A stretch of DNA of 56,377 nt from Bacteroidales bacterium (GTDB lineage: Bacteria; Bacteroidota; Bacteroidia; Bacteroidales; FEN-979): contig JACZJJ010000046.1 of the NCBI GenBank assembly GCA_014860625.1, forward strand, positions 1-56,377, read 5' to 3'. Of the stretch, positions 1-56,377 are shown one piece after another. A model generated the notes under the pieces. The model worked only from the letters and a program-made list of their open reading frames with translations. It searched no databases and was not told the origin of the DNA. Made by a program: the position numbers and the translations under genes. The number at the start of each line of letters is the position of its first letter. The stretch's first letter is position 1.

Positions 1-63
1 CATTGTTATAATATATACCTGGATGGATGATTTCTTATTTGAGTTCACTTTTATCTGTATTTG

Positions 64-744
64 TTAAGTATTTCGATTCAAGACAATTAATTTTTTTATA
101 TGAATTCCCTTTTCAAATACAAGGTTTTCAATTATTGTTGGTTTATAATCATCTTTACTGCATTCCACCTTCCGATTCCCAATCTGTATTAAAGTCCGGA
201 TAAAAATACCTTCACGGTTTGTATAAACAGTATCGGATTTTACATTCAAATCATTGACAGGTGTTAAAATCAACCTGGCGCCGGATACCGGGTTCCCCTC
301 AGTGTCTTTTACAATCCCTGTGAAAATCCCACATTCATGAAATTCAGGATGGTTGCTTCCATATATGGCTGTTCTGATCGGAATTGTCATAACCCAGTTC
401 TCGGCTAATCCTGTTATTTCCCATGTTTTCATCGCTTCGATTATCGCGGATCCGAATTCTTTGTTCCCGGTACTATTGCTATCAATCGTCGCAGAATTCA
501 GCAGACCATCTACCCATTCCATGTGGATGAATACAATGCCTTTCAAATCAGGATCTTCATTATGAAACCTCATGATGACATCATGCATGTCGTCCCAGTG
601 TTTTTGAAGATACCCCATAAAAACAGTTACATTGGGGTCTTGATGATGATCCTCATTTGTTTGAGCTGAAACGGGAATTCTGATTAGCCCGAGCAGGAAA
701 ATGGTCAGGATTGTACAATTCAAATGACTAATGACTTTTTTCAT
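64..744 (-). CDS. Secreted protein with TonB-C-like region and carboxypeptidase-regulatory-like domain
   Basis: 226 residues from the ATG at 744. That ATG overlaps the stop of the upstream M1 peptidase gene as ATGA, so translation is probably coupled; a start six codons earlier is possible. An N-terminal signal peptide ends near VSAQ. Residues about 45-130 resemble the C-terminal domain of TonB/AgmX proteins: a pattern of PDLKG, a conserved IxxEGxV-like strand, then IIEAMKTWEI. Residues about 138-200 look like a carboxypeptidase regulatory-like beta-sandwich (GIVKDTEGNPVSGARL). With no membrane anchor other than the signal peptide it is probably periplasmic or outer-membrane associated. Domain calls are by eye; the function is unknown. 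Confidence 0.7.
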   Translation of the reverse strand: MKKVISHLNCTILTIFLLGLIRIPVSAQTNEDHHQDPNVTVFMGYLQKHWDDMHDVIMRFHNEDPDLKGIVFIHMEWVDGLLNSATIDSNSTGNKEFGSAIIEAMKTWEITGLAENWVMTIPIRTAIYGSNHPEFHECGIFTGIVKDTEGNPVSGARLILTPVNDLNVKSDTVYTNREGIFIRTLIQIGNRKVECSKDDYKPTIIENLVFEKGIHIKKLIVLNRNT

Positions 745-2681
745 TTTTTTACAATTCTCCATACTTCAGAATGGTTAGTGCTATTTATTTTCAAAAGGTA
801 GATGCCTTTTGAAAACTTGCTGAGATCGATCCCTGTTTTTCCTTGCCTGATCTGTTCCTGGAAAAGCAATTGTCCCCGGGCATTGAATAAGGTGGCGGTG
901 ATTTCCTTCAATTGATATTGTGATCTTAATTCGATTGTTACCAGGTCTTTTACCGGGTTAGGATATATGTTCACTATGTGAATACCAGTCTTTTCCTGAA
1001 TTCCGGTGTGAACGGTATGCTGTTGAATTAACCAGCCTACGGGATCAAATTCGATGGAGTCGATTGTTTCCGGGAAATAGATCTGATACATCTCTTCACC
1101 TGAGTCCTGAAATAATCTGACGATGGTATCTTTTGTGATGGAATGGATTTTCAGGTCAAAATGAGTTTTAAACAGCGGGGTGAATGAAGTCGATGTTGTC
1201 TGATGGGAGACAATGGTAAGAGTATCTCCGTTCATGAACCAGTTTAAATCAAAGGAAGGATATCCCTGGCCGTAGAACCACTGGTCGAAGAACCCGGTCA
1301 GGTTCATCCCGGTGGTTGTCTCTGCTATCTGCCTGAACTTTTCTGTTGTGGCTGTTCCATATTTGTATGTTTCGAGGTAAGTTTTCAGGATCATAAAGAA
1401 AAGAGAATCGTCATCTATTTCATACCGGAGCATGTGCAGGATGGAGGCCCCTTTTTTGTAGATCAGACGGTAATCAAGGATTGCTGTAAAATCCGATGCC
1501 AGTGAATCGGGGATGTAGACACTTCCACCGGGTTGTGACATCACCTCGGCATGGGCGTCTTCCATCCAGGCATCAGCCGAACTTTGTGATTCAAGATGCC
1601 GGAGTGCGACAAATTCCATGTAGGAAGCCAGGCCGTCGACCAGCCAGGAATCATTCCATGTTTCACATATTACGGCGTCGCCGAACCACTGGTGGGCAAG
1701 TTCATGGGCCGTCATGAAGTGAGTGAGCAGTTGATAGTAGCGGGTTGAGGTCGTATCAAGGGATTGGTATCCCATGTTGCAAATGGTTTGGTTTTCCATG
1801 CCAAATACCGGGAAACCTACAATGCAGTACCCGTATTTTTCCTCGTTGAACGGATAATCTCCCAGCAGGCCTGCATAGAGCGAGAGGAGCTGTTTGGTGA
1901 TTTCAATCGCCCTGAGGTGCATCGGATAGTATTCGGAGGTAGGAATTAACAGGCTTTGGATCAGCAACGAATCCTTACCGGAGGGGAGAGGAGCATAGGT
2001 TACGTGGTCGGTCCATGGCCCAACCACGAAGGAGACCAGGTAAGCACTGATCGGGTAGTTTGTCTCCCATCTGTAACGGACTTTGCCGTTTCCGGGATAC
2101 TCAATAGATTTAAGCAGCCCGTTGGAGGCAGAGAGGTTGGTTGAATCTGTGGTGATAATGAAGGTGACGGAGTCAGCTTTGTCCCGCATGTCCTGCTTGC
2201 AGGGCCACCACAACCAGGAGTAGAACGGCTGGGAATTCGAAAAGATATGTACGTTGCCGGAGTAATTCTGCCTGACGATGCCGTAGCCCCATGCAATAGA
2301 GCCGCCTGATCCGTTTCCGTGGTACCAGATCTGCAGGATAAACTGGTCGTTGAGGTGCATCGGAGTTGAAAGCGGGACCGACACCAGCGAGTTTGTATGC
2401 AGAAATTCCGCCGGATTTCCGTTCAGGGCCACCGAATCCACAACCATGAAGGTTGTTACGGCAACCGAGTCGTTCAGTTCAACCACCAAGGTATCCATCG
2501 TGGAGGCTGCAACCGTAGCCCTCATGGTGACATTCCCACTCAGCCTGGTGGAAATATTACTTAACTGCAGATCCAGGATATATTGTTTTACATCGTAGTT
2601 GTCTTCCAGTATGCTCTGGGAAATAACAAACTGGAATGAAACAAACAAACAGGCTGGAATGAGAACCAATAATTTTTTCAT
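741..2681 (-). CDS. M1 family metallopeptidase (aminopeptidase N-like) with T9SS sorting domain
   Basis: 646 residues with a signal peptide (cleavage near VISQ). The gluzincin motif HELAH is at residues 326-330 and an exopeptidase motif GMEN at 294-297. The expected third zinc ligand, 18 residues after HELAH, is Asp349 (WLVDG) where the family usually has Glu (WLNEG). A tyrosine in IYKKGASILHML probably corresponds to the transition-state tyrosine. The last ~75 residues (NIYPNPVKDLVTIEL ... GIYLLKI) form a type A T9SS C-terminal sorting domain, so the mature enzyme is predicted to be secreted or cell-surface. Known family members cleave N-terminal residues from peptides. First gene of a two-gene unit with the downstream TonB-like gene. 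Confidence 0.93.
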   Translation of the reverse strand: MKKLLVLIPACLFVSFQFVISQSILEDNYDVKQYILDLQLSNISTRLSGNVTMRATVAASTMDTLVVELNDSVAVTTFMVVDSVALNGNPAEFLHTNSLVSVPLSTPMHLNDQFILQIWYHGNGSGGSIAWGYGIVRQNYSGNVHIFSNSQPFYSWLWWPCKQDMRDKADSVTFIITTDSTNLSASNGLLKSIEYPGNGKVRYRWETNYPISAYLVSFVVGPWTDHVTYAPLPSGKDSLLIQSLLIPTSEYYPMHLRAIEITKQLLSLYAGLLGDYPFNEEKYGYCIVGFPVFGMENQTICNMGYQSLDTTSTRYYQLLTHFMTAHELAHQWFGDAVICETWNDSWLVDGLASYMEFVALRHLESQSSADAWMEDAHAEVMSQPGGSVYIPDSLASDFTAILDYRLIYKKGASILHMLRYEIDDDSLFFMILKTYLETYKYGTATTEKFRQIAETTTGMNLTGFFDQWFYGQGYPSFDLNWFMNGDTLTIVSHQTTSTSFTPLFKTHFDLKIHSITKDTIVRLFQDSGEEMYQIYFPETIDSIEFDPVGWLIQQHTVHTGIQEKTGIHIVNIYPNPVKDLVTIELRSQYQLKEITATLFNARGQLLFQEQIRQGKTGIDLSKFSKGIYLLKINSTNHSEVWRIVKK

Positions 2682-2846
2682 ATCGTCAAATTATCCATTC
2701 GGGTTGAACAAATTACACAATCCATTCGCCCGAAACGAATATTTTCGACTAAACTAAAAATCAAACGGCTGTCTCAGCAATTTTATAGACGAACAAGGGT
2801 TCAACCTGTTTTACAAGATGACTCTATCGTGAATTTCGGGCTGCCG

Positions 2847-3824
2847 TTACTCCCCATCCAGCCAATGAATCACATTCAGCAAAAATTGCGCATTCTGGGG
2901 AGCAACTTCTGAATTGAACCCGGCTTTGATCGTACCGTTTGCGATTTGGGCGGTGAACATCGCGGCTTCACCGAAAACCGCCACTCTACCCTTCCCATAT
3001 TCCAGCAAAGCTCCCTGATAGTAACCCTCCAGAGCGGTGCGCGGGGTCTCTTCGGAAAATACCCAGGCGGTGTCGGGTTGGAGGGAGTAATGTTCGGCGT
3101 GGAAAACGAGTACCGGGATGGCATCCTGCGGTATCCGGAATGCTGATCCGGTAAAGGTGATCACCGAATCGATGGGAGATATTTCTTGATTCCCGGATGT
3201 CACGGGTCCGGGCATCAGCGTTTGATCGCTGATCTTGAAAACTGAAGGAGGCCAGGTCCTGGAACGGGTGAAGGCAAATCCGTTCAGAAAGTCAAATCCG
3301 AATGCCTTCCCTAGATCGTGGGCTGCTCCGGCAAAGGGCATATGGTCGGCAATCAGGAATAGAGAACCCCCTTGATTTACCCATTGCCTGATAGTTTCAA
3401 TCTCCTTTTTCGTGAAGGCTGATGGATTGGGAGCAGCCCAATCAGCGGTATCCGACGCATCAATCGGATTGGCAATGACCAGGATATCGGTGTGATTGAG
3501 TACCTTGAGGCTTGATATTGGCTGATTGAGTGGCTTCACCCGGTAGCCGTCCATCCGGAGCAAACGGGCAAAAGGCAGAAATCCTCCCGAGATGGTGTGA
3601 AAGTTCAGATGGGCTTCATCTATACAAACAACCGGACCCGATTCAGCTGAGTAGGCAGGAGGTTGGAGAGGAAAGCAAAAGGAGGTATCGGGAACTTGCT
3701 GGGCCAACGCGAAGCATGGGAGAGTTACCATCAGAAGTGCTAGAAACGGAATTCCCGGATTAGTAAAAAAACACAGAGTAAACCTTCGGTGTATGAATCG
3801 TGGGTTGCTATAAAATGGGTTCAT
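2847..3824 (-). CDS. Secreted DUF4350-like (glutaminase-fold) protein
   Basis: 325 residues. A basic N-terminus and hydrophobic stretch ending FALAQQ form a rather long signal peptide; an internal start is possible. The body has the pattern of DUF4350/class I glutamine-amidotransferase-like proteins: VVCIDEAHLNFH, FARLLRMDGYRV, a DILVIANP strand, then IRQWVNQGGSLFLIADH followed by GRVAVFGEAAMFTAQ. No catalytic Cys-His-Glu triad can be assigned. It begins 3 bases after the AhpD-like gene, so the two are probably one transcript. The substrate is unknown; a surface or periplasmic role is inferred from the signal peptide only. Confidence 0.7.
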   Translation of the reverse strand: MNPFYSNPRFIHRRFTLCFFTNPGIPFLALLMVTLPCFALAQQVPDTSFCFPLQPPAYSAESGPVVCIDEAHLNFHTISGGFLPFARLLRMDGYRVKPLNQPISSLKVLNHTDILVIANPIDASDTADWAAPNPSAFTKKEIETIRQWVNQGGSLFLIADHMPFAGAAHDLGKAFGFDFLNGFAFTRSRTWPPSVFKISDQTLMPGPVTSGNQEISPIDSVITFTGSAFRIPQDAIPVLVFHAEHYSLQPDTAWVFSEETPRTALEGYYQGALLEYGKGRVAVFGEAAMFTAQIANGTIKAGFNSEVAPQNAQFLLNVIHWLDGE

Positions 3825-3827
3825 GGG

Positions 3828-4181
3828 CTATCGTTTTCCAAATGAATTTTCCATCACTTCCAGGGCAAAACGTGCATTCACCGTTGCCGGCCCGATTCCC
3901 ATTTCAATGGCTACCTCAATGGCTTCCAGCACCTCCTGTTCCGTGGCTCCTTCCTTGGCAGCCTGTTCAATGTGCCACTGCATGCAGGATTCGCAGTTGG
4001 TCACTACACCAATAGCGGCTGCAATGAGTTCTTTGTGCTTCTTTGACAGTGCTCCGTCGCAGTAAGTTACTTTTTCCATCTCCAGGAAAGCTTTGTATAC
4101 CTTGGAGTTGAGTTTAGCTAACCGGGCATTGGCGACCTTTCGCTGCAGGTCGATCTCATCGAATTTAGTTTTTGTTTTCAT
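3828..4181 (-). CDS. Carboxymuconolactone decarboxylase/AhpD-like protein
   Basis: 117 residues, all helical in appearance. The AhpD-type redox motif CESCMQWH (CxxC followed by His three residues later) sits near residues 63-70 within the typical context HKELIAAAIGVVTNCESC. The segment EGATEQEVLEAIEVAIEMGIGPA is the standard second helix pair. Family members act as thiol peroxidase-linked reductants or decarboxylases; both cysteines are present here, which favours a thiol-disulfide role. Intracellular, no signal peptide. Its downstream neighbour (DUF4350-like) is 3 bases away. Confidence 0.88.
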   Translation of the reverse strand: MKTKTKFDEIDLQRKVANARLAKLNSKVYKAFLEMEKVTYCDGALSKKHKELIAAAIGVVTNCESCMQWHIEQAAKEGATEQEVLEAIEVAIEMGIGPATVNARFALEVMENSFGKR

Positions 4182-4228
4182 GGCTTGTGATGTTTGATTT
4201 TATTCTTCAGGTGTACTGATGGAGAGAT

Positions 4229-4471
4229 TTATTTCAAAAAGTCCCCATCTACTATCAGTAATTTCACCCCATTCTCCGTTGAAGACCTATGGGAACTGGC
4301 CTCATCCGAAACCACATAGGTCATGCCTTTGGTTAACAAGGTCTTAGACCCATCTTCCATTTCACTGATAACTCCTCCTTCCAGGCAATGTACGATATGG
4401 CCCTTCCTGAACCAGTGATTTTTACTTAGAATGAGGTAAGTTATCCGAAAACGAGCGTAGCTGCAATTATT
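4229..4471 (-). pseudogene. Remnant of a DHCW-motif cupin gene
   Basis: The frame is open for 80 codons between an in-frame TAA at 4472-4474 and the TAA at 4229-4231. From about 4417 down it reads HWFRKGHIVHCLEGG, then EMEDGSKTLLTKGMTYVVSD, then SSHRSSTENGVKLLIVDG. This matches the second half of the small DHCW-motif cupin family. The family's DHWC core has become NHWF, the N-terminal half (about 45 residues) is not recognisable, and a stop lies upstream. Full-length members are about 110 residues. The intact end and missing start suggest a decayed, 5'-truncated gene; a short functional derivative is not excluded. Confidence 0.6.
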
Positions 4472-4518
4472 TTATGTGAACGCTGGGAATTCAACGTCGA
4501 ATAATGACTTTCTACAGG

Positions 4519-4677
4519 CTACAGCTTTCCTCTTGTATTGAAAATGATTGCTGCAATCACCCCGGGAATCCATCCACATAGGGTGAGCAGGAAGACCAGC
4601 AGGATGGCTCCACAGCCTCGATCAACGACTGCCAGAGGAGGGAAGAGGATGCAAATAATTGCTCGCAGAAGGCTCAT
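4519..4677 (-). CDS. YqaE/Pmp3 family small membrane protein
   Basis: A 52-residue frame: start ATG at 4677, stop TAG at 4519-4521. It carries the Pmp3 signature: a first hydrophobic helix with ILFPPLAVV, a short polar turn with DRGCG, and a second helix with LTLCGWIPGVIAAIIF. An AAGGA ribosome-binding site lies six bases before the ATG. It starts 9 bases after the stop of the beta-barrel gene and may be its downstream partner. Pmp3 proteins are two-helix inner-membrane proteins linked to salt and membrane-potential stress in yeast and plants; the bacterial role is not established. Confidence 0.85.
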   Translation of the reverse strand: MSLLRAIICILFPPLAVVDRGCGAILLVFLLTLCGWIPGVIAAIIFNTRGKL

Positions 4678-4686
4678 TATTCCTTG

Positions 4687-5616
4687 TTATTTATTCGTTT
4701 GTCCGGCCCCAAGCAGAATCCTTAAGTAGATCGAAAAGGAGGGCTTCCATTGCGGATACCCTTCAAGGTTGGTAGGATAATATTGGAACGAGAAGCCGGG
4801 CTCCATGCCAAATACATCATTTAAAGGAATTCCTGCACCTGCTCCTGCAAAGGCTCCAAACCCAAAAGCATTCTGACTGATCTTGTAAGCCTGACTGTTG
4901 GAATTAGGCGTATAACCCTGACTCCCATAAACATTAACAAGGTTAAACTCCCTGCCCTCCACAACAAAAATCGATTGGATAACCTGGGTATAGCACATCA
5001 ATCCTCCTCCCTGGAGAAAAAAGTAAATCTTTGATTTTAGAGGGAATGACCACTGGTATCCAAGATCGATCAAAACCCTTGCCTCCTTCCCCTGGACAGG
5101 CTCTGTACGCACATTCTGAAATGTTGAATAACTGGGGGGATCTACAACAAGGGTGATGGCATCGGTGGCTTTCAGTTGGGTGTAGTTTGCTTCCAGAAAA
5201 ATACCGTTCTTTCGGTTAAAATTAAACCTGATAAAAAGGCCTCCTGTAAAAGCTACCTGGTAATGCATATCGAGAGGATATCCTGCAACAAACACGGTAT
5301 CAGAGGAACCAAGTAACTGCTTTATATCCTGATACCAATATTTATTGGACATGAGATAATTCACGGTATTCACGTTCCCCGGGTTCCCGTTATAGAAATT
5401 GGCGGAGTATTTATTCGGGAAATAGGCGCCTAAATTGATCCCAAAATCCCATCGGTGGATCGAGTCAACCTCATCTTCAAACTCGGCCCAAGGATCGGTT
5501 TCTGCCCGTCTCTCTTTGTCGCGTTTGCTTTCAGAAGCAACTTTTTCCTGTCCAATGACAGAAACAGCCATCGAAAAGAACAGGAGAACAACTAATGTTG
5601 ATATTACAAACCTCAT
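4687..5616 (-). CDS. Putative outer-membrane beta-barrel protein
   Basis: 309 residues with a clear signal peptide (cleavage near VSVIGQ). After an acidic/basic linker (residues about 23-50) the protein alternates aromatic and small residues in strand-like blocks: WDFGINLGAYFP, GGLFIRFNFNRKNGIFLEANY, RVLIDLGYQWSF, GFGAFAGAGAGIPL, and a final SFSIYLRILLGAG. This is typical of Bacteroidota OmpA-type or porT-like barrels, but no family can be named. The upstream region is almost entirely tandem repeats, so its promoter is not apparent. The Pmp3 gene follows after 9 bases. Confidence 0.7.
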   Translation of the reverse strand: MRFVISTLVVLLFFSMAVSVIGQEKVASESKRDKERRAETDPWAEFEDEVDSIHRWDFGINLGAYFPNKYSANFYNGNPGNVNTVNYLMSNKYWYQDIKQLLGSSDTVFVAGYPLDMHYQVAFTGGLFIRFNFNRKNGIFLEANYTQLKATDAITLVVDPPSYSTFQNVRTEPVQGKEARVLIDLGYQWSFPLKSKIYFFLQGGGLMCYTQVIQSIFVVEGREFNLVNVYGSQGYTPNSNSQAYKISQNAFGFGAFAGAGAGIPLNDVFGMEPGFSFQYYPTNLEGYPQWKPSFSIYLRILLGAGQTNK

Positions 5617-5627
5617 ACTAATTATTT

Positions 5628-5754
5628 TTCGCTATTCGTTTTTCGCTATTCGCTTTTCGCTATTCGCTATTCGCTATTCGCTATTCGCTATTCGTATTTC
5701 TTCCTTCTTCCTTCTTCCTTCTTCCTTCTTCCTTCTTCCTTCTTCCTTCTTCCC
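5628..5754. repeat. Two abutting heptanucleotide arrays
   Basis: Bases 5628-5695 are irregular copies of TTCGCTA (the last five are perfect). Bases 5698-5754 are about eight copies of TTCCTTC. Together they fill the whole space between the beta-barrel gene start and the stop codon of the M14 peptidase, whose TGA (complement of 5755-5757) directly follows the array. No hairpin is evident. Confidence 0.95.
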
Positions 5755-7650
5755 TCATTCTATCCTCCCCACCGGATAAACCATCCGTTTGGCATCCCGG
5801 TAGGGGGTGTGTTCCAGAAACCAGTTTAGCACTTGCCATTGGTTCTTGATAAAGTTGCTGTCCGCTGCTTTTGCTTTTTCAAAACCGGCATTCAATTCCG
5901 GGTCTTCTTCCAGCATCTGTTTTGCCATCGGCTCCATCACATAAAACTCGAAATACTCCTTTTGCTCGAAGATGGGATTGAAAAAGCCCCAATAGAGAAG
6001 AGATCCATCGCCAATTGGTTCTAGCAGTTGCGCGATGACTCTCGCTGCAGACTGGGATGTCTCCACAATCATGGAACCTGCCGGAAAAACCCTATCTTCT
6101 GTAAAAGTTGTATACTCAATATGAGACAAAGGCAGCCTGCCTTCATAGGGGAAAGACCGCCAACGGGGAGAAACAAATTTGTACGAGGAGACATGGATGT
6201 TCGTATCATGTGAAACCTCCTTCATCCTGATGCCATGAAGTTTCAGTATCGAAATTACCTCCTGCCACTCCACCGGAATCACATAAGCAATGGGGAGCAT
6301 GGTGGTTTCCGAAGGAACACATGTTGAAAAAAGAGGTACTGTGAATGTTTCAGGTACAGAGGAGTACTTGAACCAGAGGCCGCCGGTAAGCTCACTTTGG
6401 ATGGTATCATACATAACCCCTCTGAATTCGACCATGATGCTGTCGGCATCAGAAAGTGTAAACCGAAGCGGAAAGGGGTGTGACCTGAATTCCGGCGATT
6501 GAACAAAAGCATCGGCATCCTGGTTTAATTTCTTTAGTTCCAGATACTGGTCATTCAGGATCTGCAGTGAGGCAACCAGACATTGGTAAGATGCCTCTAC
6601 CCGCTGTTTGTAAGGTTTCAGCATATGGGTCTCAACGAGCAGTCCGGGGCGGTTGCGAAGGGCAACATATCCCTGTGAAAGCATGGGAGGCGCCACATCC
6701 CGCTCCAAACCGCTTTTCGGATTGTGCCATTGTCTGAACTGGACGTAGGGGAAAACTGGGTTCCCGGAAGCTTCCAGGTCGCGGGTCCAGGCTGGAAGGA
6801 AGACAGAATCACACCAGGTTGTCAGCCCCTTGTCCATTTGTCCGAGGGTTTCCATCATGTAGGTCAGTACATATTGGTAGTCTGCCCCGTCTGTCGTGTG
6901 AATGTCGATGAAAAAATCGGGATTCCACTGTTGATACATCGTCAGCCATGCTTTCATCTCAGGTGCGTCGGCTTTCAGGAAGTCGCGGTTCAGGTTCAGG
7001 TTGGTGGCAGTAACCCGCCAGCCCATCTCTTCGGGGCCATTCTGGTTGATCCGGTTATACGGCCCAAAGCGTTCGTGCCCGTCCACGTTGAAGATAGGGA
7101 TGAAGAGGATTGAAACATGTTGGAGAAGATCCGGGATCCGGGATCCGGGATTAGTGATACGCGATCCGTTATCCAAAATGTCACTATCTGAGCCCTGAGC
7201 CCTGAGCCCTGAGCTATTTTTTTCGTCCCTCGTCCTTCGTCCTTCGTCCTTCGTCCCTCGTCCCTCATCCTTCGTCCTTCGTCCCTCGTCCCTCGTAACC
7301 AGGTCTCTGACGAGCATCAGCCCTGCATCTTTCCCTTCCGACTCTCCGGGATGGATACATGCCTGGATCATCAGGATTACGCGGCCGGAAGCTTTGATCT
7401 CTCCGGGGTTTGTTAATCCCTCTCTATCCACAATGAGCATTGGCAGTTCACGCCCTTGCGGACTTACGCCGAAGGAGGTGTAATGCACCATTGGCGAAAA
7501 ATCAGCCAGGTTCTTGCTGTATTCGATGGTTTCGGCATAACGGGGAGTGCGTTTTCCTCCGGATAATTCGTAATAGGTCATCCACTCTTGCTGGGAAAAG
7601 AGTGGAAAAGAGGCACACATCACGAAAAGGAGTAAACAAACACGTTTCAT
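5755..7650 (-). CDS. M14 family zinc carboxypeptidase with a repeat-derived insertion
   Basis: 631 residues from the ATG at 7650, chosen because it begins a signal peptide (MKRVCLLLFV ... PLFSQ) and because a promoter box lies at 7672-7679 inside the 16-codon upstream extension. M14 features: zinc ligands H100 and E103 in IHPGESEGKD, substrate-binding NLNRDF, the third zinc ligand in DIHTTDGADY, and a catalytic-Glu candidate in VETHMLKPY. Residues about 119-174 (bases 7129-7296) are a translation of tandem repeats (DEGRRTK-type heptads, then SGLRAQ and NPGSRIPD) inserted between two conserved parts of the fold. No T9SS tail is visible. Predicted periplasmic or secreted peptidase. Confidence 0.92.
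   Translation of the reverse strand: MKRVCLLLFVMCASFPLFSQQEWMTYYELSGGKRTPRYAETIEYSKNLADFSPMVHYTSFGVSPQGRELPMLIVDREGLTNPGEIKASGRVILMIQACIHPGESEGKDAGLMLVRDLVTRDEGRRTKDEGRGTKDEGRRTRDEKNSSGLRAQGSDSDILDNGSRITNPGSRIPDLLQHVSILFIPIFNVDGHERFGPYNRINQNGPEEMGWRVTATNLNLNRDFLKADAPEMKAWLTMYQQWNPDFFIDIHTTDGADYQYVLTYMMETLGQMDKGLTTWCDSVFLPAWTRDLEASGNPVFPYVQFRQWHNPKSGLERDVAPPMLSQGYVALRNRPGLLVETHMLKPYKQRVEASYQCLVASLQILNDQYLELKKLNQDADAFVQSPEFRSHPFPLRFTLSDADSIMVEFRGVMYDTIQSELTGGLWFKYSSVPETFTVPLFSTCVPSETTMLPIAYVIPVEWQEVISILKLHGIRMKEVSHDTNIHVSSYKFVSPRWRSFPYEGRLPLSHIEYTTFTEDRVFPAGSMIVETSQSAARVIAQLLEPIGDGSLLYWGFFNPIFEQKEYFEFYVMEPMAKQMLEEDPELNAGFEKAKAADSNFIKNQWQVLNWFLEHTPYRDAKRMVYPVGRIE
7129..7296 (-). repeat. Composite tandem-repeat insertion inside the M14 gene
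   Basis: Read on the minus strand: ten copies of GARGGAY (7 bases), a short A tract, about three and a half copies of CTCAGGG (7 bases), a spacer resembling the intergenic array after galE (GATAACGGATCGCG, ATTAATCCC-like), and three copies of ATCCCGG (7 bases). The block is about 168 bases, a multiple of three, and has no stop in the gene's frame. Confidence 0.93.
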
Positions 7651-7671
7651 AATAGTGAGAGTTTCTGAGAC

Positions 7672-7679
7672 CAAACATA
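7672..7679 (-). promoter_or_regulatory. -7 promoter box (TATGTTTG) of the M14 gene
   Basis: The minus strand reads TATGTTTG, a match to the Bacteroidota consensus TAnnTTTG, 22 bases before the chosen ATG at 7650. No clear TTTG -33 element was found. Confidence 0.55.
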
Positions 7680-7742
7680 CATAAAAAATTTCTTGCAATT
7701 CATATGGAAATTAACGGTATCTTTATTTCCCAAGGAGGAACA

Positions 7743-7769
7743 GTGACACAACTTAAATCTAAAAATTAA
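7743..7769 (+). other. Possible 8-codon leader ORF with strong ribosome-binding site
   Basis: AAGGAGG at 7732-7738 precedes a GTG at 7743 that opens an eight-codon frame ending TAA at 7767-7769, 18 bases before the S1-like gene. A near-match promoter box TATCTTTA lies at 7718-7725. Strong Shine-Dalgarno sequences are uncommon in this phylum, which is why it is listed. It may be chance. Confidence 0.3.
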
Positions 7770-7787
7770 CTCTTCTTTTATGAGAAT

Positions 7788-8990
7788 ATGTTAAGCCCCA
7801 TGTGGAATCGGATTTGGAGCTTGCTTAAGAGTGTGCTGAACATTCCTGACAGAAAATTTTACCTGACAGGACTGATAGACAACCTTGAGCGGCAGAAAGA
7901 GGAGGGTCATTTGCTTGCGTTTCGGATAGTCAATATCAAAAGCAAAGGTTTTGTAGTAAAAGTTGGGGGACTATTTGCATACGGTTCATTTGATCATATG
8001 CCCTGGATGTATCCTAATCATGAAACCTGGAGAGTAATTTTTCCTTATCTCACCGACCGGATTTTTTACTGTAAAATTCACGCCCTGAGAAAAGATCCCC
8101 TTTTCATCATCATCGATGGCAATATTCCTCAGTTTAAAAAACCTCAGTTAAAGCAGAATGACTTATACATAGGCATCATTCTCAACAAAGTCAATTACGG
8201 GTTATTTATTGATATTGGCTTTCACTTTGATTGGGAGTATGGGTCTCTTGTAGGGCTGTTGCATATATCTGCTTTTAACGAGATGTTACTTTACGATAAC
8301 GCAGAAGCCGGACAAAGTAAGGATGTTCTTTTTCTGGGATACAATGAGAATGATCAGCTTGTTTTCGGAAGCAAACCAGCCCTGGAGGAATGGTTTACAG
8401 GAGAGCTGGAGAATCGAGTAGGTGAGATGGTGTGGGTGAAAGTCAATAAGATTGAGAATAATCCCCCAAGTTTCAAAGTGGAGGGGAGATACGATGCTTC
8501 TTTGGCAGTTACGAAACGGCTCTATGGCTGGAGTAGTTGGAAAGTTGCAAAGGCTATTCAATATCTGAGGCATGATGAGATCATTCGTTGTGAAATCCTG
8601 AGACTGGATAGCAGGAGACGATGTATGGAATTAAAATGGGTGTTAGAATGGGAGATTGAGGCTATTGCCTCCAGGTCGGATAAAACGAAAAAAAGTGATA
8701 CCAGCAGAAAGAAGACCGAAATTCGGGAACCACTGCAGAATCTGGATCTTATAGGGAAAAGAGTGCAGGTTACGGTTTCAATATCGACTGATAAGTATGG
8801 GAGATTTCATCACTATTACCTGGTCGAAAACAAATATAAAGGCATTCTTCTAGTAGAAAATGAGAGCTATCGTTTAACAAAAAAGGAAAAATCGGAGATT
8901 GTAACAGCATTACAGGATGGTGAAGTTCTTGAGTGTGAAGTTATGGGGATTGACAAAGATTATATCAGGGTAAAGTGGGTAATTCAGTAA
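7788..8990 (+). CDS. S1/OB-like domain protein of unknown function
   Basis: 400 residues, cytoplasmic (no signal peptide or membrane helix). Several segments look like degenerate S1/OB folds: residues about 40-70 (LLAFRIVNIKSKGFVVKVGG), about 125-165 (GIILNKVNYGLFIDIGF, then GLLHISAF), and about 325-400 (VQVTVSISTDKYGRFHHYYL ... YIRVKWVIQ). The central one is the best S1 match, with the GIILNK...GLFIDIG...GLLHIS pattern. Other family members are not recognised. RNA binding is inferred from the fold only. A second in-frame ATG at 7800 could also serve as start. The gene stands alone on the plus strand. Confidence 0.65.
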   Translation: MLSPMWNRIWSLLKSVLNIPDRKFYLTGLIDNLERQKEEGHLLAFRIVNIKSKGFVVKVGGLFAYGSFDHMPWMYPNHETWRVIFPYLTDRIFYCKIHALRKDPLFIIIDGNIPQFKKPQLKQNDLYIGIILNKVNYGLFIDIGFHFDWEYGSLVGLLHISAFNEMLLYDNAEAGQSKDVLFLGYNENDQLVFGSKPALEEWFTGELENRVGEMVWVKVNKIENNPPSFKVEGRYDASLAVTKRLYGWSSWKVAKAIQYLRHDEIIRCEILRLDSRRRCMELKWVLEWEIEAIASRSDKTKKSDTSRKKTEIREPLQNLDLIGKRVQVTVSISTDKYGRFHHYYLVENKYKGILLVENESYRLTKKEKSEIVTALQDGEVLECEVMGIDKDYIRVKWVIQ

Positions 8991-9032
8991 TCACCAAAAC
9001 AACAGAGGCTATTTTATTTCTAAGGAAGTGAG

Positions 9033-9040
9033 TATCTTTG
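9033..9040 (+). promoter_or_regulatory. -7 promoter box (TATCTTTG) of the Asp-box protein gene
   Basis: TATCTTTG, a consensus TAnnTTTG, 16 bases before the chosen ATG at 9057. It lies one base before the ATG at 9042, which argues against that upstream start. Confidence 0.6.
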
Positions 9041-9056
9041 TATGCAAATCAACGTC

Positions 9057-10607
9057 ATGCGCAAATTTCTTCTCGCTATCACTCTTCTACCTCTGGCTTC
9101 ACTGGGACAATTCCAGAATGTGATGATAGGGAACCAGTTTTTCCCCGAAGAGCCTTCCATCATGATCAATCCTTACAACACGGATCAATTGGTGGCTGCT
9201 GCGAATACGGCAACATACTACTATTCCGGTGATGGTGGATCGACATGGACACAGGGTGTTCTTACCTCTACATACGGTGTATGGGGCGACCCTTGCATTA
9301 TTGTGGACACCAACGGCCATTTCTACTTCCTGCACCTTTCCAATCCTCTTGTTGGGAACTGGATCGACCGGATTGTTTGTCAGAAAACCACAGATGGAGG
9401 GCAAACCTGGAATGATGGGAGCTACATGGGTCTGGATGGAACCAAGGCCCAGGACAAAGAGTGGGCCATTGTGGATCCTTCCAACAACAATATTTATGTC
9501 ACCTGGACCCAGTTTGATGATTATGGGAGCACCAACCCCTCCGACAGCTCAATCATTCGCTTCTCACGATCGCTCGATGGCGGAGAGAGCTGGAGTGATG
9601 CGATCCGGATCAATAAAATTGCAGGCGACTGCCTTGATGAGGATAACACGGTTGAGGGTGCGGTGCCTGCACTTGGACCCAATGGTGAGATTTATGTAGC
9701 CTGGGCAGGTCCGCTCGGACTTGTATTCACGAAATCAACGGATCAGGGAGTCACGTGGCCTGAAGAAAATACGTTTGTTACAGATTTTCCAGGAGGATGG
9801 GATTATGCCATTCCGGGTATCTACAGGGCAAATGGGCTGCCTGTTACCTGCTGCGACATCAGTGGAGGACCTTACCATGGAAGAATTTATATCAACTGGT
9901 CGGATCAACGGAATGGGCTGGATGACACAGATGTATGGATCGTATATTCCGATGACGGGGGCGCAACATGGAGTAACGATATCCGGGTGAATGATGATCC
10001 TGCCGGGAAGCAGCAATTCTTTACCTGGATGGATATCGACCAAACGACAGGGTATCTTTATTTGGTTTTTTACGATAGAAGGAATTACGATGACAATCTT
10101 ACGGATGTCTACCTTGCCGTATCCAAAGATGGTGGAGCAACATTTGAGAATATCAAGATCAGCGAGTCCCCATTCAATCCGATCTCTTCTGTGTTTTTCG
10201 GCGACTATACCAACATCTCGGCCCATAACGGGATCGTCCGGCCGATCTGGGCCAGACTTGAAGGGGGGAGTTTGAGTGTTTGGACTGCTCTGATTGATTC
10301 CATCAATGTGGGAGTCTTTCCGGGTCAACAAATTCCGGCACTGCTCTCTCTCGACCAGAATTATCCGAATCCGGTCAGGGACTATACGTTTATCCCATAC
10401 AAGGTTCACGAAGCCTCTACGGTTACGTTGAAGGTGTGCGATATTTATGGAAAGCAGGTTGCTACGGTTGTTGAGGAGAAGTTTCACGCTCCGGGGAAAT
10501 ATGTTGAACGGATTGACGCATCATCACTTTCGTTGACCCGTGGATTCTATATCATTTCATTGACCAGCCACGAACAAACATTCAAACGAAAAATGATTGT
10601 GGAGTAA
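9057..10607 (+). CDS. Secreted Asp-box (sialidase-superfamily) protein with T9SS sorting domain
   Basis: 516 residues from ATG 9057, which begins a signal peptide (MRKFLLAITLL ... SLGQ). At least six Asp-box turns (S/TxDxGxTW type) occur: SGDGGSTW, TTDGGQTW, SLDGGESW, STDQGVTW, SDDGGATW and SKDGGATF. This indicates a six-bladed beta-propeller of the sialidase/BNR superfamily. The C-terminus (SLDQNYPNPVRDYTFIPY ... GFYIISL ... FKRKMIV) is a type A T9SS sorting domain, so surface display or release is predicted. The arginine triad of true sialidases could not be confirmed, so the substrate is left open. Confidence 0.85.
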   Translation: MRKFLLAITLLPLASLGQFQNVMIGNQFFPEEPSIMINPYNTDQLVAAANTATYYYSGDGGSTWTQGVLTSTYGVWGDPCIIVDTNGHFYFLHLSNPLVGNWIDRIVCQKTTDGGQTWNDGSYMGLDGTKAQDKEWAIVDPSNNNIYVTWTQFDDYGSTNPSDSSIIRFSRSLDGGESWSDAIRINKIAGDCLDEDNTVEGAVPALGPNGEIYVAWAGPLGLVFTKSTDQGVTWPEENTFVTDFPGGWDYAIPGIYRANGLPVTCCDISGGPYHGRIYINWSDQRNGLDDTDVWIVYSDDGGATWSNDIRVNDDPAGKQQFFTWMDIDQTTGYLYLVFYDRRNYDDNLTDVYLAVSKDGGATFENIKISESPFNPISSVFFGDYTNISAHNGIVRPIWARLEGGSLSVWTALIDSINVGVFPGQQIPALLSLDQNYPNPVRDYTFIPYKVHEASTVTLKVCDIYGKQVATVVEEKFHAPGKYVERIDASSLSLTRGFYIISLTSHEQTFKRKMIVE

Positions 10608-10637
10608 CCGGGATCCGCAGAAACTTTTTACACATTT

Positions 10638-10671
10638 TTTGTTTCTTCCTTGCCTTTTCTTGTTAATTTTG
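10638..10671 (+). promoter_or_regulatory. Bacteroidota-type promoter of the first tetR gene
   Basis: TTTG at 10638-10641 and TAATTTTG at 10664-10671 with 22 bases between them. The ATG is 36 bases beyond the -7 box. This places the start at 10708 rather than at the open frame's first ATG (10597). Confidence 0.6.
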
Positions 10672-10707
10672 TGCCATACGAGATTTCGTTTTATTAACAC
10701 GTTTTCT

Positions 10708-11331
10708 ATGGATGCCAGTTTGATTGATGTATTGGTTCGAGTGAGAGAGCTCTTTTTTAAGTATGGAGTTCGCAGTGTTTCCATGGATGATATTTCCAGG
10801 GATCTAGGGATCTCCAAAAAGAAACTCTACCAGTTTGTTAAAAGCAAGCATGAATTGGTCTCCAGGCTTCTGGAGTTGGAGCGACGGAATTTTGAGGTCA
10901 TCTTTGAGAAATATAATTTCGATGGGGTGAACTCAATTGATGTCTTACTCACCGTTAGCAAGGAGATCAGCGACAGATACTGGGATGTGAGTCCGTCCAT
11001 GACCTTCGATTTGAAGAAGTACTATCCGGAGATCTATACACAGCATATTGATAATCGCGTTGAGTTTATTTTTGCTCAGATTCAGCTCAATATCAAAAAG
11101 GGGATCCGCGACGGGATGTACAGGGATGACCTGAGCACAGAGCTGATCGCGAGGCTGTATATTCGACGGCTCATCGATATTCATAACCCGGAATATTTTC
11201 CGGAAAAATTCTCTTTTCAAACGCTTTTCGATACGATGTTTGATAATTTCATCCGTGGCATTGCTACCGAAAAGGGAATCAATTATTACGAAATGCAAAA
11301 AGGCAAGGTTAAATTCAACAAGGAAAAGTGA
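10708..11331 (+). CDS. TetR/AcrR family transcriptional regulator (efflux-linked, copy 1)
   Basis: 207 residues from ATG 10708, which gives the usual TetR length and starts just before the helix-turn-helix. The N-terminal HTH is recognisable at residues about 18-48 (YGVRSVSMDDISRDLGISKK, then LYQFVKSK). The C-terminal domain resembles the regulator at 17355-17975, sharing the PSMTFDLKKYYPEIY and GMYRDDL blocks. Its stop overlaps the next gene's start (TGATG), so it is co-transcribed with the TolC-like gene. It probably represses or tunes this efflux unit, based on location; the ligand is unknown. Confidence 0.88.
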   Translation: MDASLIDVLVRVRELFFKYGVRSVSMDDISRDLGISKKKLYQFVKSKHELVSRLLELERRNFEVIFEKYNFDGVNSIDVLLTVSKEISDRYWDVSPSMTFDLKKYYPEIYTQHIDNRVEFIFAQIQLNIKKGIRDGMYRDDLSTELIARLYIRRLIDIHNPEYFPEKFSFQTLFDTMFDNFIRGIATEKGINYYEMQKGKVKFNKEK

Positions 11332-12680
11332 TGAAAACAATACGGATTTGGATGATTGCTGGCTTTGTTGTATTGATGTTCCCGGCTTTAAAAACAACCG
11401 CCCAGGAGAAGATATCTTTCACGCTGAAACAAGCTCAGGAGTTTGCGTATGAGCATAACTACGATTTGCAGAATGCCCGGTACGATGTTGAGATTGCCCG
11501 GAAAATTGTGAAGGAGAATACCTCCATTGGCTTGCCACAGATTGATGCTACTGCATCCTACATGGATAACATATTAAGGCCAACCTCCATCATCCCGAAT
11601 TTTTTTGATACGACCGGATTGGCACCCCCGCTTGAGATTCAGTTTGGTACCAGATACAATGCCAGCTTCTCCGCCCAACTTACACAGCTTATTTACAGTG
11701 GCCAGTATCTTGTAGGCCTTCAAACGGCTAGAGCCTACCTTGAAACGGAAAAAGAAAAGAATCTAAAGGCTCAGATCGACGTTCGGGATCTGGTTTCAGA
11801 GGCATACATCGCTTACCTGATCGTGGGAGAAAGTCTTAAAATTCTTGATTCTACCTACAAAACCGTTTCCCAGATGGTATATGAGACGGAGGAGTTTTAC
11901 AAAAGTGGTTTGATAGAGCAAATGGATGTTGAACAGATGGAGTTGAACGGAGCTACTCTGGAGGCAAGTCTCATTACCATGAGAAGCCAGAAACTGATCG
12001 CATACAATTACCTGAAGTTCCTCATGGGGATCGAAGAGACTCAGCAGATCATTCTTTCTGACAGCCTGGATCTCTTTCTGCAACGGATCAATCGGGATTA
12101 CCTGATGACCACCAATTTTGATTACGGCTTCAATATCAATTACCGTTTATTGAAAAAACAGGAATACCTCGTGCTGATGCAGTACAAACTGGCTAAAACA
12201 GCCTATCAGCCTTCACTGGTTGGGTTCTTTGATATTTCTACGAATGCTCAGCGGGAAACCTGGAATTTCTTTGATTCAAAGCAACGATGGTTCTCAAGCT
12301 CTTACTGGGGCATCCAGCTGAATATTCCTATCTGGAGCAGCGGAGGCAGGAAAAACGCAGTGGATCAGGCTGCAATCAATGTGGAGAAAATGAAAGTGCT
12401 GGACAAGCAGACCCGAACCTCTCTGAACCTGCAGGTCGAGACAGTCCGCAACGATTTTAATACGGCATACCTGGTCTTTCTGAATAAAAAGAAGAGCCTC
12501 CAAACGGCCTCCAAAATCTACGAACAAACCATCATCAAATACCGCCAGGGATTGGCATCCAGTACGGATCTCAACCAGAAATACAACCAGTTCCTTATCA
12601 TGGAAGCGGAATATACTCAGGCCATGTTCGACTTGCTCAAAACCAATATAGCGCTTTCGAAACTCCTAGAGAAAGTTTGA
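11331..12680 (+). CDS. TolC family outer-membrane efflux protein
   Basis: 449 residues from ATG 11331; a GTG at 11328 is the alternative. There is a signal peptide (cleavage near TTAQE) followed by the two-repeat alpha-helical OEP pattern. The first repeat has FTLKQAQEFAYEHNYDLQNA and IVKENTSIGLPQIDATASY; the second has MQYKLAKTAYQPSLVGF and later YRQGLASSTDLNQKYNQFL. This is the outer-membrane channel of tripartite efflux pumps. The matching pump genes lie immediately downstream but on the opposite strand, converging on it. The stop codon is directly followed by a heptamer array. Confidence 0.92.
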   Translation: MKTIRIWMIAGFVVLMFPALKTTAQEKISFTLKQAQEFAYEHNYDLQNARYDVEIARKIVKENTSIGLPQIDATASYMDNILRPTSIIPNFFDTTGLAPPLEIQFGTRYNASFSAQLTQLIYSGQYLVGLQTARAYLETEKEKNLKAQIDVRDLVSEAYIAYLIVGESLKILDSTYKTVSQMVYETEEFYKSGLIEQMDVEQMELNGATLEASLITMRSQKLIAYNYLKFLMGIEETQQIILSDSLDLFLQRINRDYLMTTNFDYGFNINYRLLKKQEYLVLMQYKLAKTAYQPSLVGFFDISTNAQRETWNFFDSKQRWFSSSYWGIQLNIPIWSSGGRKNAVDQAAINVEKMKVLDKQTRTSLNLQVETVRNDFNTAYLVFLNKKKSLQTASKIYEQTIIKYRQGLASSTDLNQKYNQFLIMEAEYTQAMFDLLKTNIALSKLLEKV

Positions 12681-12714
12681 TGCTGGATACTGGATGCTGG
12701 ATACTGGATGCTGG
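12680..12714. repeat. Heptamer array CTGGATR after tolC
   Basis: About five units alternating CTGGATA and CTGGATG; the first base of the array is the last base of the tolC stop codon. It lies in the 63-base gap between the convergent tolC and RND genes. The same unit recurs, reverse-complemented, at 19911-19930 and, degenerate, at 29928-29955. Confidence 0.95.
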
Positions 12715-12743
12715 TTTCGCTATCGCGCTGTCTCACCAACTTA

Positions 12744-15700
12744 CTATTTCCCCAGACTCCTGTGAAATTTTCTCCGTTGCAGCTTTAAATGCATCTTGTA
12801 GTCAATCAGGTAGAGCGCTGGTAGTAACACCAGCGTAAGGAAGGTGGCAAAACTCAGTCCGAAGATGATTGTCCAGGAGAGTGGTCCCCAGAACATCACG
12901 TTGTCGCCGCCAAAATAGATGTGCGGATTCAACTCCGTGAAGAGGGTGATAAAGTTGATATTCATACCAACAGCAAGTGGAACCAGTCCCAGGATGGTAG
13001 CAGTTGCCGTTAATACTACGGGGGTAATCCTGACTTTTCCTGCCTGGATAATGGCATCCCGTGTTTTCAGTCCGCGTTCCTTTTGAACGTCGCAGAATTC
13101 GACAATCAGGATGCCATTTCTGACCACGATTCCTCCGAGGGCTACGATCCCAAGGCCGGTCATGGTGATAACGATTGGCATGTCGAAAATAATGACCCCA
13201 AGAAGCACTCCAATGATGCTGAAGAAGACTTCGGAGAGAATGATCAGCGATTTGCTCACTGATTTGAACTGGGTGATCAACACGAAAAAGATGACTCCCA
13301 AAGCAATCATCATCGCTTTCATTAAAAAATCCATCGTTTCGGCCTGGTCTTCGCGCTCGCCTGTGAGGGAGATCTCGATCCCTTTTGGCAAGTCAAACCC
13401 GGCAACAGAGTTGTTTATTGCAGCAACAACTTCATTGGGGGTATAGCCTGACAGCACCTCTGAACTCAGGGTGATTACCCGTTTCATATTTTTTCGCTTG
13501 ATGCCTCCGTAGGTGTTCTCATAGCCAATTGCCGCAACCGAGGAGATAGGAATCTGTCTCAGTTTTCCTGAATTCATGTCACGATAGGTGATTTTGGCAT
13601 TGATGATCTTATTGATATTTTTTCTCTGACTGGGTGTATAGCGTACCTGGATGGGGTATTCATCTTCGTCTTCCTTGTATTTGGAAACCTCCCATCCATA
13701 AATGGCAGTGCGCAGTTCATTCCCGATCTGACCCATTGAAATCCCTTGCCGGTTTGCTCGTTCCCGGTCGATCTTGATGACGATCTCCGGCTTGTCGTTG
13801 AGGAAATCTGATTTGAGCTGCTCAATACCTGGGATCTCCAGAGAGTCGAGATAGCTCTGATAAGCATCGGCTGTGGTAATCAGTTCATCCAGATTCTCCC
13901 CTGAGATTTCGATATTGATGGGTTTTCCCGTTGGAGGGCCCATCTTGTTTTTCTCAACGGATATCTGAGCTCCGGGAATATCCTTTACTTTTTCACGCAA
14001 CTGGTCGAGGTAAACGATTGTGGAAATACCATGCCGGTCTTTATTCTCCACGAAATTCACCGTCACCTTTCCTTTATTGGATGAGATGCTCTGGTCAAAG
14101 AATCCGGCACCGGCACCGAAGCCTACATTGGTGATCACAGACTCGACATCCGGATTCTCCTCTCCCAGAACGTTGTTTATCCTGGATTCCACCAACCTTG
14201 TTACGGAATCTGTCACAAGCTGGTCAGTTCCTTCTGGCATGGTGATGTAGGCAATGATGCTGTTTGGCTCGTTATTGGGAAAAAAGAGGACGGGAGGTTT
14301 TGCCACTCCAGTCAGAATTAACGTAACCACAAAGACCACTGAAACTATAACAAGCAGAAAAAACGGACGTTTCCCGTGGAGAACATACACCAGGGTTCTT
14401 TCGTATAAGTGCATGATCCATGGAAGGGTCTCGTTCTGGAATTTGTAAATGGCTTTTTTCAGGAGTAACCTGTACAATGCATTCAACAGGATGCAGATGA
14501 CCAGGAGGTTTCCAACCCAGTAAATTCCTCCAAGATAGAAAATCAAAGCCGGGACCAGCAGAATGACAGTTGAGATCAAAAATGTTCTCCAATTTATCCT
14601 GTACCGTTTCTGGTCATATTCATGTTTCATGAAAGAGACAGCAAAAACCGGGTTGATGATGTATGCAACAAACAGAGAAGCGAAAAGGGTGATGATCAGG
14701 GTAACCGGCAGAAAATGCATGAATTTACCTACCACGCCAGGCCAGAAAGCCAGTGGAAAGAAAGGAGCGAGGGTGGTCAGTGTTCCGGATAGAATCGGAA
14801 CGAATACCTCCCCGGCTGCATATTTTGATGCTTTAATAATGTCGGGCTCAGTTCGGTGGACTCGATGGATGTTTTCAATTACCACAATGGCATCATCAAC
14901 AATGATCCCGAGGGCGAAAATAAACCCGAACATGACGATCATATTCATGGTAAAGCCCATTGCGGGGAATATCATGTAGGCGATGAAGATGGAGAGAGGC
15001 ACTGACATGGCCACGAAAAAAGCATTGTTGAGTCCCATAAAGAACATCAGAACCAGAGTGACCAGAATGAAGCCGATGATGATCGTATTGTTCAGCTCTT
15101 CCAATGTGCTGCGGGTAAACTTGGACTGGTCGCCGGTGATGGCAATACCCAGGTCGGGAGGGAATGAACTCTTTTTCAGTTCATCGAGAATAATTTTGAT
15201 GTTATCAGAGGCTTTCAGCAAGTTCAGTCCGCTTTTTTTAATGACATTGAGCGTAATCACATTGTTGCCGTCAAACCGGGCAAAGCTCTCCTGCTCTTTG
15301 AAAGAATCTTTAATGTCTGCAATATCCTTGATGTAGACGATTGCCCCGCTGGAGGATTTCAACATGATATCACCGATCTCCTCAGGATCCTGAAACTGAC
15401 CGGTAACGCGAATCGTTCGCTTGGTCCCGTATGTAGAGATGGTCCCAGCAGATACAGTGATATTTTCGCTTGAAATGGCTCGCTGGAGATCAGAAAAGGT
15501 AACGCTGGCCGCTTGCATTTTGTACATGTCAACATCTACCTGGATCTCCCGCTCAAGGGCTCCCACAATATCCACACGGGTGACCTGTGGCAGAGCTTCA
15601 ATCCGGTCCTGGGCCTCTTCGGCATACTTTTTAAGCCGCTGAAGGTCGTAGTTCCCCGACAGGTTGATGTTCATGATCGGGATCTCTGAGATGTCAAACT

Positions 15701-16127
15701 CCTGAATGTTGGGATCACTAGGAAGGTTTGTCGGAAGTTTGGATTTTGCTTTGTCAACTGCATCCCGCACCCGCTGTTTTGCTTCTGTTACTTCCAGCCC
15801 CGGGTTGAACTCGATCACGATCATGGAGAAATCCTGGACCGAATTACTGGTAATTCTTTTGACATCTGCAAGCGACTTGGCCTCCTTTTCAATGGGCCGG
15901 GTAACCAGGTTTTCAATGTCTTCAGGGGAAGTCCCCGGATAAGGAGTGTTGACGATAATTGTTGGGATGACAATCTCGGGAAATTGCTCTTTGGGAATGC
16001 TGAAATAGGACATCAGGCCGAGAGCAGTGATGATGATCGTAAGAACGTAGATACTTGACCGGTTATTGATCGCCCAGCTTGTAGCAAAGAACTCTTTGAG
16101 TATAATTTTTTCTTTCCTGGATTTCAT
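12744..16127 (-). CDS. RND efflux pump inner-membrane transporter (HAE1/AcrB-like)
   Basis: 1127 residues with the RND layout: helix 1 at about 26-44, a large periplasmic loop (about 45-340) with the entry signature TPYPGTSPEDIENLVTRPIE, then helices 2-6 including GIIVDDAIVVIENIHR, where the paired aspartates 411-412 are the proton relay, followed by a second loop and helix bundle ending at LPALYLIDYKM. Somewhat longer than the usual ~1030-1050, with extra sequence around residues 500-570 and near the last helices (MNINFITLFTEL...). It exports drugs or lipophilic compounds with the MFP encoded 9 bases upstream and presumably the TolC protein encoded convergently. Confidence 0.95.
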   Translation of the reverse strand: MKSRKEKIILKEFFATSWAINNRSSIYVLTIIITALGLMSYFSIPKEQFPEIVIPTIIVNTPYPGTSPEDIENLVTRPIEKEAKSLADVKRITSNSVQDFSMIVIEFNPGLEVTEAKQRVRDAVDKAKSKLPTNLPSDPNIQEFDISEIPIMNINLSGNYDLQRLKKYAEEAQDRIEALPQVTRVDIVGALEREIQVDVDMYKMQAASVTFSDLQRAISSENITVSAGTISTYGTKRTIRVTGQFQDPEEIGDIMLKSSSGAIVYIKDIADIKDSFKEQESFARFDGNNVITLNVIKKSGLNLLKASDNIKIILDELKKSSFPPDLGIAITGDQSKFTRSTLEELNNTIIIGFILVTLVLMFFMGLNNAFFVAMSVPLSIFIAYMIFPAMGFTMNMIVMFGFIFALGIIVDDAIVVIENIHRVHRTEPDIIKASKYAAGEVFVPILSGTLTTLAPFFPLAFWPGVVGKFMHFLPVTLIITLFASLFVAYIINPVFAVSFMKHEYDQKRYRINWRTFLISTVILLVPALIFYLGGIYWVGNLLVICILLNALYRLLLKKAIYKFQNETLPWIMHLYERTLVYVLHGKRPFFLLVIVSVVFVVTLILTGVAKPPVLFFPNNEPNSIIAYITMPEGTDQLVTDSVTRLVESRINNVLGEENPDVESVITNVGFGAGAGFFDQSISSNKGKVTVNFVENKDRHGISTIVYLDQLREKVKDIPGAQISVEKNKMGPPTGKPINIEISGENLDELITTADAYQSYLDSLEIPGIEQLKSDFLNDKPEIVIKIDRERANRQGISMGQIGNELRTAIYGWEVSKYKEDEDEYPIQVRYTPSQRKNINKIINAKITYRDMNSGKLRQIPISSVAAIGYENTYGGIKRKNMKRVITLSSEVLSGYTPNEVVAAINNSVAGFDLPKGIEISLTGEREDQAETMDFLMKAMMIALGVIFFVLITQFKSVSKSLIILSEVFFSIIGVLLGVIIFDMPIVITMTGLGIVALGGIVVRNGILIVEFCDVQKERGLKTRDAIIQAGKVRITPVVLTATATILGLVPLAVGMNINFITLFTELNPHIYFGGDNVMFWGPLSWTIIFGLSFATFLTLVLLPALYLIDYKMHLKLQRRKFHRSLGK

Positions 16128-16136
16128 AAGGTACTG

Positions 16137-17249
16137 CTATTGCAAGTATTCAATGTGCTGGCCGTCATAGAGATCTTTGTAGCCTGCTGAAATAATCAGG
16201 TCTCCCTCTTTCAGTCCGGTAAGGATCTCAGTAAGGCCGTTGTAGGTGATGCCCGTTTTGACATCGCGTTTTCGGGCGATCTGTTTTCCCTCTTCCTCCA
16301 CAGCAACAAAGACATACTGACCCTCATCGCGGGAGGTCTGAAGATAATTTTGCGGGATGGAGATGGCAGTTGGATTGGTATAATCTTTAATCCGCATGAC
16401 GGCAATCATATTGGCACGATAGACCAGGTGGTTGGTTGGCAGTTCAACCTCAACCACGAAGGTCCTGTTTATTGGGTCAATGTATTTTGAGGAGAAACTT
16501 ACCTTATGGTCGAACTCTTCATCCAGGTCAGGCAGAAAGACCTGCACTTGGTCTCCGGTCTGTATTTTACTTGTGTATGCTTCCCCTACATCGGCAACGG
16601 CTTTTGCCTTTGAAAAATTGACCACGCGGAATGCCGGGAACCCGACTGCGGCCATCTGACCAACTTTAATTGGGATCTCTTCAATGGTGCCGTCAATCGG
16701 AGAGGTGATGTTCGACATTTTGATCTGATCACTGATGGTGGCAATTTTATTCTCAAGAGACTCTTTGTTGTTTTTTGCTGTAAGATATTGCACTTCCGAT
16801 CCGATTTTCTGATCCCACAGTGCTTTTTGCTTGTTGTACATTTCTGTTGCAAAATCAAGCTGGTTCTCCAGTTCTTTCAACGTCTGTTTTAATACTTCCG
16901 CATCCAGTTGGGCCAGTACTTTGCCTTTCGTTACATAGTCTCCCTCACTTACCATGATCCTATTTACCACCCCCGGCGTACGCGGGCTAACTCCGATATT
17001 TTCATTTCCATCGATACGGCCTTGCACCTCAATATAATGGTTGAATGGCTTTTCGTGAAGCGTGTCGATTCTGACAGTCATCATTTTAATATTTCCTTCT
17101 GGAAAGAGCTCCTTTTCAAGGTTCATGATTTCAATGGAGAGCTTGTCGCGATCCTTTTTAAGCTGTTCCAGTTTCGCTTCTTGATCTTCGGATCCACCAC
17201 AGGATACGAGCAATGAAACAATGCCCATATATAGCAAAAATTTTCTCAT
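16137..17249 (-). CDS. RND efflux periplasmic adaptor (membrane fusion protein)
   Basis: 370 residues; a lipoprotein signal with lipobox LVSC (Cys17). A short coiled coil follows (residues about 22-50). The biotinyl-lipoyl halves are near IGVSPRTPGVVNRIMVSEGDYVTKGKVLAQLD and ITSPIDGTIEEIPIKVGQ, separated by a helical hairpin (residues about 115-160). The beta-barrel and membrane-proximal domains follow (VFLPDLDEEFDHKVSF ... GLKEGDLIISAGYKDLYDGQ). It links the RND pump to the outer-membrane channel. First gene of the MFP-RND operon, divergent from the second tetR across a 105-base region with an operator-like palindrome. Confidence 0.95.
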   Translation of the reverse strand: MRKFLLYMGIVSLLVSCGGSEDQEAKLEQLKKDRDKLSIEIMNLEKELFPEGNIKMMTVRIDTLHEKPFNHYIEVQGRIDGNENIGVSPRTPGVVNRIMVSEGDYVTKGKVLAQLDAEVLKQTLKELENQLDFATEMYNKQKALWDQKIGSEVQYLTAKNNKESLENKIATISDQIKMSNITSPIDGTIEEIPIKVGQMAAVGFPAFRVVNFSKAKAVADVGEAYTSKIQTGDQVQVFLPDLDEEFDHKVSFSSKYIDPINRTFVVEVELPTNHLVYRANMIAVMRIKDYTNPTAISIPQNYLQTSRDEGQYVFVAVEEEGKQIARKRDVKTGITYNGLTEILTGLKEGDLIISAGYKDLYDGQHIEYLQ

Positions 17250-17270
17250 CGTTTAACAGTTATGATCAGG

Positions 17271-17278
17271 CAAAGATA
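17271..17278 (-). promoter_or_regulatory. -7 promoter box (TATCTTTG) of the MFP-RND operon
   Basis: The minus strand reads TATCTTTG, 21 bases before the MFP ATG at 17249. About 20 bases further upstream lies GTTTTC, within the left palindrome arm, in the -33 position. Confidence 0.6.
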
Positions 17279-17294
17279 AAGCAAAAATAAGTGT

Positions 17295-17327
17295 CGGGAA
17301 AACTTTATCTATATAAATAGTTTCCCG
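17295..17327. promoter_or_regulatory. Operator-like inverted repeat between tetR and the efflux operon
   Basis: CGGGAAAACT (17295-17304) and AGTTTCCCG (17319-17327) are inverted copies differing by one A, spaced by 14 A/T-rich bases. Each arm falls at the -33 position of one of the two divergent promoters. A binding site for the adjacent TetR is the natural hypothesis; it has not been shown. Confidence 0.55.
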
Positions 17328-17342
17328 TATTCTTATTAATAC

Positions 17343-17350
17343 TATTTTTG
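17343..17350 (+). promoter_or_regulatory. -7 promoter box (TATTTTTG) of the second tetR gene
   Basis: TATTTTTG, 4 bases before the ATG at 17355. This would give a leaderless or very short-leader transcript. TTTC at 17321-17324, 18 bases upstream, may be the -33 element. Confidence 0.5.
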
Positions 17351-17354
17351 TTTT

Positions 17355-17975
17355 ATGGAAAGCAAAGTCAAGCTGATTATCCCCAAGGTTTTCAAGCTTT
17401 ACCAGCGTTATGGGATCAAAAGTGTGACCATGGATGATGTGGCTCAACACCTCGGAATTTCCAAGAAGACACTCTATGAATTTTTTGAGGATAAAGAGGA
17501 CCTGGTGAAGCAGGTCTATCTTTGGGATTATGACAGAAAACTCGACTTTTTTCTGGCGATTGAAAAAAAGAAACTGAACGCTGTTGAGGAACTATCTGAG
17601 GTTTATCAAATGATTAAAGAGATGTTCAGGGATTACAATCCTTCTGTTGAGTATGATGTCAGGAAATATTATCCGGCGCTGTTTTCCCAATTCAGAGAGA
17701 TCAAGAGAAAACGGATGTTTGAACTCTCGGTAAAAAACCTGGAAAAAGGAAAGAAAGAGGGTCTTTACAGGAGTGACCTGAATGCCTCAATCCTTGCCAG
17801 GCTTCATGTGTTCAGGGTTGAGAACATTTTAGAGAGTGAACTTTTCAGTGTCGAAGAGTTGACCTCCATCCACGTGTTTCATGAAATATTTATCTACCAT
17901 CTGAACGGTATCCTCAGTGATAAAGGCAGAAAAATTCTGGAGGCAAATCAATCAACCTTTTCTCTCCCTGATTAA
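17355..17975 (+). CDS. TetR/AcrR family transcriptional regulator (efflux-linked, copy 2)
   Basis: 206 residues. The HTH at residues about 15-45 reads YGIKSVTMDDVAQHLGISKK followed by TLYEFFEDK. The effector domain shares PSVEYDVRKYYPALF and GLYRSDL blocks with the regulator at 10708-11331, so the two are paralogues. It is divergent from the MFP-RND operon with a palindrome between them, the classical arrangement of a local TetR repressor. Which regulator controls which promoter cannot be told from sequence. Confidence 0.9.
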   Translation: MESKVKLIIPKVFKLYQRYGIKSVTMDDVAQHLGISKKTLYEFFEDKEDLVKQVYLWDYDRKLDFFLAIEKKKLNAVEELSEVYQMIKEMFRDYNPSVEYDVRKYYPALFSQFREIKRKRMFELSVKNLEKGKKEGLYRSDLNASILARLHVFRVENILESELFSVEELTSIHVFHEIFIYHLNGILSDKGRKILEANQSTFSLPD

Positions 17976-18065
17976 GGTGTGCTGTTTTCTATCCTTGCTG
18001 TATTTTTTTTCGGTTCCCTTTTCAAAAAAGTTTATACATTTACCTGAACAACTTATTCGCTATTG

Positions 18066-18620
18066 GTGAATACGGAGAAAGAACTCATAGATCGGTGCTT
18101 GATGAAAGACCAGTTGGCTCAGGAGGAGTTGTATACACAATATGCAAAACGAATGTTTGGGGTATGCCTGCGATATGCCGGCCATGCGATGGAGGCGCAG
18201 GATATTTTGCAGGAGGGTTTCATTCGCGTTTTTCAGCAACTAAATAAGTTCCGTTTTGAGAGTCCCCTGGAGAATTGGATTCGCAGAGTTATCATCAATA
18301 CCGCGATTTCTGTCGCAAAACGTGAACTTAGGTTCAAACGGACGGATGAACTCTCACTGCCATTCCAAACCGGAACAGAAGATTTTGAAGGAATTTCGAA
18401 ACTGACACATCAGGAGATCCTGCAACTGATACAGGAACTGCCGCTGGGATACAGAACTGTTTTCAACCTCCACACGATTGAAGGGTATTCGCATAAAGAG
18501 ATCGGGAAGCTGTTGGAGATATCTGAAAATACATCGAAATCTCAACTTTATGCAGCAAAAAAGAGATTAAGGGAACAATTAATAAACCGAGAAAATGGAA
18601 GCAGAAGAGAACGATCCTAA
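18066..18620 (+). CDS. ECF-type RNA polymerase sigma factor
   Basis: 184 residues from GTG 18066; a TTG at 18063 is equally possible and no ATG fits. Region 2 reads AQEELYTQYAKRMFGVCLRY with the downstream AQDILQEGFIRVFQQL core-binding helix. Region 4 carries the -35-binding HTH (IEGYSHKEIGKLLEISENTSK followed by QLYAAKKRLRE). Length and layout are typical of Bacteroidota ECF factors that are normally followed by a membrane anti-sigma factor. Here the following gene is only a 44-codon stub overlapping its end. Confidence 0.92.
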   Translation: MNTEKELIDRCLMKDQLAQEELYTQYAKRMFGVCLRYAGHAMEAQDILQEGFIRVFQQLNKFRFESPLENWIRRVIINTAISVAKRELRFKRTDELSLPFQTGTEDFEGISKLTHQEILQLIQELPLGYRTVFNLHTIEGYSHKEIGKLLEISENTSKSQLYAAKKRLREQLINRENGSRRERS

Positions 18621-18729
18621 AACCCCTCTGGATCTCAGGGAGTTGTTTAGCGATTTCGAAGCGGAACCTCCCCAGGAGTCGTGGAATACGATTCGTTCCA
18701 GACTTGCTGATGATGAGTCTGGAGAATGA
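18595..18729 (+). pseudogene. Truncated anti-sigma-like gene (N-terminal stub)
   Basis: 44 codons from ATG 18595 to TGA 18727-18729, overlapping the sigma factor's end by 26 bases in another frame. The product is acidic. Its segment DLRELFSDFEAEPPQESWNTI resembles the cytoplasmic N-terminus of the membrane proteins usually encoded after ECF sigma factors in this phylum (a FxxFExEPPxxxW-type pattern). No transmembrane helix or periplasmic domain follows; the next gene is queD on the other strand. It could be a remnant or a free-standing small sigma-binding protein. Confidence 0.5.
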
Positions 18730-18745
18730 CCTCTAAGTGATTAGG

Positions 18746-19186
18746 TCAATCTGCATACCACTCAGCATAGGAAGTGGCTGTTTCACGAAGTTTCATGGAA
18801 TGGAGCTTTACCTCATCAGGCAGCGCTTTGCTGATTCTTTCAGCAAAATCTGACAGGAGGTTTTCACTTGTTGGCTGATAATCCACCACGATTACTTTAG
18901 AGAATGTTTCGCCCAACTTTTTTAGCTCACTGATATCGAGGTCGGAAGGAAGGATAAGGGCATGATCCATCCGATCGATGACTTCGGCCTTCATGATTGT
19001 TTTCAATTCACTGAAGTCCATGATCATGCCTCTCTTTGGCGAATTGAGACTGGTGACCGGATTTCCGGTGACAGTGACGGAAAGATGATACGAATGCCCG
19101 TGTATGTTCCGGCACGGGCCATCATACCCTTTAAGCGCATGTGCAGCTTCAAACGAGAACTCTTTGGTAATTCGGATAGATGCCAT
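18746..19186 (-). CDS. queD: 6-carboxytetrahydropterin synthase (QueD)-like protein
   Basis: 146 residues from ATG 19186; the longer frame adds seven residues without a family match. Zinc ligands: the His in FEAAHAL and the two in NIHGHSYH. The catalytic Cys sits in GPCRNIHGH with the C-x3-HGH spacing of bacterial QueD, and DHALIL supplies the conserved Asp-His pair. The enzyme converts dihydroneopterin triphosphate to 6-carboxytetrahydropterin in queuosine/7-deazaguanine synthesis. No other que genes are in the window. A second family member of a different subtype is at 33504-33917. A GTTGGCA array lies just upstream. Confidence 0.85.
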   Translation of the reverse strand: MASIRITKEFSFEAAHALKGYDGPCRNIHGHSYHLSVTVTGNPVTSLNSPKRGMIMDFSELKTIMKAEVIDRMDHALILPSDLDISELKKLGETFSKVIVVDYQPTSENLLSDFAERISKALPDEVKLHSMKLRETATSYAEWYAD

Positions 19187-19227
19187 AATGGGAGAATTAA
19201 GCTGCAAAGGTAGAGGATTTCAACATA

Positions 19228-19250
19228 GTTGGCAGTTGGCAGTTGGCAGT
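19228..19250. repeat. GTTGGCA heptamer array
   Basis: Three perfect copies of GTTGGCA plus two bases, in the 82-base gap between queD and mntP, 18 bases from the mntP stop codon. Confidence 0.9.
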
Positions 19251-19268
19251 TTTTCCTGTTTCACTACC

Positions 19269-19826
19269 TCACCATACTGCCAGATGATCCAGTAAAATTT
19301 TCACCCCGATCAGGATCAATACGGCTCCGCCGATTCGTTCGGCCCAGCTGGCAGGAATGAAATGGGTTTTTTCTGCCAGTTTTGCTCCGGTAAGTGTCAC
19401 GATAAAGGTGATGATAAAGATGATACTGGCAGCTTTCAGGATCTGCACTTCGATCACCCCAAAGCTTAGGCCTGTTATCAGTGCATCAATGCTGGTGGCT
19501 ACAGAGAGGCTGATCAGCACGGGGAATGTTAAATGATGAATCCGTTCATCTTCCCCGTGACTGAATGATTGAACGATCATTTTGCCACCGATAAATGCAA
19601 GCAGACCAAAGGCAACCCAATGATCATAGCTTGCAATCATGTCTTTCAGGGATTCCCCAACTATCCAACCAAGTAATGGCATCAATCCCTGAAACAATCC
19701 GAAGAAAAAAGCCATCCTCAGGATGCTTCGCCATGACAGTTTATTGCAGGCACAAACCCCTACAGCCACTGCGAAACAGTCCATGGCAAGCCCGAGGGCG
19801 ATCAATATTAGTTCAAAAAGACTCAA
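19269..19826 (-). CDS. mntP: Putative manganese efflux pump MntP
   Basis: 185 residues, six predicted membrane helices in two inverted halves. The family signatures GLAMDCFAVAVG (residues about 12-23) and SLSVATSIDALITG (about 107-120) carry the membrane aspartates needed for metal transport. An acidic/His-rich loop (SHGEDERIHH) joins the halves. MntP proteins export Mn2+. The usual yybP-ykoY manganese riboswitch was not seen upstream; that space holds a double hairpin repeat instead. Confidence 0.93.
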   Translation of the reverse strand: MSLFELILIALGLAMDCFAVAVGVCACNKLSWRSILRMAFFFGLFQGLMPLLGWIVGESLKDMIASYDHWVAFGLLAFIGGKMIVQSFSHGEDERIHHLTFPVLISLSVATSIDALITGLSFGVIEVQILKAASIIFIITFIVTLTGAKLAEKTHFIPASWAERIGGAVLILIGVKILLDHLAVW

Positions 19827-19848
19827 AGTTCACGGTTTAAATACCCCT

Positions 19849-19901
19849 AAGTCCCCTGAAGGGGACTTACGCCCTCCCCTTTAGGGGAGGGTTGGGGAGG
19901 G
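19849..19901. repeat. REP-like double hairpin between mntP and the GAF/fRMsr gene
   Basis: Two adjacent perfect inverted repeats: AAGTCCCCT (19849-19857) with AGGGGACTT (19860-19868), and CCCTCCCCT (19872-19880) with AGGGGAGGG (19883-19891), followed by a TTGGGGAGGGG tail. The compact paired dyads and G/C-rich character in an otherwise A/T-moderate region resemble a REP/BIME-type dispersed element. It could also act as a terminator of one flanking gene. Confidence 0.75.
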
Positions 19902-19910
19902 GTTATCCAC

Positions 19911-19930
19911 AATCCAGTATCCAGCATCCG
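19911..19930. repeat. ATCCAGY heptamer array at the fRMsr stop codon
   Basis: ATCCAGT, ATCCAGC, ATCCG run directly into the stop codon of the fRMsr gene (complement of 19931-19933). It is the reverse complement of the unit found after tolC. Confidence 0.85.
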
Positions 19931-20392
19931 TCAATTATAGATCATCCCAACAATCCGCTCCAGATTTACCGCATCCACATCGTCAAATGAGTTCAGCACA
20001 GTACTGTCCACATCAAGCACCCCAACGATGGCGCCATTCCGGTCCCGAACAGGCACCACAATCTCAGAGTTTGAACGGGAGTCGCAGGCGATGTGTCCGG
20101 GAAACTTATGGACGTCGGGAACAACGATTGTTTTTTTCTGATTGATTCCGGCCCAACATACACCTTTGTCTTTTTCAAGGACCTGACAGGCAAGAGGACC
20201 CTGGTAATTCTTAACGGTCAGTTCGCCTCTTTGAACAAAATAGAACCCTGTCCAGAAAAAATAGTTAAACTTGTGATGCAGCACCGCAATGATTGTTGCC
20301 ATGCGTGCATCAGGGTTATCGGTTTTGGTAAGGAGATCATCGAGCTGGTTGAGGATCCGCCCATACCTTGCTGTTTTCTTCTCAGTATCCAT
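19931..20392 (-). CDS. GAF-domain free methionine-R-sulfoxide reductase (fRMsr)
   Basis: 153 residues from ATG 20392; the longer frame would run into the tryptophanase gene. A single GAF domain with the three fRMsr cysteines in context: GPLACQVLEKDKGVC and FPGHIACDSRSNSEIVVPV. The aspartates of GVLDVDS complete the pocket. The enzyme reduces free Met-(R)-sulfoxide in the cytoplasm, an oxidative-damage repair role. It follows tryptophanase by 25 bases on the same strand, probably in one transcript, although the functional link is unclear. Confidence 0.88.
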   Translation of the reverse strand: MDTEKKTARYGRILNQLDDLLTKTDNPDARMATIIAVLHHKFNYFFWTGFYFVQRGELTVKNYQGPLACQVLEKDKGVCWAGINQKKTIVVPDVHKFPGHIACDSRSNSEIVVPVRDRNGAIVGVLDVDSTVLNSFDDVDAVNLERIVGMIYN

Positions 20393-20417
20393 TCGTAAGA
20401 AATTCGTGAATCGCAGA

Positions 20418-21794
20418 TCAACCCAGTTGCTCCAGTTCAACAGTAAAATGCCTCATGATGGGTGCTTCGCGGGTAATCCTCATGCCGGACCTGATGTCAT
20501 TTCTTCTGTCGAACACATTCTTCAGGGCAACGGCGACCACATCCATATGATTGTTGGTATATACACGTCGCGGAATAGCCAGGCGGACCATTTCGAGTGC
20601 AGGATATCGGTTTTCCCGGGTTACCGGGTCGCGGTCTGCCAGCAGGGCGCCAATCTCTACCCCTCTGACTCCGGCTTCAAGGTAAAGCTGAATGGCCAGG
20701 GTTTGTGCCGGAAACTCCTCTTTTGGCAGGTGAGGTAAAAACCGTTTCGCATCAATGAAGATGGCATGTCCACCAATGGGTGCCTGTATCGGGATGCCAA
20801 ATTCAACCAGTCTGTTTCCCAGGTACTCAACTTGTTTGATACGGGTCTCAAGGTAATCAAAATCAGTGCCTTCATACAAACCCTGGGCGAGGGCATTCAT
20901 GTCGCGACCCGACATTCCGCCATAGGTGATATACCCTTCATACATGATGTTGAACATACTGCACTGCCTGAAAAGTTCCGGATCCCGCATGGCAATAAAG
21001 CCGCCCATATTTACAATTGCATCTTTCTTACTGCTCATCGTCATCATGTCGGCACAGGAAAACATCTCCTTTGCGATCTGCCTGATGCTTTTATCCTTGT
21101 ATGCCGGTTCCCGTAGTTTGATGAAATAAGCATTTTCAGCAAACCTGGCGGAATCGAATAGAACAGGCTTATTATATGTATCAGCCAGTTTTTTTACTGC
21201 ATGCATGTTTTCCAGGGATACCGGCTGGCCACCTGCCGAATTGTTTGTCAGCGTGAGGATGATGAACGGGACATTGTCTCCTGATTTTTTCAGCACATCT
21301 TCTAACTTTCCGAGGGCGACATTTCCTTTGAAAAGGTGATAAGCCGTTGTATCAAATGCTTCATCAATTGTACAATCGATGGCAGATGCCTTTCTGAACT
21401 CAATATGTCCTTTGGTCGTATCAAAATGGGAGTTGCCCGGAACGATATCGCCCTCTTTTACCAGCACTGAAAAAAGAACATTCTCTGCTGCTCTTCCCTG
21501 GTGTGTTGGAAGATAAAGGGGGAATCCCGTGATATCATGAATGGCATCCTTGAGGTTATAATAGGATGAAGCACCTGCATAACTTTCGTCGCCGGTCATA
21601 ATGGCCCCCCATTGCTTATCGCTCATAGCACCGGTTCCCGAATCCGTCAACAGATCGATAAAGATTTGGTCGCTTTTTATTTGAAAGAGGTTGAAGTGTG
21701 CATTTCGGATCCAGTTTGTACGCTCCTCAAGGGTGCTTCGGTGGATGGATTCAACCACTTTGATTTTGTAAGATTCGGCGAAAGGTAAATCCAT
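20418..21794 (-). CDS. tnaA: Tryptophanase (L-tryptophan indole-lyase)
   Basis: 458 residues from ATG 21794. This start gives the family-typical MDLPFAESYKIK; the longer frame begins with a TTG inside the promoter box. PLP enzyme of the beta-eliminating lyase family: THQGRAAEN, NSHFDTTKGHIEFRKA, the pair SARFAENAYF, and the PLP-lysine region MTMSSKKDAIVNMGGF. The C-terminal MRHFTVELEQL is typical of tryptophanases. Tyrosine phenol-lyase is the close alternative; overall resemblance to Bacteroides-type tryptophanases favours TnaA. It breaks tryptophan to indole, pyruvate and ammonia. Divergent from ptb-buk over 135 bases. No TnaC-type leader was seen. Confidence 0.9.
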   Translation of the reverse strand: MDLPFAESYKIKVVESIHRSTLEERTNWIRNAHFNLFQIKSDQIFIDLLTDSGTGAMSDKQWGAIMTGDESYAGASSYYNLKDAIHDITGFPLYLPTHQGRAAENVLFSVLVKEGDIVPGNSHFDTTKGHIEFRKASAIDCTIDEAFDTTAYHLFKGNVALGKLEDVLKKSGDNVPFIILTLTNNSAGGQPVSLENMHAVKKLADTYNKPVLFDSARFAENAYFIKLREPAYKDKSIRQIAKEMFSCADMMTMSSKKDAIVNMGGFIAMRDPELFRQCSMFNIMYEGYITYGGMSGRDMNALAQGLYEGTDFDYLETRIKQVEYLGNRLVEFGIPIQAPIGGHAIFIDAKRFLPHLPKEEFPAQTLAIQLYLEAGVRGVEIGALLADRDPVTRENRYPALEMVRLAIPRRVYTNNHMDVVAVALKNVFDRRNDIRSGMRITREAPIMRHFTVELEQLG

Positions 21795-21818
21795 AAAATT
21801 GAAATTGGTTTGAGTTTT

Positions 21819-21826
21819 CAAAAATA
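21819..21826 (-). promoter_or_regulatory. -7 promoter box (TATTTTTG) of tnaA
   Basis: The minus strand reads TATTTTTG, 24 bases before the ATG at 21794. This supports the shortened start. Confidence 0.55.
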
Positions 21827-21858
21827 GAGTTTTTTTTAATAGAATATTTACCTAACTG

Positions 21859-21890
21859 TTTGTTCATCTTGCAAATTTGCAGTAGTTTTG
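21859..21890 (+). promoter_or_regulatory. Canonical Bacteroidota promoter of ptb-buk
   Basis: TTTG at 21859-21862, 20 bases, then TAGTTTTG at 21883-21890. The ATG is at 21930, preceded by GGAGG at 21917-21921, an unusually strong ribosome-binding site for this phylum. This is the cleanest -33/-7 pair in the window. Confidence 0.75.
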
Positions 21891-21929
21891 TTAGCTAAAT
21901 AACAATATAAATTCCTGGAGGAAAAGCAA

Positions 21930-22865
21930 ATGAATCACGCTGAACAGGCACCGGGTAAGGTGCTAACTAAATTATCTGATCTCGAAGAACTTGCTAAACG
22001 TTCTACAACGAAGAAACGGTTGGTGTTGGCTGTTGCGCAGGACGAACATTCACTCGGAGCTGTAACCACTGTCGTAAAAAAAGGAATCATTGAGGCTATC
22101 CTGGTTGGTTCAGGTGATCAGATCCGGGCCATTGCAAAAAAACTGAATCTGGATATTTCGGGAATGACTATCGTAGAGGAGGAGGATGACAAACAGGCTG
22201 TGAAGATAGCGGTAAAGATGGTCCATGATCATGAAGGCGACATCCTGATGAAGGGAAATATTCCTACCGCCATACTGCTTCGTGCCGTGCTTGATAAGGA
22301 GAGCGGGTTACGGAAGAGTGAGGTCTTGTCGCATTTTACCCTTTTTGAATTGCCTACTTATCATAAACTGATTGGTCTTACGGATGCTGCGATGATCATT
22401 GCCCCCGACCTGAAGACAAAAGTCGCCATCATCAATAATGCTGTAGATTTTATGAACAGGTTAGGTGTTACCAAACCAAAGGTTGCCATTCTGGGCGCCG
22501 TAGAGGTGGTAAACGAATCTATGCCTGCCACCATGGATGCAGCCATCATTGCTAAAATGGGACAACGGAAACAGATTAAAAATTGCATTATTGATGGTCC
22601 TCTTGCCTATGACAATGCAGTAAGTGCAGAGAGCGCCCATCACAAAGGAATAGTCAGTGATGTGGCCGGAGATGCCGACCTTCTCATTGTTCCCGATATC
22701 GAAGCCGGGAATATCCTTTACAAAGCCTATGGTTTTTCTGCTAATGCCATACTGGCAGCAAACGTATTGGGGGCTGCGGCTCCTATCGTGCTGACCTCCA
22801 GGTCAGATACAGAAGAGGCAAAGCAAGCCAGCATCATCATGGCAGCTGCCGCAAACCAGGCTTGA
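21930..22865 (+). CDS. ptb: Phosphate butyryltransferase
   Basis: 311 residues, cytoplasmic, of the phosphate acetyl/butyryltransferase fold. Seen: RLVLAVAQDEHSLGAV at the N-terminus, DILMKGNIPTAILLRAVLD, then AAMIIAPDLKTKVAIINNAV, and the C-terminal signature DLLIVPDIEAGNILYKA followed by GAAAPIVLTSRSDT. Shorter than a true Pta and without an extra domain. It forms butyryl phosphate (or a branched-chain homologue) from the CoA thioester. Butyrate kinase follows after 16 bases, so the pair yields ATP and a short-chain acid. Confidence 0.93.
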   Translation: MNHAEQAPGKVLTKLSDLEELAKRSTTKKRLVLAVAQDEHSLGAVTTVVKKGIIEAILVGSGDQIRAIAKKLNLDISGMTIVEEEDDKQAVKIAVKMVHDHEGDILMKGNIPTAILLRAVLDKESGLRKSEVLSHFTLFELPTYHKLIGLTDAAMIIAPDLKTKVAIINNAVDFMNRLGVTKPKVAILGAVEVVNESMPATMDAAIIAKMGQRKQIKNCIIDGPLAYDNAVSAESAHHKGIVSDVAGDADLLIVPDIEAGNILYKAYGFSANAILAANVLGAAAPIVLTSRSDTEEAKQASIIMAAAANQA

Positions 22866-22881
22866 GTGATATGAATCATCT

Positions 22882-23958
22882 ATGAATGATATCAGGGTTA
22901 TAGCTATTAATCCCGGATCAACATCCACGAAGATCGCTGTTTACCAAAATGCCGATGCGATATTCCTGAAAACGATCCGTCATTCTTCAGATGATCTGGC
23001 CCCTTTCAAAAGAGTGACCGATCAGTTCCAATTCCGGAAAGAGATCATCCTGCAACAGCTCATTGACGCAGATATCGACATGGATAAAGTGCGTGCAATA
23101 ATGGGAAGAGGTGGTTTGCTAAAGCCTATGGAGTCGGGCGTATACGAGGTGAATGAAGCGATGATCGACGATCTTCATCATCGCACCTTTCGCGAGCACG
23201 CCAGCAACCTGGGAGGGTTGATTGCCCATGACCTGGCCACGGGGATTCCTGGTTCCAAAGCTTATATCGCAGACCCGATTGTGGTTGACGAACTCGATGA
23301 CATTGCACGCATTTCAGGTCACCCACTATTCCAGAGGATCTCCATTTTTCACGCCCTCAATCAGAAAGCGATTGCCCGCGATTTTGCCAGAACGATCCAG
23401 CGGAAATATGAAGAGCTCAACCTGATCGTGGCACACATGGGAGGAGGGATAACTGTTGGAGCGCACCAAAGGGGTCGTGTCATTGATGTAAACCAGGGGC
23501 TTGACGGAGAGGGTCCGTTCAGTCCCGAACGCAGCGGAACCTTGCCCGTAGGAGAACTGATCACCACCTGTTTTGAAGGACACTTCTCGGAGGATGAAAT
23601 CCGGAAGATGGTAACAGGCGGCGGAGGGTTGGTTGCATACCTTGGAACCAACAGTGCTGAACAGGTTGAAAAGATGGTGGAGGCTGGTGATAAAAATGCC
23701 CGGCTAATCTACGAAGCTATGGCTTATCAGGTAGCAAAATATATCGGAGAGATGTTTACCGTTCTCAAAGGGAATGTGGATGCCATCCTGATAACCGGAG
23801 GAATCGCTTACGACAAACTATTTGTCTCATGGATCCAGGAGCGGGTATACCGCCTTGCACCGGTTCATATCTTCCCTGGAGAAGACGAATTGCGCGCACT
23901 TGCGATGAACGGATTGATGGTAATCCGCGGTGAAATAACGCCGAAGGTCTATGTTTGA
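22882..23958 (+). CDS. buk: Butyrate kinase
   Basis: 358 residues of the acetate/butyrate kinase (ASKHA) family: N-terminal phosphate-binding loop INPGSTSTKIAVY, the block IMGRGGLLKPMESGVYEVNE, LIVAHMGGGITVGAHQRGRV, GPFSPERSGTLPVG, and ILITGGIAYDKLF near the end. It makes butyrate and ATP from butyryl phosphate. Branched-chain substrates (isobutyrate, isovalerate) are equally possible in amino-acid fermenters. Second gene of the ptb-buk operon. Confidence 0.95.
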   Translation: MNDIRVIAINPGSTSTKIAVYQNADAIFLKTIRHSSDDLAPFKRVTDQFQFRKEIILQQLIDADIDMDKVRAIMGRGGLLKPMESGVYEVNEAMIDDLHHRTFREHASNLGGLIAHDLATGIPGSKAYIADPIVVDELDDIARISGHPLFQRISIFHALNQKAIARDFARTIQRKYEELNLIVAHMGGGITVGAHQRGRVIDVNQGLDGEGPFSPERSGTLPVGELITTCFEGHFSEDEIRKMVTGGGGLVAYLGTNSAEQVEKMVEAGDKNARLIYEAMAYQVAKYIGEMFTVLKGNVDAILITGGIAYDKLFVSWIQERVYRLAPVHIFPGEDELRALAMNGLMVIRGEITPKVYV

Positions 23959-23965
23959 AACTAGA

Positions 23966-24023
23966 TCACTGGATCACTGGATGACTCTTTCCTACTTTCC
24001 TACTTCCCTACTTCCCTACTCTC
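23966..24023. repeat. Octamer arrays between buk and elbB
   Basis: GATCACTG twice with a degenerate third copy, then about four copies of CTACTTCC-type 8-mers. They fill the 65-base gap between two convergent genes; the stop codon of elbB (complement of 24024-24026) lies within the last unit. Confidence 0.9.
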
Positions 24024-24671
24024 CTACATCACCTTCAGCATCTCCCTCACAATATTCGACGTACCAGCCTCAATCTCACTGATCCGTGCATCCAGCATGT
24101 AACAGGGGGTAGTAAAGAGTTTCTTTTCCCGATCAATCACTACTTCCCCATGTGTAGTGTTCGTATACTTGTTCCCCATCTTCTCAATAAATCCGCCTGA
24201 AGCCTGATCCTGACCCGTGGTAAGGTTTGTCCCATCGAAAAGTTTTGCCAGAATTACCGGCGCAATGCACATCGCCCCAATGGGCTTCCCTGCGGCGAAC
24301 GTGGTCTGGATTGCCTTCTCTACATCCGGATTCACCGTGCATTCGTCTCCCTTAAAAGCCCAGTCACAGAGGTTTTTTGCGGCGCCGAACCCTCCCGGGA
24401 TGATCAATCCGTCGAATGTCACCGGACTGTATTCACTCAAGGGTTTGATGTTCCCCCTGGAAATACGTGCCGACTCAACCAGCACATTCCGGGTTTCAGC
24501 GCTTTCTTCCCCCTTGAGATGGTTGACAACATGGGCCTGATTCATATCCGGAGCAAAACACTGATAGGCAGCTCCCTGTTTGTCAATGGCTAAAAGGGTC
24601 AATACGGCTTCATGGATCTCAGCTCCATCGTAAACACCGCAACCAGCTAAAATGACTGCAATTTTTTTCAT
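24024..24671 (-). CDS. elbB: ElbB-like DJ-1/PfpI family glyoxalase
   Basis: 215 residues. The DJ-1 fold nucleophile elbow lies at IGAMCIAPVILAK, and the ElbB-specific N-terminus VILAGCGVYDGAEIHEAV, FAPDMNQAHVVNHLKGE, and LIIPGGFGAAKNLCDWA are present. The conserved acidic residue of the active site is likely the Glu in YDGAEIHEA. E. coli ElbB has weak glyoxalase activity and was linked to isoprenoid synthesis, but its real role is unsettled. Divergent from the nucleotide-sugar cassette with back-to-back promoters. Confidence 0.92.
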   Translation of the reverse strand: MKKIAVILAGCGVYDGAEIHEAVLTLLAIDKQGAAYQCFAPDMNQAHVVNHLKGEESAETRNVLVESARISRGNIKPLSEYSPVTFDGLIIPGGFGAAKNLCDWAFKGDECTVNPDVEKAIQTTFAAGKPIGAMCIAPVILAKLFDGTNLTTGQDQASGGFIEKMGNKYTNTTHGEVVIDREKKLFTTPCYMLDARISEIEAGTSNIVREMLKVM

Positions 24672-24708
24672 GATATATCAGGTTTGATCGATTATACGTT
24701 ACAAGGAC

Positions 24709-24716
24709 CAAAGATA
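24709..24716 (-). promoter_or_regulatory. -7 promoter box (TATCTTTG) of elbB
   Basis: The minus strand reads TATCTTTG, 37 bases before the elbB ATG, only 7 bases from the plus-strand box of the next gene. Confidence 0.6.
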
Positions 24717-24723
24717 AATATTT

Positions 24724-24731
24724 TACCTTTG
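24724..24731 (+). promoter_or_regulatory. -7 promoter box (TACCTTTG) of the nucleotide-sugar cassette
   Basis: TACCTTTG, 40 bases before the ATG at 24772. The two divergent boxes are so close that the polymerases should exclude each other. Confidence 0.6.
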
Positions 24732-24771
24732 CACGAAACTTAGAGTACAATCCCCAGCTAACACTATTGTG

Positions 24772-25902
24772 ATGAAGAAAATCCAGATGGTAGACCTGCA
24801 GCAGCAGTATCAGCAGATCAAACCCGAAATTGATAAAGGAATTCAGGAGGTTATCGATGCCTGCGCTTTTATCAATGGCCCTGCGGTAAAATCATTCCAG
24901 ACAGACCTTGAAACATACCTTAACGTTAAACATGTAATCCCCTGTGCCAACGGAACCGATGCACTCCAGGTGTCGATGATGGCTCTCGGTCTTCAGCCGG
25001 GAGATGAGGTGATTACCACCTCATTTACGTTTATTGCTACGGCAGAAGTCATTGCTCTCCTTCAGCTTACTCCGGTTCTGGTTGATGTGGATCCCGATAC
25101 GTTTAACATCGATCCGGATGCCATTGTGCGTGCGATCACGCCAAAAACACGAGCGATTGTACCGGTTCATCTTTTTGGTCAAACCGCTCCCATGGAGGAG
25201 ATCATGGAGATTGCCCGCCGGCATAACCTGTTTGTCATTGAAGACAATTGCCAGGCGATTGGCTCTGATTACATCTTCAACAACAAATCACAAAAAAAGG
25301 CAGGAACGATTGGCCATGTGGGTTGTACCTCTTTCTTCCCTTCTAAGAATCTCGGTTGCTATGGCGATGGAGGAGCGATCTTCACCAACGACGATGAGCT
25401 GGCCAACCAGCTTAGGGTCATCGTAAACCATGGCATGACGGTTCGTTATTACCACGACCTGATCGGCGTGAATTCCCGTCTTGACAGCATCCAGGCCGCA
25501 GTGCTGAAAGTGAAACTGAAACATCTGGATGAATATGCAGCTAAACGTAGGGCTGCAGCCGATTACTATGACAAGGCTTTCGCCGGGAACCCACACTTGA
25601 AAACACCCGTTCGCTACTCAAAATCTACTCATGTATTTCACCAATACACGCTGGTAACAAAAAATATTGACCGGAAAGCGTTGCTGGATTTCATGGCATC
25701 CAGGGAGATACCTGTTATGATCTACTACCCGGTCCCTTTGCATATGCAGAAAGCCTATCTCGATCCACGGTACAAGGAGGGCGATTTCCCCGTAACCGAA
25801 GCGCTGTCGCAACATGTAATCTCACTTCCGATGCATACGGAACTGGATGAAGAGCAACTGGCTTATATTACCTCTTCGCTTCTTGAATTCATTAACCGAT
25901 AA
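24772..25902 (+). CDS. DegT/DnrJ/EryC1 aminotransferase (WbpE-like)
   Basis: 376 residues from ATG 24772; a GTG at 24769 is the alternative. Sugar-nucleotide PLP aminotransferase: [48 protein letters not shown], and the PLP-lysine block [19 protein letters not shown]. Together with the next two genes it matches the WbpB-WbpE-WbpD set, in which WbpE aminates the C3 keto group of UDP-3-keto-GlcNAcA. First gene of a tight cluster (5 and 2 base gaps). Confidence 0.93.
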
Positions 25903-25906
25903 TCTT

Positions 25907-26488
25907 ATGGAGAAACCCTATTTCGCCCACGAGACAGCTATCATTGACGAAGATTGTACCATTGGAAAAGGAACCAAAATCTGGCATTTCACTCATATCA
26001 TGTCCGGTTGCGAAATTGGCGAAAACTGCAATTTCGGACAGAACGTGGTCGTCTCGCCGGGAGTTAAACTGGGTGACAATGTGAAAGTTCAAAACAATGT
26101 TTCGATCTATACCGGGGTGAATTGTGAAGAGGATGTCTTCCTCGGCCCCTCCATGGTATTTACCAACGTCACCAATCCACGGAGTTCGGTTATCCGTCGC
26201 GGACAATACGAGCAGACCCTGGTCAGGAAAGGAGCCTCCATTGGTGCAAACGCCACCATTGTATGCGGAAATGAGATCGGCCAGTTTGCTTTTATCGGTG
26301 CAGGTGCTGTGGTAACCAAAGATGTTCCGGCATATGCACTGATTGTAGGAAATCCGGGCAAACATATCGGATGGATGAGTGAATTCGGACACCGGCTGAA
26401 CTTTGATACTGAAGGCATCGCAGTTTGTCCTGAAAGTAAGGAGCACTATCAATTGCGAAACGGAATCGTAACGAAATTACAGAATTGA
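25907..26488 (+). CDS. Left-handed beta-helix N-acetyltransferase (WbpD-like)
   Basis: 193 residues from ATG 25907. The longer frame overlaps the aminotransferase and has no family match. Hexapeptide repeats run from about residue 10 to 150 ([52 protein letters not shown]), with [16 protein letters not shown] typical of WbpD/WlbB. It acetylates the 3-amino group of UDP-GlcNAc(3NH2)A using acetyl-CoA, giving UDP-2,3-diacetamido-glucuronate. It sits between the aminotransferase and the oxidoreductase of the same pathway. Confidence 0.93.
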
Positions 26489-26489
26489 C

Positions 26490-27479
26490 ATGACACCACA
26501 CAAGAAACCGGTGAACTTCGCCCTGATAGGGGCAGCCGGGTACATTGCCCCTCGGCACATGAAAGCGATCAAGGAGACAGGCAACAATCTGATTGCAGCC
26601 CTGGACCCTTATGACGGAGTCGGCATCATGGACAGTTTTTTCCCGGATGCCGATTTCTTTATTGAACCTGAACGCTTTGACCGGCACCTCGACAAGCTGA
26701 GAAGGCTGGCCCACACAAAGAGCCGGCAGGCCGACCGAAAGGTTGATTATGTCAGCATCTGCTCTCCCAATTACATGCACGATGCCCATATCAGGCTGGC
26801 ATTAAGAAATGAAGCCCATGCCATCTGCGAAAAACCAATCGTGCTGAACCCATGGAATGTGGATGCATTGAAGACGCTTGAAAAAGAGTCGGGGAAGAAG
26901 GTCTATACCATCCTTCAACTGAGGCATCATCAGGCAATCATCGCGCTGAAAGAGAAAATCGAGAAAGGTCCGAAAGACCGGATCCATGATATCGACCTGA
27001 CCTATATCACTTCCCGGGGAAAGTGGTACCACCGGTCCTGGAAAGGGAATCCTGAGAAGTCGGGGGGCATAGGAACCAACATCGGCGTGCATTTTTTTGA
27101 TATGCTTTCATGGATCTTCGGTGATGTGAAGGAGAACCAGGTCAATTTGCTTACTGAAAGCAGGGCTTCCGGGTTACTGGAACTTAACCGGGCACGGGTG
27201 AGATGGTTTCTAAGCCTGAATTCAGAAGATCTTCCGGTGAACTCAAAAAAGAATGGGAAAAGCACTCACCGCTCACTTTCGATCGATGGAGAGGAGTTCG
27301 AGTTCAGCGATGGATTTACCGACCTGCATACCATCAGCTATCAGAATATTTTAGAGGGAAAAGGATACGGCCTGAAAGATGCCCGAGCGAGTATCAACAT
27401 CGTGTATAACATCAGGAATTCACATCCGATAGGACTCAAAGGAAACTATCATCCTCTGTTGAAAAAAATCTCACTATAG
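26490..27479 (+). CDS. Gfo/Idh/MocA oxidoreductase (WbpB-like)
   Basis: 329 residues. The N-terminal Rossmann fold has NFALIGAAGYIAPRHMKAI (residues about 8-26) and the family's VDYVSICSPNYMHDAHI and CEKPIVLNPWNVDAL, where EKP is the catalytic-lysine motif. The sugar-binding part includes YITSRGKWYHRSWKGNPEKS and GGIGTNIGVHFFDML. The match to WbpB/WlbA is close: it oxidises UDP-GlcNAcA at C3 using NAD+ and supplies the substrate for WbpE. Only 1 base separates it from the preceding stop. Confidence 0.93.
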   Translation: MTPHKKPVNFALIGAAGYIAPRHMKAIKETGNNLIAALDPYDGVGIMDSFFPDADFFIEPERFDRHLDKLRRLAHTKSRQADRKVDYVSICSPNYMHDAHIRLALRNEAHAICEKPIVLNPWNVDALKTLEKESGKKVYTILQLRHHQAIIALKEKIEKGPKDRIHDIDLTYITSRGKWYHRSWKGNPEKSGGIGTNIGVHFFDMLSWIFGDVKENQVNLLTESRASGLLELNRARVRWFLSLNSEDLPVNSKKNGKSTHRSLSIDGEEFEFSDGFTDLHTISYQNILEGKGYGLKDARASINIVYNIRNSHPIGLKGNYHPLLKKISL

Positions 27480-27520
27480 TATTTTCATTCCACAGAATTT
27501 TTTAAACATCAGAATTGAAT

Positions 27521-28816
27521 ATGGATCTATACGATAAACTGTTAAAGAAAGAGACGAAGCTCTCAGTTATAGGACTGGGGTACGTTGGCTTACCGATTGC
27601 ACTGGAATTTGCCCGAAAGATCAAGGTTGTGGGATTTGACATCAAGGAGGATCGTGTGGAGATGATGCGTAACCACAAGGATCCCAGCGAAGAACTCTCA
27701 AGTGAGGCATTTGACGGTTGCGATATTACGTTTACTTCAAACCCGGAGGATCTGAGGGAGTGCTCTTTTCATGTGGTTGCGGTTCCTACGCCGATCAACA
27801 GTCATAACCTGCCTGATCTCACCCCGTTAATAAAAGCCAGCGAAACAGTTGGGCGAATTCTGAAGCCTGGCGACTATGTTGTATACGAATCGACAGTATA
27901 CCCCGGTGCCACCGAGGAGGATTGTGTCCCTATCCTTGAAAAGCTGTCGGGACTGAAGATGGGGAAGGATTTCAAAGTGGGCTATTCTCCTGAACGTATC
28001 AACCCAGGTGATAAAGTCAATACACTGACAACCGTTGTTAAGATTGTTTCGGGATGTGATGAAGAGTCGCTGGATGTTGTTGCACGTACCTATGAATTGG
28101 TAGTTTCAGCAGGCGTTCACCGAGCGCCAACGATCAAAGTAGCCGAAGCGGCGAAAATCATCGAAAACGCACAACGGGATATCAATATCGCATTCATGAA
28201 TGAACTGTCGGTGATCTTCAACAGAATGGATGTGAACATTTACGATGTACTTGAAGCCGCAGGAACCAAGTGGAATTTTCTGAAGTTTTATCCCGGACTG
28301 GTAGGAGGACATTGCATCGGGATTGATCCTTACTATCTTACTTACAAAGCAGAGGAGTTTCGCTACCATGCGAGGGTGATTAATGCGGGAAGATATATCA
28401 ATGATTCAATGGGTTTTTACATTGCAAAGCAAACGGTTAAGAAGCTAATTGCTGCCGGTAAAAATGTGCTGCATGCACGGGTTCTGGTAATGGGAACTAC
28501 CTTTAAGGAAAATGTGAGTGATGTCAGGAATAGCCGTGTGGCTGATCTGGTAAACGAGCTCAAGCAGTATGGTGTTGATGTTGATGTTACTGACCCCTAT
28601 GCCAACAGCATGGAGCTGGTAAAGGAATATAATTACGGTCTGACAGAGAAGCTGAGGGATGATTACGATGTAGTAATCGTTGCTGTGAGCCATCAACCAT
28701 ACCTTGATCTGAATGAGGAGTACTTCAAGAAGATTACGAATGATCATGGAATCCTGGTTGATGTGAAAGGAATTTATAGGAATCGGGTGAAAGATTTAGT
28801 ATATTGGAGCCTGTAA
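27521..28816 (+). CDS. UDP-N-acetylhexosamine 6-dehydrogenase (TviB/WbpO type)
   Basis: 431 residues from ATG 27521; a TTG two codons earlier is less likely. UDP-sugar dehydrogenase with LSVIGLGYVGLPIALEFA (NAD-binding), VVAVPTPI, VVYESTVYPGATEEDC, VAEAAKIIENAQRDINIAFM and the catalytic-cysteine block GLVGGHCIGIDPYYL. The PERINPGDK and RDINIAFMNEL signatures fit the TviB/WbpO branch, which oxidises UDP-GlcNAc or UDP-GalNAc to the uronate. This could supply the uronic acid for the WbpB/E/D-like enzymes just upstream. A heptamer array starts at its stop codon. Confidence 0.92.
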   Translation: MDLYDKLLKKETKLSVIGLGYVGLPIALEFARKIKVVGFDIKEDRVEMMRNHKDPSEELSSEAFDGCDITFTSNPEDLRECSFHVVAVPTPINSHNLPDLTPLIKASETVGRILKPGDYVVYESTVYPGATEEDCVPILEKLSGLKMGKDFKVGYSPERINPGDKVNTLTTVVKIVSGCDEESLDVVARTYELVVSAGVHRAPTIKVAEAAKIIENAQRDINIAFMNELSVIFNRMDVNIYDVLEAAGTKWNFLKFYPGLVGGHCIGIDPYYLTYKAEEFRYHARVINAGRYINDSMGFYIAKQTVKKLIAAGKNVLHARVLVMGTTFKENVSDVRNSRVADLVNELKQYGVDVDVTDPYANSMELVKEYNYGLTEKLRDDYDVVIVAVSHQPYLDLNEEYFKKITNDHGILVDVKGIYRNRVKDLVYWSL

Positions 28817-28847
28817 TTCAATTACGAATTACGAATGACGAATTAAA
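28815..28847. repeat. ATTACGA heptamer array at the dehydrogenase stop
   Basis: Degenerate copies of ACGAATT/ACGAATG. The array begins within the TAA stop codon (28814-28816) and ends about 10 bases before the galE ATG. Confidence 0.85.
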
Positions 28848-28857
28848 ATTTTCTGTC

Positions 28858-29880
28858 ATGAAGATATTGGTAACGGGTGGAACAGGGTATATTGGATCAC
28901 ATACCGTTGTGGAACTTCAGGAAAAGGGATATGAAGTTGTTATCGTTGATAACCTATCTAACTCTTCCATTGAAGTTCTGGACAACATTGCAAAAATCAC
29001 AGGAAAGCGCCCTCAATTTGAACAGTTTGACCTGACGGAGCAGAAGAGAACTGCCGAGTTTTTCGCGGCAAACAGTGACATTGAGGCCATCATCCACTTC
29101 GCTGCTTTCAAGGCAGTGGGAGAGTCGGTTGAAAAACCGTTGATGTACTACCGTAACAATTTGATCTCACTGATGAATATCCTTCAGGGGATGATCGACA
29201 ACCGGGTCAAAAACATTGTATTTTCTTCATCCTGCACGGTTTACGGTCAGCCGGAGAAGCTCCCGGTAAGTGAGAGTTCTCCGATTCAAAAAGCGTGGTC
29301 ACCCTACGGCAATACCAAACAGATGTCGGAAGAGATCATTCAGTTTACTTCGGATGTCAATGACCTTCAGGCCATTCTGTTAAGATATTTTAATCCGATA
29401 GGAGCACATGAGTCAGCCCTCATCGGGGAGTTACCTATCGGTGTTCCCAACTGCCTGATGCCTTACATCACACAAACGGCTATCGGCATCCGGGAGTTTC
29501 TTCGGGTTTGGGGCGACGATTATCCCACTCCCGACGGAACAGCCATCCGGGATTACATCCACGTGGTAGACCTTGCGAAAGCTCATGTGATCGCAATCGA
29601 ACGGATGATAGAGAAACGGAGCAATAAAAAGGTTGAAATTTTCAATCTTGGAACAGGTAATGGGTTTTCAGTGATGGAGGTGATCAAATCGTTCGAAAGA
29701 GCAAGCGGAGTAAAATTGAACTACCAGATCATGGAACGCAGGTCTGGTGACGTGGTAGAGGTTTGGTCTGATACGGAATATGCCAACAAGGAGCTGGGAT
29801 GGAAGGCTGAGAAACCACTCGATGAGATGACCCTGTCGGCATGGAAGTGGGAGGAAGCGCTTGCAAAAAAAAGGGATTAG
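28858..29880 (+). CDS. galE: UDP-glucose 4-epimerase
   Basis: 340 residues from ATG 28858; the longer frame would start inside the previous gene. Extended SDR: NAD-binding MKILVTGGTGYIGSHTVVEL, active-site SSSCTVYGQP and YGNTK (Tyr-x3-Lys), substrate loop NPIGAHESALIGE, and DYIHVVDLAKAH. It interconverts UDP-glucose/galactose and often the N-acetyl forms. The last residues (KKRD) and the stop codon are part of the repeat array that follows. Confidence 0.95.
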   Translation: MKILVTGGTGYIGSHTVVELQEKGYEVVIVDNLSNSSIEVLDNIAKITGKRPQFEQFDLTEQKRTAEFFAANSDIEAIIHFAAFKAVGESVEKPLMYYRNNLISLMNILQGMIDNRVKNIVFSSSCTVYGQPEKLPVSESSPIQKAWSPYGNTKQMSEEIIQFTSDVNDLQAILLRYFNPIGAHESALIGELPIGVPNCLMPYITQTAIGIREFLRVWGDDYPTPDGTAIRDYIHVVDLAKAHVIAIERMIEKRSNKKVEIFNLGTGNGFSVMEVIKSFERASGVKLNYQIMERRSGDVVEVWSDTEYANKELGWKAEKPLDEMTLSAWKWEEALAKKRD

Positions 29881-29955
29881 CGATTAGGGATCAGGGATTA
29901 GGGAACAAGAAAGTTTTTTAGTAACCAGGATCCAGTATCGAGAATCCAGCATCAA
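29872..29955. repeat. ATTAGGG and ATCCAGY arrays after galE
   Basis: GGGATTAGCGATTAGGGATC and following degenerate 7-mers start inside the last codons of galE (Arg-Asp-stop is GGGATTAG). A second block at 29928-29955 carries degenerate ATCCAGT/ATCCAGC units like those at 12680 and 19911. It fills most of the 86-base gap to rfbB. Confidence 0.88.
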
Positions 29956-29966
29956 ATAAATTAATT

Positions 29967-31022
29967 ATGAAAACAATATTAATCACTGGAGGAGCGGGCT
30001 TTATTGGGTCGCATGTAGTCAGGCTCTTTGTAAGCAAGTATCCTAAATACCGGATCATCAACCTGGATAACCTCACTTATGCTGGAAACCTGGAGAATCT
30101 TCGCGACATTGAAGAGATGCCAAATTACGAATTTATTAAAGCGGATATCGTTGAAGGTTTGACCATGATGGAGATCTTCAAGGCTTATCGTCCGGACGGG
30201 GTAATTCACCTGGCAGCCGAATCGCATGTTGACCGGTCGATCAGTAGCCCGATGGAATTTGTTTATACCAATATTGTCGGAACGGTCAACCTGTTGAATG
30301 CTGCGCGGGATGCCTGGAAAAACAATCCTGAGAACGATAACCGGTTTTACCATATCTCCACCGATGAGGTATATGGGTCATTGGGCAAAACAGGGTTTTT
30401 TAAAGAGTCTACAGCTTATGATCCGCGAAGCCCTTACTCTGCTTCCAAAGCCAGCTCAGATCATCTCGTTAGGGCATATTTTCATACATTCAATCTTCCG
30501 GTAGTACTTTCAAACTGCTCCAACAATTATGGTTCTTTCCAATTCCCTGAAAAGTTGATCCCCTTGTCAATCAATAACATAAAGCACAACAAACCGATTC
30601 CCATTTACGGAAAAGGTGAAAATATCCGTGATTGGCTCTATGTGGAGGATCATGCCATTGCAATCGACCTGATCTATCATTGGGGGATAACGGGTGAAAC
30701 CTATAATATTGGGGGAAACAATGAATGGCAAAATATTGAATTGATCAGGTTGCTCTGCCGGATCATGGATATAAAACTGGATCGTACTCCTGGCACTTCG
30801 GAAGAGCTGATCACTTTTGTAAAGGACCGTGCCGGCCACGACCTCCGCTATGCCATAGACTCTTCCAAGATCAAGGAGGAACTTGGATGGAAACCATCAC
30901 TGCAGTTTGAGGAGGGGTTGGAAAAAACGGTTGATTGGTACCTGGCCAATGAAGAGTGGATGAATAATGTCACTTCGGGGGACTATCAGAAATACTACGA
31001 CGAACAATACCGGAAGAGGTAG
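29967..31022 (+). CDS. rfbB: dTDP-glucose 4,6-dehydratase
   Basis: 351 residues: NAD-binding TILITGGAGFIGSHVVRLF, then NLDNLTYAGNLENL, the RmlB active-site Asp-Glu in HISTDEVYGSLGKTGFF, YSASKASSDHLVRAY (Tyr-x3-Lys), and NCSNNYGSFQFPEKLIPL. It makes dTDP-4-keto-6-deoxyglucose for deoxysugars such as rhamnose. No rmlA, rmlC or rmlD is in the window, so the rest of the pathway is encoded elsewhere. Last gene of the plus-strand cassette, convergent with fabD. Confidence 0.95.
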   Translation: MKTILITGGAGFIGSHVVRLFVSKYPKYRIINLDNLTYAGNLENLRDIEEMPNYEFIKADIVEGLTMMEIFKAYRPDGVIHLAAESHVDRSISSPMEFVYTNIVGTVNLLNAARDAWKNNPENDNRFYHISTDEVYGSLGKTGFFKESTAYDPRSPYSASKASSDHLVRAYFHTFNLPVVLSNCSNNYGSFQFPEKLIPLSINNIKHNKPIPIYGKGENIRDWLYVEDHAIAIDLIYHWGITGETYNIGGNNEWQNIELIRLLCRIMDIKLDRTPGTSEELITFVKDRAGHDLRYAIDSSKIKEELGWKPSLQFEEGLEKTVDWYLANEEWMNNVTSGDYQKYYDEQYRKR

Positions 31023-31028
31023 GGTTCA

Positions 31029-31110
31029 ATGCAGGAATGCAAGAATGCAGGAATGCAGGAATTAAGCCCGTTCACTTGTCCGCCTGTCCGCTTGTCCGCT
31101 TGTCCACCTG
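31029..31110. repeat. Two octamer arrays between rfbB and fabD
   Basis: About four copies of CAGGAATG (31029-31061 region), then four of CTTGTCCG/CCTGTCCG (31074-31110). They occupy the whole 90-base gap between two convergent genes and end just before the fabD stop. Confidence 0.93.
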
Positions 31111-31112
31111 AT

Positions 31113-31994
31113 TCAGGCTCCCGTCACGGAAACAGTATCGTCTTTCCCTATTTTCGCAATCAAACCCTGGAGTACGCTTCCCGGACCCACTTCAATAAAT
31201 GTAGTAGCGCCATCGGCAATCATTTGCTGAACGAGTTGTGTCCACAGTACAGGTGCAGTCAACTGGGCAATCAGGTTTTCTTTAATCACCTGAGGATCGA
31301 CAACCCGTTGAGCTGTGGCATTCTGATATACGGGACAGATGGGTGGATTGAACCAGGTATTGTGAATGGCCAGTGAAAGTTCAACCCGGGCCGGTTCCAT
31401 CAGGGGTGAATGAAACGCACCCCCAACCTTGAGAGGAAGAGCTCTGCGGGCCCCGGCAGCTTTTATCTGTTCACAGGCAATGTCTATTCCTTTCAAACTT
31501 CCGGAAATAACAAGTTGCCCGGGACTGTTATAATTGGCTGGGACAACAACTTCGTCAATAGAGGCGCATATTTCTCTGACCTTCTCGTCATCCAACCCAA
31601 TGATCGCAGCCATGGTGGATGGTTCTTTTTCACATGCTTTCTGCATCGCATGGGCTCTTGCGGCTACAAGTTTCAATCCATCCTCAAAGGTAAGGGCTTT
31701 GTTCGCTACCAATGCTGAAAACTCGCCCAATGAATGACCTGCTACCATATCGGGTTGGAAACTATCCCCAAGTGTTGCAGCAAGTATGACAGAGTGAAGG
31801 AATATAGCAGGCTGGGTTACATTGGTCTGGCGAAGGTCCTCATCGGTACCGGCAAACATCAGTTCGGTAATGCGAAATCCAAGGATCTCATTCGCCTGTT
31901 CAAACATCTCTTTTGCGATAGGAGAACTCTCATAAAGATCGTTACCCATCCCAATAAATTGAGCTCCCTGCCCTGGAAATACATATGCTTTCAT
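31113..31994 (-). CDS. fabD: Malonyl-CoA:acyl-carrier-protein transacylase
   Basis: 293 residues from ATG 31994 (the codon before is TTG). FabD signatures: VFPGQGAQFIGMG, the nucleophile Ser in VAGHSLGEFSAL, QKACEKEPSTMAAIIG, GAFHSPLMEPAR (catalytic His) and TFIEVGPGSVLQGLI. It loads malonate onto ACP for fatty-acid synthesis. It is not beside other fab genes here; upstream on the same strand is a BI-1 family gene, across a 100-base gap that includes a repeat array. Confidence 0.95.
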   Translation of the reverse strand: MKAYVFPGQGAQFIGMGNDLYESSPIAKEMFEQANEILGFRITELMFAGTDEDLRQTNVTQPAIFLHSVILAATLGDSFQPDMVAGHSLGEFSALVANKALTFEDGLKLVAARAHAMQKACEKEPSTMAAIIGLDDEKVREICASIDEVVVPANYNSPGQLVISGSLKGIDIACEQIKAAGARRALPLKVGGAFHSPLMEPARVELSLAIHNTWFNPPICPVYQNATAQRVVDPQVIKENLIAQLTAPVLWTQLVQQMIADGATTFIEVGPGSVLQGLIAKIGKDDTVSVTGA

Positions 31995-32028
31995 CAATTA
32001 ACAATTAAAAATGAAAAACGCTTCAACT

Positions 32029-32096
32029 CCTAAACCTTTACCTCTTACCTCTCACCTCTTACCTCTCACCTCTCACCTCTTACTTCTTACTTCTTA
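32029..32096. repeat. ACCTCTT heptamer array reaching into the BI-1 stop codon
   Basis: About nine copies of ACCTCTT/ACCTCTC/ACTTCTT. The TAA stop of the BI-1 gene (complement of 32094-32096) is itself part of the last unit. Confidence 0.95.
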
Positions 32097-32828
32097 CCTT
32101 CTGTCTCCAAGCAACCTCAGCAAAAACAGAAAGAGGTTGATGAAATCAAGGTAGAGCGTAAGCGCTCCCATGATGGCCATTTTCCGTGTATTACCGGCAT
32201 CCAACGTCTGGCTTCCAATCCGTTTAAGTTTTTGTACATCATAGGCCGTGAGTCCTGTAAATACCAGGACACCGATCACACTGATAAGGTACTCCAATGC
32301 ATTGGATTTCAGGAAGAAATTAACCACCATTGCGATGATAATTCCAATCAGCCCCATGAACATGATGGACCCGAACTTAGTCAGGTCGGTTTTGGTGGTG
32401 TATCCTGTTACAGCCATGATGCCGAACATCCCGGCTGCTATGGCGAATGTCTGGTATACGGAAGCCGCAGTATAGACAATCAGAATAAAGCTTAGGCTCA
32501 TCCCGATCAGAATGGCAAAAGCGATAAACAGAAGTGTCATTATGGCAGGTGAGAGCTTTTGATATCCAAATGACATCAGTAAAACAAAACCCAATGGTGC
32601 CAGCATGACAAACCATCCCAGTGGGGACATCTTTCCAGTTTCAAAATTGACAAGGGAGCCAATCAGTGCCTGGTCAGATGCAAACCAATAGGCTGTGACC
32701 GCTGTAATTATCATAGCCAGGGTCATCCACAGAAACACACTGGCCATAAAGGTTTTAGCTATAGCACCGGTCTCTGCCTGAGCCTTGGAACCGGTTGCAA
32801 ATAATCCTTGATTATTCTGTCCAATCAT
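32094..32828 (-). CDS. Bax inhibitor-1/YccA family membrane protein
   Basis: 244 residues with seven hydrophobic helices from about residue 27 on, ending with GALTLYLDFINLFLFLLRLLG, the most conserved BI-1 signature. The GLTAYDVQKLKRIG block before helix 7 is also diagnostic. An AGGAGA site lies 6 bases before the ATG. Bacterial members are inner-membrane proteins, some shown to be pH-dependent calcium channels; E. coli YccA modulates FtsH. No specific role can be given here. Confidence 0.92.
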   Translation of the reverse strand: MIGQNNQGLFATGSKAQAETGAIAKTFMASVFLWMTLAMIITAVTAYWFASDQALIGSLVNFETGKMSPLGWFVMLAPLGFVLLMSFGYQKLSPAIMTLLFIAFAILIGMSLSFILIVYTAASVYQTFAIAAGMFGIMAVTGYTTKTDLTKFGSIMFMGLIGIIIAMVVNFFLKSNALEYLISVIGVLVFTGLTAYDVQKLKRIGSQTLDAGNTRKMAIMGALTLYLDFINLFLFLLRLLGDRR

Positions 32829-32845
32829 TATTATTTCTCCTATAA

Positions 32846-32877
32846 TTTATTTCACTATTTCGCTATTTCACTATTTT
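32846..32877. repeat. TTCACTAT octamer array at the folE stop codon
   Basis: TTCACTAT, TTCGCTAT, TTCACTAT and a partial copy run up to the folE stop codon (complement of 32878-32880). Confidence 0.88.
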
Positions 32878-33486
32878 CTAATGTAACCTCGTGCTTATCA
32901 GGTGCAAAAATTCCTGACGGGTTTTATCCCGCTCGAAAGCACCTACAAAGTCTGACGTTGTTGTCACAGAGTTTTGTTTCTGCACGCCTCGCATCGACAT
33001 ACACAAATGTTGTGCCTCAATAACCACAGCTACGCCAAGCGGACGTAATGTCTTGTGGATGGCATCCTTGATTTGGGTGGTAAGCCGTTCCTGAACCTGT
33101 AACCTCCTTGAATAGATCTCCACTACACGGGCAATTTTGCTTAAACCTGTGATGAATTTATCCGGAATATAGGCTACATGTGCTTTTCCAATGAAAGGGA
33201 TCATGTGATGCTCGCAGAGAGAGTAGATTTCAATGTCCTTTACGATAACCATCTCACGATAATTTTCCCTGAATTTGGCAGAAGAGAGAATCTCCTCAGG
33301 ATCCAGCGAATATCCCTGATTGAGAAATAGCATGGATTTAGCCACTCTGAGTGGGGTTTTCAGCAACCCTTCACGATCAGGATTTTCTCCCAAAAGCCCG
33401 AGAATCTCTTTGTAGTGGTAGCTTAATTTCTCAATCCGTTCAGAATCATAATCTTCCGTTTTTTCGTAACTCAGTTTATCGTCCAT
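32878..33486 (-). CDS. folE: GTP cyclohydrolase I
   Basis: 202 residues of the GCYH-IA family. Zinc ligands in [20 protein letters not shown] and in [11 protein letters not shown]. Substrate-binding [20 protein letters not shown] is intact. It forms 7,8-dihydroneopterin triphosphate from GTP, the entry to folate, tetrahydropterin and queuosine synthesis. It lies 17 bases downstream of a PTPS-family gene, whose substrate is exactly this product, so a dedicated pterin operon is likely. Confidence 0.95.
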
Positions 33487-33503
33487 ATTTTCTCTCTTTT
33501 CTG

Positions 33504-33917
33504 TTATGTCCCGAAATACTCAACCGAATTATTTTCAGTCTCTTCAATTTTAACTGAATGCAGGATGCCTCCAATCCTGTGGAGAGATGGTTCAAGTTCC
33601 CCCCAGATCGCGATGGCAAGATTTTCTGTGGATGCAAGACGACCCTTCATGAAGTCTACTTCCAGGTTGATGTTTTTATGGTCCAGTTTATCAATGATTC
33701 GTTCCTGAATAAGTTGACTTAATGTTTTCAGGTTAACTACAAATCCTGTGTCCGGATTCACATCTCCTTTTACTGTGACAAAAAGGATGTAGTTGTGACC
33801 ATGCCAGTTTGGATTGGAGCATTTTCCAAATTCCCGGAGATTCTCTGCGTCGGAATAATCGGGTCGGAACAACCGGTGGGCTGCATTAAAGTGTTCGCGG
33901 CGGGTGATGTAAACCAT
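33504..33917 (-). CDS. 6-pyruvoyl-tetrahydropterin synthase-like protein (eukaryote-like subtype)
   Basis: 137 residues from ATG 33917; the longer frame would overlap the DUF4421 gene and lacks a match. Zinc ligands: HFNAAHRL and NPNWHGHNY. The catalytic Cys is in [11 protein letters not shown], the C-x5-HGH spacing of animal PTPS rather than the C-x3-HGH of QueD. Further PTPS-like blocks: DPxTG-like [31 protein letters not shown] and [12 protein letters not shown]. Adjacent folE supports a role in tetrahydrobiopterin-type synthesis, with queuosine synthesis as the alternative. Confidence 0.88.
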
Positions 33918-33939
33918 AATTCCTGGGTTGAATACAAAA

Positions 33940-34977
33940 TTACTGCTTTTTTTTGTTCCAACGTTTGAAGGCATTGAAGCGTGTACCTACCCAGAACCTT
34001 ATTTGTGTCAGGTGATAGTGAAAGTCATCCTGGACCCGTTGTCCGGGCTGAAAGTAGTAAAGAGTCGATAGAAAACTGCCGCCAATGAACCAGACATCCG
34101 AATTGTATCCGATGGCGGCCCGGACAGATACCGGGAAAGAAAATCCGGTTTTGGTATAAGATTCTTCAGTTGTCGTATAATTGTATGAACTCCAGTTCAT
34201 TTCCAGCATACCTCCGGCGGTAATGTAGAAATTCTTTCCAAAAACTAACGTATAGATATACCCCGGCCCAAGCCCAAGTGTATAGAAGTCTCCGCTCAAT
34301 ATATTCTCTTGCTTCAAGGAATAGATATCCATGATCTTACCAGGAATAATCCCTGTGTCGCTGTTTATATAGTAATAACGAAAAGTAGGCTTTACGATAA
34401 GACTCCCTGCACTCTTCTTCTGGCGCTCGTTTTGGGTGTATGAGGCACGGATCGAAAACTTTCCATAGTTGTAAATATAGGTTCCGTCAACCCCAAATGA
34501 GATCAGATCCATGCCCGGAATGATGAATGTCTCTTTGAATGCAGTTGATTTATAGTCCATGTAGAAGCCTTGGTAATACTGAAGATAACCCTCCACAGCC
34601 ATAAATTTCCCGTAAGCGTTTACTCTGAAATCAAGAGATTTGGTTGTTCCGTAGATATCGGAATTTTTTCTGAAGTACTTGGTTCCAAATGAAAGTCCAA
34701 GGCCGAACCAGCTGTAAAAAGCGGCAATTCCGAACCTCCCGGTTTCATTCGGCTGGTAATTCATGGTGCTTGAAAGGTCGGGGAATATCACCAGGCTTGT
34801 ATTCTGTGCAAGAAGATAATATCGGGCAGTAAGCAGGTGTTTGAAATTCTTGATATAGGTTGTGTCCGTCTCTGTCGTGAAAAAGTCCTCACCCGATTGA
34901 GGAGACCCATAAAGTATCTGGATCCCACACAAAATGATGAGCCCAAAAGTCAGAAAACCTCTTTGTAACTTCCGCAT
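33940..34977 (-). CDS. DUF4421 family outer-membrane barrel protein
   Basis: 345 residues with an N-terminal signal-like segment (GLIILCGIQILYGSPQ). It has the DUF4421 pattern: TYIKNFKHLLTARYYLLAQN, YQPNETGRFGIAAFYSWFGLGLSF, KSLDFRVNAYGKFMAVEGYLQYYQGF, and the end HYHLTQIRFWVGTRFNAFK. Alternating strands suggest an outer-membrane beta-barrel; no function is known for the family. Its start directly abuts the stop of the small membrane protein upstream, so it is likely in the same transcript. Confidence 0.85.
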   Translation of the reverse strand: MRKLQRGFLTFGLIILCGIQILYGSPQSGEDFFTTETDTTYIKNFKHLLTARYYLLAQNTSLVIFPDLSSTMNYQPNETGRFGIAAFYSWFGLGLSFGTKYFRKNSDIYGTTKSLDFRVNAYGKFMAVEGYLQYYQGFYMDYKSTAFKETFIIPGMDLISFGVDGTYIYNYGKFSIRASYTQNERQKKSAGSLIVKPTFRYYYINSDTGIIPGKIMDIYSLKQENILSGDFYTLGLGPGYIYTLVFGKNFYITAGGMLEMNWSSYNYTTTEESYTKTGFSFPVSVRAAIGYNSDVWFIGGSFLSTLYYFQPGQRVQDDFHYHLTQIRFWVGTRFNAFKRWNKKKQ

Positions 34978-35388
34978 CTATGTTTTGTTGGGAGGATTTT
35001 GACTGACATAGGACTTCGAATAGTTGACCAGAGATACCGTTTCAAAACTGGTATAACAGATGTAGAGGATAAAGTAGTTGATTGAAAAGGCAATGGCATC
35101 CTGTCTGAACATCAGGACGTAAGTCACCATGATGGCCATGTACCAAAGAAGCTTTATCCCGATAGCTCCCATAAAGTGGTTGACAAATTTGCTGAATCGT
35201 TTGTGAAGTGCTTTCAGCAAAAGGTGATAGGAGATAAGAGTTGTGGCAATATAGAAGGGAAAGAGAAAGGGCAAAGCCATACTGAAATAATTGTGCGGAA
35301 GCAAGTAGCTTAGCACAATGTATATGGTTATTATAATCAGTGAAAAGATCAATAGATTTTTTAGAAAGTTGATATAAGGTGCTTTCAT
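34978..35388 (-). CDS. Small membrane protein, AtpI-like position
   Basis: 136 residues from ATG 35388, which overlaps the stop of the AtpZ-like gene by one base (TGATG). Four hydrophobic helices are predicted at about 12-32, 36-56, 73-95 and 98-118. No conserved catalytic motif. In Bacteroidota a protein of this size usually sits between AtpZ/AtpI and the ATP synthase a subunit, so it may be an AtpI-type assembly protein; here a DUF4421 gene follows instead. Assignment rests on position and topology. Confidence 0.6.
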   Translation of the reverse strand: MKAPYINFLKNLLIFSLIIITIYIVLSYLLPHNYFSMALPFLFPFYIATTLISYHLLLKALHKRFSKFVNHFMGAIGIKLLWYMAIMVTYVLMFRQDAIAFSINYFILYICYTSFETVSLVNYSKSYVSQNPPNKT

Positions 35389-35609
35389 CAATCACTCTTT
35401 TTTTTAAGCAGATCTTTGGTTACAAGGTAGATGGCTATGATTACAGAAAGCAATGAAAGGACAACTGTGAGGATTGGGGCGGTATTGAGCCACATATCCA
35501 ATTTATACCCGCCAAAAACCCCAAGCATAATGATTACCACCATCTGTATGGCAATACTGGAGTATCGGGCATAGTTATTAAGACTTCGCTTCGGGTTTGG
35601 TATGTTCAT
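35388..35609 (-). CDS. AtpZ/AtpI family protein
   Basis: 73 residues from ATG 35609 (the first family-like residues are NIPNPKRSLNNYARYSSIA). Two membrane helices in the AtpZ pattern: GIQMVVIIMLGVFGGYKLD-like first helix with the conserved GxxLD turn (GGYKLDMWLNT), then VVLSLLSVIIAIYLV and a basic tail. It starts 32 bases inside the end of the bactofilin gene. AtpZ proteins assist the F-type ATP synthase in Mg2+ uptake or rotor assembly. No ATP synthase subunit gene is in the window. Confidence 0.82.
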   Translation of the reverse strand: MNIPNPKRSLNNYARYSSIAIQMVVIIMLGVFGGYKLDMWLNTAPILTVVLSLLSVIIAIYLVTKDLLKKKSD

Positions 35610-35952
35610 TACGTTCCATCTGGCAGGTACCTGAAAATTTAGCTCCCGGTTCAATAGCCAGTTTATTTGTCACGAGATCTCCGGTAAACCTTGCCGATTC
35701 CTTTAGTGTCAATAATTCAGCAACTTTCACCAGAGCCTTAACCTGACCAGAAAAATCGGCATTCTGACAAATAATCTCTCCTTCAATAATACCTGAGGCT
35801 CCAACAACCACTTTCCCTTTGCAATCGATGGTGCCAATCAGCGTGCCGTCGATTCTAAAATCCCCGGCCAGCTTAATATCTCCTTTCACTGTGGTTCCGC
35901 TTCCCAGTAAATTGATAGAGGGGATCTCTTGTTCTTTCATTTTAGCCATCAT
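35578..35952 (-). CDS. Bactofilin (polymer-forming cytoskeletal protein)
   Basis: 124 residues, either ATG of the double start (or Met4). The central beta-helix carries the bactofilin signature: LLGSGTTVKGDIKLAGDFRIDGTLIGTI, then KVVVGASGIIEGEIICQNADFSGQVK and FTGDLVTNKLAIEPGAKFSG, with short polar tails. Bactofilins self-assemble into filaments near the membrane and recruit cell-wall enzymes. An M23 peptidase gene is encoded nearby on the opposite strand, a known functional pairing in other bacteria. Confidence 0.93.
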   Translation of the reverse strand: MMAKMKEQEIPSINLLGSGTTVKGDIKLAGDFRIDGTLIGTIDCKGKVVVGASGIIEGEIICQNADFSGQVKALVKVAELLTLKESARFTGDLVTNKLAIEPGAKFSGTCQMERNEHTKPEAKS

Positions 35953-35980
35953 GCAAATGTATTAGGGTAGATAGATGTAA

Positions 35981-35988
35981 CAAAGGTA
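35981..35988 (-). promoter_or_regulatory. -7 promoter box (TACCTTTG) of the bactofilin operon
   Basis: The minus strand reads TACCTTTG, 28 bases before the bactofilin ATG. It suggests transcription partly independent of porW. Confidence 0.55.
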
Positions 35989-36008
35989 CAAAAAAAAGCG
36001 CTCTTTAT

Positions 36009-38684
36009 TTATTCTACTCTGGAAGGGTTGTAGTTTTTTTCGAAAAAACGCCCGTACAGATCAGTATCCTTATTCTTATAAAAAACGGGGTAATTTTCAA
36101 CAGAGATCACAAAATCGGAGAAATCTCCCACGTTCTCCAGTTTGTTGTAAACATATGGATTTCCCTTAATGGAGAGGTAATAGTCAAGCGCTTGTCCGGC
36201 ATCGTAAAAATTGTTGACCGTTATCATCTCTCTTGTATTGTCCAGGAGAAGGCTGTTGACCTGCAGTTCACCCAACCGAAAATATTTATTGTTAAAATCT
36301 GAAAGCTTGATTTTCAATGCATTGACGTCCACTCTGCTACCATCAACAATGAGGATGAAGAAGTGGATTGACCCAGGCGAGTAGGAGTAAAGTTTCACAG
36401 TTGGGTCTTCGGACTTGGCAGGATCCGGCGCTACCGGATCTCCATTGGCATTTCGTTGTGTACTCAGATATTCAAGCACATTCATAGCCAGAGGCCTGAC
36501 TTCGTGATTTGGGTATTTATTTACGATGCTTTGTAGTGCTGCAACCAACGAATCCACCACTTCTACTTTTCCAAGAGCCATAGCTCTAAGGTATTCAAAG
36601 CGGGGGATCAAAGCTGTGTCGGATGTATACTCAGACAAGGCCTGGTCTGCATTGTGCAGCACCATGTAATACTGCTCGTTGTTAAAAGCCAGCCATGTCT
36701 CCTCATACAGTTTGGCAGCCTGTGATTTTTGCTTTTGAATCTCTTTGTAGTAATTGGGATTTATCAGCAATTTGGCATAATCAGTCTCATGATACTGATT
36801 CAGGATAAGATTTCGGTAATAGTCGCTTTTTGGCAGGTTGTCGAGATCTGTGTATAAAACATACAATTCGTAACAGGAAGGTGGCTCATGGTCGTTCTTC
36901 GGGAATCGTGCCAGCAAAGTCTCAAATGATTCAATGGAGTTCTTGTAATCTTTCAGGCCATCAATGTAAATAAATCCGGCATTGTAAAAAGCATCGATGA
37001 TTCGCTGGTTGGACACCTCCATCTGTTCGGGTGTCAGTGGAATATCCTTCAGGTAGAAATCACGTTTTTTAGGATCCGTGACCGCTAATTTATTCCTTCC
37101 GCCTGTCGTATCGCCGGGCATCATGGATGTATCTGCCAACGCCATGTCATCGTCAAATGAGATGAGATTTTTATTGCTAAGGAACCAGAGGTCCTCCAGT
37201 TTTCTTCTTCCCCATTTCCTGGCAAATGCCGAGAACCCATTGGAGAGGGCTGTTGTGTTATAAAAGTACCACTTCCCTTCACGTGATCCGGCGACAGAAG
37301 GCATTTCTCTGCTTCCGGGAGTTCCAAAGAGATTCGGGTTTTCTCTTCGCTCAATCTCTTCAAGTTTTTTCCGTTGCTCCTCAAGCACAATCTGGGTAAT
37401 CATCTCGTCGATCTTCCTGTTCCGGTCATCTTCCGTTAACATAGCCAACATTTGGAGACTATCCTCCTTTTGGATTATCTGAAGGTTTGTAACCAGGTCT
37501 GTAAGTGTTGATGTTTTTCGTTTGATCTCTTTGAAGTTGGGGAAGGTAACCGGAAGAAATTGCATGGTGCTGTCATAATAAGCCTGGGCAAGCGAATAAT
37601 TAGGCACTGCAAAATGAAGGTCGGCAAGGGCCAGGGCTGAGATGGCTTTTTGGTAATTGTTCCCTTTGCTGGATGAAACAGATAAAGCAAGGTAGTTGAT
37701 GCCTGTGAGGGTATCAAAATCTTTCAGGGAAACCTGGGCAAGGGCATAGTAAATCTGATCCTGAACCTCCTTGTTTTTCTCATCCTTCAGCATCCGGGTG
37801 AGTTTTTTAAGGATGTACTCTTTATCTCCGCTCTTTGTGTCATAACACTGAGCCATGTTGATTTTGGAGTTGAACTCCATCGCAAACGAAGGATTCCGTT
37901 TGATAACGGCTTTATATTTCTGGGTGGCAAGAGCATAGTCTCCGTTTAGCTGATATATTTGCCCGAGGATAAACAAACAGCGGGTCTTCATCTCAGTGCC
38001 GGGGTTCAATTCAATAGCCCGCTGGAGATAAGGAACTGAAGCATTGTATTTTTTCTGAAGGATGTTAAACTGGGCATACGCCAGGTTCACAGGCATCTCA
38101 AAGCGTTCGGGCGCTTCCCCTTGTGTGATTTTATTTTGAAGCATGTCAAGCATGGGTTCTGCCCGCTTGAAGTCTTTCATCTGGACGTTCGACATCGCCA
38201 GCCATAGCATGGCTTCATATTTAATCTCATTCTTGTTGTAAGTCTTGATGATAAACTCGAACGTCCGGCGTGCCATGCCGTAATCCTGCTTGTAATAATA
38301 GGACTTGCCAATCAGCATGTAAGCATCGTCGATCCATTTTACATACTCCTTCTGGTTGAAAACCATTGAATGCTTCTGGACGGCCTTAGATGCTTTGGTA
38401 ATCCCAATATCAGCATATTGTGAGATTTTCCCGCTGGTGGTTTTATCCCCGTAGTTGTAAACCGGAAGGATGAGGGCATAGTTGTCGACAATGGAGCTTT
38501 GGTACTCCTTAACTCCCTGGCGGAGCTGATCCATCCCGTTCCAGTAAACATTATAATGGGAAGTCAGATTGTGATAAGCCCGGCGGGTGAAGGTGTTCTT
38601 TTTGGTAGAACACCCGCTGATCACAATCAAACCGGCCAGAAGAAACAGGAGCGATCCCGACAGGTATAATTTCTTCAGATTCAC
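36009..38684 (-). CDS. porW: PorW/SprE-like T9SS lipoprotein with TPR repeats
   Basis: 891 residues; a lipoprotein signal with lipobox ISGC (Cys25). The mature start STKKNTFTRRAYHNLTSHYNV followed by YWNG is characteristic of PorW/SprE. Residues about 100-420 hold TPR-type helix pairs (YKQDYGMARRTFEFIIKTY, NGDYALATQKYKAVIKRNP); a long charged linker is at about 425-500, and a second TPR region and a C-terminal globular domain follow. In P. gingivalis and F. johnsoniae this lipoprotein is needed for T9SS function and gliding and contacts the PorN ring. It heads the minus-strand block with bactofilin. Confidence 0.9.
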   Translation of the reverse strand: MNLKKLYLSGSLLFLLAGLIVISGCSTKKNTFTRRAYHNLTSHYNVYWNGMDQLRQGVKEYQSSIVDNYALILPVYNYGDKTTSGKISQYADIGITKASKAVQKHSMVFNQKEYVKWIDDAYMLIGKSYYYKQDYGMARRTFEFIIKTYNKNEIKYEAMLWLAMSNVQMKDFKRAEPMLDMLQNKITQGEAPERFEMPVNLAYAQFNILQKKYNASVPYLQRAIELNPGTEMKTRCLFILGQIYQLNGDYALATQKYKAVIKRNPSFAMEFNSKINMAQCYDTKSGDKEYILKKLTRMLKDEKNKEVQDQIYYALAQVSLKDFDTLTGINYLALSVSSSKGNNYQKAISALALADLHFAVPNYSLAQAYYDSTMQFLPVTFPNFKEIKRKTSTLTDLVTNLQIIQKEDSLQMLAMLTEDDRNRKIDEMITQIVLEEQRKKLEEIERRENPNLFGTPGSREMPSVAGSREGKWYFYNTTALSNGFSAFARKWGRRKLEDLWFLSNKNLISFDDDMALADTSMMPGDTTGGRNKLAVTDPKKRDFYLKDIPLTPEQMEVSNQRIIDAFYNAGFIYIDGLKDYKNSIESFETLLARFPKNDHEPPSCYELYVLYTDLDNLPKSDYYRNLILNQYHETDYAKLLINPNYYKEIQKQKSQAAKLYEETWLAFNNEQYYMVLHNADQALSEYTSDTALIPRFEYLRAMALGKVEVVDSLVAALQSIVNKYPNHEVRPLAMNVLEYLSTQRNANGDPVAPDPAKSEDPTVKLYSYSPGSIHFFILIVDGSRVDVNALKIKLSDFNNKYFRLGELQVNSLLLDNTREMITVNNFYDAGQALDYYLSIKGNPYVYNKLENVGDFSDFVISVENYPVFYKNKDTDLYGRFFEKNYNPSRVE

Positions 38685-38720
38685 TATTCAATAAGATGTA
38701 TGGGTATAACTAAAATTTCA

Positions 38721-38728
38721 CAAAAATA
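38721..38728 (-). promoter_or_regulatory. -7 promoter box (TATTTTTG) of porW
   Basis: The minus strand reads TATTTTTG, 36 bases before the porW ATG. A TTTG lies about 24 bases further upstream, slightly beyond the usual -33 spacing. Confidence 0.55.
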
Positions 38729-38777
38729 TTATATTTTACGATATTTGCAGCGCAAAACATAGTGCACAAGTGGTGGA

Positions 38778-39668
38778 ATGGCGAAAACAAAGGAGAATAT
38801 TAAAAAGGTCAAATGGTTTAATAAACTGAAATGGAAGTACCGTTTGGTCATTATGCATGACCAGACGCTGGAAGAGAGGTTGACCTTTCGCCTGACCAGA
38901 CTGAATGTTTTTATCGCTCTTGGCACCATCACCATCATTTTGATTTTTCTCACTTCTGTTCTGATCGCATTCACCCCACTCAGGGAATACATCCCCGGAT
39001 ATACGAACGTCAATTTAAAGAAGGATCTATATGAGCTTCAGCTCAAGACCGATTCCATTGAGAAAGATCTTGTTCAAAAAGACCTGTTTATCGAAAACCT
39101 TAAACGTATTGTCAGTGGAGAGGAGATTGTTGAGGATCGGGCTCTTCCCAGAGATACAACAGCCAGGTATATCGATATTCAGCTGACAAGAACTCAGGAA
39201 GATTCTTTATTACGTGCGGAAATAGAAAACCAGAGCAAATATAGCTTGTACCAGATTGAGTCGGCGGAGATGGCAACTCAGCGACGGCTCACACTGGGAA
39301 ATATGCTCTTCTTCACTCCGATCAAAGGGGTTGTCACCAACGAGTTTAATGCCGATAAGCAACATTTTGGGGTCGATATCGTTTCGAAGAAGGATGAAGC
39401 CATAAAGTCGGTCCTCAATGGAACTGTGATCATTAGCACATGGACAGTTGAAACAGGCTATGTGATTGGCATTCAGCATCAGCAAGGCATTGTTTCAATA
39501 TACAAGCACAACTCCGCATTACTCAAGCGGGTTGGAGATATGGTAAAAGCAGGAGAAGTAATAGCGATCATCGGGGAGACAGGTGAATTGACCACCGGGC
39601 CGCATTTGCATTTTGAATTATGGAGCCAGGGGACACCGGTGAACCCACAGGAGATTATTTCATTCTAA
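38778..39668 (+). CDS. M23 family peptidoglycan endopeptidase
   Basis: 296 residues: a basic cytoplasmic N-terminus, one membrane helix at about 50-72 (VFIALGTITIILIFLTSVLI), a coiled coil at about 83-115, then a LytM/M23 domain at about 180-292. Zinc ligands are intact: HFGVD (His-x3-Asp) and HLHFELW. An enzyme of this type cuts peptide cross-links in the periplasm. It is divergent from porW and near bactofilin, so it may act with the bactofilin scaffold; this is inference. Confidence 0.93.
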   Translation: MAKTKENIKKVKWFNKLKWKYRLVIMHDQTLEERLTFRLTRLNVFIALGTITIILIFLTSVLIAFTPLREYIPGYTNVNLKKDLYELQLKTDSIEKDLVQKDLFIENLKRIVSGEEIVEDRALPRDTTARYIDIQLTRTQEDSLLRAEIENQSKYSLYQIESAEMATQRRLTLGNMLFFTPIKGVVTNEFNADKQHFGVDIVSKKDEAIKSVLNGTVIISTWTVETGYVIGIQHQQGIVSIYKHNSALLKRVGDMVKAGEVIAIIGETGELTTGPHLHFELWSQGTPVNPQEIISF

Positions 39669-39685
39669 ACAGATCGGAAAGAGGA

Positions 39686-40855
39686 TTGAGGAAGCAAATT
39701 ACCATACTCGGGTCAACAGGCTCAATAGGAAAACAGGCACTCGAAGTCGTCAGAAATCATCCCGACCGTTTCGGAGTGGAAGTACTGACCGCCCAAAATA
39801 GCTGCGACCTTCTGATCGAACAGGCAATTGAGTTTCAGCCGAATGCTGTCGTTATCGGCAACCCGGATTGTTATCCCAAGCTTCATGGCGCTCTGGGTAG
39901 CTATCCCATAAAAGTATATGCCGGGGAGGATGCCATTTCACAAATCGTTGAGATGGACGGGGTGGATATTATCCTGAACGCTCTCGTAGGATATGCCGGG
40001 ATGATTCCAACGTATAAAGCAGTTACAGCAGGTAAGCGAGTAGCTCTGGCCAACAAAGAATCACTGGTTATAGCAGGTGAGTTGATTATTGCGGAGGCAG
40101 CCAGAAATCGTGTTCCGATTATTCCTGTTGATTCTGAGCACTCCGCTATATTTCAGTGTCTTGTTGGAGAAGATTCCAGGAGTGTGGAGAAGATTTACCT
40201 GACAGCTTCCGGAGGTCCCTTCAGGGGAATGACCCGTAGTGAGATTGAACAGAGTGGGGTGAAAGAGGCATTAATGCACCCCAATTGGAGCATGGGAAAT
40301 AAGATAACGATCGACTCAGCCACGATGATGAACAAGGGGCTGGAGGTGATTGAAGCACACTGGCTGTTTGGATTACCAGCCGACCGGATTGAAGTTATTG
40401 TTCATCCCCAATCGGTGATTCACTCGATGGTACAGTTTAAGGATGGTTCCCTGAAAGCACAGATGGGGGTTCCCGACATGCGCCTGCCCATTCTTTATGC
40501 TTTGGGTTTCCCAGAGCGGATTCCGGCAGATACTCCCCGCATCGACTTTTCTGAATATTCCCAGTTAACGTTCGAACAGCCGGATCACGAGTTGTTTCGA
40601 AACCTCTCGCTTGCATACCAGGCTCTGGATGCCGCCGGAACTGCACCTTGTGTCCTGAACGCTGCCAATGAAATGGCAGTAACCGCATTTCTGCAACAAC
40701 AACTTCCTTTTCTTGGGATTGCTGCAGTTGTGGAAATGTGTCTTGAATCCATGCCTCATATAACGAACCCTGGTCTGGATGATTTTATTTCAACCCATCA
40801 TCAAACCACCGAAAAAGCAAATCAAATAATATCTGAAAAATCATGGAAATACTGA
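39686..40855 (+). CDS. dxr: 1-deoxy-D-xylulose-5-phosphate reductoisomerase
   Basis: 389 residues from TTG 39686, preceded by AGAGGA. This gives LRKQITILGSTGSIGKQALEV, the typical start, and normal length. The ATG at 39620 would overlap the M23 gene by 49 bases and add a non-homologous tail. Motifs: NADPH loop GSTGSIG, ALANKESLVIAG, PVDSEHSAIFQCL (metal and substrate), TASGGPFRGM, and HPNWSMGNKITIDSATMMNK. It performs the first committed step of the MEP isoprenoid pathway. Overlaps rseP by 13 bases. Confidence 0.95.
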   Translation: MRKQITILGSTGSIGKQALEVVRNHPDRFGVEVLTAQNSCDLLIEQAIEFQPNAVVIGNPDCYPKLHGALGSYPIKVYAGEDAISQIVEMDGVDIILNALVGYAGMIPTYKAVTAGKRVALANKESLVIAGELIIAEAARNRVPIIPVDSEHSAIFQCLVGEDSRSVEKIYLTASGGPFRGMTRSEIEQSGVKEALMHPNWSMGNKITIDSATMMNKGLEVIEAHWLFGLPADRIEVIVHPQSVIHSMVQFKDGSLKAQMGVPDMRLPILYALGFPERIPADTPRIDFSEYSQLTFEQPDHELFRNLSLAYQALDAAGTAPCVLNAANEMAVTAFLQQQLPFLGIAAVVEMCLESMPHITNPGLDDFISTHHQTTEKANQIISEKSWKY

Positions 40856-42162
40856 TTAAGACACTACAATTTCTGCTTGCTATATCCATCCTGGTAATTT
40901 TTCACGAGTTTGGCCATTTTATCGCAGCCCGGATCTTTAAAACACGGGTAGAAAAGTTCTACCTCTTCTTTAACCCATGGTTCTCCTTATTTAAATTCAA
41001 ACGAGGCGATACGGAATATGGGGTGGGTTGGCTTCCTCTTGGCGGCTATGTCAAGATCTCCGGTATGATCGATGAGTCGATGGACAAGGAACAGATGAAA
41101 CTGCCAGCTCAGCCATACGAGTTCCGATCCAAGCCAGCCTGGCAACGATTGATCATCATGCTTGCCGGAGTGATTGTGAACCTTCTTCTGGCTGTGGTAA
41201 TCTATATCGGGATGCTCTCAGTCTGGGGATACGACTACCTGCCGACGAATGAGGTAACCTATGGGATCACGGTCGATTCCCTTGGCTACGAGATGGGTCT
41301 GAGAAACGGGGATAAAATCGTTTCTGTGGATCATATCGTAGTTGAGGACTTTATGGATATTCCAAAGACAATTATCCTTGAAGAGGCTACCACCATTCAG
41401 GTAATCAGGAACGATGAGCCTTTCGAGGTGCTTATCCCTGAGGGCTCCATATCCAAGCTCATCAAGCACAAGAGCCCCGACTTTATTTCCGTTCGGATTC
41501 CTTTTATTGTGGGAGCATTTACAAACGATTCGAAAGGGAAGCAGGCGGGTCTGCTTATTGATGACCAGGTTATCGGCTTGAATGACAGTATGATGACATT
41601 TTTTGATCAATTCAGGGATGAAGTACAACTACATAAAAATGAGATGGTGCAGGTAATGGTGCTCAGGAACAATGATACGGTTGTGATTCCGATGGAGGTT
41701 CCCGAAGGAGGCCTCCTTGGCGTTTACCCAAAACCTCCTGTTGAATTTTTTACGTTCCGCGAAAAGAATTACAACGTCATAACGGCTATCCCTGCCGGGA
41801 TTGTCAAGGCCTACGAAGGTACCGGCAACTACCTTAAATCGATCAAACTGCTCTTCTCCCAGGATAAAGCCTATGAGTCGGTAGGTGGATTCATTGCCAT
41901 CGGGAGCTTCTTTCCTGCAATATGGGACTGGCAGGCTTTCTGGTCGATGACGGCGTTCCTTTCAATCATGCTCGCCGTGCTGAATATACTTCCTATCCCT
42001 GCCCTGGATGGAGGTCATGTACTTTTCCTCTTCTATGAGATTATCTTCCGGCGGAAGCCCAGCGATAAATTCCTGGAGTATGCCCAGGTTGTTGGGATGG
42101 TCCTGCTTTTCGGACTCCTGATCTTGGCAAATGCCAACGATATCATCAAACAGTTCCAATAA
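40843..42162 (+). CDS. rseP: RseP-type site-2 zinc metalloprotease
   Basis: 439 residues, M50 family. Zinc-binding HEFGH is at residues 21-25 in the first helix, and the partner motif in the last helix region is PALDGGHVLF. Two PDZ-like segments lie between them (near YEMGLRNGDKIVSVD and KGKQAGLLIDDQVIGLN). Helices at about 5-25, 100-122, 370-390 and 412-432. Site-2 proteases cut membrane-embedded anti-sigma factors and signal remnants; the target here is unknown. Translationally coupled to dxr, a common arrangement. Confidence 0.95.
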   Translation: MEILIKTLQFLLAISILVIFHEFGHFIAARIFKTRVEKFYLFFNPWFSLFKFKRGDTEYGVGWLPLGGYVKISGMIDESMDKEQMKLPAQPYEFRSKPAWQRLIIMLAGVIVNLLLAVVIYIGMLSVWGYDYLPTNEVTYGITVDSLGYEMGLRNGDKIVSVDHIVVEDFMDIPKTIILEEATTIQVIRNDEPFEVLIPEGSISKLIKHKSPDFISVRIPFIVGAFTNDSKGKQAGLLIDDQVIGLNDSMMTFFDQFRDEVQLHKNEMVQVMVLRNNDTVVIPMEVPEGGLLGVYPKPPVEFFTFREKNYNVITAIPAGIVKAYEGTGNYLKSIKLLFSQDKAYESVGGFIAIGSFFPAIWDWQAFWSMTAFLSIMLAVLNILPIPALDGGHVLFLFYEIIFRRKPSDKFLEYAQVVGMVLLFGLLILANANDIIKQFQ

Positions 42163-42163
42163 C

Positions 42164-43060
42164 CTATTCGGCTAATTTTTCTTTCAGCGAACGGAAGCCC
42201 TCTCCCAGAATCTCTGTGGCATCAATGACAGTCATGAAGGCATGAGGGTCGATCTGATGAATATATTCCTGCAGGATAGCCAGTTCTCTCCGGCTGACAA
42301 CTGTGAAAATGATCTTTCTCTCGGCCATGTTGAACATTCCATGTCCGTCAATGTAAGTTCCCCCTCTGTTCAGGTTGTTGATGATCTTGTTCCGGATCTC
42401 TTCGTGCTTATCAGAAATGATAAAGAGACTTTTGTCATAACTCAGACCTTCCATCACCACATCGATCACTTTTCCGGAAATAAAGATCACAATCCATGAA
42501 TAGAGTGGAATCTTCCAGTCCTGAAACACAGCCAGGCCAAACAAAACGATCACTGAATCAACCAGGATCATTAGCTGCCCCAGGGGGATCTTTGTGCGTC
42601 TATTGATGATCATGGCAATGATGTCTGATCCTCCTGACGTAGCTTTTGACTTAAATATCAATCCAACACCAAGCCCGATCAGAACCCCTCCGAAAATGGA
42701 AGAGAGAAGCGCATCGCCTTGAACCAGAGGCTCGTAACCCCAGAAATAGGTAAGCGTGTCAGTAAATATTGCTGTGAGGGAGAACCCCAGAACTGTCTTA
42801 AACCCAAACCGGGGACCCAATATTTTCAACCCGATCAGCGTTAATGGGATATCAAAACATAAAGCCATGAGACCGACAGGGGTTCCGAAGAGATAGTGAA
42901 GGACAATGGAGATGCCGTAAACACCTCCCGGAACAATTTTGTAAGGGGTTATAAATAAGACAAAACCGGCTGCCAGGATGAACGAACCGATAATGATCAG
43001 ACTGTAACTGAGAAACCATTTTTTTGAAAACGGTTTTTCCTTGAGGAAGAAAAATGCCAT
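42164..43060 (-). CDS. YitT family membrane protein (DUF161/DUF2179)
   Basis: 298 residues from ATG 43060. A 37-codon upstream extension contains a promoter box and is excluded. Five or six membrane helices (residues about 15-180), with VPGGVYGISIVLHYLFGTPVG and FKSKATSGGSDIIAMIINRRT typical of the family, then a C-terminal DUF2179 domain (residues about 225-285; KSLFIISDKHEEIRNKI ... GMFNMAERKIIFTVV). Function is not established. Convergent with rseP with a 1-base gap. Confidence 0.92.
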   Translation of the reverse strand: MAFFFLKEKPFSKKWFLSYSLIIIGSFILAAGFVLFITPYKIVPGGVYGISIVLHYLFGTPVGLMALCFDIPLTLIGLKILGPRFGFKTVLGFSLTAIFTDTLTYFWGYEPLVQGDALLSSIFGGVLIGLGVGLIFKSKATSGGSDIIAMIINRRTKIPLGQLMILVDSVIVLFGLAVFQDWKIPLYSWIVIFISGKVIDVVMEGLSYDKSLFIISDKHEEIRNKIINNLNRGGTYIDGHGMFNMAERKIIFTVVSRRELAILQEYIHQIDPHAFMTVIDATEILGEGFRSLKEKLAE

Positions 43061-43080
43061 AACTAACTGATTTGGGGCTG

Positions 43081-43088
43081 CAAAGTTA
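43081..43088 (-). promoter_or_regulatory. -7 promoter box (TAACTTTG) of the yitT gene
   Basis: The minus strand reads TAACTTTG, 20 bases before the ATG at 43060. It decides the start. Confidence 0.6.
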
Positions 43089-43180
43089 TTTTTTTGTGTT
43101 AAATTTGAGGGTATCATTGTGATTGCATTTTTTTTAATACTTTTACGTGCTTTTTCCACTTGCCCTAACAAGAACTGCTA

Positions 43181-44179
43181 TTGAGACGAGAACCAGGTAC
43201 ATATAAAAGCAAAATCCTGTTACACCTATCCCAAATACGGGTTGTTGTTCCAATTCTTCTTTTGGTTGTTTTTTCGATGCCGGTTGTCAGGGCTCAGCAA
43301 CTTCCGGTTCTGACACAGTACATGTTTAACCAGATGGCGTATAATCCGGGTTACGCAGGCAGTAACGGAGGGATTTGCGTCAATGGACTGATTCGTGAAC
43401 AATGGCTTGGATTTAAAGACAATGATGGAAACCGAATTGCTCCCGAATCGATCTTTCTGACTGTTGATTCCCCGATTAAGTTTCTCCACGGAGCTTTAGG
43501 GGGCAGTATCATGTCTGACAGGATCGGGTTTTTCAACAACATTGGAGTTAAAATCGGGTATGCTTTCAGAATGGATGTGGGTGCAGGTGAGTTTTCCGCC
43601 GGGATTCAGGCTAACATGATGAATTACCAGATCGACTTTGCTAAGTTTACCGGTCATATCATCCAGTCAGATGACCCTATTTTCCTGGATCCCAATAAAA
43701 AAAATGATCTGACGATCGATGCCGATCTGGGGATCTATTACGAAGTGCCGGACAAATATTATATTGGATTGTCGGCCGGACAGCTGTTCCAGTCAAAGGG
43801 CAGAAATTCTTACTTCCAGCAACGAAGAACTTATTTTTTAACAGGAGGGTATAACTGGATGTTGCCAAATTACCCTAACTTTGAGATCAAACCCTCAGCA
43901 ATTTTTGTTTACGACGGAGCGGCTTTTTCCTTTAATATTGCGGCGCTTGTTGCCTACAAAAAGAAATTCTGGGGAGGGCTGGAATATCGCTTTCAGGATG
44001 CGGTATCGCTCCTGGTTGGTGCTAATATCAAGAGTTTTCGCGTAGGGATATCCTATGACGTAAGCACTTCAGCCCTGACAAGATACAATAGCGGAAGCAT
44101 CGAAGTAATGCTGGGATACTGCTTTAAAATTGAGGTTGAGAAATACAGGAAGAGATACAAAAACACGCGTTTCTTATAA
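43181..44179 (+). CDS. PorP/SprF family T9SS outer-membrane protein
   Basis: 332 residues from TTG 43181; no ATG or GTG fits before the signal peptide, which ends near VVRAQQ. The start QLPVLTQYMFNQMAYNPGYAGSNGG is the PorP/SprF signature. The rest is a predicted beta-barrel (GGSIMSDRIGFFNNIGVKIGY, FWGGLEYRFQDAVSLLVGANI, VMLGYCFKI). In known systems PorP-like barrels sit at the outer membrane with PorK/PorN or anchor SprB-type adhesins. It is directly upstream of gldKLMN. Confidence 0.92.
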   Translation: MRREPGTYKSKILLHLSQIRVVVPILLLVVFSMPVVRAQQLPVLTQYMFNQMAYNPGYAGSNGGICVNGLIREQWLGFKDNDGNRIAPESIFLTVDSPIKFLHGALGGSIMSDRIGFFNNIGVKIGYAFRMDVGAGEFSAGIQANMMNYQIDFAKFTGHIIQSDDPIFLDPNKKNDLTIDADLGIYYEVPDKYYIGLSAGQLFQSKGRNSYFQQRRTYFLTGGYNWMLPNYPNFEIKPSAIFVYDGAAFSFNIAALVAYKKKFWGGLEYRFQDAVSLLVGANIKSFRVGISYDVSTSALTRYNSGSIEVMLGYCFKIEVEKYRKRYKNTRFL

Positions 44180-44190
44180 TTAATTTTGTA

Positions 44191-44198
44191 TATCTTTG
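44191..44198 (+). promoter_or_regulatory. -7 promoter box (TATCTTTG) of the gldKLMN operon
   Basis: TATCTTTG, with a second match TAATTTTG at 44181-44188, about 83 bases before the gldK ATG. TTTC at about 44169-44172 may be the -33 element. Confidence 0.55.
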
Positions 44199-44281
44199 CC
44201 GTTTTGTTTAGACTTTTGAGAGAAAATAAATACTAAAACCCAATACGCAGCGTTATTTTTCATCATTTAATCAGCCAAAAA

Positions 44282-45648
44282 ATGAAAAGACTGCTCATCT
44301 ATTTCGCCTTACTCCTTTTCCTGGGAAGTTGCGGAAACTCAGGTAGCGGAGAACTCACAGGGGTGAAGAACCGAAAACGTTACTACCAGCCTGATCCGTT
44401 TGGCATGGTCTATATTCCTATGGGTAGTTACACCATGGGTATTGGCGACGAAGATGTCTTGTACACACAGATCAACAACGCTAAAACAGTAACAGTCCAG
44501 TCCTTTTACATGGACCAAACAGAGGTTACCAACAATGAATACCGCCAGTTTGTTTTCTGGGTCAGAGATTCAATTGCGCGGCGTATTCTTGGCGAGGTTC
44601 AACCTGATCTCTACCTGGTATCGGAGAATGAAAAGACCGGTGAGGTTTACGATCCCCCGTTCCTTAACTGGGAAACGAAACTTGAGTGGGACTCCGAAGA
44701 ACAGGATGTGAGGGATGCGTTGGCTGACATGTATCTTCCCGAGGAAGAGAGGTTCTTCAGAAGGAAAGAGATCGACACAAGGAAGCTCTATTATGAGTAT
44801 TACTTTGTCGACCTGAAAGCGGCGGCAGCAAAAGATTATTCACAGGGTGGAGATGTCAAGGATGCTGGTCTGGCTAACCGTCCGCAAGGGTTAAAAGACC
44901 GCTCTGTATATGTTCGTAAAGAGGTCATCAACGTATATCCTGATACCCTTTGCTGGATTCATGATTATGTTTACTCCTTCAATGATCCGAGTACAGAAAA
45001 ATATTTTTGGCACCCTGCTTACGACAACTATCCTGTCGTGGGTGTGACATGGAAACAGGCCAAGGCCTTCTGTGTATGGAGAACCCAACTGAAAAACAGC
45101 TTTCTCTACGGCAAAAAAGGAGAGACTGCAATCAGTGATTTCCGTCTTCCTTCAGAAGCAGAATGGGAATGGGCTGCCCGGGGTGGCTACGATGGAAACC
45201 CCTATCCGTGGGGTGGTCCTTATACCCGTAACGATAAAGGGTGTTTTCTGGCAACTTCAAGCCTTTAAGAGGTGATTACATTGATGATGGCGGCGCTCAA
45301 ACGGTTGTTGTAGCTCACTATCCTGCCAACGATTTCGGGCTGTATGATATGTCGGGCAACGTAGCTGAATGGACTAATTCTGCCTTCCATCCCTCATCAT
45401 ACAATTTTGCGTGGGATTTGAATCCTGACTATCAATACAACGCCAAAGATGCAGATCCTCCCGCTTTGAAAAGAAAGGTGGTCAGGGGAGGTTCCTGGAA
45501 AGATGTTGCCTATTATCTTAGAGTTTCTTCCCGTGCATATGAGTACCAGGATACGTCCAAATGTTATGTGGGATTCCGTTGTGTCCAGAATTATCTGGGT
45601 CGCCAGAAGGATGATAATCCGGCTCGTGCTTCAAAAGTTTATAAATAA
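44282..45648 (+). pseudogene. gldK: GldK/PorK T9SS ring lipoprotein, split by a one-base frameshift
   Basis: The frame from ATG 44282 stops at 45266-45268; the continuation is in the next frame from 45253 to the TAA at 45646-45648. Restoring one A in GCAAC (45251-45255) gives CFLANFKPLRGDY and a ~455-residue protein. Lipobox LGSC (Cys17). The FGE-sulfatase-like domain has PFGMVYIPMGSYTMGIG, MDQTEVTNNEYRQFVFW, FRLPSEAEWEWAARGGYDG, MSGNVAEWTNSAFHPSSYN and VVRGGSWKDVAYYL. GldK forms the outer-membrane ring of the T9SS with GldN. The gene may be intact in the cell if this is a sequencing error. Confidence 0.9.
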
Positions 45649-45739
45649 TTATACGTAAGAAGCAACCATTGAGCCTAACATTTGTAATAGTAGACTGTAA
45701 AACTATAGTTTAACCAACCTAAATTAACACAGAAACACA

Positions 45740-46915
45740 ATGGGTTTAGCACAATTAGTAAGAACAAGGGGTTACCGGAACTTCATGTCGAAGCTTTACG
45801 GATGGGGAGCATCCGTCGTAATCATTGGCGCCCTTTTCAAAATCAACCACTATACAGGCGCAGACATCATGCTGATCATTGGTCTGGGAACTGAATCGAT
45901 CATTTTCTTCTTTTCAGCCTTTGAACCGCCTCACGTTGAGCCCGATTGGAGTTTAGTCTACCCTCAACTGGGAGGCATATATCACAATGGCGTTGATGAA
46001 GATGGTAAGCCCACGGGAACTGTCACGCAAGAGCTCGACAAAATGTTGGAAAAGGCTAAGATAGGACCGGAACTTGTGGAAAGCCTTGGGAACGGTTTAC
46101 GAAGTTTGTCTGAAACAACTGCACAGCTTTCAAATGTAAGCAATGCATCGGTTGCGAATGACCAGTACGTAAGTACCCTCAAAAATGCTACAGAGTCTGT
46201 TTCTGAATTATCTGCCTCTTACTCTAAAACAGCAAAAACTCTCAATGAAACCACATCTGTTTCAGAAACCCAACTCGAGAACATGCAGGCTGCATCCAAG
46301 GGCGCTGCCAACCTGTCTGGTGTTTATGCACGCGTTGCAGAAACCCTGAACGAAGAGGTAACACTGAATAAAGATCTCAATTCAAGCCTTGCCAATCTGG
46401 CTGATACCTCAAACAGGTTTGTGGAGAAATACAATGAATCTGCTGAGATTCTTTCAAAAACAACTGCCGCGCTTAGTCACACAGCAACTCATGGTGAAAA
46501 CTACAACGAGCAGTTGCAAAAAATCTCAAGCAACCTTTCTGCATTGAACGCTATGTACGAGCTCAATCTGCAGAATTCTAACGAACAGATGGAGCATTCC
46601 AACCGGTTCAATCAGGTACTTCGTCAATTGGTTCAGAACCTTGACGAATCTTCTGTTAATTCTGGCCAATACAAAGAAAACCTGGCTGCTTTAAATGTAG
46701 CTGTTGTTGATCAGCTTCAGGTTACTACCAAACAGGTGGACATCACAGGACAAATGCACGATTCTATTTCCCAGTTCCTTGCCAACATGAACGAGTCGGT
46801 AGAACGCACCGGCAGATTCAAGGATGAGGTCAATACCCTGGCTCAAAACGTTGCTGCCCTTAATAAAGTTTATGGCAACATGCTTTCAGCCATGAACGCA
46901 AATCCAAACAAATAA
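45740..46915 (+). CDS. gldL: GldL/PorL T9SS motor protein
   Basis: 391 residues. Two membrane helices near the N-terminus (about 22-40 and 46-64) are separated by FKINHYTGAD; the proton-channel Glu is in GTESIIFFFSAFEPPHVEPDW. The long cytoplasmic part (about 110-385) is rich in Asn, Ser, Thr and Leu with heptad-like spacing and recurring blocks such as SNLSALNAMYELNLQN and QNVAALNKVYGNML, so probably coiled. It is longer than the F. johnsoniae protein (about 215). With GldM it forms the proton-driven motor of secretion and gliding. Confidence 0.95.
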   Translation: MGLAQLVRTRGYRNFMSKLYGWGASVVIIGALFKINHYTGADIMLIIGLGTESIIFFFSAFEPPHVEPDWSLVYPQLGGIYHNGVDEDGKPTGTVTQELDKMLEKAKIGPELVESLGNGLRSLSETTAQLSNVSNASVANDQYVSTLKNATESVSELSASYSKTAKTLNETTSVSETQLENMQAASKGAANLSGVYARVAETLNEEVTLNKDLNSSLANLADTSNRFVEKYNESAEILSKTTAALSHTATHGENYNEQLQKISSNLSALNAMYELNLQNSNEQMEHSNRFNQVLRQLVQNLDESSVNSGQYKENLAALNVAVVDQLQVTTKQVDITGQMHDSISQFLANMNESVERTGRFKDEVNTLAQNVAALNKVYGNMLSAMNANPNK

Positions 46916-46963
46916 CAAGGGTAACAAAGTCGGAGAGATTCACCTAAAAAAACGCATAGATTA

Positions 46964-48565
46964 ATGGCTGGATATAAGGAGACACCGAGGCAAAAGATGA
47001 TCGGAATGCTGTATTTGGTACTTACAGCACTTCTGGCATTGAATGTTTCGAAAGAAATCCTGGAGGCATTTGTGGTAGTTAATGAAACGATGGAGACCAC
47101 AAACCAGAACTTTTCGACGAAACTTGACGCCTCATTAAGCAAATTTAAAGGTCAGTACCTGATGGCTCCTGATAAGGTCGGACCTTATTGGGGTCGTGCC
47201 CAGGAGGCTCAACAACTTTCTGAAACCCTGATTAATTACATTGACTCATTGAAATTCGCAGTTATCCAGGAAACAGAAAAGCTTCAGACAATTCAGGAGG
47301 CCGGAAATAAAAAACTCGCGGATATTGCCCGAAAAGACAACTACGATATCCCCACACAGTTTTTTATAGGCCAATCCCAGGACGGCACAAACTGCCTGGC
47401 GGCAACCCTCAAAGATCGAATTGCCGAATACCGGGAAAAGATGATCCTCCTGGTCGATTCACAATACAGGTCAGTCATTCAGATAGGCCTGAATACTGAT
47501 GGGCCGTACTACAATGCACAGGGCAGAGAACAGAACTGGCAGATGCACAATTTTTACCGGACGATTCTGGCTGCAACAGTTACGATTTTGAATGAGTTGA
47601 AGGCTGAAGTGCTGAACGCCGAATTTGACGTGGTCAATAACCTAATGGCATCAGTCACGGCAGAAGACTGGAAGTTTGATGAAATCCGGGCGAAGGTTAT
47701 CCCGAGATCAAACTATGTTTTTATCGGTGAAGAGTACCAGGCCGAGATTTTGGTTGCGGCATATGATACAAAGCAGAATCCGAATGTGGTTTACCTCTTC
47801 GGAGCTGACACGCTGACACCGGCCAACTTCAGAAATGCCACACCTCTTGAGGGAACTGGTGGATTTGTAAATCTCAAACTGCCTGCTACATCAGAAGGAT
47901 TAAAACGCTTCGCTGGAATCATTAAGATTATCAGCCCTCTGGGAGACACAATGTCTTTCCATTTCAAGGATGAATACATCGTTGCCAAACCAGCGCTAAC
48001 CATCTCTCCCACTAAAATGAATGTATTTTATGTGGGTGTTGAGAATCCCGTTTCTATCTCTGTTCCGGGTGGTCCGGAGCGCGTGATGCCTTCAATCTCT
48101 GAAGGTAAAATTAGGGCGGATGGTGATAGTTGGATGGTTTATGACCTTCCGAAAGGACCGAAAGAGGCAATCATTACTGTAAATGCGATTTTTGCCGGGA
48201 AGTCGAAGAATATGGGCTCCAGCACATTCAGACTTAAAATTGTTCCCGATCCGATTGCTACCATCGGAGGCAAAAGCGACGGTGTTGTTTCTAAAAGCAT
48301 TATTCTTGCAGGTCCATATCTTGTGGCTGAAATGCCGGCCTGGTTTGATTTCGACCTGAGGTATACTGTGATTTCCTATACCTTCGTTACGGATAATGCC
48401 GGATACATTACTGAGATTCCAGTTCAGGGGAATCGTCTCACCCAGGAAATTACTCAGGTTATCCAGGGTGCAAAGAAAAACAAGCGGATCTGGTTTGAGG
48501 ATATCGTTGTAAGAGGACCAGACGGAGAAAGAAACATCGCAAACATTGGATTGAAGATCAATTAA
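46964..48565 (+). CDS. gldM: GldM/PorM T9SS motor protein
   Basis: 533 residues. One N-terminal helix (about 13-33, MIGMLYLVLTALLALNVSKE) after AGYKETPRQK, with the Arg-rich start typical of GldM. Then a helical domain (about 40-215) and three immunoglobulin-like domains (about 220-530), with AKPALTISPTKMNVFYVGVENP-type strands. It spans the periplasm from the GldL complex to the GldK/GldN ring and transmits rotation. Forty-eight bases after gldL. Confidence 0.95.
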   Translation: MAGYKETPRQKMIGMLYLVLTALLALNVSKEILEAFVVVNETMETTNQNFSTKLDASLSKFKGQYLMAPDKVGPYWGRAQEAQQLSETLINYIDSLKFAVIQETEKLQTIQEAGNKKLADIARKDNYDIPTQFFIGQSQDGTNCLAATLKDRIAEYREKMILLVDSQYRSVIQIGLNTDGPYYNAQGREQNWQMHNFYRTILAATVTILNELKAEVLNAEFDVVNNLMASVTAEDWKFDEIRAKVIPRSNYVFIGEEYQAEILVAAYDTKQNPNVVYLFGADTLTPANFRNATPLEGTGGFVNLKLPATSEGLKRFAGIIKIISPLGDTMSFHFKDEYIVAKPALTISPTKMNVFYVGVENPVSISVPGGPERVMPSISEGKIRADGDSWMVYDLPKGPKEAIITVNAIFAGKSKNMGSSTFRLKIVPDPIATIGGKSDGVVSKSIILAGPYLVAEMPAWFDFDLRYTVISYTFVTDNAGYITEIPVQGNRLTQEITQVIQGAKKNKRIWFEDIVVRGPDGERNIANIGLKIN

Positions 48566-48589
48566 TTTCCTAAGATACAGGGAGGCCCT

Positions 48590-49441
48590 ATGAAAAAATT
48601 GCTCATGATCGTTTTAATTGCCACGTGTTTCACGGGATTAAGACTGACTACCTTCGGACAGGTGCTTGAAGCTCCACCAAGGGATGGAATTTTCGATAAA
48701 TCGGCCATTGTCGAGCTGCAGCCAATTCCGTATGTGCACCTCCGGGAAGGAGATATCGTATGGACAAAACGGATATGGAGAACCGTTGACATGCGGGAGA
48801 AACTCAATCTTCCCTATTACTATCCGGAACAACCCCAGGCAGGATGGAAGAGCCTTGTACAAGTCATGCTTGATGGCCTGCGTGAAGGAACCATTACAGC
48901 GTATTCAACCACCAACGACGAGTTCCTCTATCCGATTACCTACAGGGAGATGATGGATAAACTTCAACAACCTCAAACAGTTAATATCAAAAGGCCCGAT
49001 GGAAGCGATTTTGATACAACCATTACAAAACCGTTCTACGCCTCTGATGTAAAGAAATTCATGATCAAAGAAGATTGGTTCTTTGACAAGCAACGCTCTG
49101 TTTTTGAGGTTCGGATTCTTGGCATATGCCCACTGATGGCCAGTTATGATGACCTCACGGGCGAATACCGCGGAGATATTAAACTCTTTTGGATCTATTT
49201 TCCAGAATGCCGGAATGTCTTTGCCCACAACGAGATCTTCAACATGAAGAATGGCTCTGCCGGCAGACTCAGTTACGACGATGCATTCACCAAGCGCATT
49301 TTTGCCAGCTACATTACAAAGTTTGAAAACGTATACGACCGTCAGATCACCCAGTATGCTACTGGCGTTGATGCCCTTCTTGAATCTGAAAGAGCGAAAA
49401 ACCAGATCTTCGAATTCGAAGAAGGCCTCTGGGAATATTAA
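48590..49441 (+). CDS. gldN: GldN/PorN T9SS ring protein
   Basis: 283 residues with a signal peptide (cleavage near TTFGQ). GldN features: PPRDGIFDKSAIVELQPIPYV, then DIVWTKRIWRTVDMREKLNLP, RYFASDVKKFMIKED-like FYASDVKKFMIKEDW, and LGICPLMASYDDLTGE. A GGGAGG ribosome-binding site lies just before the ATG. GldN binds GldK to form the periplasmic side of the outer-membrane ring. Last gene of the operon; a strong hairpin follows. Confidence 0.95.
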   Translation: MKKLLMIVLIATCFTGLRLTTFGQVLEAPPRDGIFDKSAIVELQPIPYVHLREGDIVWTKRIWRTVDMREKLNLPYYYPEQPQAGWKSLVQVMLDGLREGTITAYSTTNDEFLYPITYREMMDKLQQPQTVNIKRPDGSDFDTTITKPFYASDVKKFMIKEDWFFDKQRSVFEVRILGICPLMASYDDLTGEYRGDIKLFWIYFPECRNVFAHNEIFNMKNGSAGRLSYDDAFTKRIFASYITKFENVYDRQITQYATGVDALLESERAKNQIFEFEEGLWEY

Positions 49442-49453
49442 TAAATACAATCA

Positions 49454-49495
49454 AAAAAAAGTAGGGGCAATTCACGAATTGCCCCTACTTTTTTT
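49454..49495. terminator. Perfect 20-bp hairpin after gldN (bidirectional terminator or REP-like element)
   Basis: Arms 49454-49473 and 49476-49495 are perfectly complementary with only AC between them; each ends in a run of seven or eight A or T. This has the form of an intrinsic terminator in both directions. A second, partial copy of the core (GGGCATGAATTGCCCC, 49498-49513) follows at once, which suggests a dispersed inverted-repeat element rather than a simple terminator. Confidence 0.8.
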
Positions 49496-49534
49496 ATGGG
49501 CATGAATTGCCCCATTTTTTTTACCTTCGTCATC

Positions 49535-51640
49535 GTGGTTCAGCCATTTTTATCAACACCGATCGAATACCTGAAGGGCGTTGGGCCCATAAGGGGAGAA
49601 TTGCTCCGAAAGGAGCTTCAGGTTAATACATTTGGCGAATTACTCTCGTACTTTCCATTCAGATATGTCGACAGGAGTAAGTTTTTCAGGATAGCAGATA
49701 TCCGTGAAGAGGTGGCATTCATCCAGGTAAAAGCGGTTCTCAGGTCGACTCAAACAGTTGGTGCTCCGCGATCTAAAAGACTGGTTGCCACAGTAGAAGA
49801 TCATACAGGCACCCTGGATCTGGTATGGTTTAAAGGGCACAAATGGGTAGCCGATAAACTGTTCCCGGGAAGAGAATATGTAATTTTCGGCCGGCCTACA
49901 CGATTCAGTGGGCGATGGAACATCGCCCATCCGGAGCTTGAATTAGCCTCAGACCAGCCCCCTCCGCTGAATGAGATACTGAGACCATTCTATTCGTCTT
50001 CCGAGAAGCTGAAGGCGAAAGGCCTCGACAGCAGAGGAATATCCAAACTAGTAAGTAACCTGTTGCTTCTTGATAAGTTCTATGTGCCTGAGACCATCCC
50101 CGGGGAAATCCTTCAATCACTGAAACTGATTCAACGTCAGGAGGCTTTTGTAAACATCCATTTTCCAGGGAGTCCAGACCAGCTGAAACGAGCACAGACC
50201 AGGCTGAAGTTTGAGGAGCTTTTTTTTATTCAGCTTCGTCTGATACAACAGAAATTTTTTCGACTGAACAAGCAAGAGGGAATTCGGTTTACACATATTG
50301 GAGAGTATGTAAACAGATTCTACAGCCATCACCTCACTTTCGAGCTTACCGGTGCTCAAAAACGGGTGATCAAGGAGATTCGCGCCGACCTGGGTTCTGG
50401 TAAGCAGATGAACCGTTTGCTCCAGGGTGACGTTGGAAGCGGAAAAACCCTGGTTGCCCTCATGACAATGCTGATCGCACTCGATAACGGCTATCAGGCA
50501 TGCATCATGGCCCCTACAGAGATTCTTGCCAACCAGCATTTTCAAACAATCAGCACCATGGTGAAAGACATGGGCGTGGAGGTAAGGCTCCTTACAGGAT
50601 CCACTAAAAGTGCTGACAGAAAGGAGATTCAGGAGAGCCTGATCGGGGGAGATATCCATTTCATGATAGGCACGCATGCACTACTGGAGGAGTATGTCAG
50701 GTTTAAGAACCTTGGACTGGTAGTGATTGATGAACAACACCGGTTTGGCGTGGCTCAACGGGCGAAACTGTGGGATAAAAACAAGGTCACTCCGCATGTT
50801 TTAGTCATGACAGCCACCCCAATCCCACGTACACTGGCCATGACACTTTATGGAGATCTGGATGCATCCGTCATCGATGAGATGCCCCCAGGCAGGAAGC
50901 CCGTGGTAACCCGTCATGCATTCGAGTCGAAACGGCTTGAACTGTTCGGTTTCCTCAAGAAGAAAATAAAGGAAGGACGGCAGGTTTATATTGTCTACCC
51001 ATTGATCAAAGAGTCGGAGTCGATGGATCTGAAAAACCTGATGGAGGGTTATGATGCGGTTGTCAGGGAGTTTCCGCTACCCGACTTTGCCATCAGTATA
51101 GTTCACGGACAGATGAAGCCGGCCAACAAAGACTATGAGATGCAACGATTTATCAGGAAGCAGACTCAGATCATGGTAGCAACCACGGTCATCGAAGTTG
51201 GCGTGGACATCCCAAATGCTTCCGTGATGGTGATTGAAAATGCCGAGCGGTTTGGGCTGTCACAACTGCATCAGCTACGCGGCAGGGTAGGCCGGGGATC
51301 AGACCAGTCCTTCTGTATCCTGATGACTTCGGATAAACTAACCAATGATGCCCGCAAACGAATCCAAACCATGGTACATACAACAGATGGGTTTGCAATT
51401 GCCGAAACCGATCTGCAGCTTCGTGGGCCCGGCGACCTGGAAGGGACACAACAGAGCGGCATCCTGGATCTGAAAATTGCCGATATTGTCAAAGACGAAA
51501 AGGTGCTGAAATACTGCAGGAGTCTGGCTCTCCGGATCATTGAAGAGGATCCGGGGCTGGAACGTCCCGAAAACGAACGATTGAACCATCACCTCCGGAT
51601 GATTCATAAATACGAGCATAACTGGGGGCTTATCAGCTAA
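49535..51640 (+). CDS. recG: ATP-dependent DNA helicase RecG
   Basis: 701 residues from GTG 49535. The ATG at 49496 lies inside the hairpin repeat and adds a non-homologous MGMNCPIFFTF, so it is rejected, though it cannot be excluded. The N-terminal wedge/OB domain starts at STPIEYLKGVGPIRGELL; helicase motifs are GDVGSGKTLVALM (Walker A), VVIDEQHRFGVAQR (DEQH box), MTATPIPRTLAMTLYGD and IENAERFGLSQLHQLRGRVGRG. It remodels stalled replication forks and recombination intermediates. A near-consensus promoter box TACCTTCG (49522-49529) lies just before the GTG. Confidence 0.94.
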   Translation: MVQPFLSTPIEYLKGVGPIRGELLRKELQVNTFGELLSYFPFRYVDRSKFFRIADIREEVAFIQVKAVLRSTQTVGAPRSKRLVATVEDHTGTLDLVWFKGHKWVADKLFPGREYVIFGRPTRFSGRWNIAHPELELASDQPPPLNEILRPFYSSSEKLKAKGLDSRGISKLVSNLLLLDKFYVPETIPGEILQSLKLIQRQEAFVNIHFPGSPDQLKRAQTRLKFEELFFIQLRLIQQKFFRLNKQEGIRFTHIGEYVNRFYSHHLTFELTGAQKRVIKEIRADLGSGKQMNRLLQGDVGSGKTLVALMTMLIALDNGYQACIMAPTEILANQHFQTISTMVKDMGVEVRLLTGSTKSADRKEIQESLIGGDIHFMIGTHALLEEYVRFKNLGLVVIDEQHRFGVAQRAKLWDKNKVTPHVLVMTATPIPRTLAMTLYGDLDASVIDEMPPGRKPVVTRHAFESKRLELFGFLKKKIKEGRQVYIVYPLIKESESMDLKNLMEGYDAVVREFPLPDFAISIVHGQMKPANKDYEMQRFIRKQTQIMVATTVIEVGVDIPNASVMVIENAERFGLSQLHQLRGRVGRGSDQSFCILMTSDKLTNDARKRIQTMVHTTDGFAIAETDLQLRGPGDLEGTQQSGILDLKIADIVKDEKVLKYCRSLALRIIEEDPGLERPENERLNHHLRMIHKYEHNWGLIS

Positions 51641-51658
51641 CCTTACGGATATTATCCC

Positions 51659-51666
51659 TAATTTTG
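51659..51666 (+). promoter_or_regulatory. -7 promoter box (TAATTTTG) of pheT
   Basis: TAATTTTG, 21 bases before the ATG at 51688, within the apparent eight-codon extension of the frame. Confidence 0.6.
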
Positions 51667-51687
51667 CCCCTTTTAACCGAAAGATCA

Positions 51688-54159
51688 ATGAATATTTCAT
51701 ATCAATGGCTGAAACAGTACCTGACTGTTGACCTCTCTCCGGAAGAGGTTGCAGAGATGCTGACTGGTTGCGGACTTGAAGTGGAGAGCATGGAAGAGTG
51801 GCAGAGTGTCAGGGGAGGACTTAAGGGTGTCCTCATCGGTGAAGTTGTTGAATGCAAGCCTCATCCCAATTCTGACCACCTCAGCCTGACCAAGGTCTCG
51901 GTAGGAGGGGCGGAACTCCTTCCGATCGTGTGCGGGGCTTCGAATGTTGCAGCCGGACAAAAAGTGGCTGTTGCTACCGTTGGAACGACAATTTACCACG
52001 GTGATTCAGAACTTGTGATTCAGAAAGCGAAACTCCGGGGTGAGGTTTCAGAAGGGATGATCTGTGCGGAAGACGAACTGGGCGTTGGCACCTCTCACGA
52101 CGGCATCATGGTACTCGATTCTTCTGCCATTCCCGGAACTCTGGCCAGTGAATATTTTGACGTGGCGGAGGATGTAATCTATCAGATCGGACTAACCCCT
52201 AACCGTAGCGATGCCACATCACATATTGGTGTCGCCCGCGATATAACGGCTGTATATAACAATTTCGGGAAAGACCATGCTCTTTCCGGAGGACGGGCCT
52301 CGCTGAATTTGCCTGATCTCTCAGCGTTCAAACCCGACCATACCAACCGAAGCGTGGTAGTAGAGGTAGAGGATAGTCAGGGTAGCCCGAGATACTCCGG
52401 GTTGACGATGACGAACCTTACCGTAAAGGAGTCGCCCGACTGGCTTAAAAACAGGTTGCTTTCGATTGGGCTCAGACCCATCAACAACATCGTAGACATT
52501 ACCAATTTTGTGTTGATGGAATTTGGCCAGCCACTTCATGCATTCGATGCCGATAAGATTAAAGGCGACAAGGTAGTAGTTAAAAAATACAAGCAGGAGA
52601 CGAAGTTTACAACACTTGATGAAGTTGAACGGACTCTCACACCAGACGATCTGATGATTTGCAGTGAAACGGATCCAATGTGTATTGCGGGCGTGTTTGG
52701 AGGGTTGAATTCGGGCGTCACAGCAGAAACCCGAAATATTTTTCTTGAAAGTGCCTGCTTCAATCCGGTATCTATCCGGAAGACTGCCAGGCATCATGAT
52801 CTTCATACAGATGCCTCATTCCGTTTTGAGAGGGGAACAGATATTGATATCACACTTGAGGCGTTGAAACGTGCTGCATTCATGATCAGGGATATTGCCG
52901 GAGGAGAGATTTCATCGGAGTTGGCAGACATTTATTTTTATCCAAAACCAGTGAACAGGGTGGCGGTTAAATACAGTAATCTCAATCGGCTGATTGGGAA
53001 AGTGATCCCCAGGGATGTTGTGAAGAGCATTTTGACAGATCTTGGCATCATCGTAGAGAAAGAGAGTGAAACCGGCCTTGAGCTGATCATTCCTGCCTTT
53101 AAAGTTGACGTTAACCGGGAGGCCGATGTGATCGAGGAGGTATTGCGCATCTATGGATATAATAACATTGAGATTCCTCAAGAAGTTAAGTCGTCATTCT
53201 CTTTTCAATCCGGTCCCGAATACAGTCGAATGAGGAACATTGTAGGTGATTTGCTCAGCTCAAATGGGTTCTTTGAGATCATGAACAACTCACTCACCAC
53301 GTCTTCCTATTATGAAGATAATAAGGTTTTTCCGGCTGAATCGTGTGTGAGGATCCTTAATCCCAGTAGCCGTGACCTTGGTGTCATGCGGCAGACATTG
53401 CTTTATGGAGGGCTTGAATCGATTTCCTATAATTTGAACCGAAAAGCATCTGATCTGCTGTTTTTTGAAACGGGCACAGTCTATTCGCTGACCGATCCTG
53501 AAAGCAATGACCCGTTACCCGGGTACCACGAAGAGCAGCGCCTTGCGCTCTTCCTTACCGGAAGGAAGGTAGCTGAGAGCTGGGATACGAACAATGATCC
53601 TGCCGATCAGTTCCTGCTTAAGGGTATTCTTCAGGCAATCTTTCAGCGGTTGTCAATTGACATGCATGAACTGGAACATGCTCATACAGAATCTCCTCTA
53701 TTCTCAAATGGCTTCACCTACAGGATAAAGGGAGAGACCCTTGTCACGGCAGGGAATATCTCTAAGTCTGTACTGAGTCCCTTTGATATCAAACAACCGG
53801 TGCTTTGTGCAGATTTGAACTGGGATCTGGTCATGCGGTTGACCACAGGGAAGTCCCTTCAATTCGTTGACCTGCCTAAATTTCCTGTCGTAAGAAGAGA
53901 TCTTGCACTCCTGCTTGACCGCGATATTTCGTTTGATCAGATCCGGCTGGTAGCCAATGAAACAGAACGGAAGCTCCTTCAGCAGGTTGGTTTGTTTGAT
54001 GTCTATGAGGGAGAGAGGATCGAAGCCGGGAAAAAGTCTTATGCCGTAAGTTTTCTTTTTGGAGATGCCTCAAAAACATTGACCGATGCTGAGATTGACA
54101 AAGTGATGGAACGCCTTGTCAAGGCATTTTCAGGGAAATTGGGAGCAGCTATCAGGTAA
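51688..54159 (+). CDS. pheT: Phenylalanine--tRNA ligase beta subunit
   Basis: 823 residues from ATG 51688, the family-typical MNISYQWLKQYL. Domains in order: B1 and EMAP/OB tRNA-binding (about 1-150, with HPNSDHLSLTKVSVGG and VCGASNVAAGQKVAVA), B3/B4 editing domain (about 210-390; LRPINNIVDITNFVLMEFGQ, PLHAFDADKI, ESACFNPVSIRKTAR), B5 (about 410-475), a catalytic-like domain, and the C-terminal anticodon-binding FDX-ACB domain (about 735-822). It pairs with PheS, which is not encoded here. Confidence 0.96.
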   Translation: MNISYQWLKQYLTVDLSPEEVAEMLTGCGLEVESMEEWQSVRGGLKGVLIGEVVECKPHPNSDHLSLTKVSVGGAELLPIVCGASNVAAGQKVAVATVGTTIYHGDSELVIQKAKLRGEVSEGMICAEDELGVGTSHDGIMVLDSSAIPGTLASEYFDVAEDVIYQIGLTPNRSDATSHIGVARDITAVYNNFGKDHALSGGRASLNLPDLSAFKPDHTNRSVVVEVEDSQGSPRYSGLTMTNLTVKESPDWLKNRLLSIGLRPINNIVDITNFVLMEFGQPLHAFDADKIKGDKVVVKKYKQETKFTTLDEVERTLTPDDLMICSETDPMCIAGVFGGLNSGVTAETRNIFLESACFNPVSIRKTARHHDLHTDASFRFERGTDIDITLEALKRAAFMIRDIAGGEISSELADIYFYPKPVNRVAVKYSNLNRLIGKVIPRDVVKSILTDLGIIVEKESETGLELIIPAFKVDVNREADVIEEVLRIYGYNNIEIPQEVKSSFSFQSGPEYSRMRNIVGDLLSSNGFFEIMNNSLTTSSYYEDNKVFPAESCVRILNPSSRDLGVMRQTLLYGGLESISYNLNRKASDLLFFETGTVYSLTDPESNDPLPGYHEEQRLALFLTGRKVAESWDTNNDPADQFLLKGILQAIFQRLSIDMHELEHAHTESPLFSNGFTYRIKGETLVTAGNISKSVLSPFDIKQPVLCADLNWDLVMRLTTGKSLQFVDLPKFPVVRRDLALLLDRDISFDQIRLVANETERKLLQQVGLFDVYEGERIEAGKKSYAVSFLFGDASKTLTDAEIDKVMERLVKAFSGKLGAAIR

Positions 54160-54167
54160 ATATTTCG

Positions 54168-54175
54168 TATTTTTG
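54168..54175 (+). promoter_or_regulatory. -7 promoter box (TATTTTTG) of the sigma-54 activator gene
   Basis: TATTTTTG, 30 bases before the ATG at 54206, in the 46-base gap after pheT. Confidence 0.55.
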
Positions 54176-54205
54176 TATATAGAGAGAAGCCATTTTGAGT
54201 AAGTG

Positions 54206-55429
54206 ATGGATATATTAGCGATTAAACAACGATTTGGAATTATTGGTAACTCGCCGTTACTTGACAGAGCGATCGATGTAGCCAGGCAGGTTGCCCCGAC
54301 AGACATCACCGTTCTGATCTCGGGGGAAAGCGGTACGGGAAAGGAGTTTTTTCCGAAAATCATTCATCAGCTAAGTGCACGCAAACACGGGCCTTACATT
54401 GCTGTGAATTGTGGCGCCATTCCTGAAGGAACGATCGACTCGGAGCTCTTTGGCCATGAAAAGGGCTCATTTACAGGGGCTCATGAAGCAAGGAAAGGCT
54501 ATTTTGAAGTTGTTAATGGTGGAACCATCTTTCTTGATGAAGTGGCTGAGCTGCCATTGTCAACGCAGGTTAGGTTATTGAGGGTTCTGGAGAGCGGTGA
54601 ATTTATGCGTGTCGGCTCTTCCAAAGAGTTGAAGACCAATGTTAGGGTGGTAGCTGCTACCAATATCAACATCACGGATGCCATTGCCAACGGGAAGTTC
54701 AGGCAGGATCTCTACTACCGTTTGAATACAGTCCCCATCTTCGTGCCTCCGTTGAGAGAAAGGAAAGAGGATATTCACCTTCTGTTCCGCAAATTTGCCA
54801 GTGATGCCGCCGAGAAATACAGGATGCCTCCGGTTCAGCTGGATGATGAAGCTGTTCATCTCCTGACATTGTATCGCTGGCCAGGGAATATCAGACAACT
54901 GAAAAACATCACCGAACAGATGTCTATCATTGAAAAGAAACGGGAAATCAATGAAGCCATTCTGAAGAAATACCTCCCTGACAGCCAGGTTAATGAATTG
55001 CCAATCCTGTATAAAGGAGAAGAATCGACAAAAATTTCCGAAAGGGAATTGCTCTACAAAGTTCTTTTCGATATGAAGCGTGATATGAATGATTTGAAAC
55101 AATTGGTGATGAACCTGCTTGAAAGTGACAATGTGGAAGAATCGTTCGGGGAGAATAAACATTTACTGAAAAGACTCTACAAAGATTATCCGCAGGAACA
55201 GTCGACCGATGTTCCCATTATTGTACAAAATTCAAACCCGGAGTTTGATGAGCCTGTCGAGGATTCGGAGGAGGTTAGCGAGTCATTATCTCTTCAAAAG
55301 CTTGAGATTGATTTTATCAAGCGTGCCTTGAAGAAGTATGATGGAAAACGGAAAGAGGCGGCCAGGGAACTAGGCATCTCCGAGCGAACACTATATCGTA
55401 AAATCAAGGAATACGACATCGAGGAATGA
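54206..55429 (+). CDS. Sigma-54-dependent transcriptional activator without receiver domain
   Basis: 407 residues from ATG 54206. The AAA+ domain starts almost at once (about 12-245): Walker A ISGESGTGKEFFPK, the sigma-54 contact loop as GSFTGAHE (consensus GAFTGA), Walker B NGGTIFLDEVAELP, and the sensor block FRQDLYYRLNTVPIFVPPLR with an arginine finger. A variable linker (about 270-355) follows, and a Fis-type HTH closes the protein (about 365-405; KRKEAARELGISERTLYRKI). No REC, GAF or PAS input domain, so activity may be constitutive or set by level or a partner. Overlaps lptE by 4 bases. Confidence 0.93.
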   Translation: MDILAIKQRFGIIGNSPLLDRAIDVARQVAPTDITVLISGESGTGKEFFPKIIHQLSARKHGPYIAVNCGAIPEGTIDSELFGHEKGSFTGAHEARKGYFEVVNGGTIFLDEVAELPLSTQVRLLRVLESGEFMRVGSSKELKTNVRVVAATNINITDAIANGKFRQDLYYRLNTVPIFVPPLRERKEDIHLLFRKFASDAAEKYRMPPVQLDDEAVHLLTLYRWPGNIRQLKNITEQMSIIEKKREINEAILKKYLPDSQVNELPILYKGEESTKISERELLYKVLFDMKRDMNDLKQLVMNLLESDNVEESFGENKHLLKRLYKDYPQEQSTDVPIIVQNSNPEFDEPVEDSEEVSESLSLQKLEIDFIKRALKKYDGKRKEAARELGISERTLYRKIKEYDIEE

Positions 55430-55965
55430 GACGATTCAGCACAACCGGGGTATTTTATTCGTATGGTATATTCTCCATGATCATGGTATCTCTGTTTATT
55501 TTTGCCGGATCGTGCAGTATGAGATATAGTTTTACGGGAGCATCCATCTCGCCGGAAGTGAAAACCATTTCGATTGAAAACTTTCCGAATAAAGCCATGT
55601 TGGTAGTGCCTACGCTTAGCCGTGATATTACAGAGGCTTTGCAGAACTATTTTACTTCACAGACAAATCTGATTCTGGTTGACCGCAATGGAGATCTCCA
55701 CCTGGAAGGTTCAATAACAGGTTATTCAGTACAGCCGCAGGCAATCTCCGGGAATGAGGTGGCCCAGTTGAACAGGCTTACGATTACTGTTGAGGTGAAG
55801 TTCACAAACAAATTTGACGAGAAACAGAATTTTGAATCAAAATTTTCAAGGTACCTGGATTATCCAAGTTCCCAAAACCTGGTTGCAGTTCAGGATGGCT
55901 TGATTTCTGAGATCAATGAACAGCTTGTCCAGGACATTTTCAATAAAGCAGTAGTAAACTGGTAA
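55426..55965 (+). CDS. lptE: LptE family LPS-assembly lipoprotein
   Basis: 179 residues, start overlapping the activator's stop as ATGA. Lipobox FAGSC (Cys30) after a hydrophobic stretch. Mature start SMRYSFTGASISPEVKTISI is typical of Bacteroidota LptE, followed by ITEALQNYFTSQTNLILVDRNGDLHLEGSI. LptE plugs the LptD barrel that inserts lipopolysaccharide into the outer leaflet. It lies between the activator and the gene at the right edge, an arrangement seen in related genomes (recalled, not checked). Confidence 0.92.
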   Translation: MRRFSTTGVFYSYGIFSMIMVSLFIFAGSCSMRYSFTGASISPEVKTISIENFPNKAMLVVPTLSRDITEALQNYFTSQTNLILVDRNGDLHLEGSITGYSVQPQAISGNEVAQLNRLTITVEVKFTNKFDEKQNFESKFSRYLDYPSSQNLVAVQDGLISEINEQLVQDIFNKAVVNW

Positions 55966-55980
55966 ATTGCCTGTTAAGAA

Positions 55981-56377
55981 ATGGAGCGTAAAGAGTTTTT
56001 AGCTTATCTCAACAACCCCGTTGCTGTCGATGCCCAAAGCTTGAAACAGTTTGAAGATGTACAAAAAGAATACCCTTTTTGTCAGACTGCGCATTTGCTC
56101 TATGCGTTGAATCTGTTTGCAGAGGATCACCCACAGTATGCAGTTCAACTTAAACGTGCTTCGGCATATGCTGCCGATCGCCGGCAGCTGAAACATCTTA
56201 TAGACAGGTACAGTAAGGTTCATCCAAAACCCGTGTCAGCACCGAAACTACCTTTTCCTCCCAAGCCTGTTGTCCCGAAAGCATCGGTTGAACCACCACT
56301 TAAACCAACTCCTTCAACCCCACCAACTGCACCACCTGCACCACGACGCCATGTCACCATGGCCCCACCACCTCCGC
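55981..56377 (+). CDS. Hypothetical protein, 3' end beyond the window
   Basis: ATG 55981 opens a frame of 132 codons still open at the window edge. Residues 1-75 are helical (ERKEFLAYLNNPVAVDA, then YPFCQTAHLLYALNLFAED, RRQLKHLIDRY) and match, by recollection, the conserved protein usually encoded after lptE in Bacteroidota. From about residue 80 the sequence becomes proline-rich (KPVSAPKLPFPPKPVVP and later runs of PP), probably a linker. Function unknown. Sixteen bases after lptE, so in the same operon. Confidence 0.75.
   Translation, partial: MERKEFLAYLNNPVAVDAQSLKQFEDVQKEYPFCQTAHLLYALNLFAEDHPQYAVQLKRASAYAADRRQLKHLIDRYSKVHPKPVSAPKLPFPPKPVVPKASVEPPLKPTPSTPPTAPPAPRRHVTMAPPPP

Follow-up and report, generated by a model that had tools for sequence, protein, structure and literature searches.

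How does an array of heptanucleotides, whose unit is not a multiple of three, come to lie inside a conserved enzyme gene, and is such a gene an accident or an example? This question is raised by a 56,377-nucleotide contig of a Bacteroidales bacterium (FEN-979), here called the window, whose genome we denote G000. A sequence-only reading had placed three heptamer arrays in frame inside an M14 peptidase, coding for a charged seven-residue repeat (DEGRRTK-like). TRF, the open frame, and a Pfam match bear this out, repeat peptide included (Table 1): the minus-strand frame 5758-7710 is stop-free across all three arrays, and its product matches Peptidase_M14 (PF00246; E = 9e-13). The 7-nt self-match of the loop DNA is 0.67, a value reached by 0 of 1,000 mononucleotide shuffles; periods 8 and 9 were not enriched in the same test. 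Between arrays 3 and 2 lie decayed heptamers. Since 7 shares no factor with 3, the heptapeptide is only rotated among the three frames of a strand, and thus a single stop-free text is open in any frame.

TABLE 1 Features of the M14 locus and its repeat arrays in the window
Feature	Position	Strand	Unit or product	Basis
M14 zinc carboxypeptidase-like gene	5758..7650	-	631 aa from ATG at 7650; probable exported enzyme	
Hydrophobic N-terminal segment, likely signal peptide, then Gln	7594..7650	-		Translation reading; helix 2-19 in model
Repeat-coded loop, in frame	7129..7296	-	Residues 119-174 (56 aa), counted from ATG at 7650	Homologue alignment; pLDDT under 50 at 123-170
Array 1	7223..7296	-	Sense GGACGAA/GGACGAG (TCGTCCC-type in TRF), 10.6 copies; DEGRRTK-type peptide	TRF
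Array 2	7188..7214	-	Sense GGCTCAG (CTGAGCC in TRF), 3.9 copies	TRF
Decayed heptamers	about 7149..7174	-	Sense GGATAAC, GGATCGC, GTATCAC, TAATCCC	Direct sequence reading
Array 3	7128..7151	-	Sense GGATCCC (GATCCGG in TRF), 3.4 copies	TRF
Two further heptamer arrays, starting at the M14 stop codon	5628..5753	-	Sense GGAAGAA, then TAGCGAA	TRF

Judged from its sequence, the M14 gene looks functional. The predicted structure has the carboxypeptidase fold of peptidase family M14, with a Foldseek match to 4b6z (E = 1.7e-10) and a Z score of 25.6 against carboxypeptidases (rmsd 3.0 over 255 residues, model range 29-370). Whole-query Foldseek TM-scores are low (0.26-0.34) because only residues 21-370 match the M14 fold. 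The window protein retains intact HPGE/HAGE, NLNLNRD, HTTDGADY, and catalytic-Glu motifs, all of them conserved across 81 homologues, among which HPGE at 100 and the Glu of LVETH are invariant or conserved; H100, E103, H251, and E340 are invariant in an alignment of 50 homologues. The family's HxxE ... H zinc ligands and catalytic Glu are present, with residue roles that we assume to be those of carboxypeptidase A. Comparison of G000 with five congeners, loop columns included, gave pN values of 0.17-0.23 and pS values of 0.70-0.81 (saturated), and purifying selection is seen in M14, IspG, and CinA. Separately, the likely signal peptide is followed by Gln at residue 20 (window 7590-7593), in line with the Bacteroidetes Q-rule as given in excerpts of PMC10653852.

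Where does the repeat sit in the fold? AlphaFold with a 50-homologue alignment produced a model with a mean pLDDT of 87 and a pTM of 0.84; a single-sequence prediction was discarded (mean pLDDT 33). The pLDDT falls below 50 over at least 3 consecutive residues in one segment only, 123-170, which is flanked by helix 105-118 and strand 179-184. Profile alignment to insect carboxypeptidase A likewise places the loop between the helix that follows the zinc motif and the next strand. The insert site is, in the model, a natural helix-strand linker that is predicted to be disordered. The sequence-only reading had put it near the active site, which the model does not favor: helix 105-118 begins just after H100/E103 of HPGE and runs away from the zinc motif, and the loop follows its C-terminal end, so it should lie on the far face, away from the active site. 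That the enzyme tolerates the loop, as was also suggested, is probable given the intact motifs, a pN well below pS, and the predicted disorder.

In most homologues the site is short. The GKDA-to-NxDG segment spans 37 residues in 58 of the 81 homologues and 36 to 64 in the remainder, except for 80 in the congener G001 and 86 in the window. An M14 orthologue is present in all five other genus members examined and in most other family members examined (a match at E 0.001 in 25 of 41 genomes, G000 itself and one weak hit counted). Each genus member carries heptamers in this loop, and the text varies: the three-array composite in G000, AAGAGGG and AAAATCG heptamers in G001, four GGATCC heptamers (the text of array 3) in the DNA of G003 and G004, and, in G002 and G005, CATCCAG or ATCCGGC heptamers preceded by a GC-rich hairpin element. 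The 7-nt periodicity is significant in 6/6 genus members (p ≤ 0.008), and 0/10 scored homologues outside the genus reach p 0.01. Nor do any aligned homologues outside the genus carry the same residues at this place, a finding that would have told against the sequence-only reading.

These comparisons do not sustain the earlier suggestion that the repeats entered an uninterrupted gene as a single block. Since the GGATCC part is common to G003 and G004 and all five congeners carry repeat text, the loop was probably already repeat bearing and the G000 composite is probably layered. Among the matches listed, a blastn search of the composite against the sampled loci found one array type at a time and never the whole composite.

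Arrays also recur just beyond the gene. They start at or within a few bases of the M14 stop codon in G000, G001, G002, and G003, with a different text in each; in the 3' contexts of the six species, G004 and G005 have no array at this end. Elsewhere in the window, arrays lie at 12679-12714, 23960-24027, 28820-28845, 29872-29904, 31028-31110, 32034-32099, and 32848-32876, mostly at gene boundaries, some of them made of 8-nt units, with two different texts side by side.

The M14 case is not isolated but is one of many coding arrays in G000. A survey of 595 kb of G000 and 104 kb of congeners contained 101 heptamer clusters, which made 38 cluster-ORF pairs with at least 150 nt of open frame on each side, in 33 distinct ORFs. 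Nine of these were left out of the Pfam scan (six overlapping frames, most of them shorter ones, and three M14 orthologues). Besides M14, 22 of the 23 scanned array-containing ORFs match families of varied function, including IspG/GcpE, AnmK, Mur ligase, radical SAM, LacZ-type GH2, CinA, CysN/C, 2-oxoacid dehydrogenase acyltransferase, saccharopine dehydrogenase, GH127, and alpha-2-macroglobulin. Pfam-supported ORFs enclose 12 of the 52 clusters in the part of the sample not picked for repeats; 12 G000 stretches (L144-L155) picked by a DEGRRTK peptide match were excluded from this count and from the vocabulary test below. Sampled stretches of other genomes partly surround matches to M14, IspG, CinA, or the radical SAM (rSAM) protein.

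Is the loop, and not only the gene, the same across species? Six genes besides M14 were chosen from the 23 scanned ORFs before their relatives were examined: IspG, CinA, AnmK, saccharopine dehydrogenase, PHP, and the rSAM protein. A loop was scored by the best of periods 7-9 at p ≤ 0.01, for which ∼3% positives are expected by chance. With G000's own loops left out, 24 of 28 congeneric orthologues have a loop with 7- to 9-nt periodicity. Outside the genus, 4 of 32 do (IspG of G006, G008, and G009 and AnmK of G028); loops there are shorter (mean, 13 versus 31 aa), so the test has less power, although two 10-aa loops within the genus still pass. The four congeneric loops without significant periodicity are those of AnmK in G002 and G005, saccharopine dehydrogenase in G001, and PHP in G004, the last of which holds a hairpin element. 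In IspG the loop after PGNY is heptamer periodic also in three other genera of the family (G006 L164, G008 L163, and G009 L165), and the phenomenon is thus not strictly genus bound.

The repeats at one position differ in more than text. IspG of G002, the rSAM protein of G001 and G005, and saccharopine dehydrogenase of G005 have 8-nt instead of 7-nt units at the same loop, and in the CinA loop of G001 an 8-nt period is stronger than 7. At a fixed loop, both the text and the unit length are replaced. Throughout, the genes stay open: both 57-residue flanks lie in one stop-free frame in 28/28 congeneric orthologues of the seven genes. A genome search flagged single stops in saccharopine dehydrogenase of G002, PHP of G003, and IspG of G005, none of them between the tested flanks.

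The GC-rich hairpin element, whose core is CCCCCTTNAGGGGG or a near variant, lies in frame in three genes: M14 (G002 and G005), a SelD fusion (G002), and PHP (G004). Its positions are L138:10681 and 19353, L142 at minus-strand position 603, and the PHP gene of G004 in L310. The fusion, a class-V aminotransferase-SelD-like protein, has repeat text at two positions, which are the same in G002 and G005 (L138:18223-19998 and L142:11898-14213). A small palindrome, AGCCGCAATTTATTGCGGCT, occurs among or beside heptamer arrays of G000 (L055:4314, L150:10595, and L221:7357) and once in the G004 sample.

How widespread is the 7-nt step, and how widespread are the texts? A 358.6-kb sample of G000 contains 81 exact heptamer runs, versus 0 in one order-2 Markov simulation of the same size. 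Per 100 kb, an unbiased G000 sample has 21.6 runs, the congeners have 7.8-16.7, and five other family genomes have 6.7-21.7; given these densities, 7-nt arrays are family-wide. Texts behave differently. When one text is counted per cluster, only 50 of 87 in G000 are distinct (about 83 expected). G000 texts account for 26 of the 53 distinct texts of five other genus members and for 2 of 40 in five other family genomes (chance, 0.058). G000 has 125 occurrences of the array 1 text, GGACGARGGACGARGG, and 0 of its reversed-letter control; the three-unit pattern has 99 occurrences there, and a search of 295 other Bacteroidota genomes gave a single occurrence in each of 4. We read the 7-nt step as common machinery and the text as lineage history.

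Within G000 the arrays are spread unevenly (L038-L043, L053, and L055): a 157-kb contig (C147) is almost array free over the 120 kb read, and the short contigs C10 and C12 are dense. An "AA" anchor common to the heptamers was considered and rejected (AA or TT in 0.63 of text occurrences versus 0.62 expected). Purine asymmetry stands above expectation, with six or seven purines or pyrimidines on one strand in 48 of 141 heptamers (expected, about 0.12), in a sample that includes stretches picked for GGACGAR-like arrays and counts neighbors, for which reason we do not rely on it. Of the 20 GGACGAR arrays of G000, 9 have other heptamer arrays only on their 3' side, 0 only on their 5' side, 2 on both sides, and 9 on neither (p = 0.004); such polarity was not significant in the other array families. 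Inheritance of unit length between neighboring arrays of different text was rejected, with lengths mixing nearly at random: dissimilar neighbors within 80 nt comprise 22 7-7, 12 7-8, and 2 8-8 pairs (from 183 heptamer and 41 octamer arrays).

We propose, with a probability of roughly 0.6, that permissive surface loops host simple-repeat DNA that grows in 7-nt steps, is replaced often, and is filtered for open frames. In M14, the loop joins the helix after HPGE to the next core strand at a place where length and sequence would matter little for folding. Short units, mostly of 7 nt, would be duplicated into arrays genome-wide, with slippage or duplication in 7-nt steps as the likely source, and favored texts would recur at many loci, perhaps copied from one locus to another. 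Arrays that fall in a loop would be retained if stop-free and of compatible total length. The genus loops may have carried repeats already in the common ancestor or may have been hit repeatedly; the text, and sometimes the unit length, would then be replaced in each species, a turnover that we read from one genome per species. The product would presumably be translated as a disordered, charged linker without a specific function.

The strongest competitor holds that each loop vertically inherited one ancestral array, which then diverged by point mutation and was rehomogenized by slippage. Several observations speak for it: GGATCC text is common to G000, G003, and G004, SGIRHPA-type IspG text is common to G001, G003, and G004, in 5 of 6 species the M14 array closes in one register, with ...ATC immediately followed by the T of the next codon, and in-phase alignment is strictly best in 44 of 63 neighboring array pairs. 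Drift, however, does not turn a 7-nt unit into an 8-nt unit or the reverse, as seen at the same loop in five cases, nor does it place a hairpin element in the loop of M14 in G002 and G005 or of PHP in G004; both need replacement. As a full account this competitor has a real but small chance, and vertical drift may be part of the history of these loops.

Another possibility, which we consider unlikely, is that the genus keeps a fixed set of repeat-docking loops in its proteome, into which a dedicated process deposits short-unit arrays, and rewrites them, in a polar order of texts and in the same core-enzyme loops of each species. If true, it would give these bacteria a standing supply of new disordered linkers.

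Blockwise mobile dispersal, in which each composite array is copied whole to new loci, along with small hairpin elements, much as Rickettsia palindromic elements are, would explain why genus-specific texts recur at many loci, why hairpin elements share the loops, and why GGACGAR arrays are polar, with other arrays on their 3' side (p = 0.004). That polarity does not extend significantly to other array families, however, and the whole M14 composite had no blastn counterpart among the matches listed for the sampled loci. We regard dispersal of this kind as decidedly unlikely.

Known contingency loci have tetramer and pentamer repeats, and a heptamer is likewise not a multiple of three, so that slippage by one or two units would throw the gene out of frame and silence the enzyme; such a phase-variation switch is very improbable here, as 28/28 orthologues of the seven genes are in frame (one genome per species), the genes include IspG, CinA, and AnmK, and the units are degenerate. 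An assembly artefact or a decaying pseudogene is hardly credible: the draft genome has 171 contigs, and short contigs can break at repeats, but congeners have independent in-frame repeats at the same M14 loop, pN is well below pS, and the catalytic motifs are intact.

If replacement in permissive loops is right, unit length does not keep simple-repeat DNA out of core genes, and 7- and 8-nt arrays persist genus-wide in loops of IspG, CinA, AnmK, and other enzymes, in frame and with their text swapped. The genus would then offer a natural experiment on how much a loop tolerates and how disordered protein segments arise. Why 7 nt is favored in bacterial arrays, and whether texts spread by slippage or by copying, would become testable.

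The ingredients have precedents. Seven-nucleotide units dominate bacterial arrays according to Mrazek 2007, as described in the excerpted text of PMC4679880, where slippage with a 7-nt polymerase contact or footprint is given as that author's proposal; GGGAATC heptamer repeats appear in excerpts of PMC4692102. The arrays described here share with these heptanucleotide simple sequence repeats the tandem 7-nt units, above chance and at many loci, and the genome-wide spread of one text or of many. The excerpts of those two papers stress intergenic sites, and PMC4679880 names units divisible by three as those most likely in coding regions, whereas here 7-nt arrays lie inside many conserved genes and in the same loop in relatives. 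Rickettsia palindromic elements, as portrayed in passages of PMC10969869, also place in-frame repeat DNA in unrelated metabolic genes, apparently tolerated by the fold, much as 22 of our 23 scanned ORFs do; those elements are ∼150-bp palindromes with a conserved peptide, whereas the window insert consists of plain heptamers that differ in each species, with hairpins sharing some loops. Borg genomes (PMC9879509, in extract) have tandem repeats in ORFs that give disordered regions and whose texts are of independent origin, but there all units are divisible by three and texts are unique, unlike the 7- or 8-nt units and recurring texts described here. In the P6b region of the Nostoc trnL intron (PMC4476775, in extract), the motif at one loop position was replaced several times independently, as here, but that is an intron RNA loop and ours is a protein loop. 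Among the papers listed in our search of the open-access literature, none describes a genus whose species replace the heptamer arrays of the same protein loops. Both heptamer arrays and in-frame selfish DNA have been described before, each on its own; arrays that swap text in the same loop, with units not divisible by three, look like a new form. The M14 repeat loop is real and unusual, one example of a genus-wide pattern in which known ingredients stand in a new arrangement.
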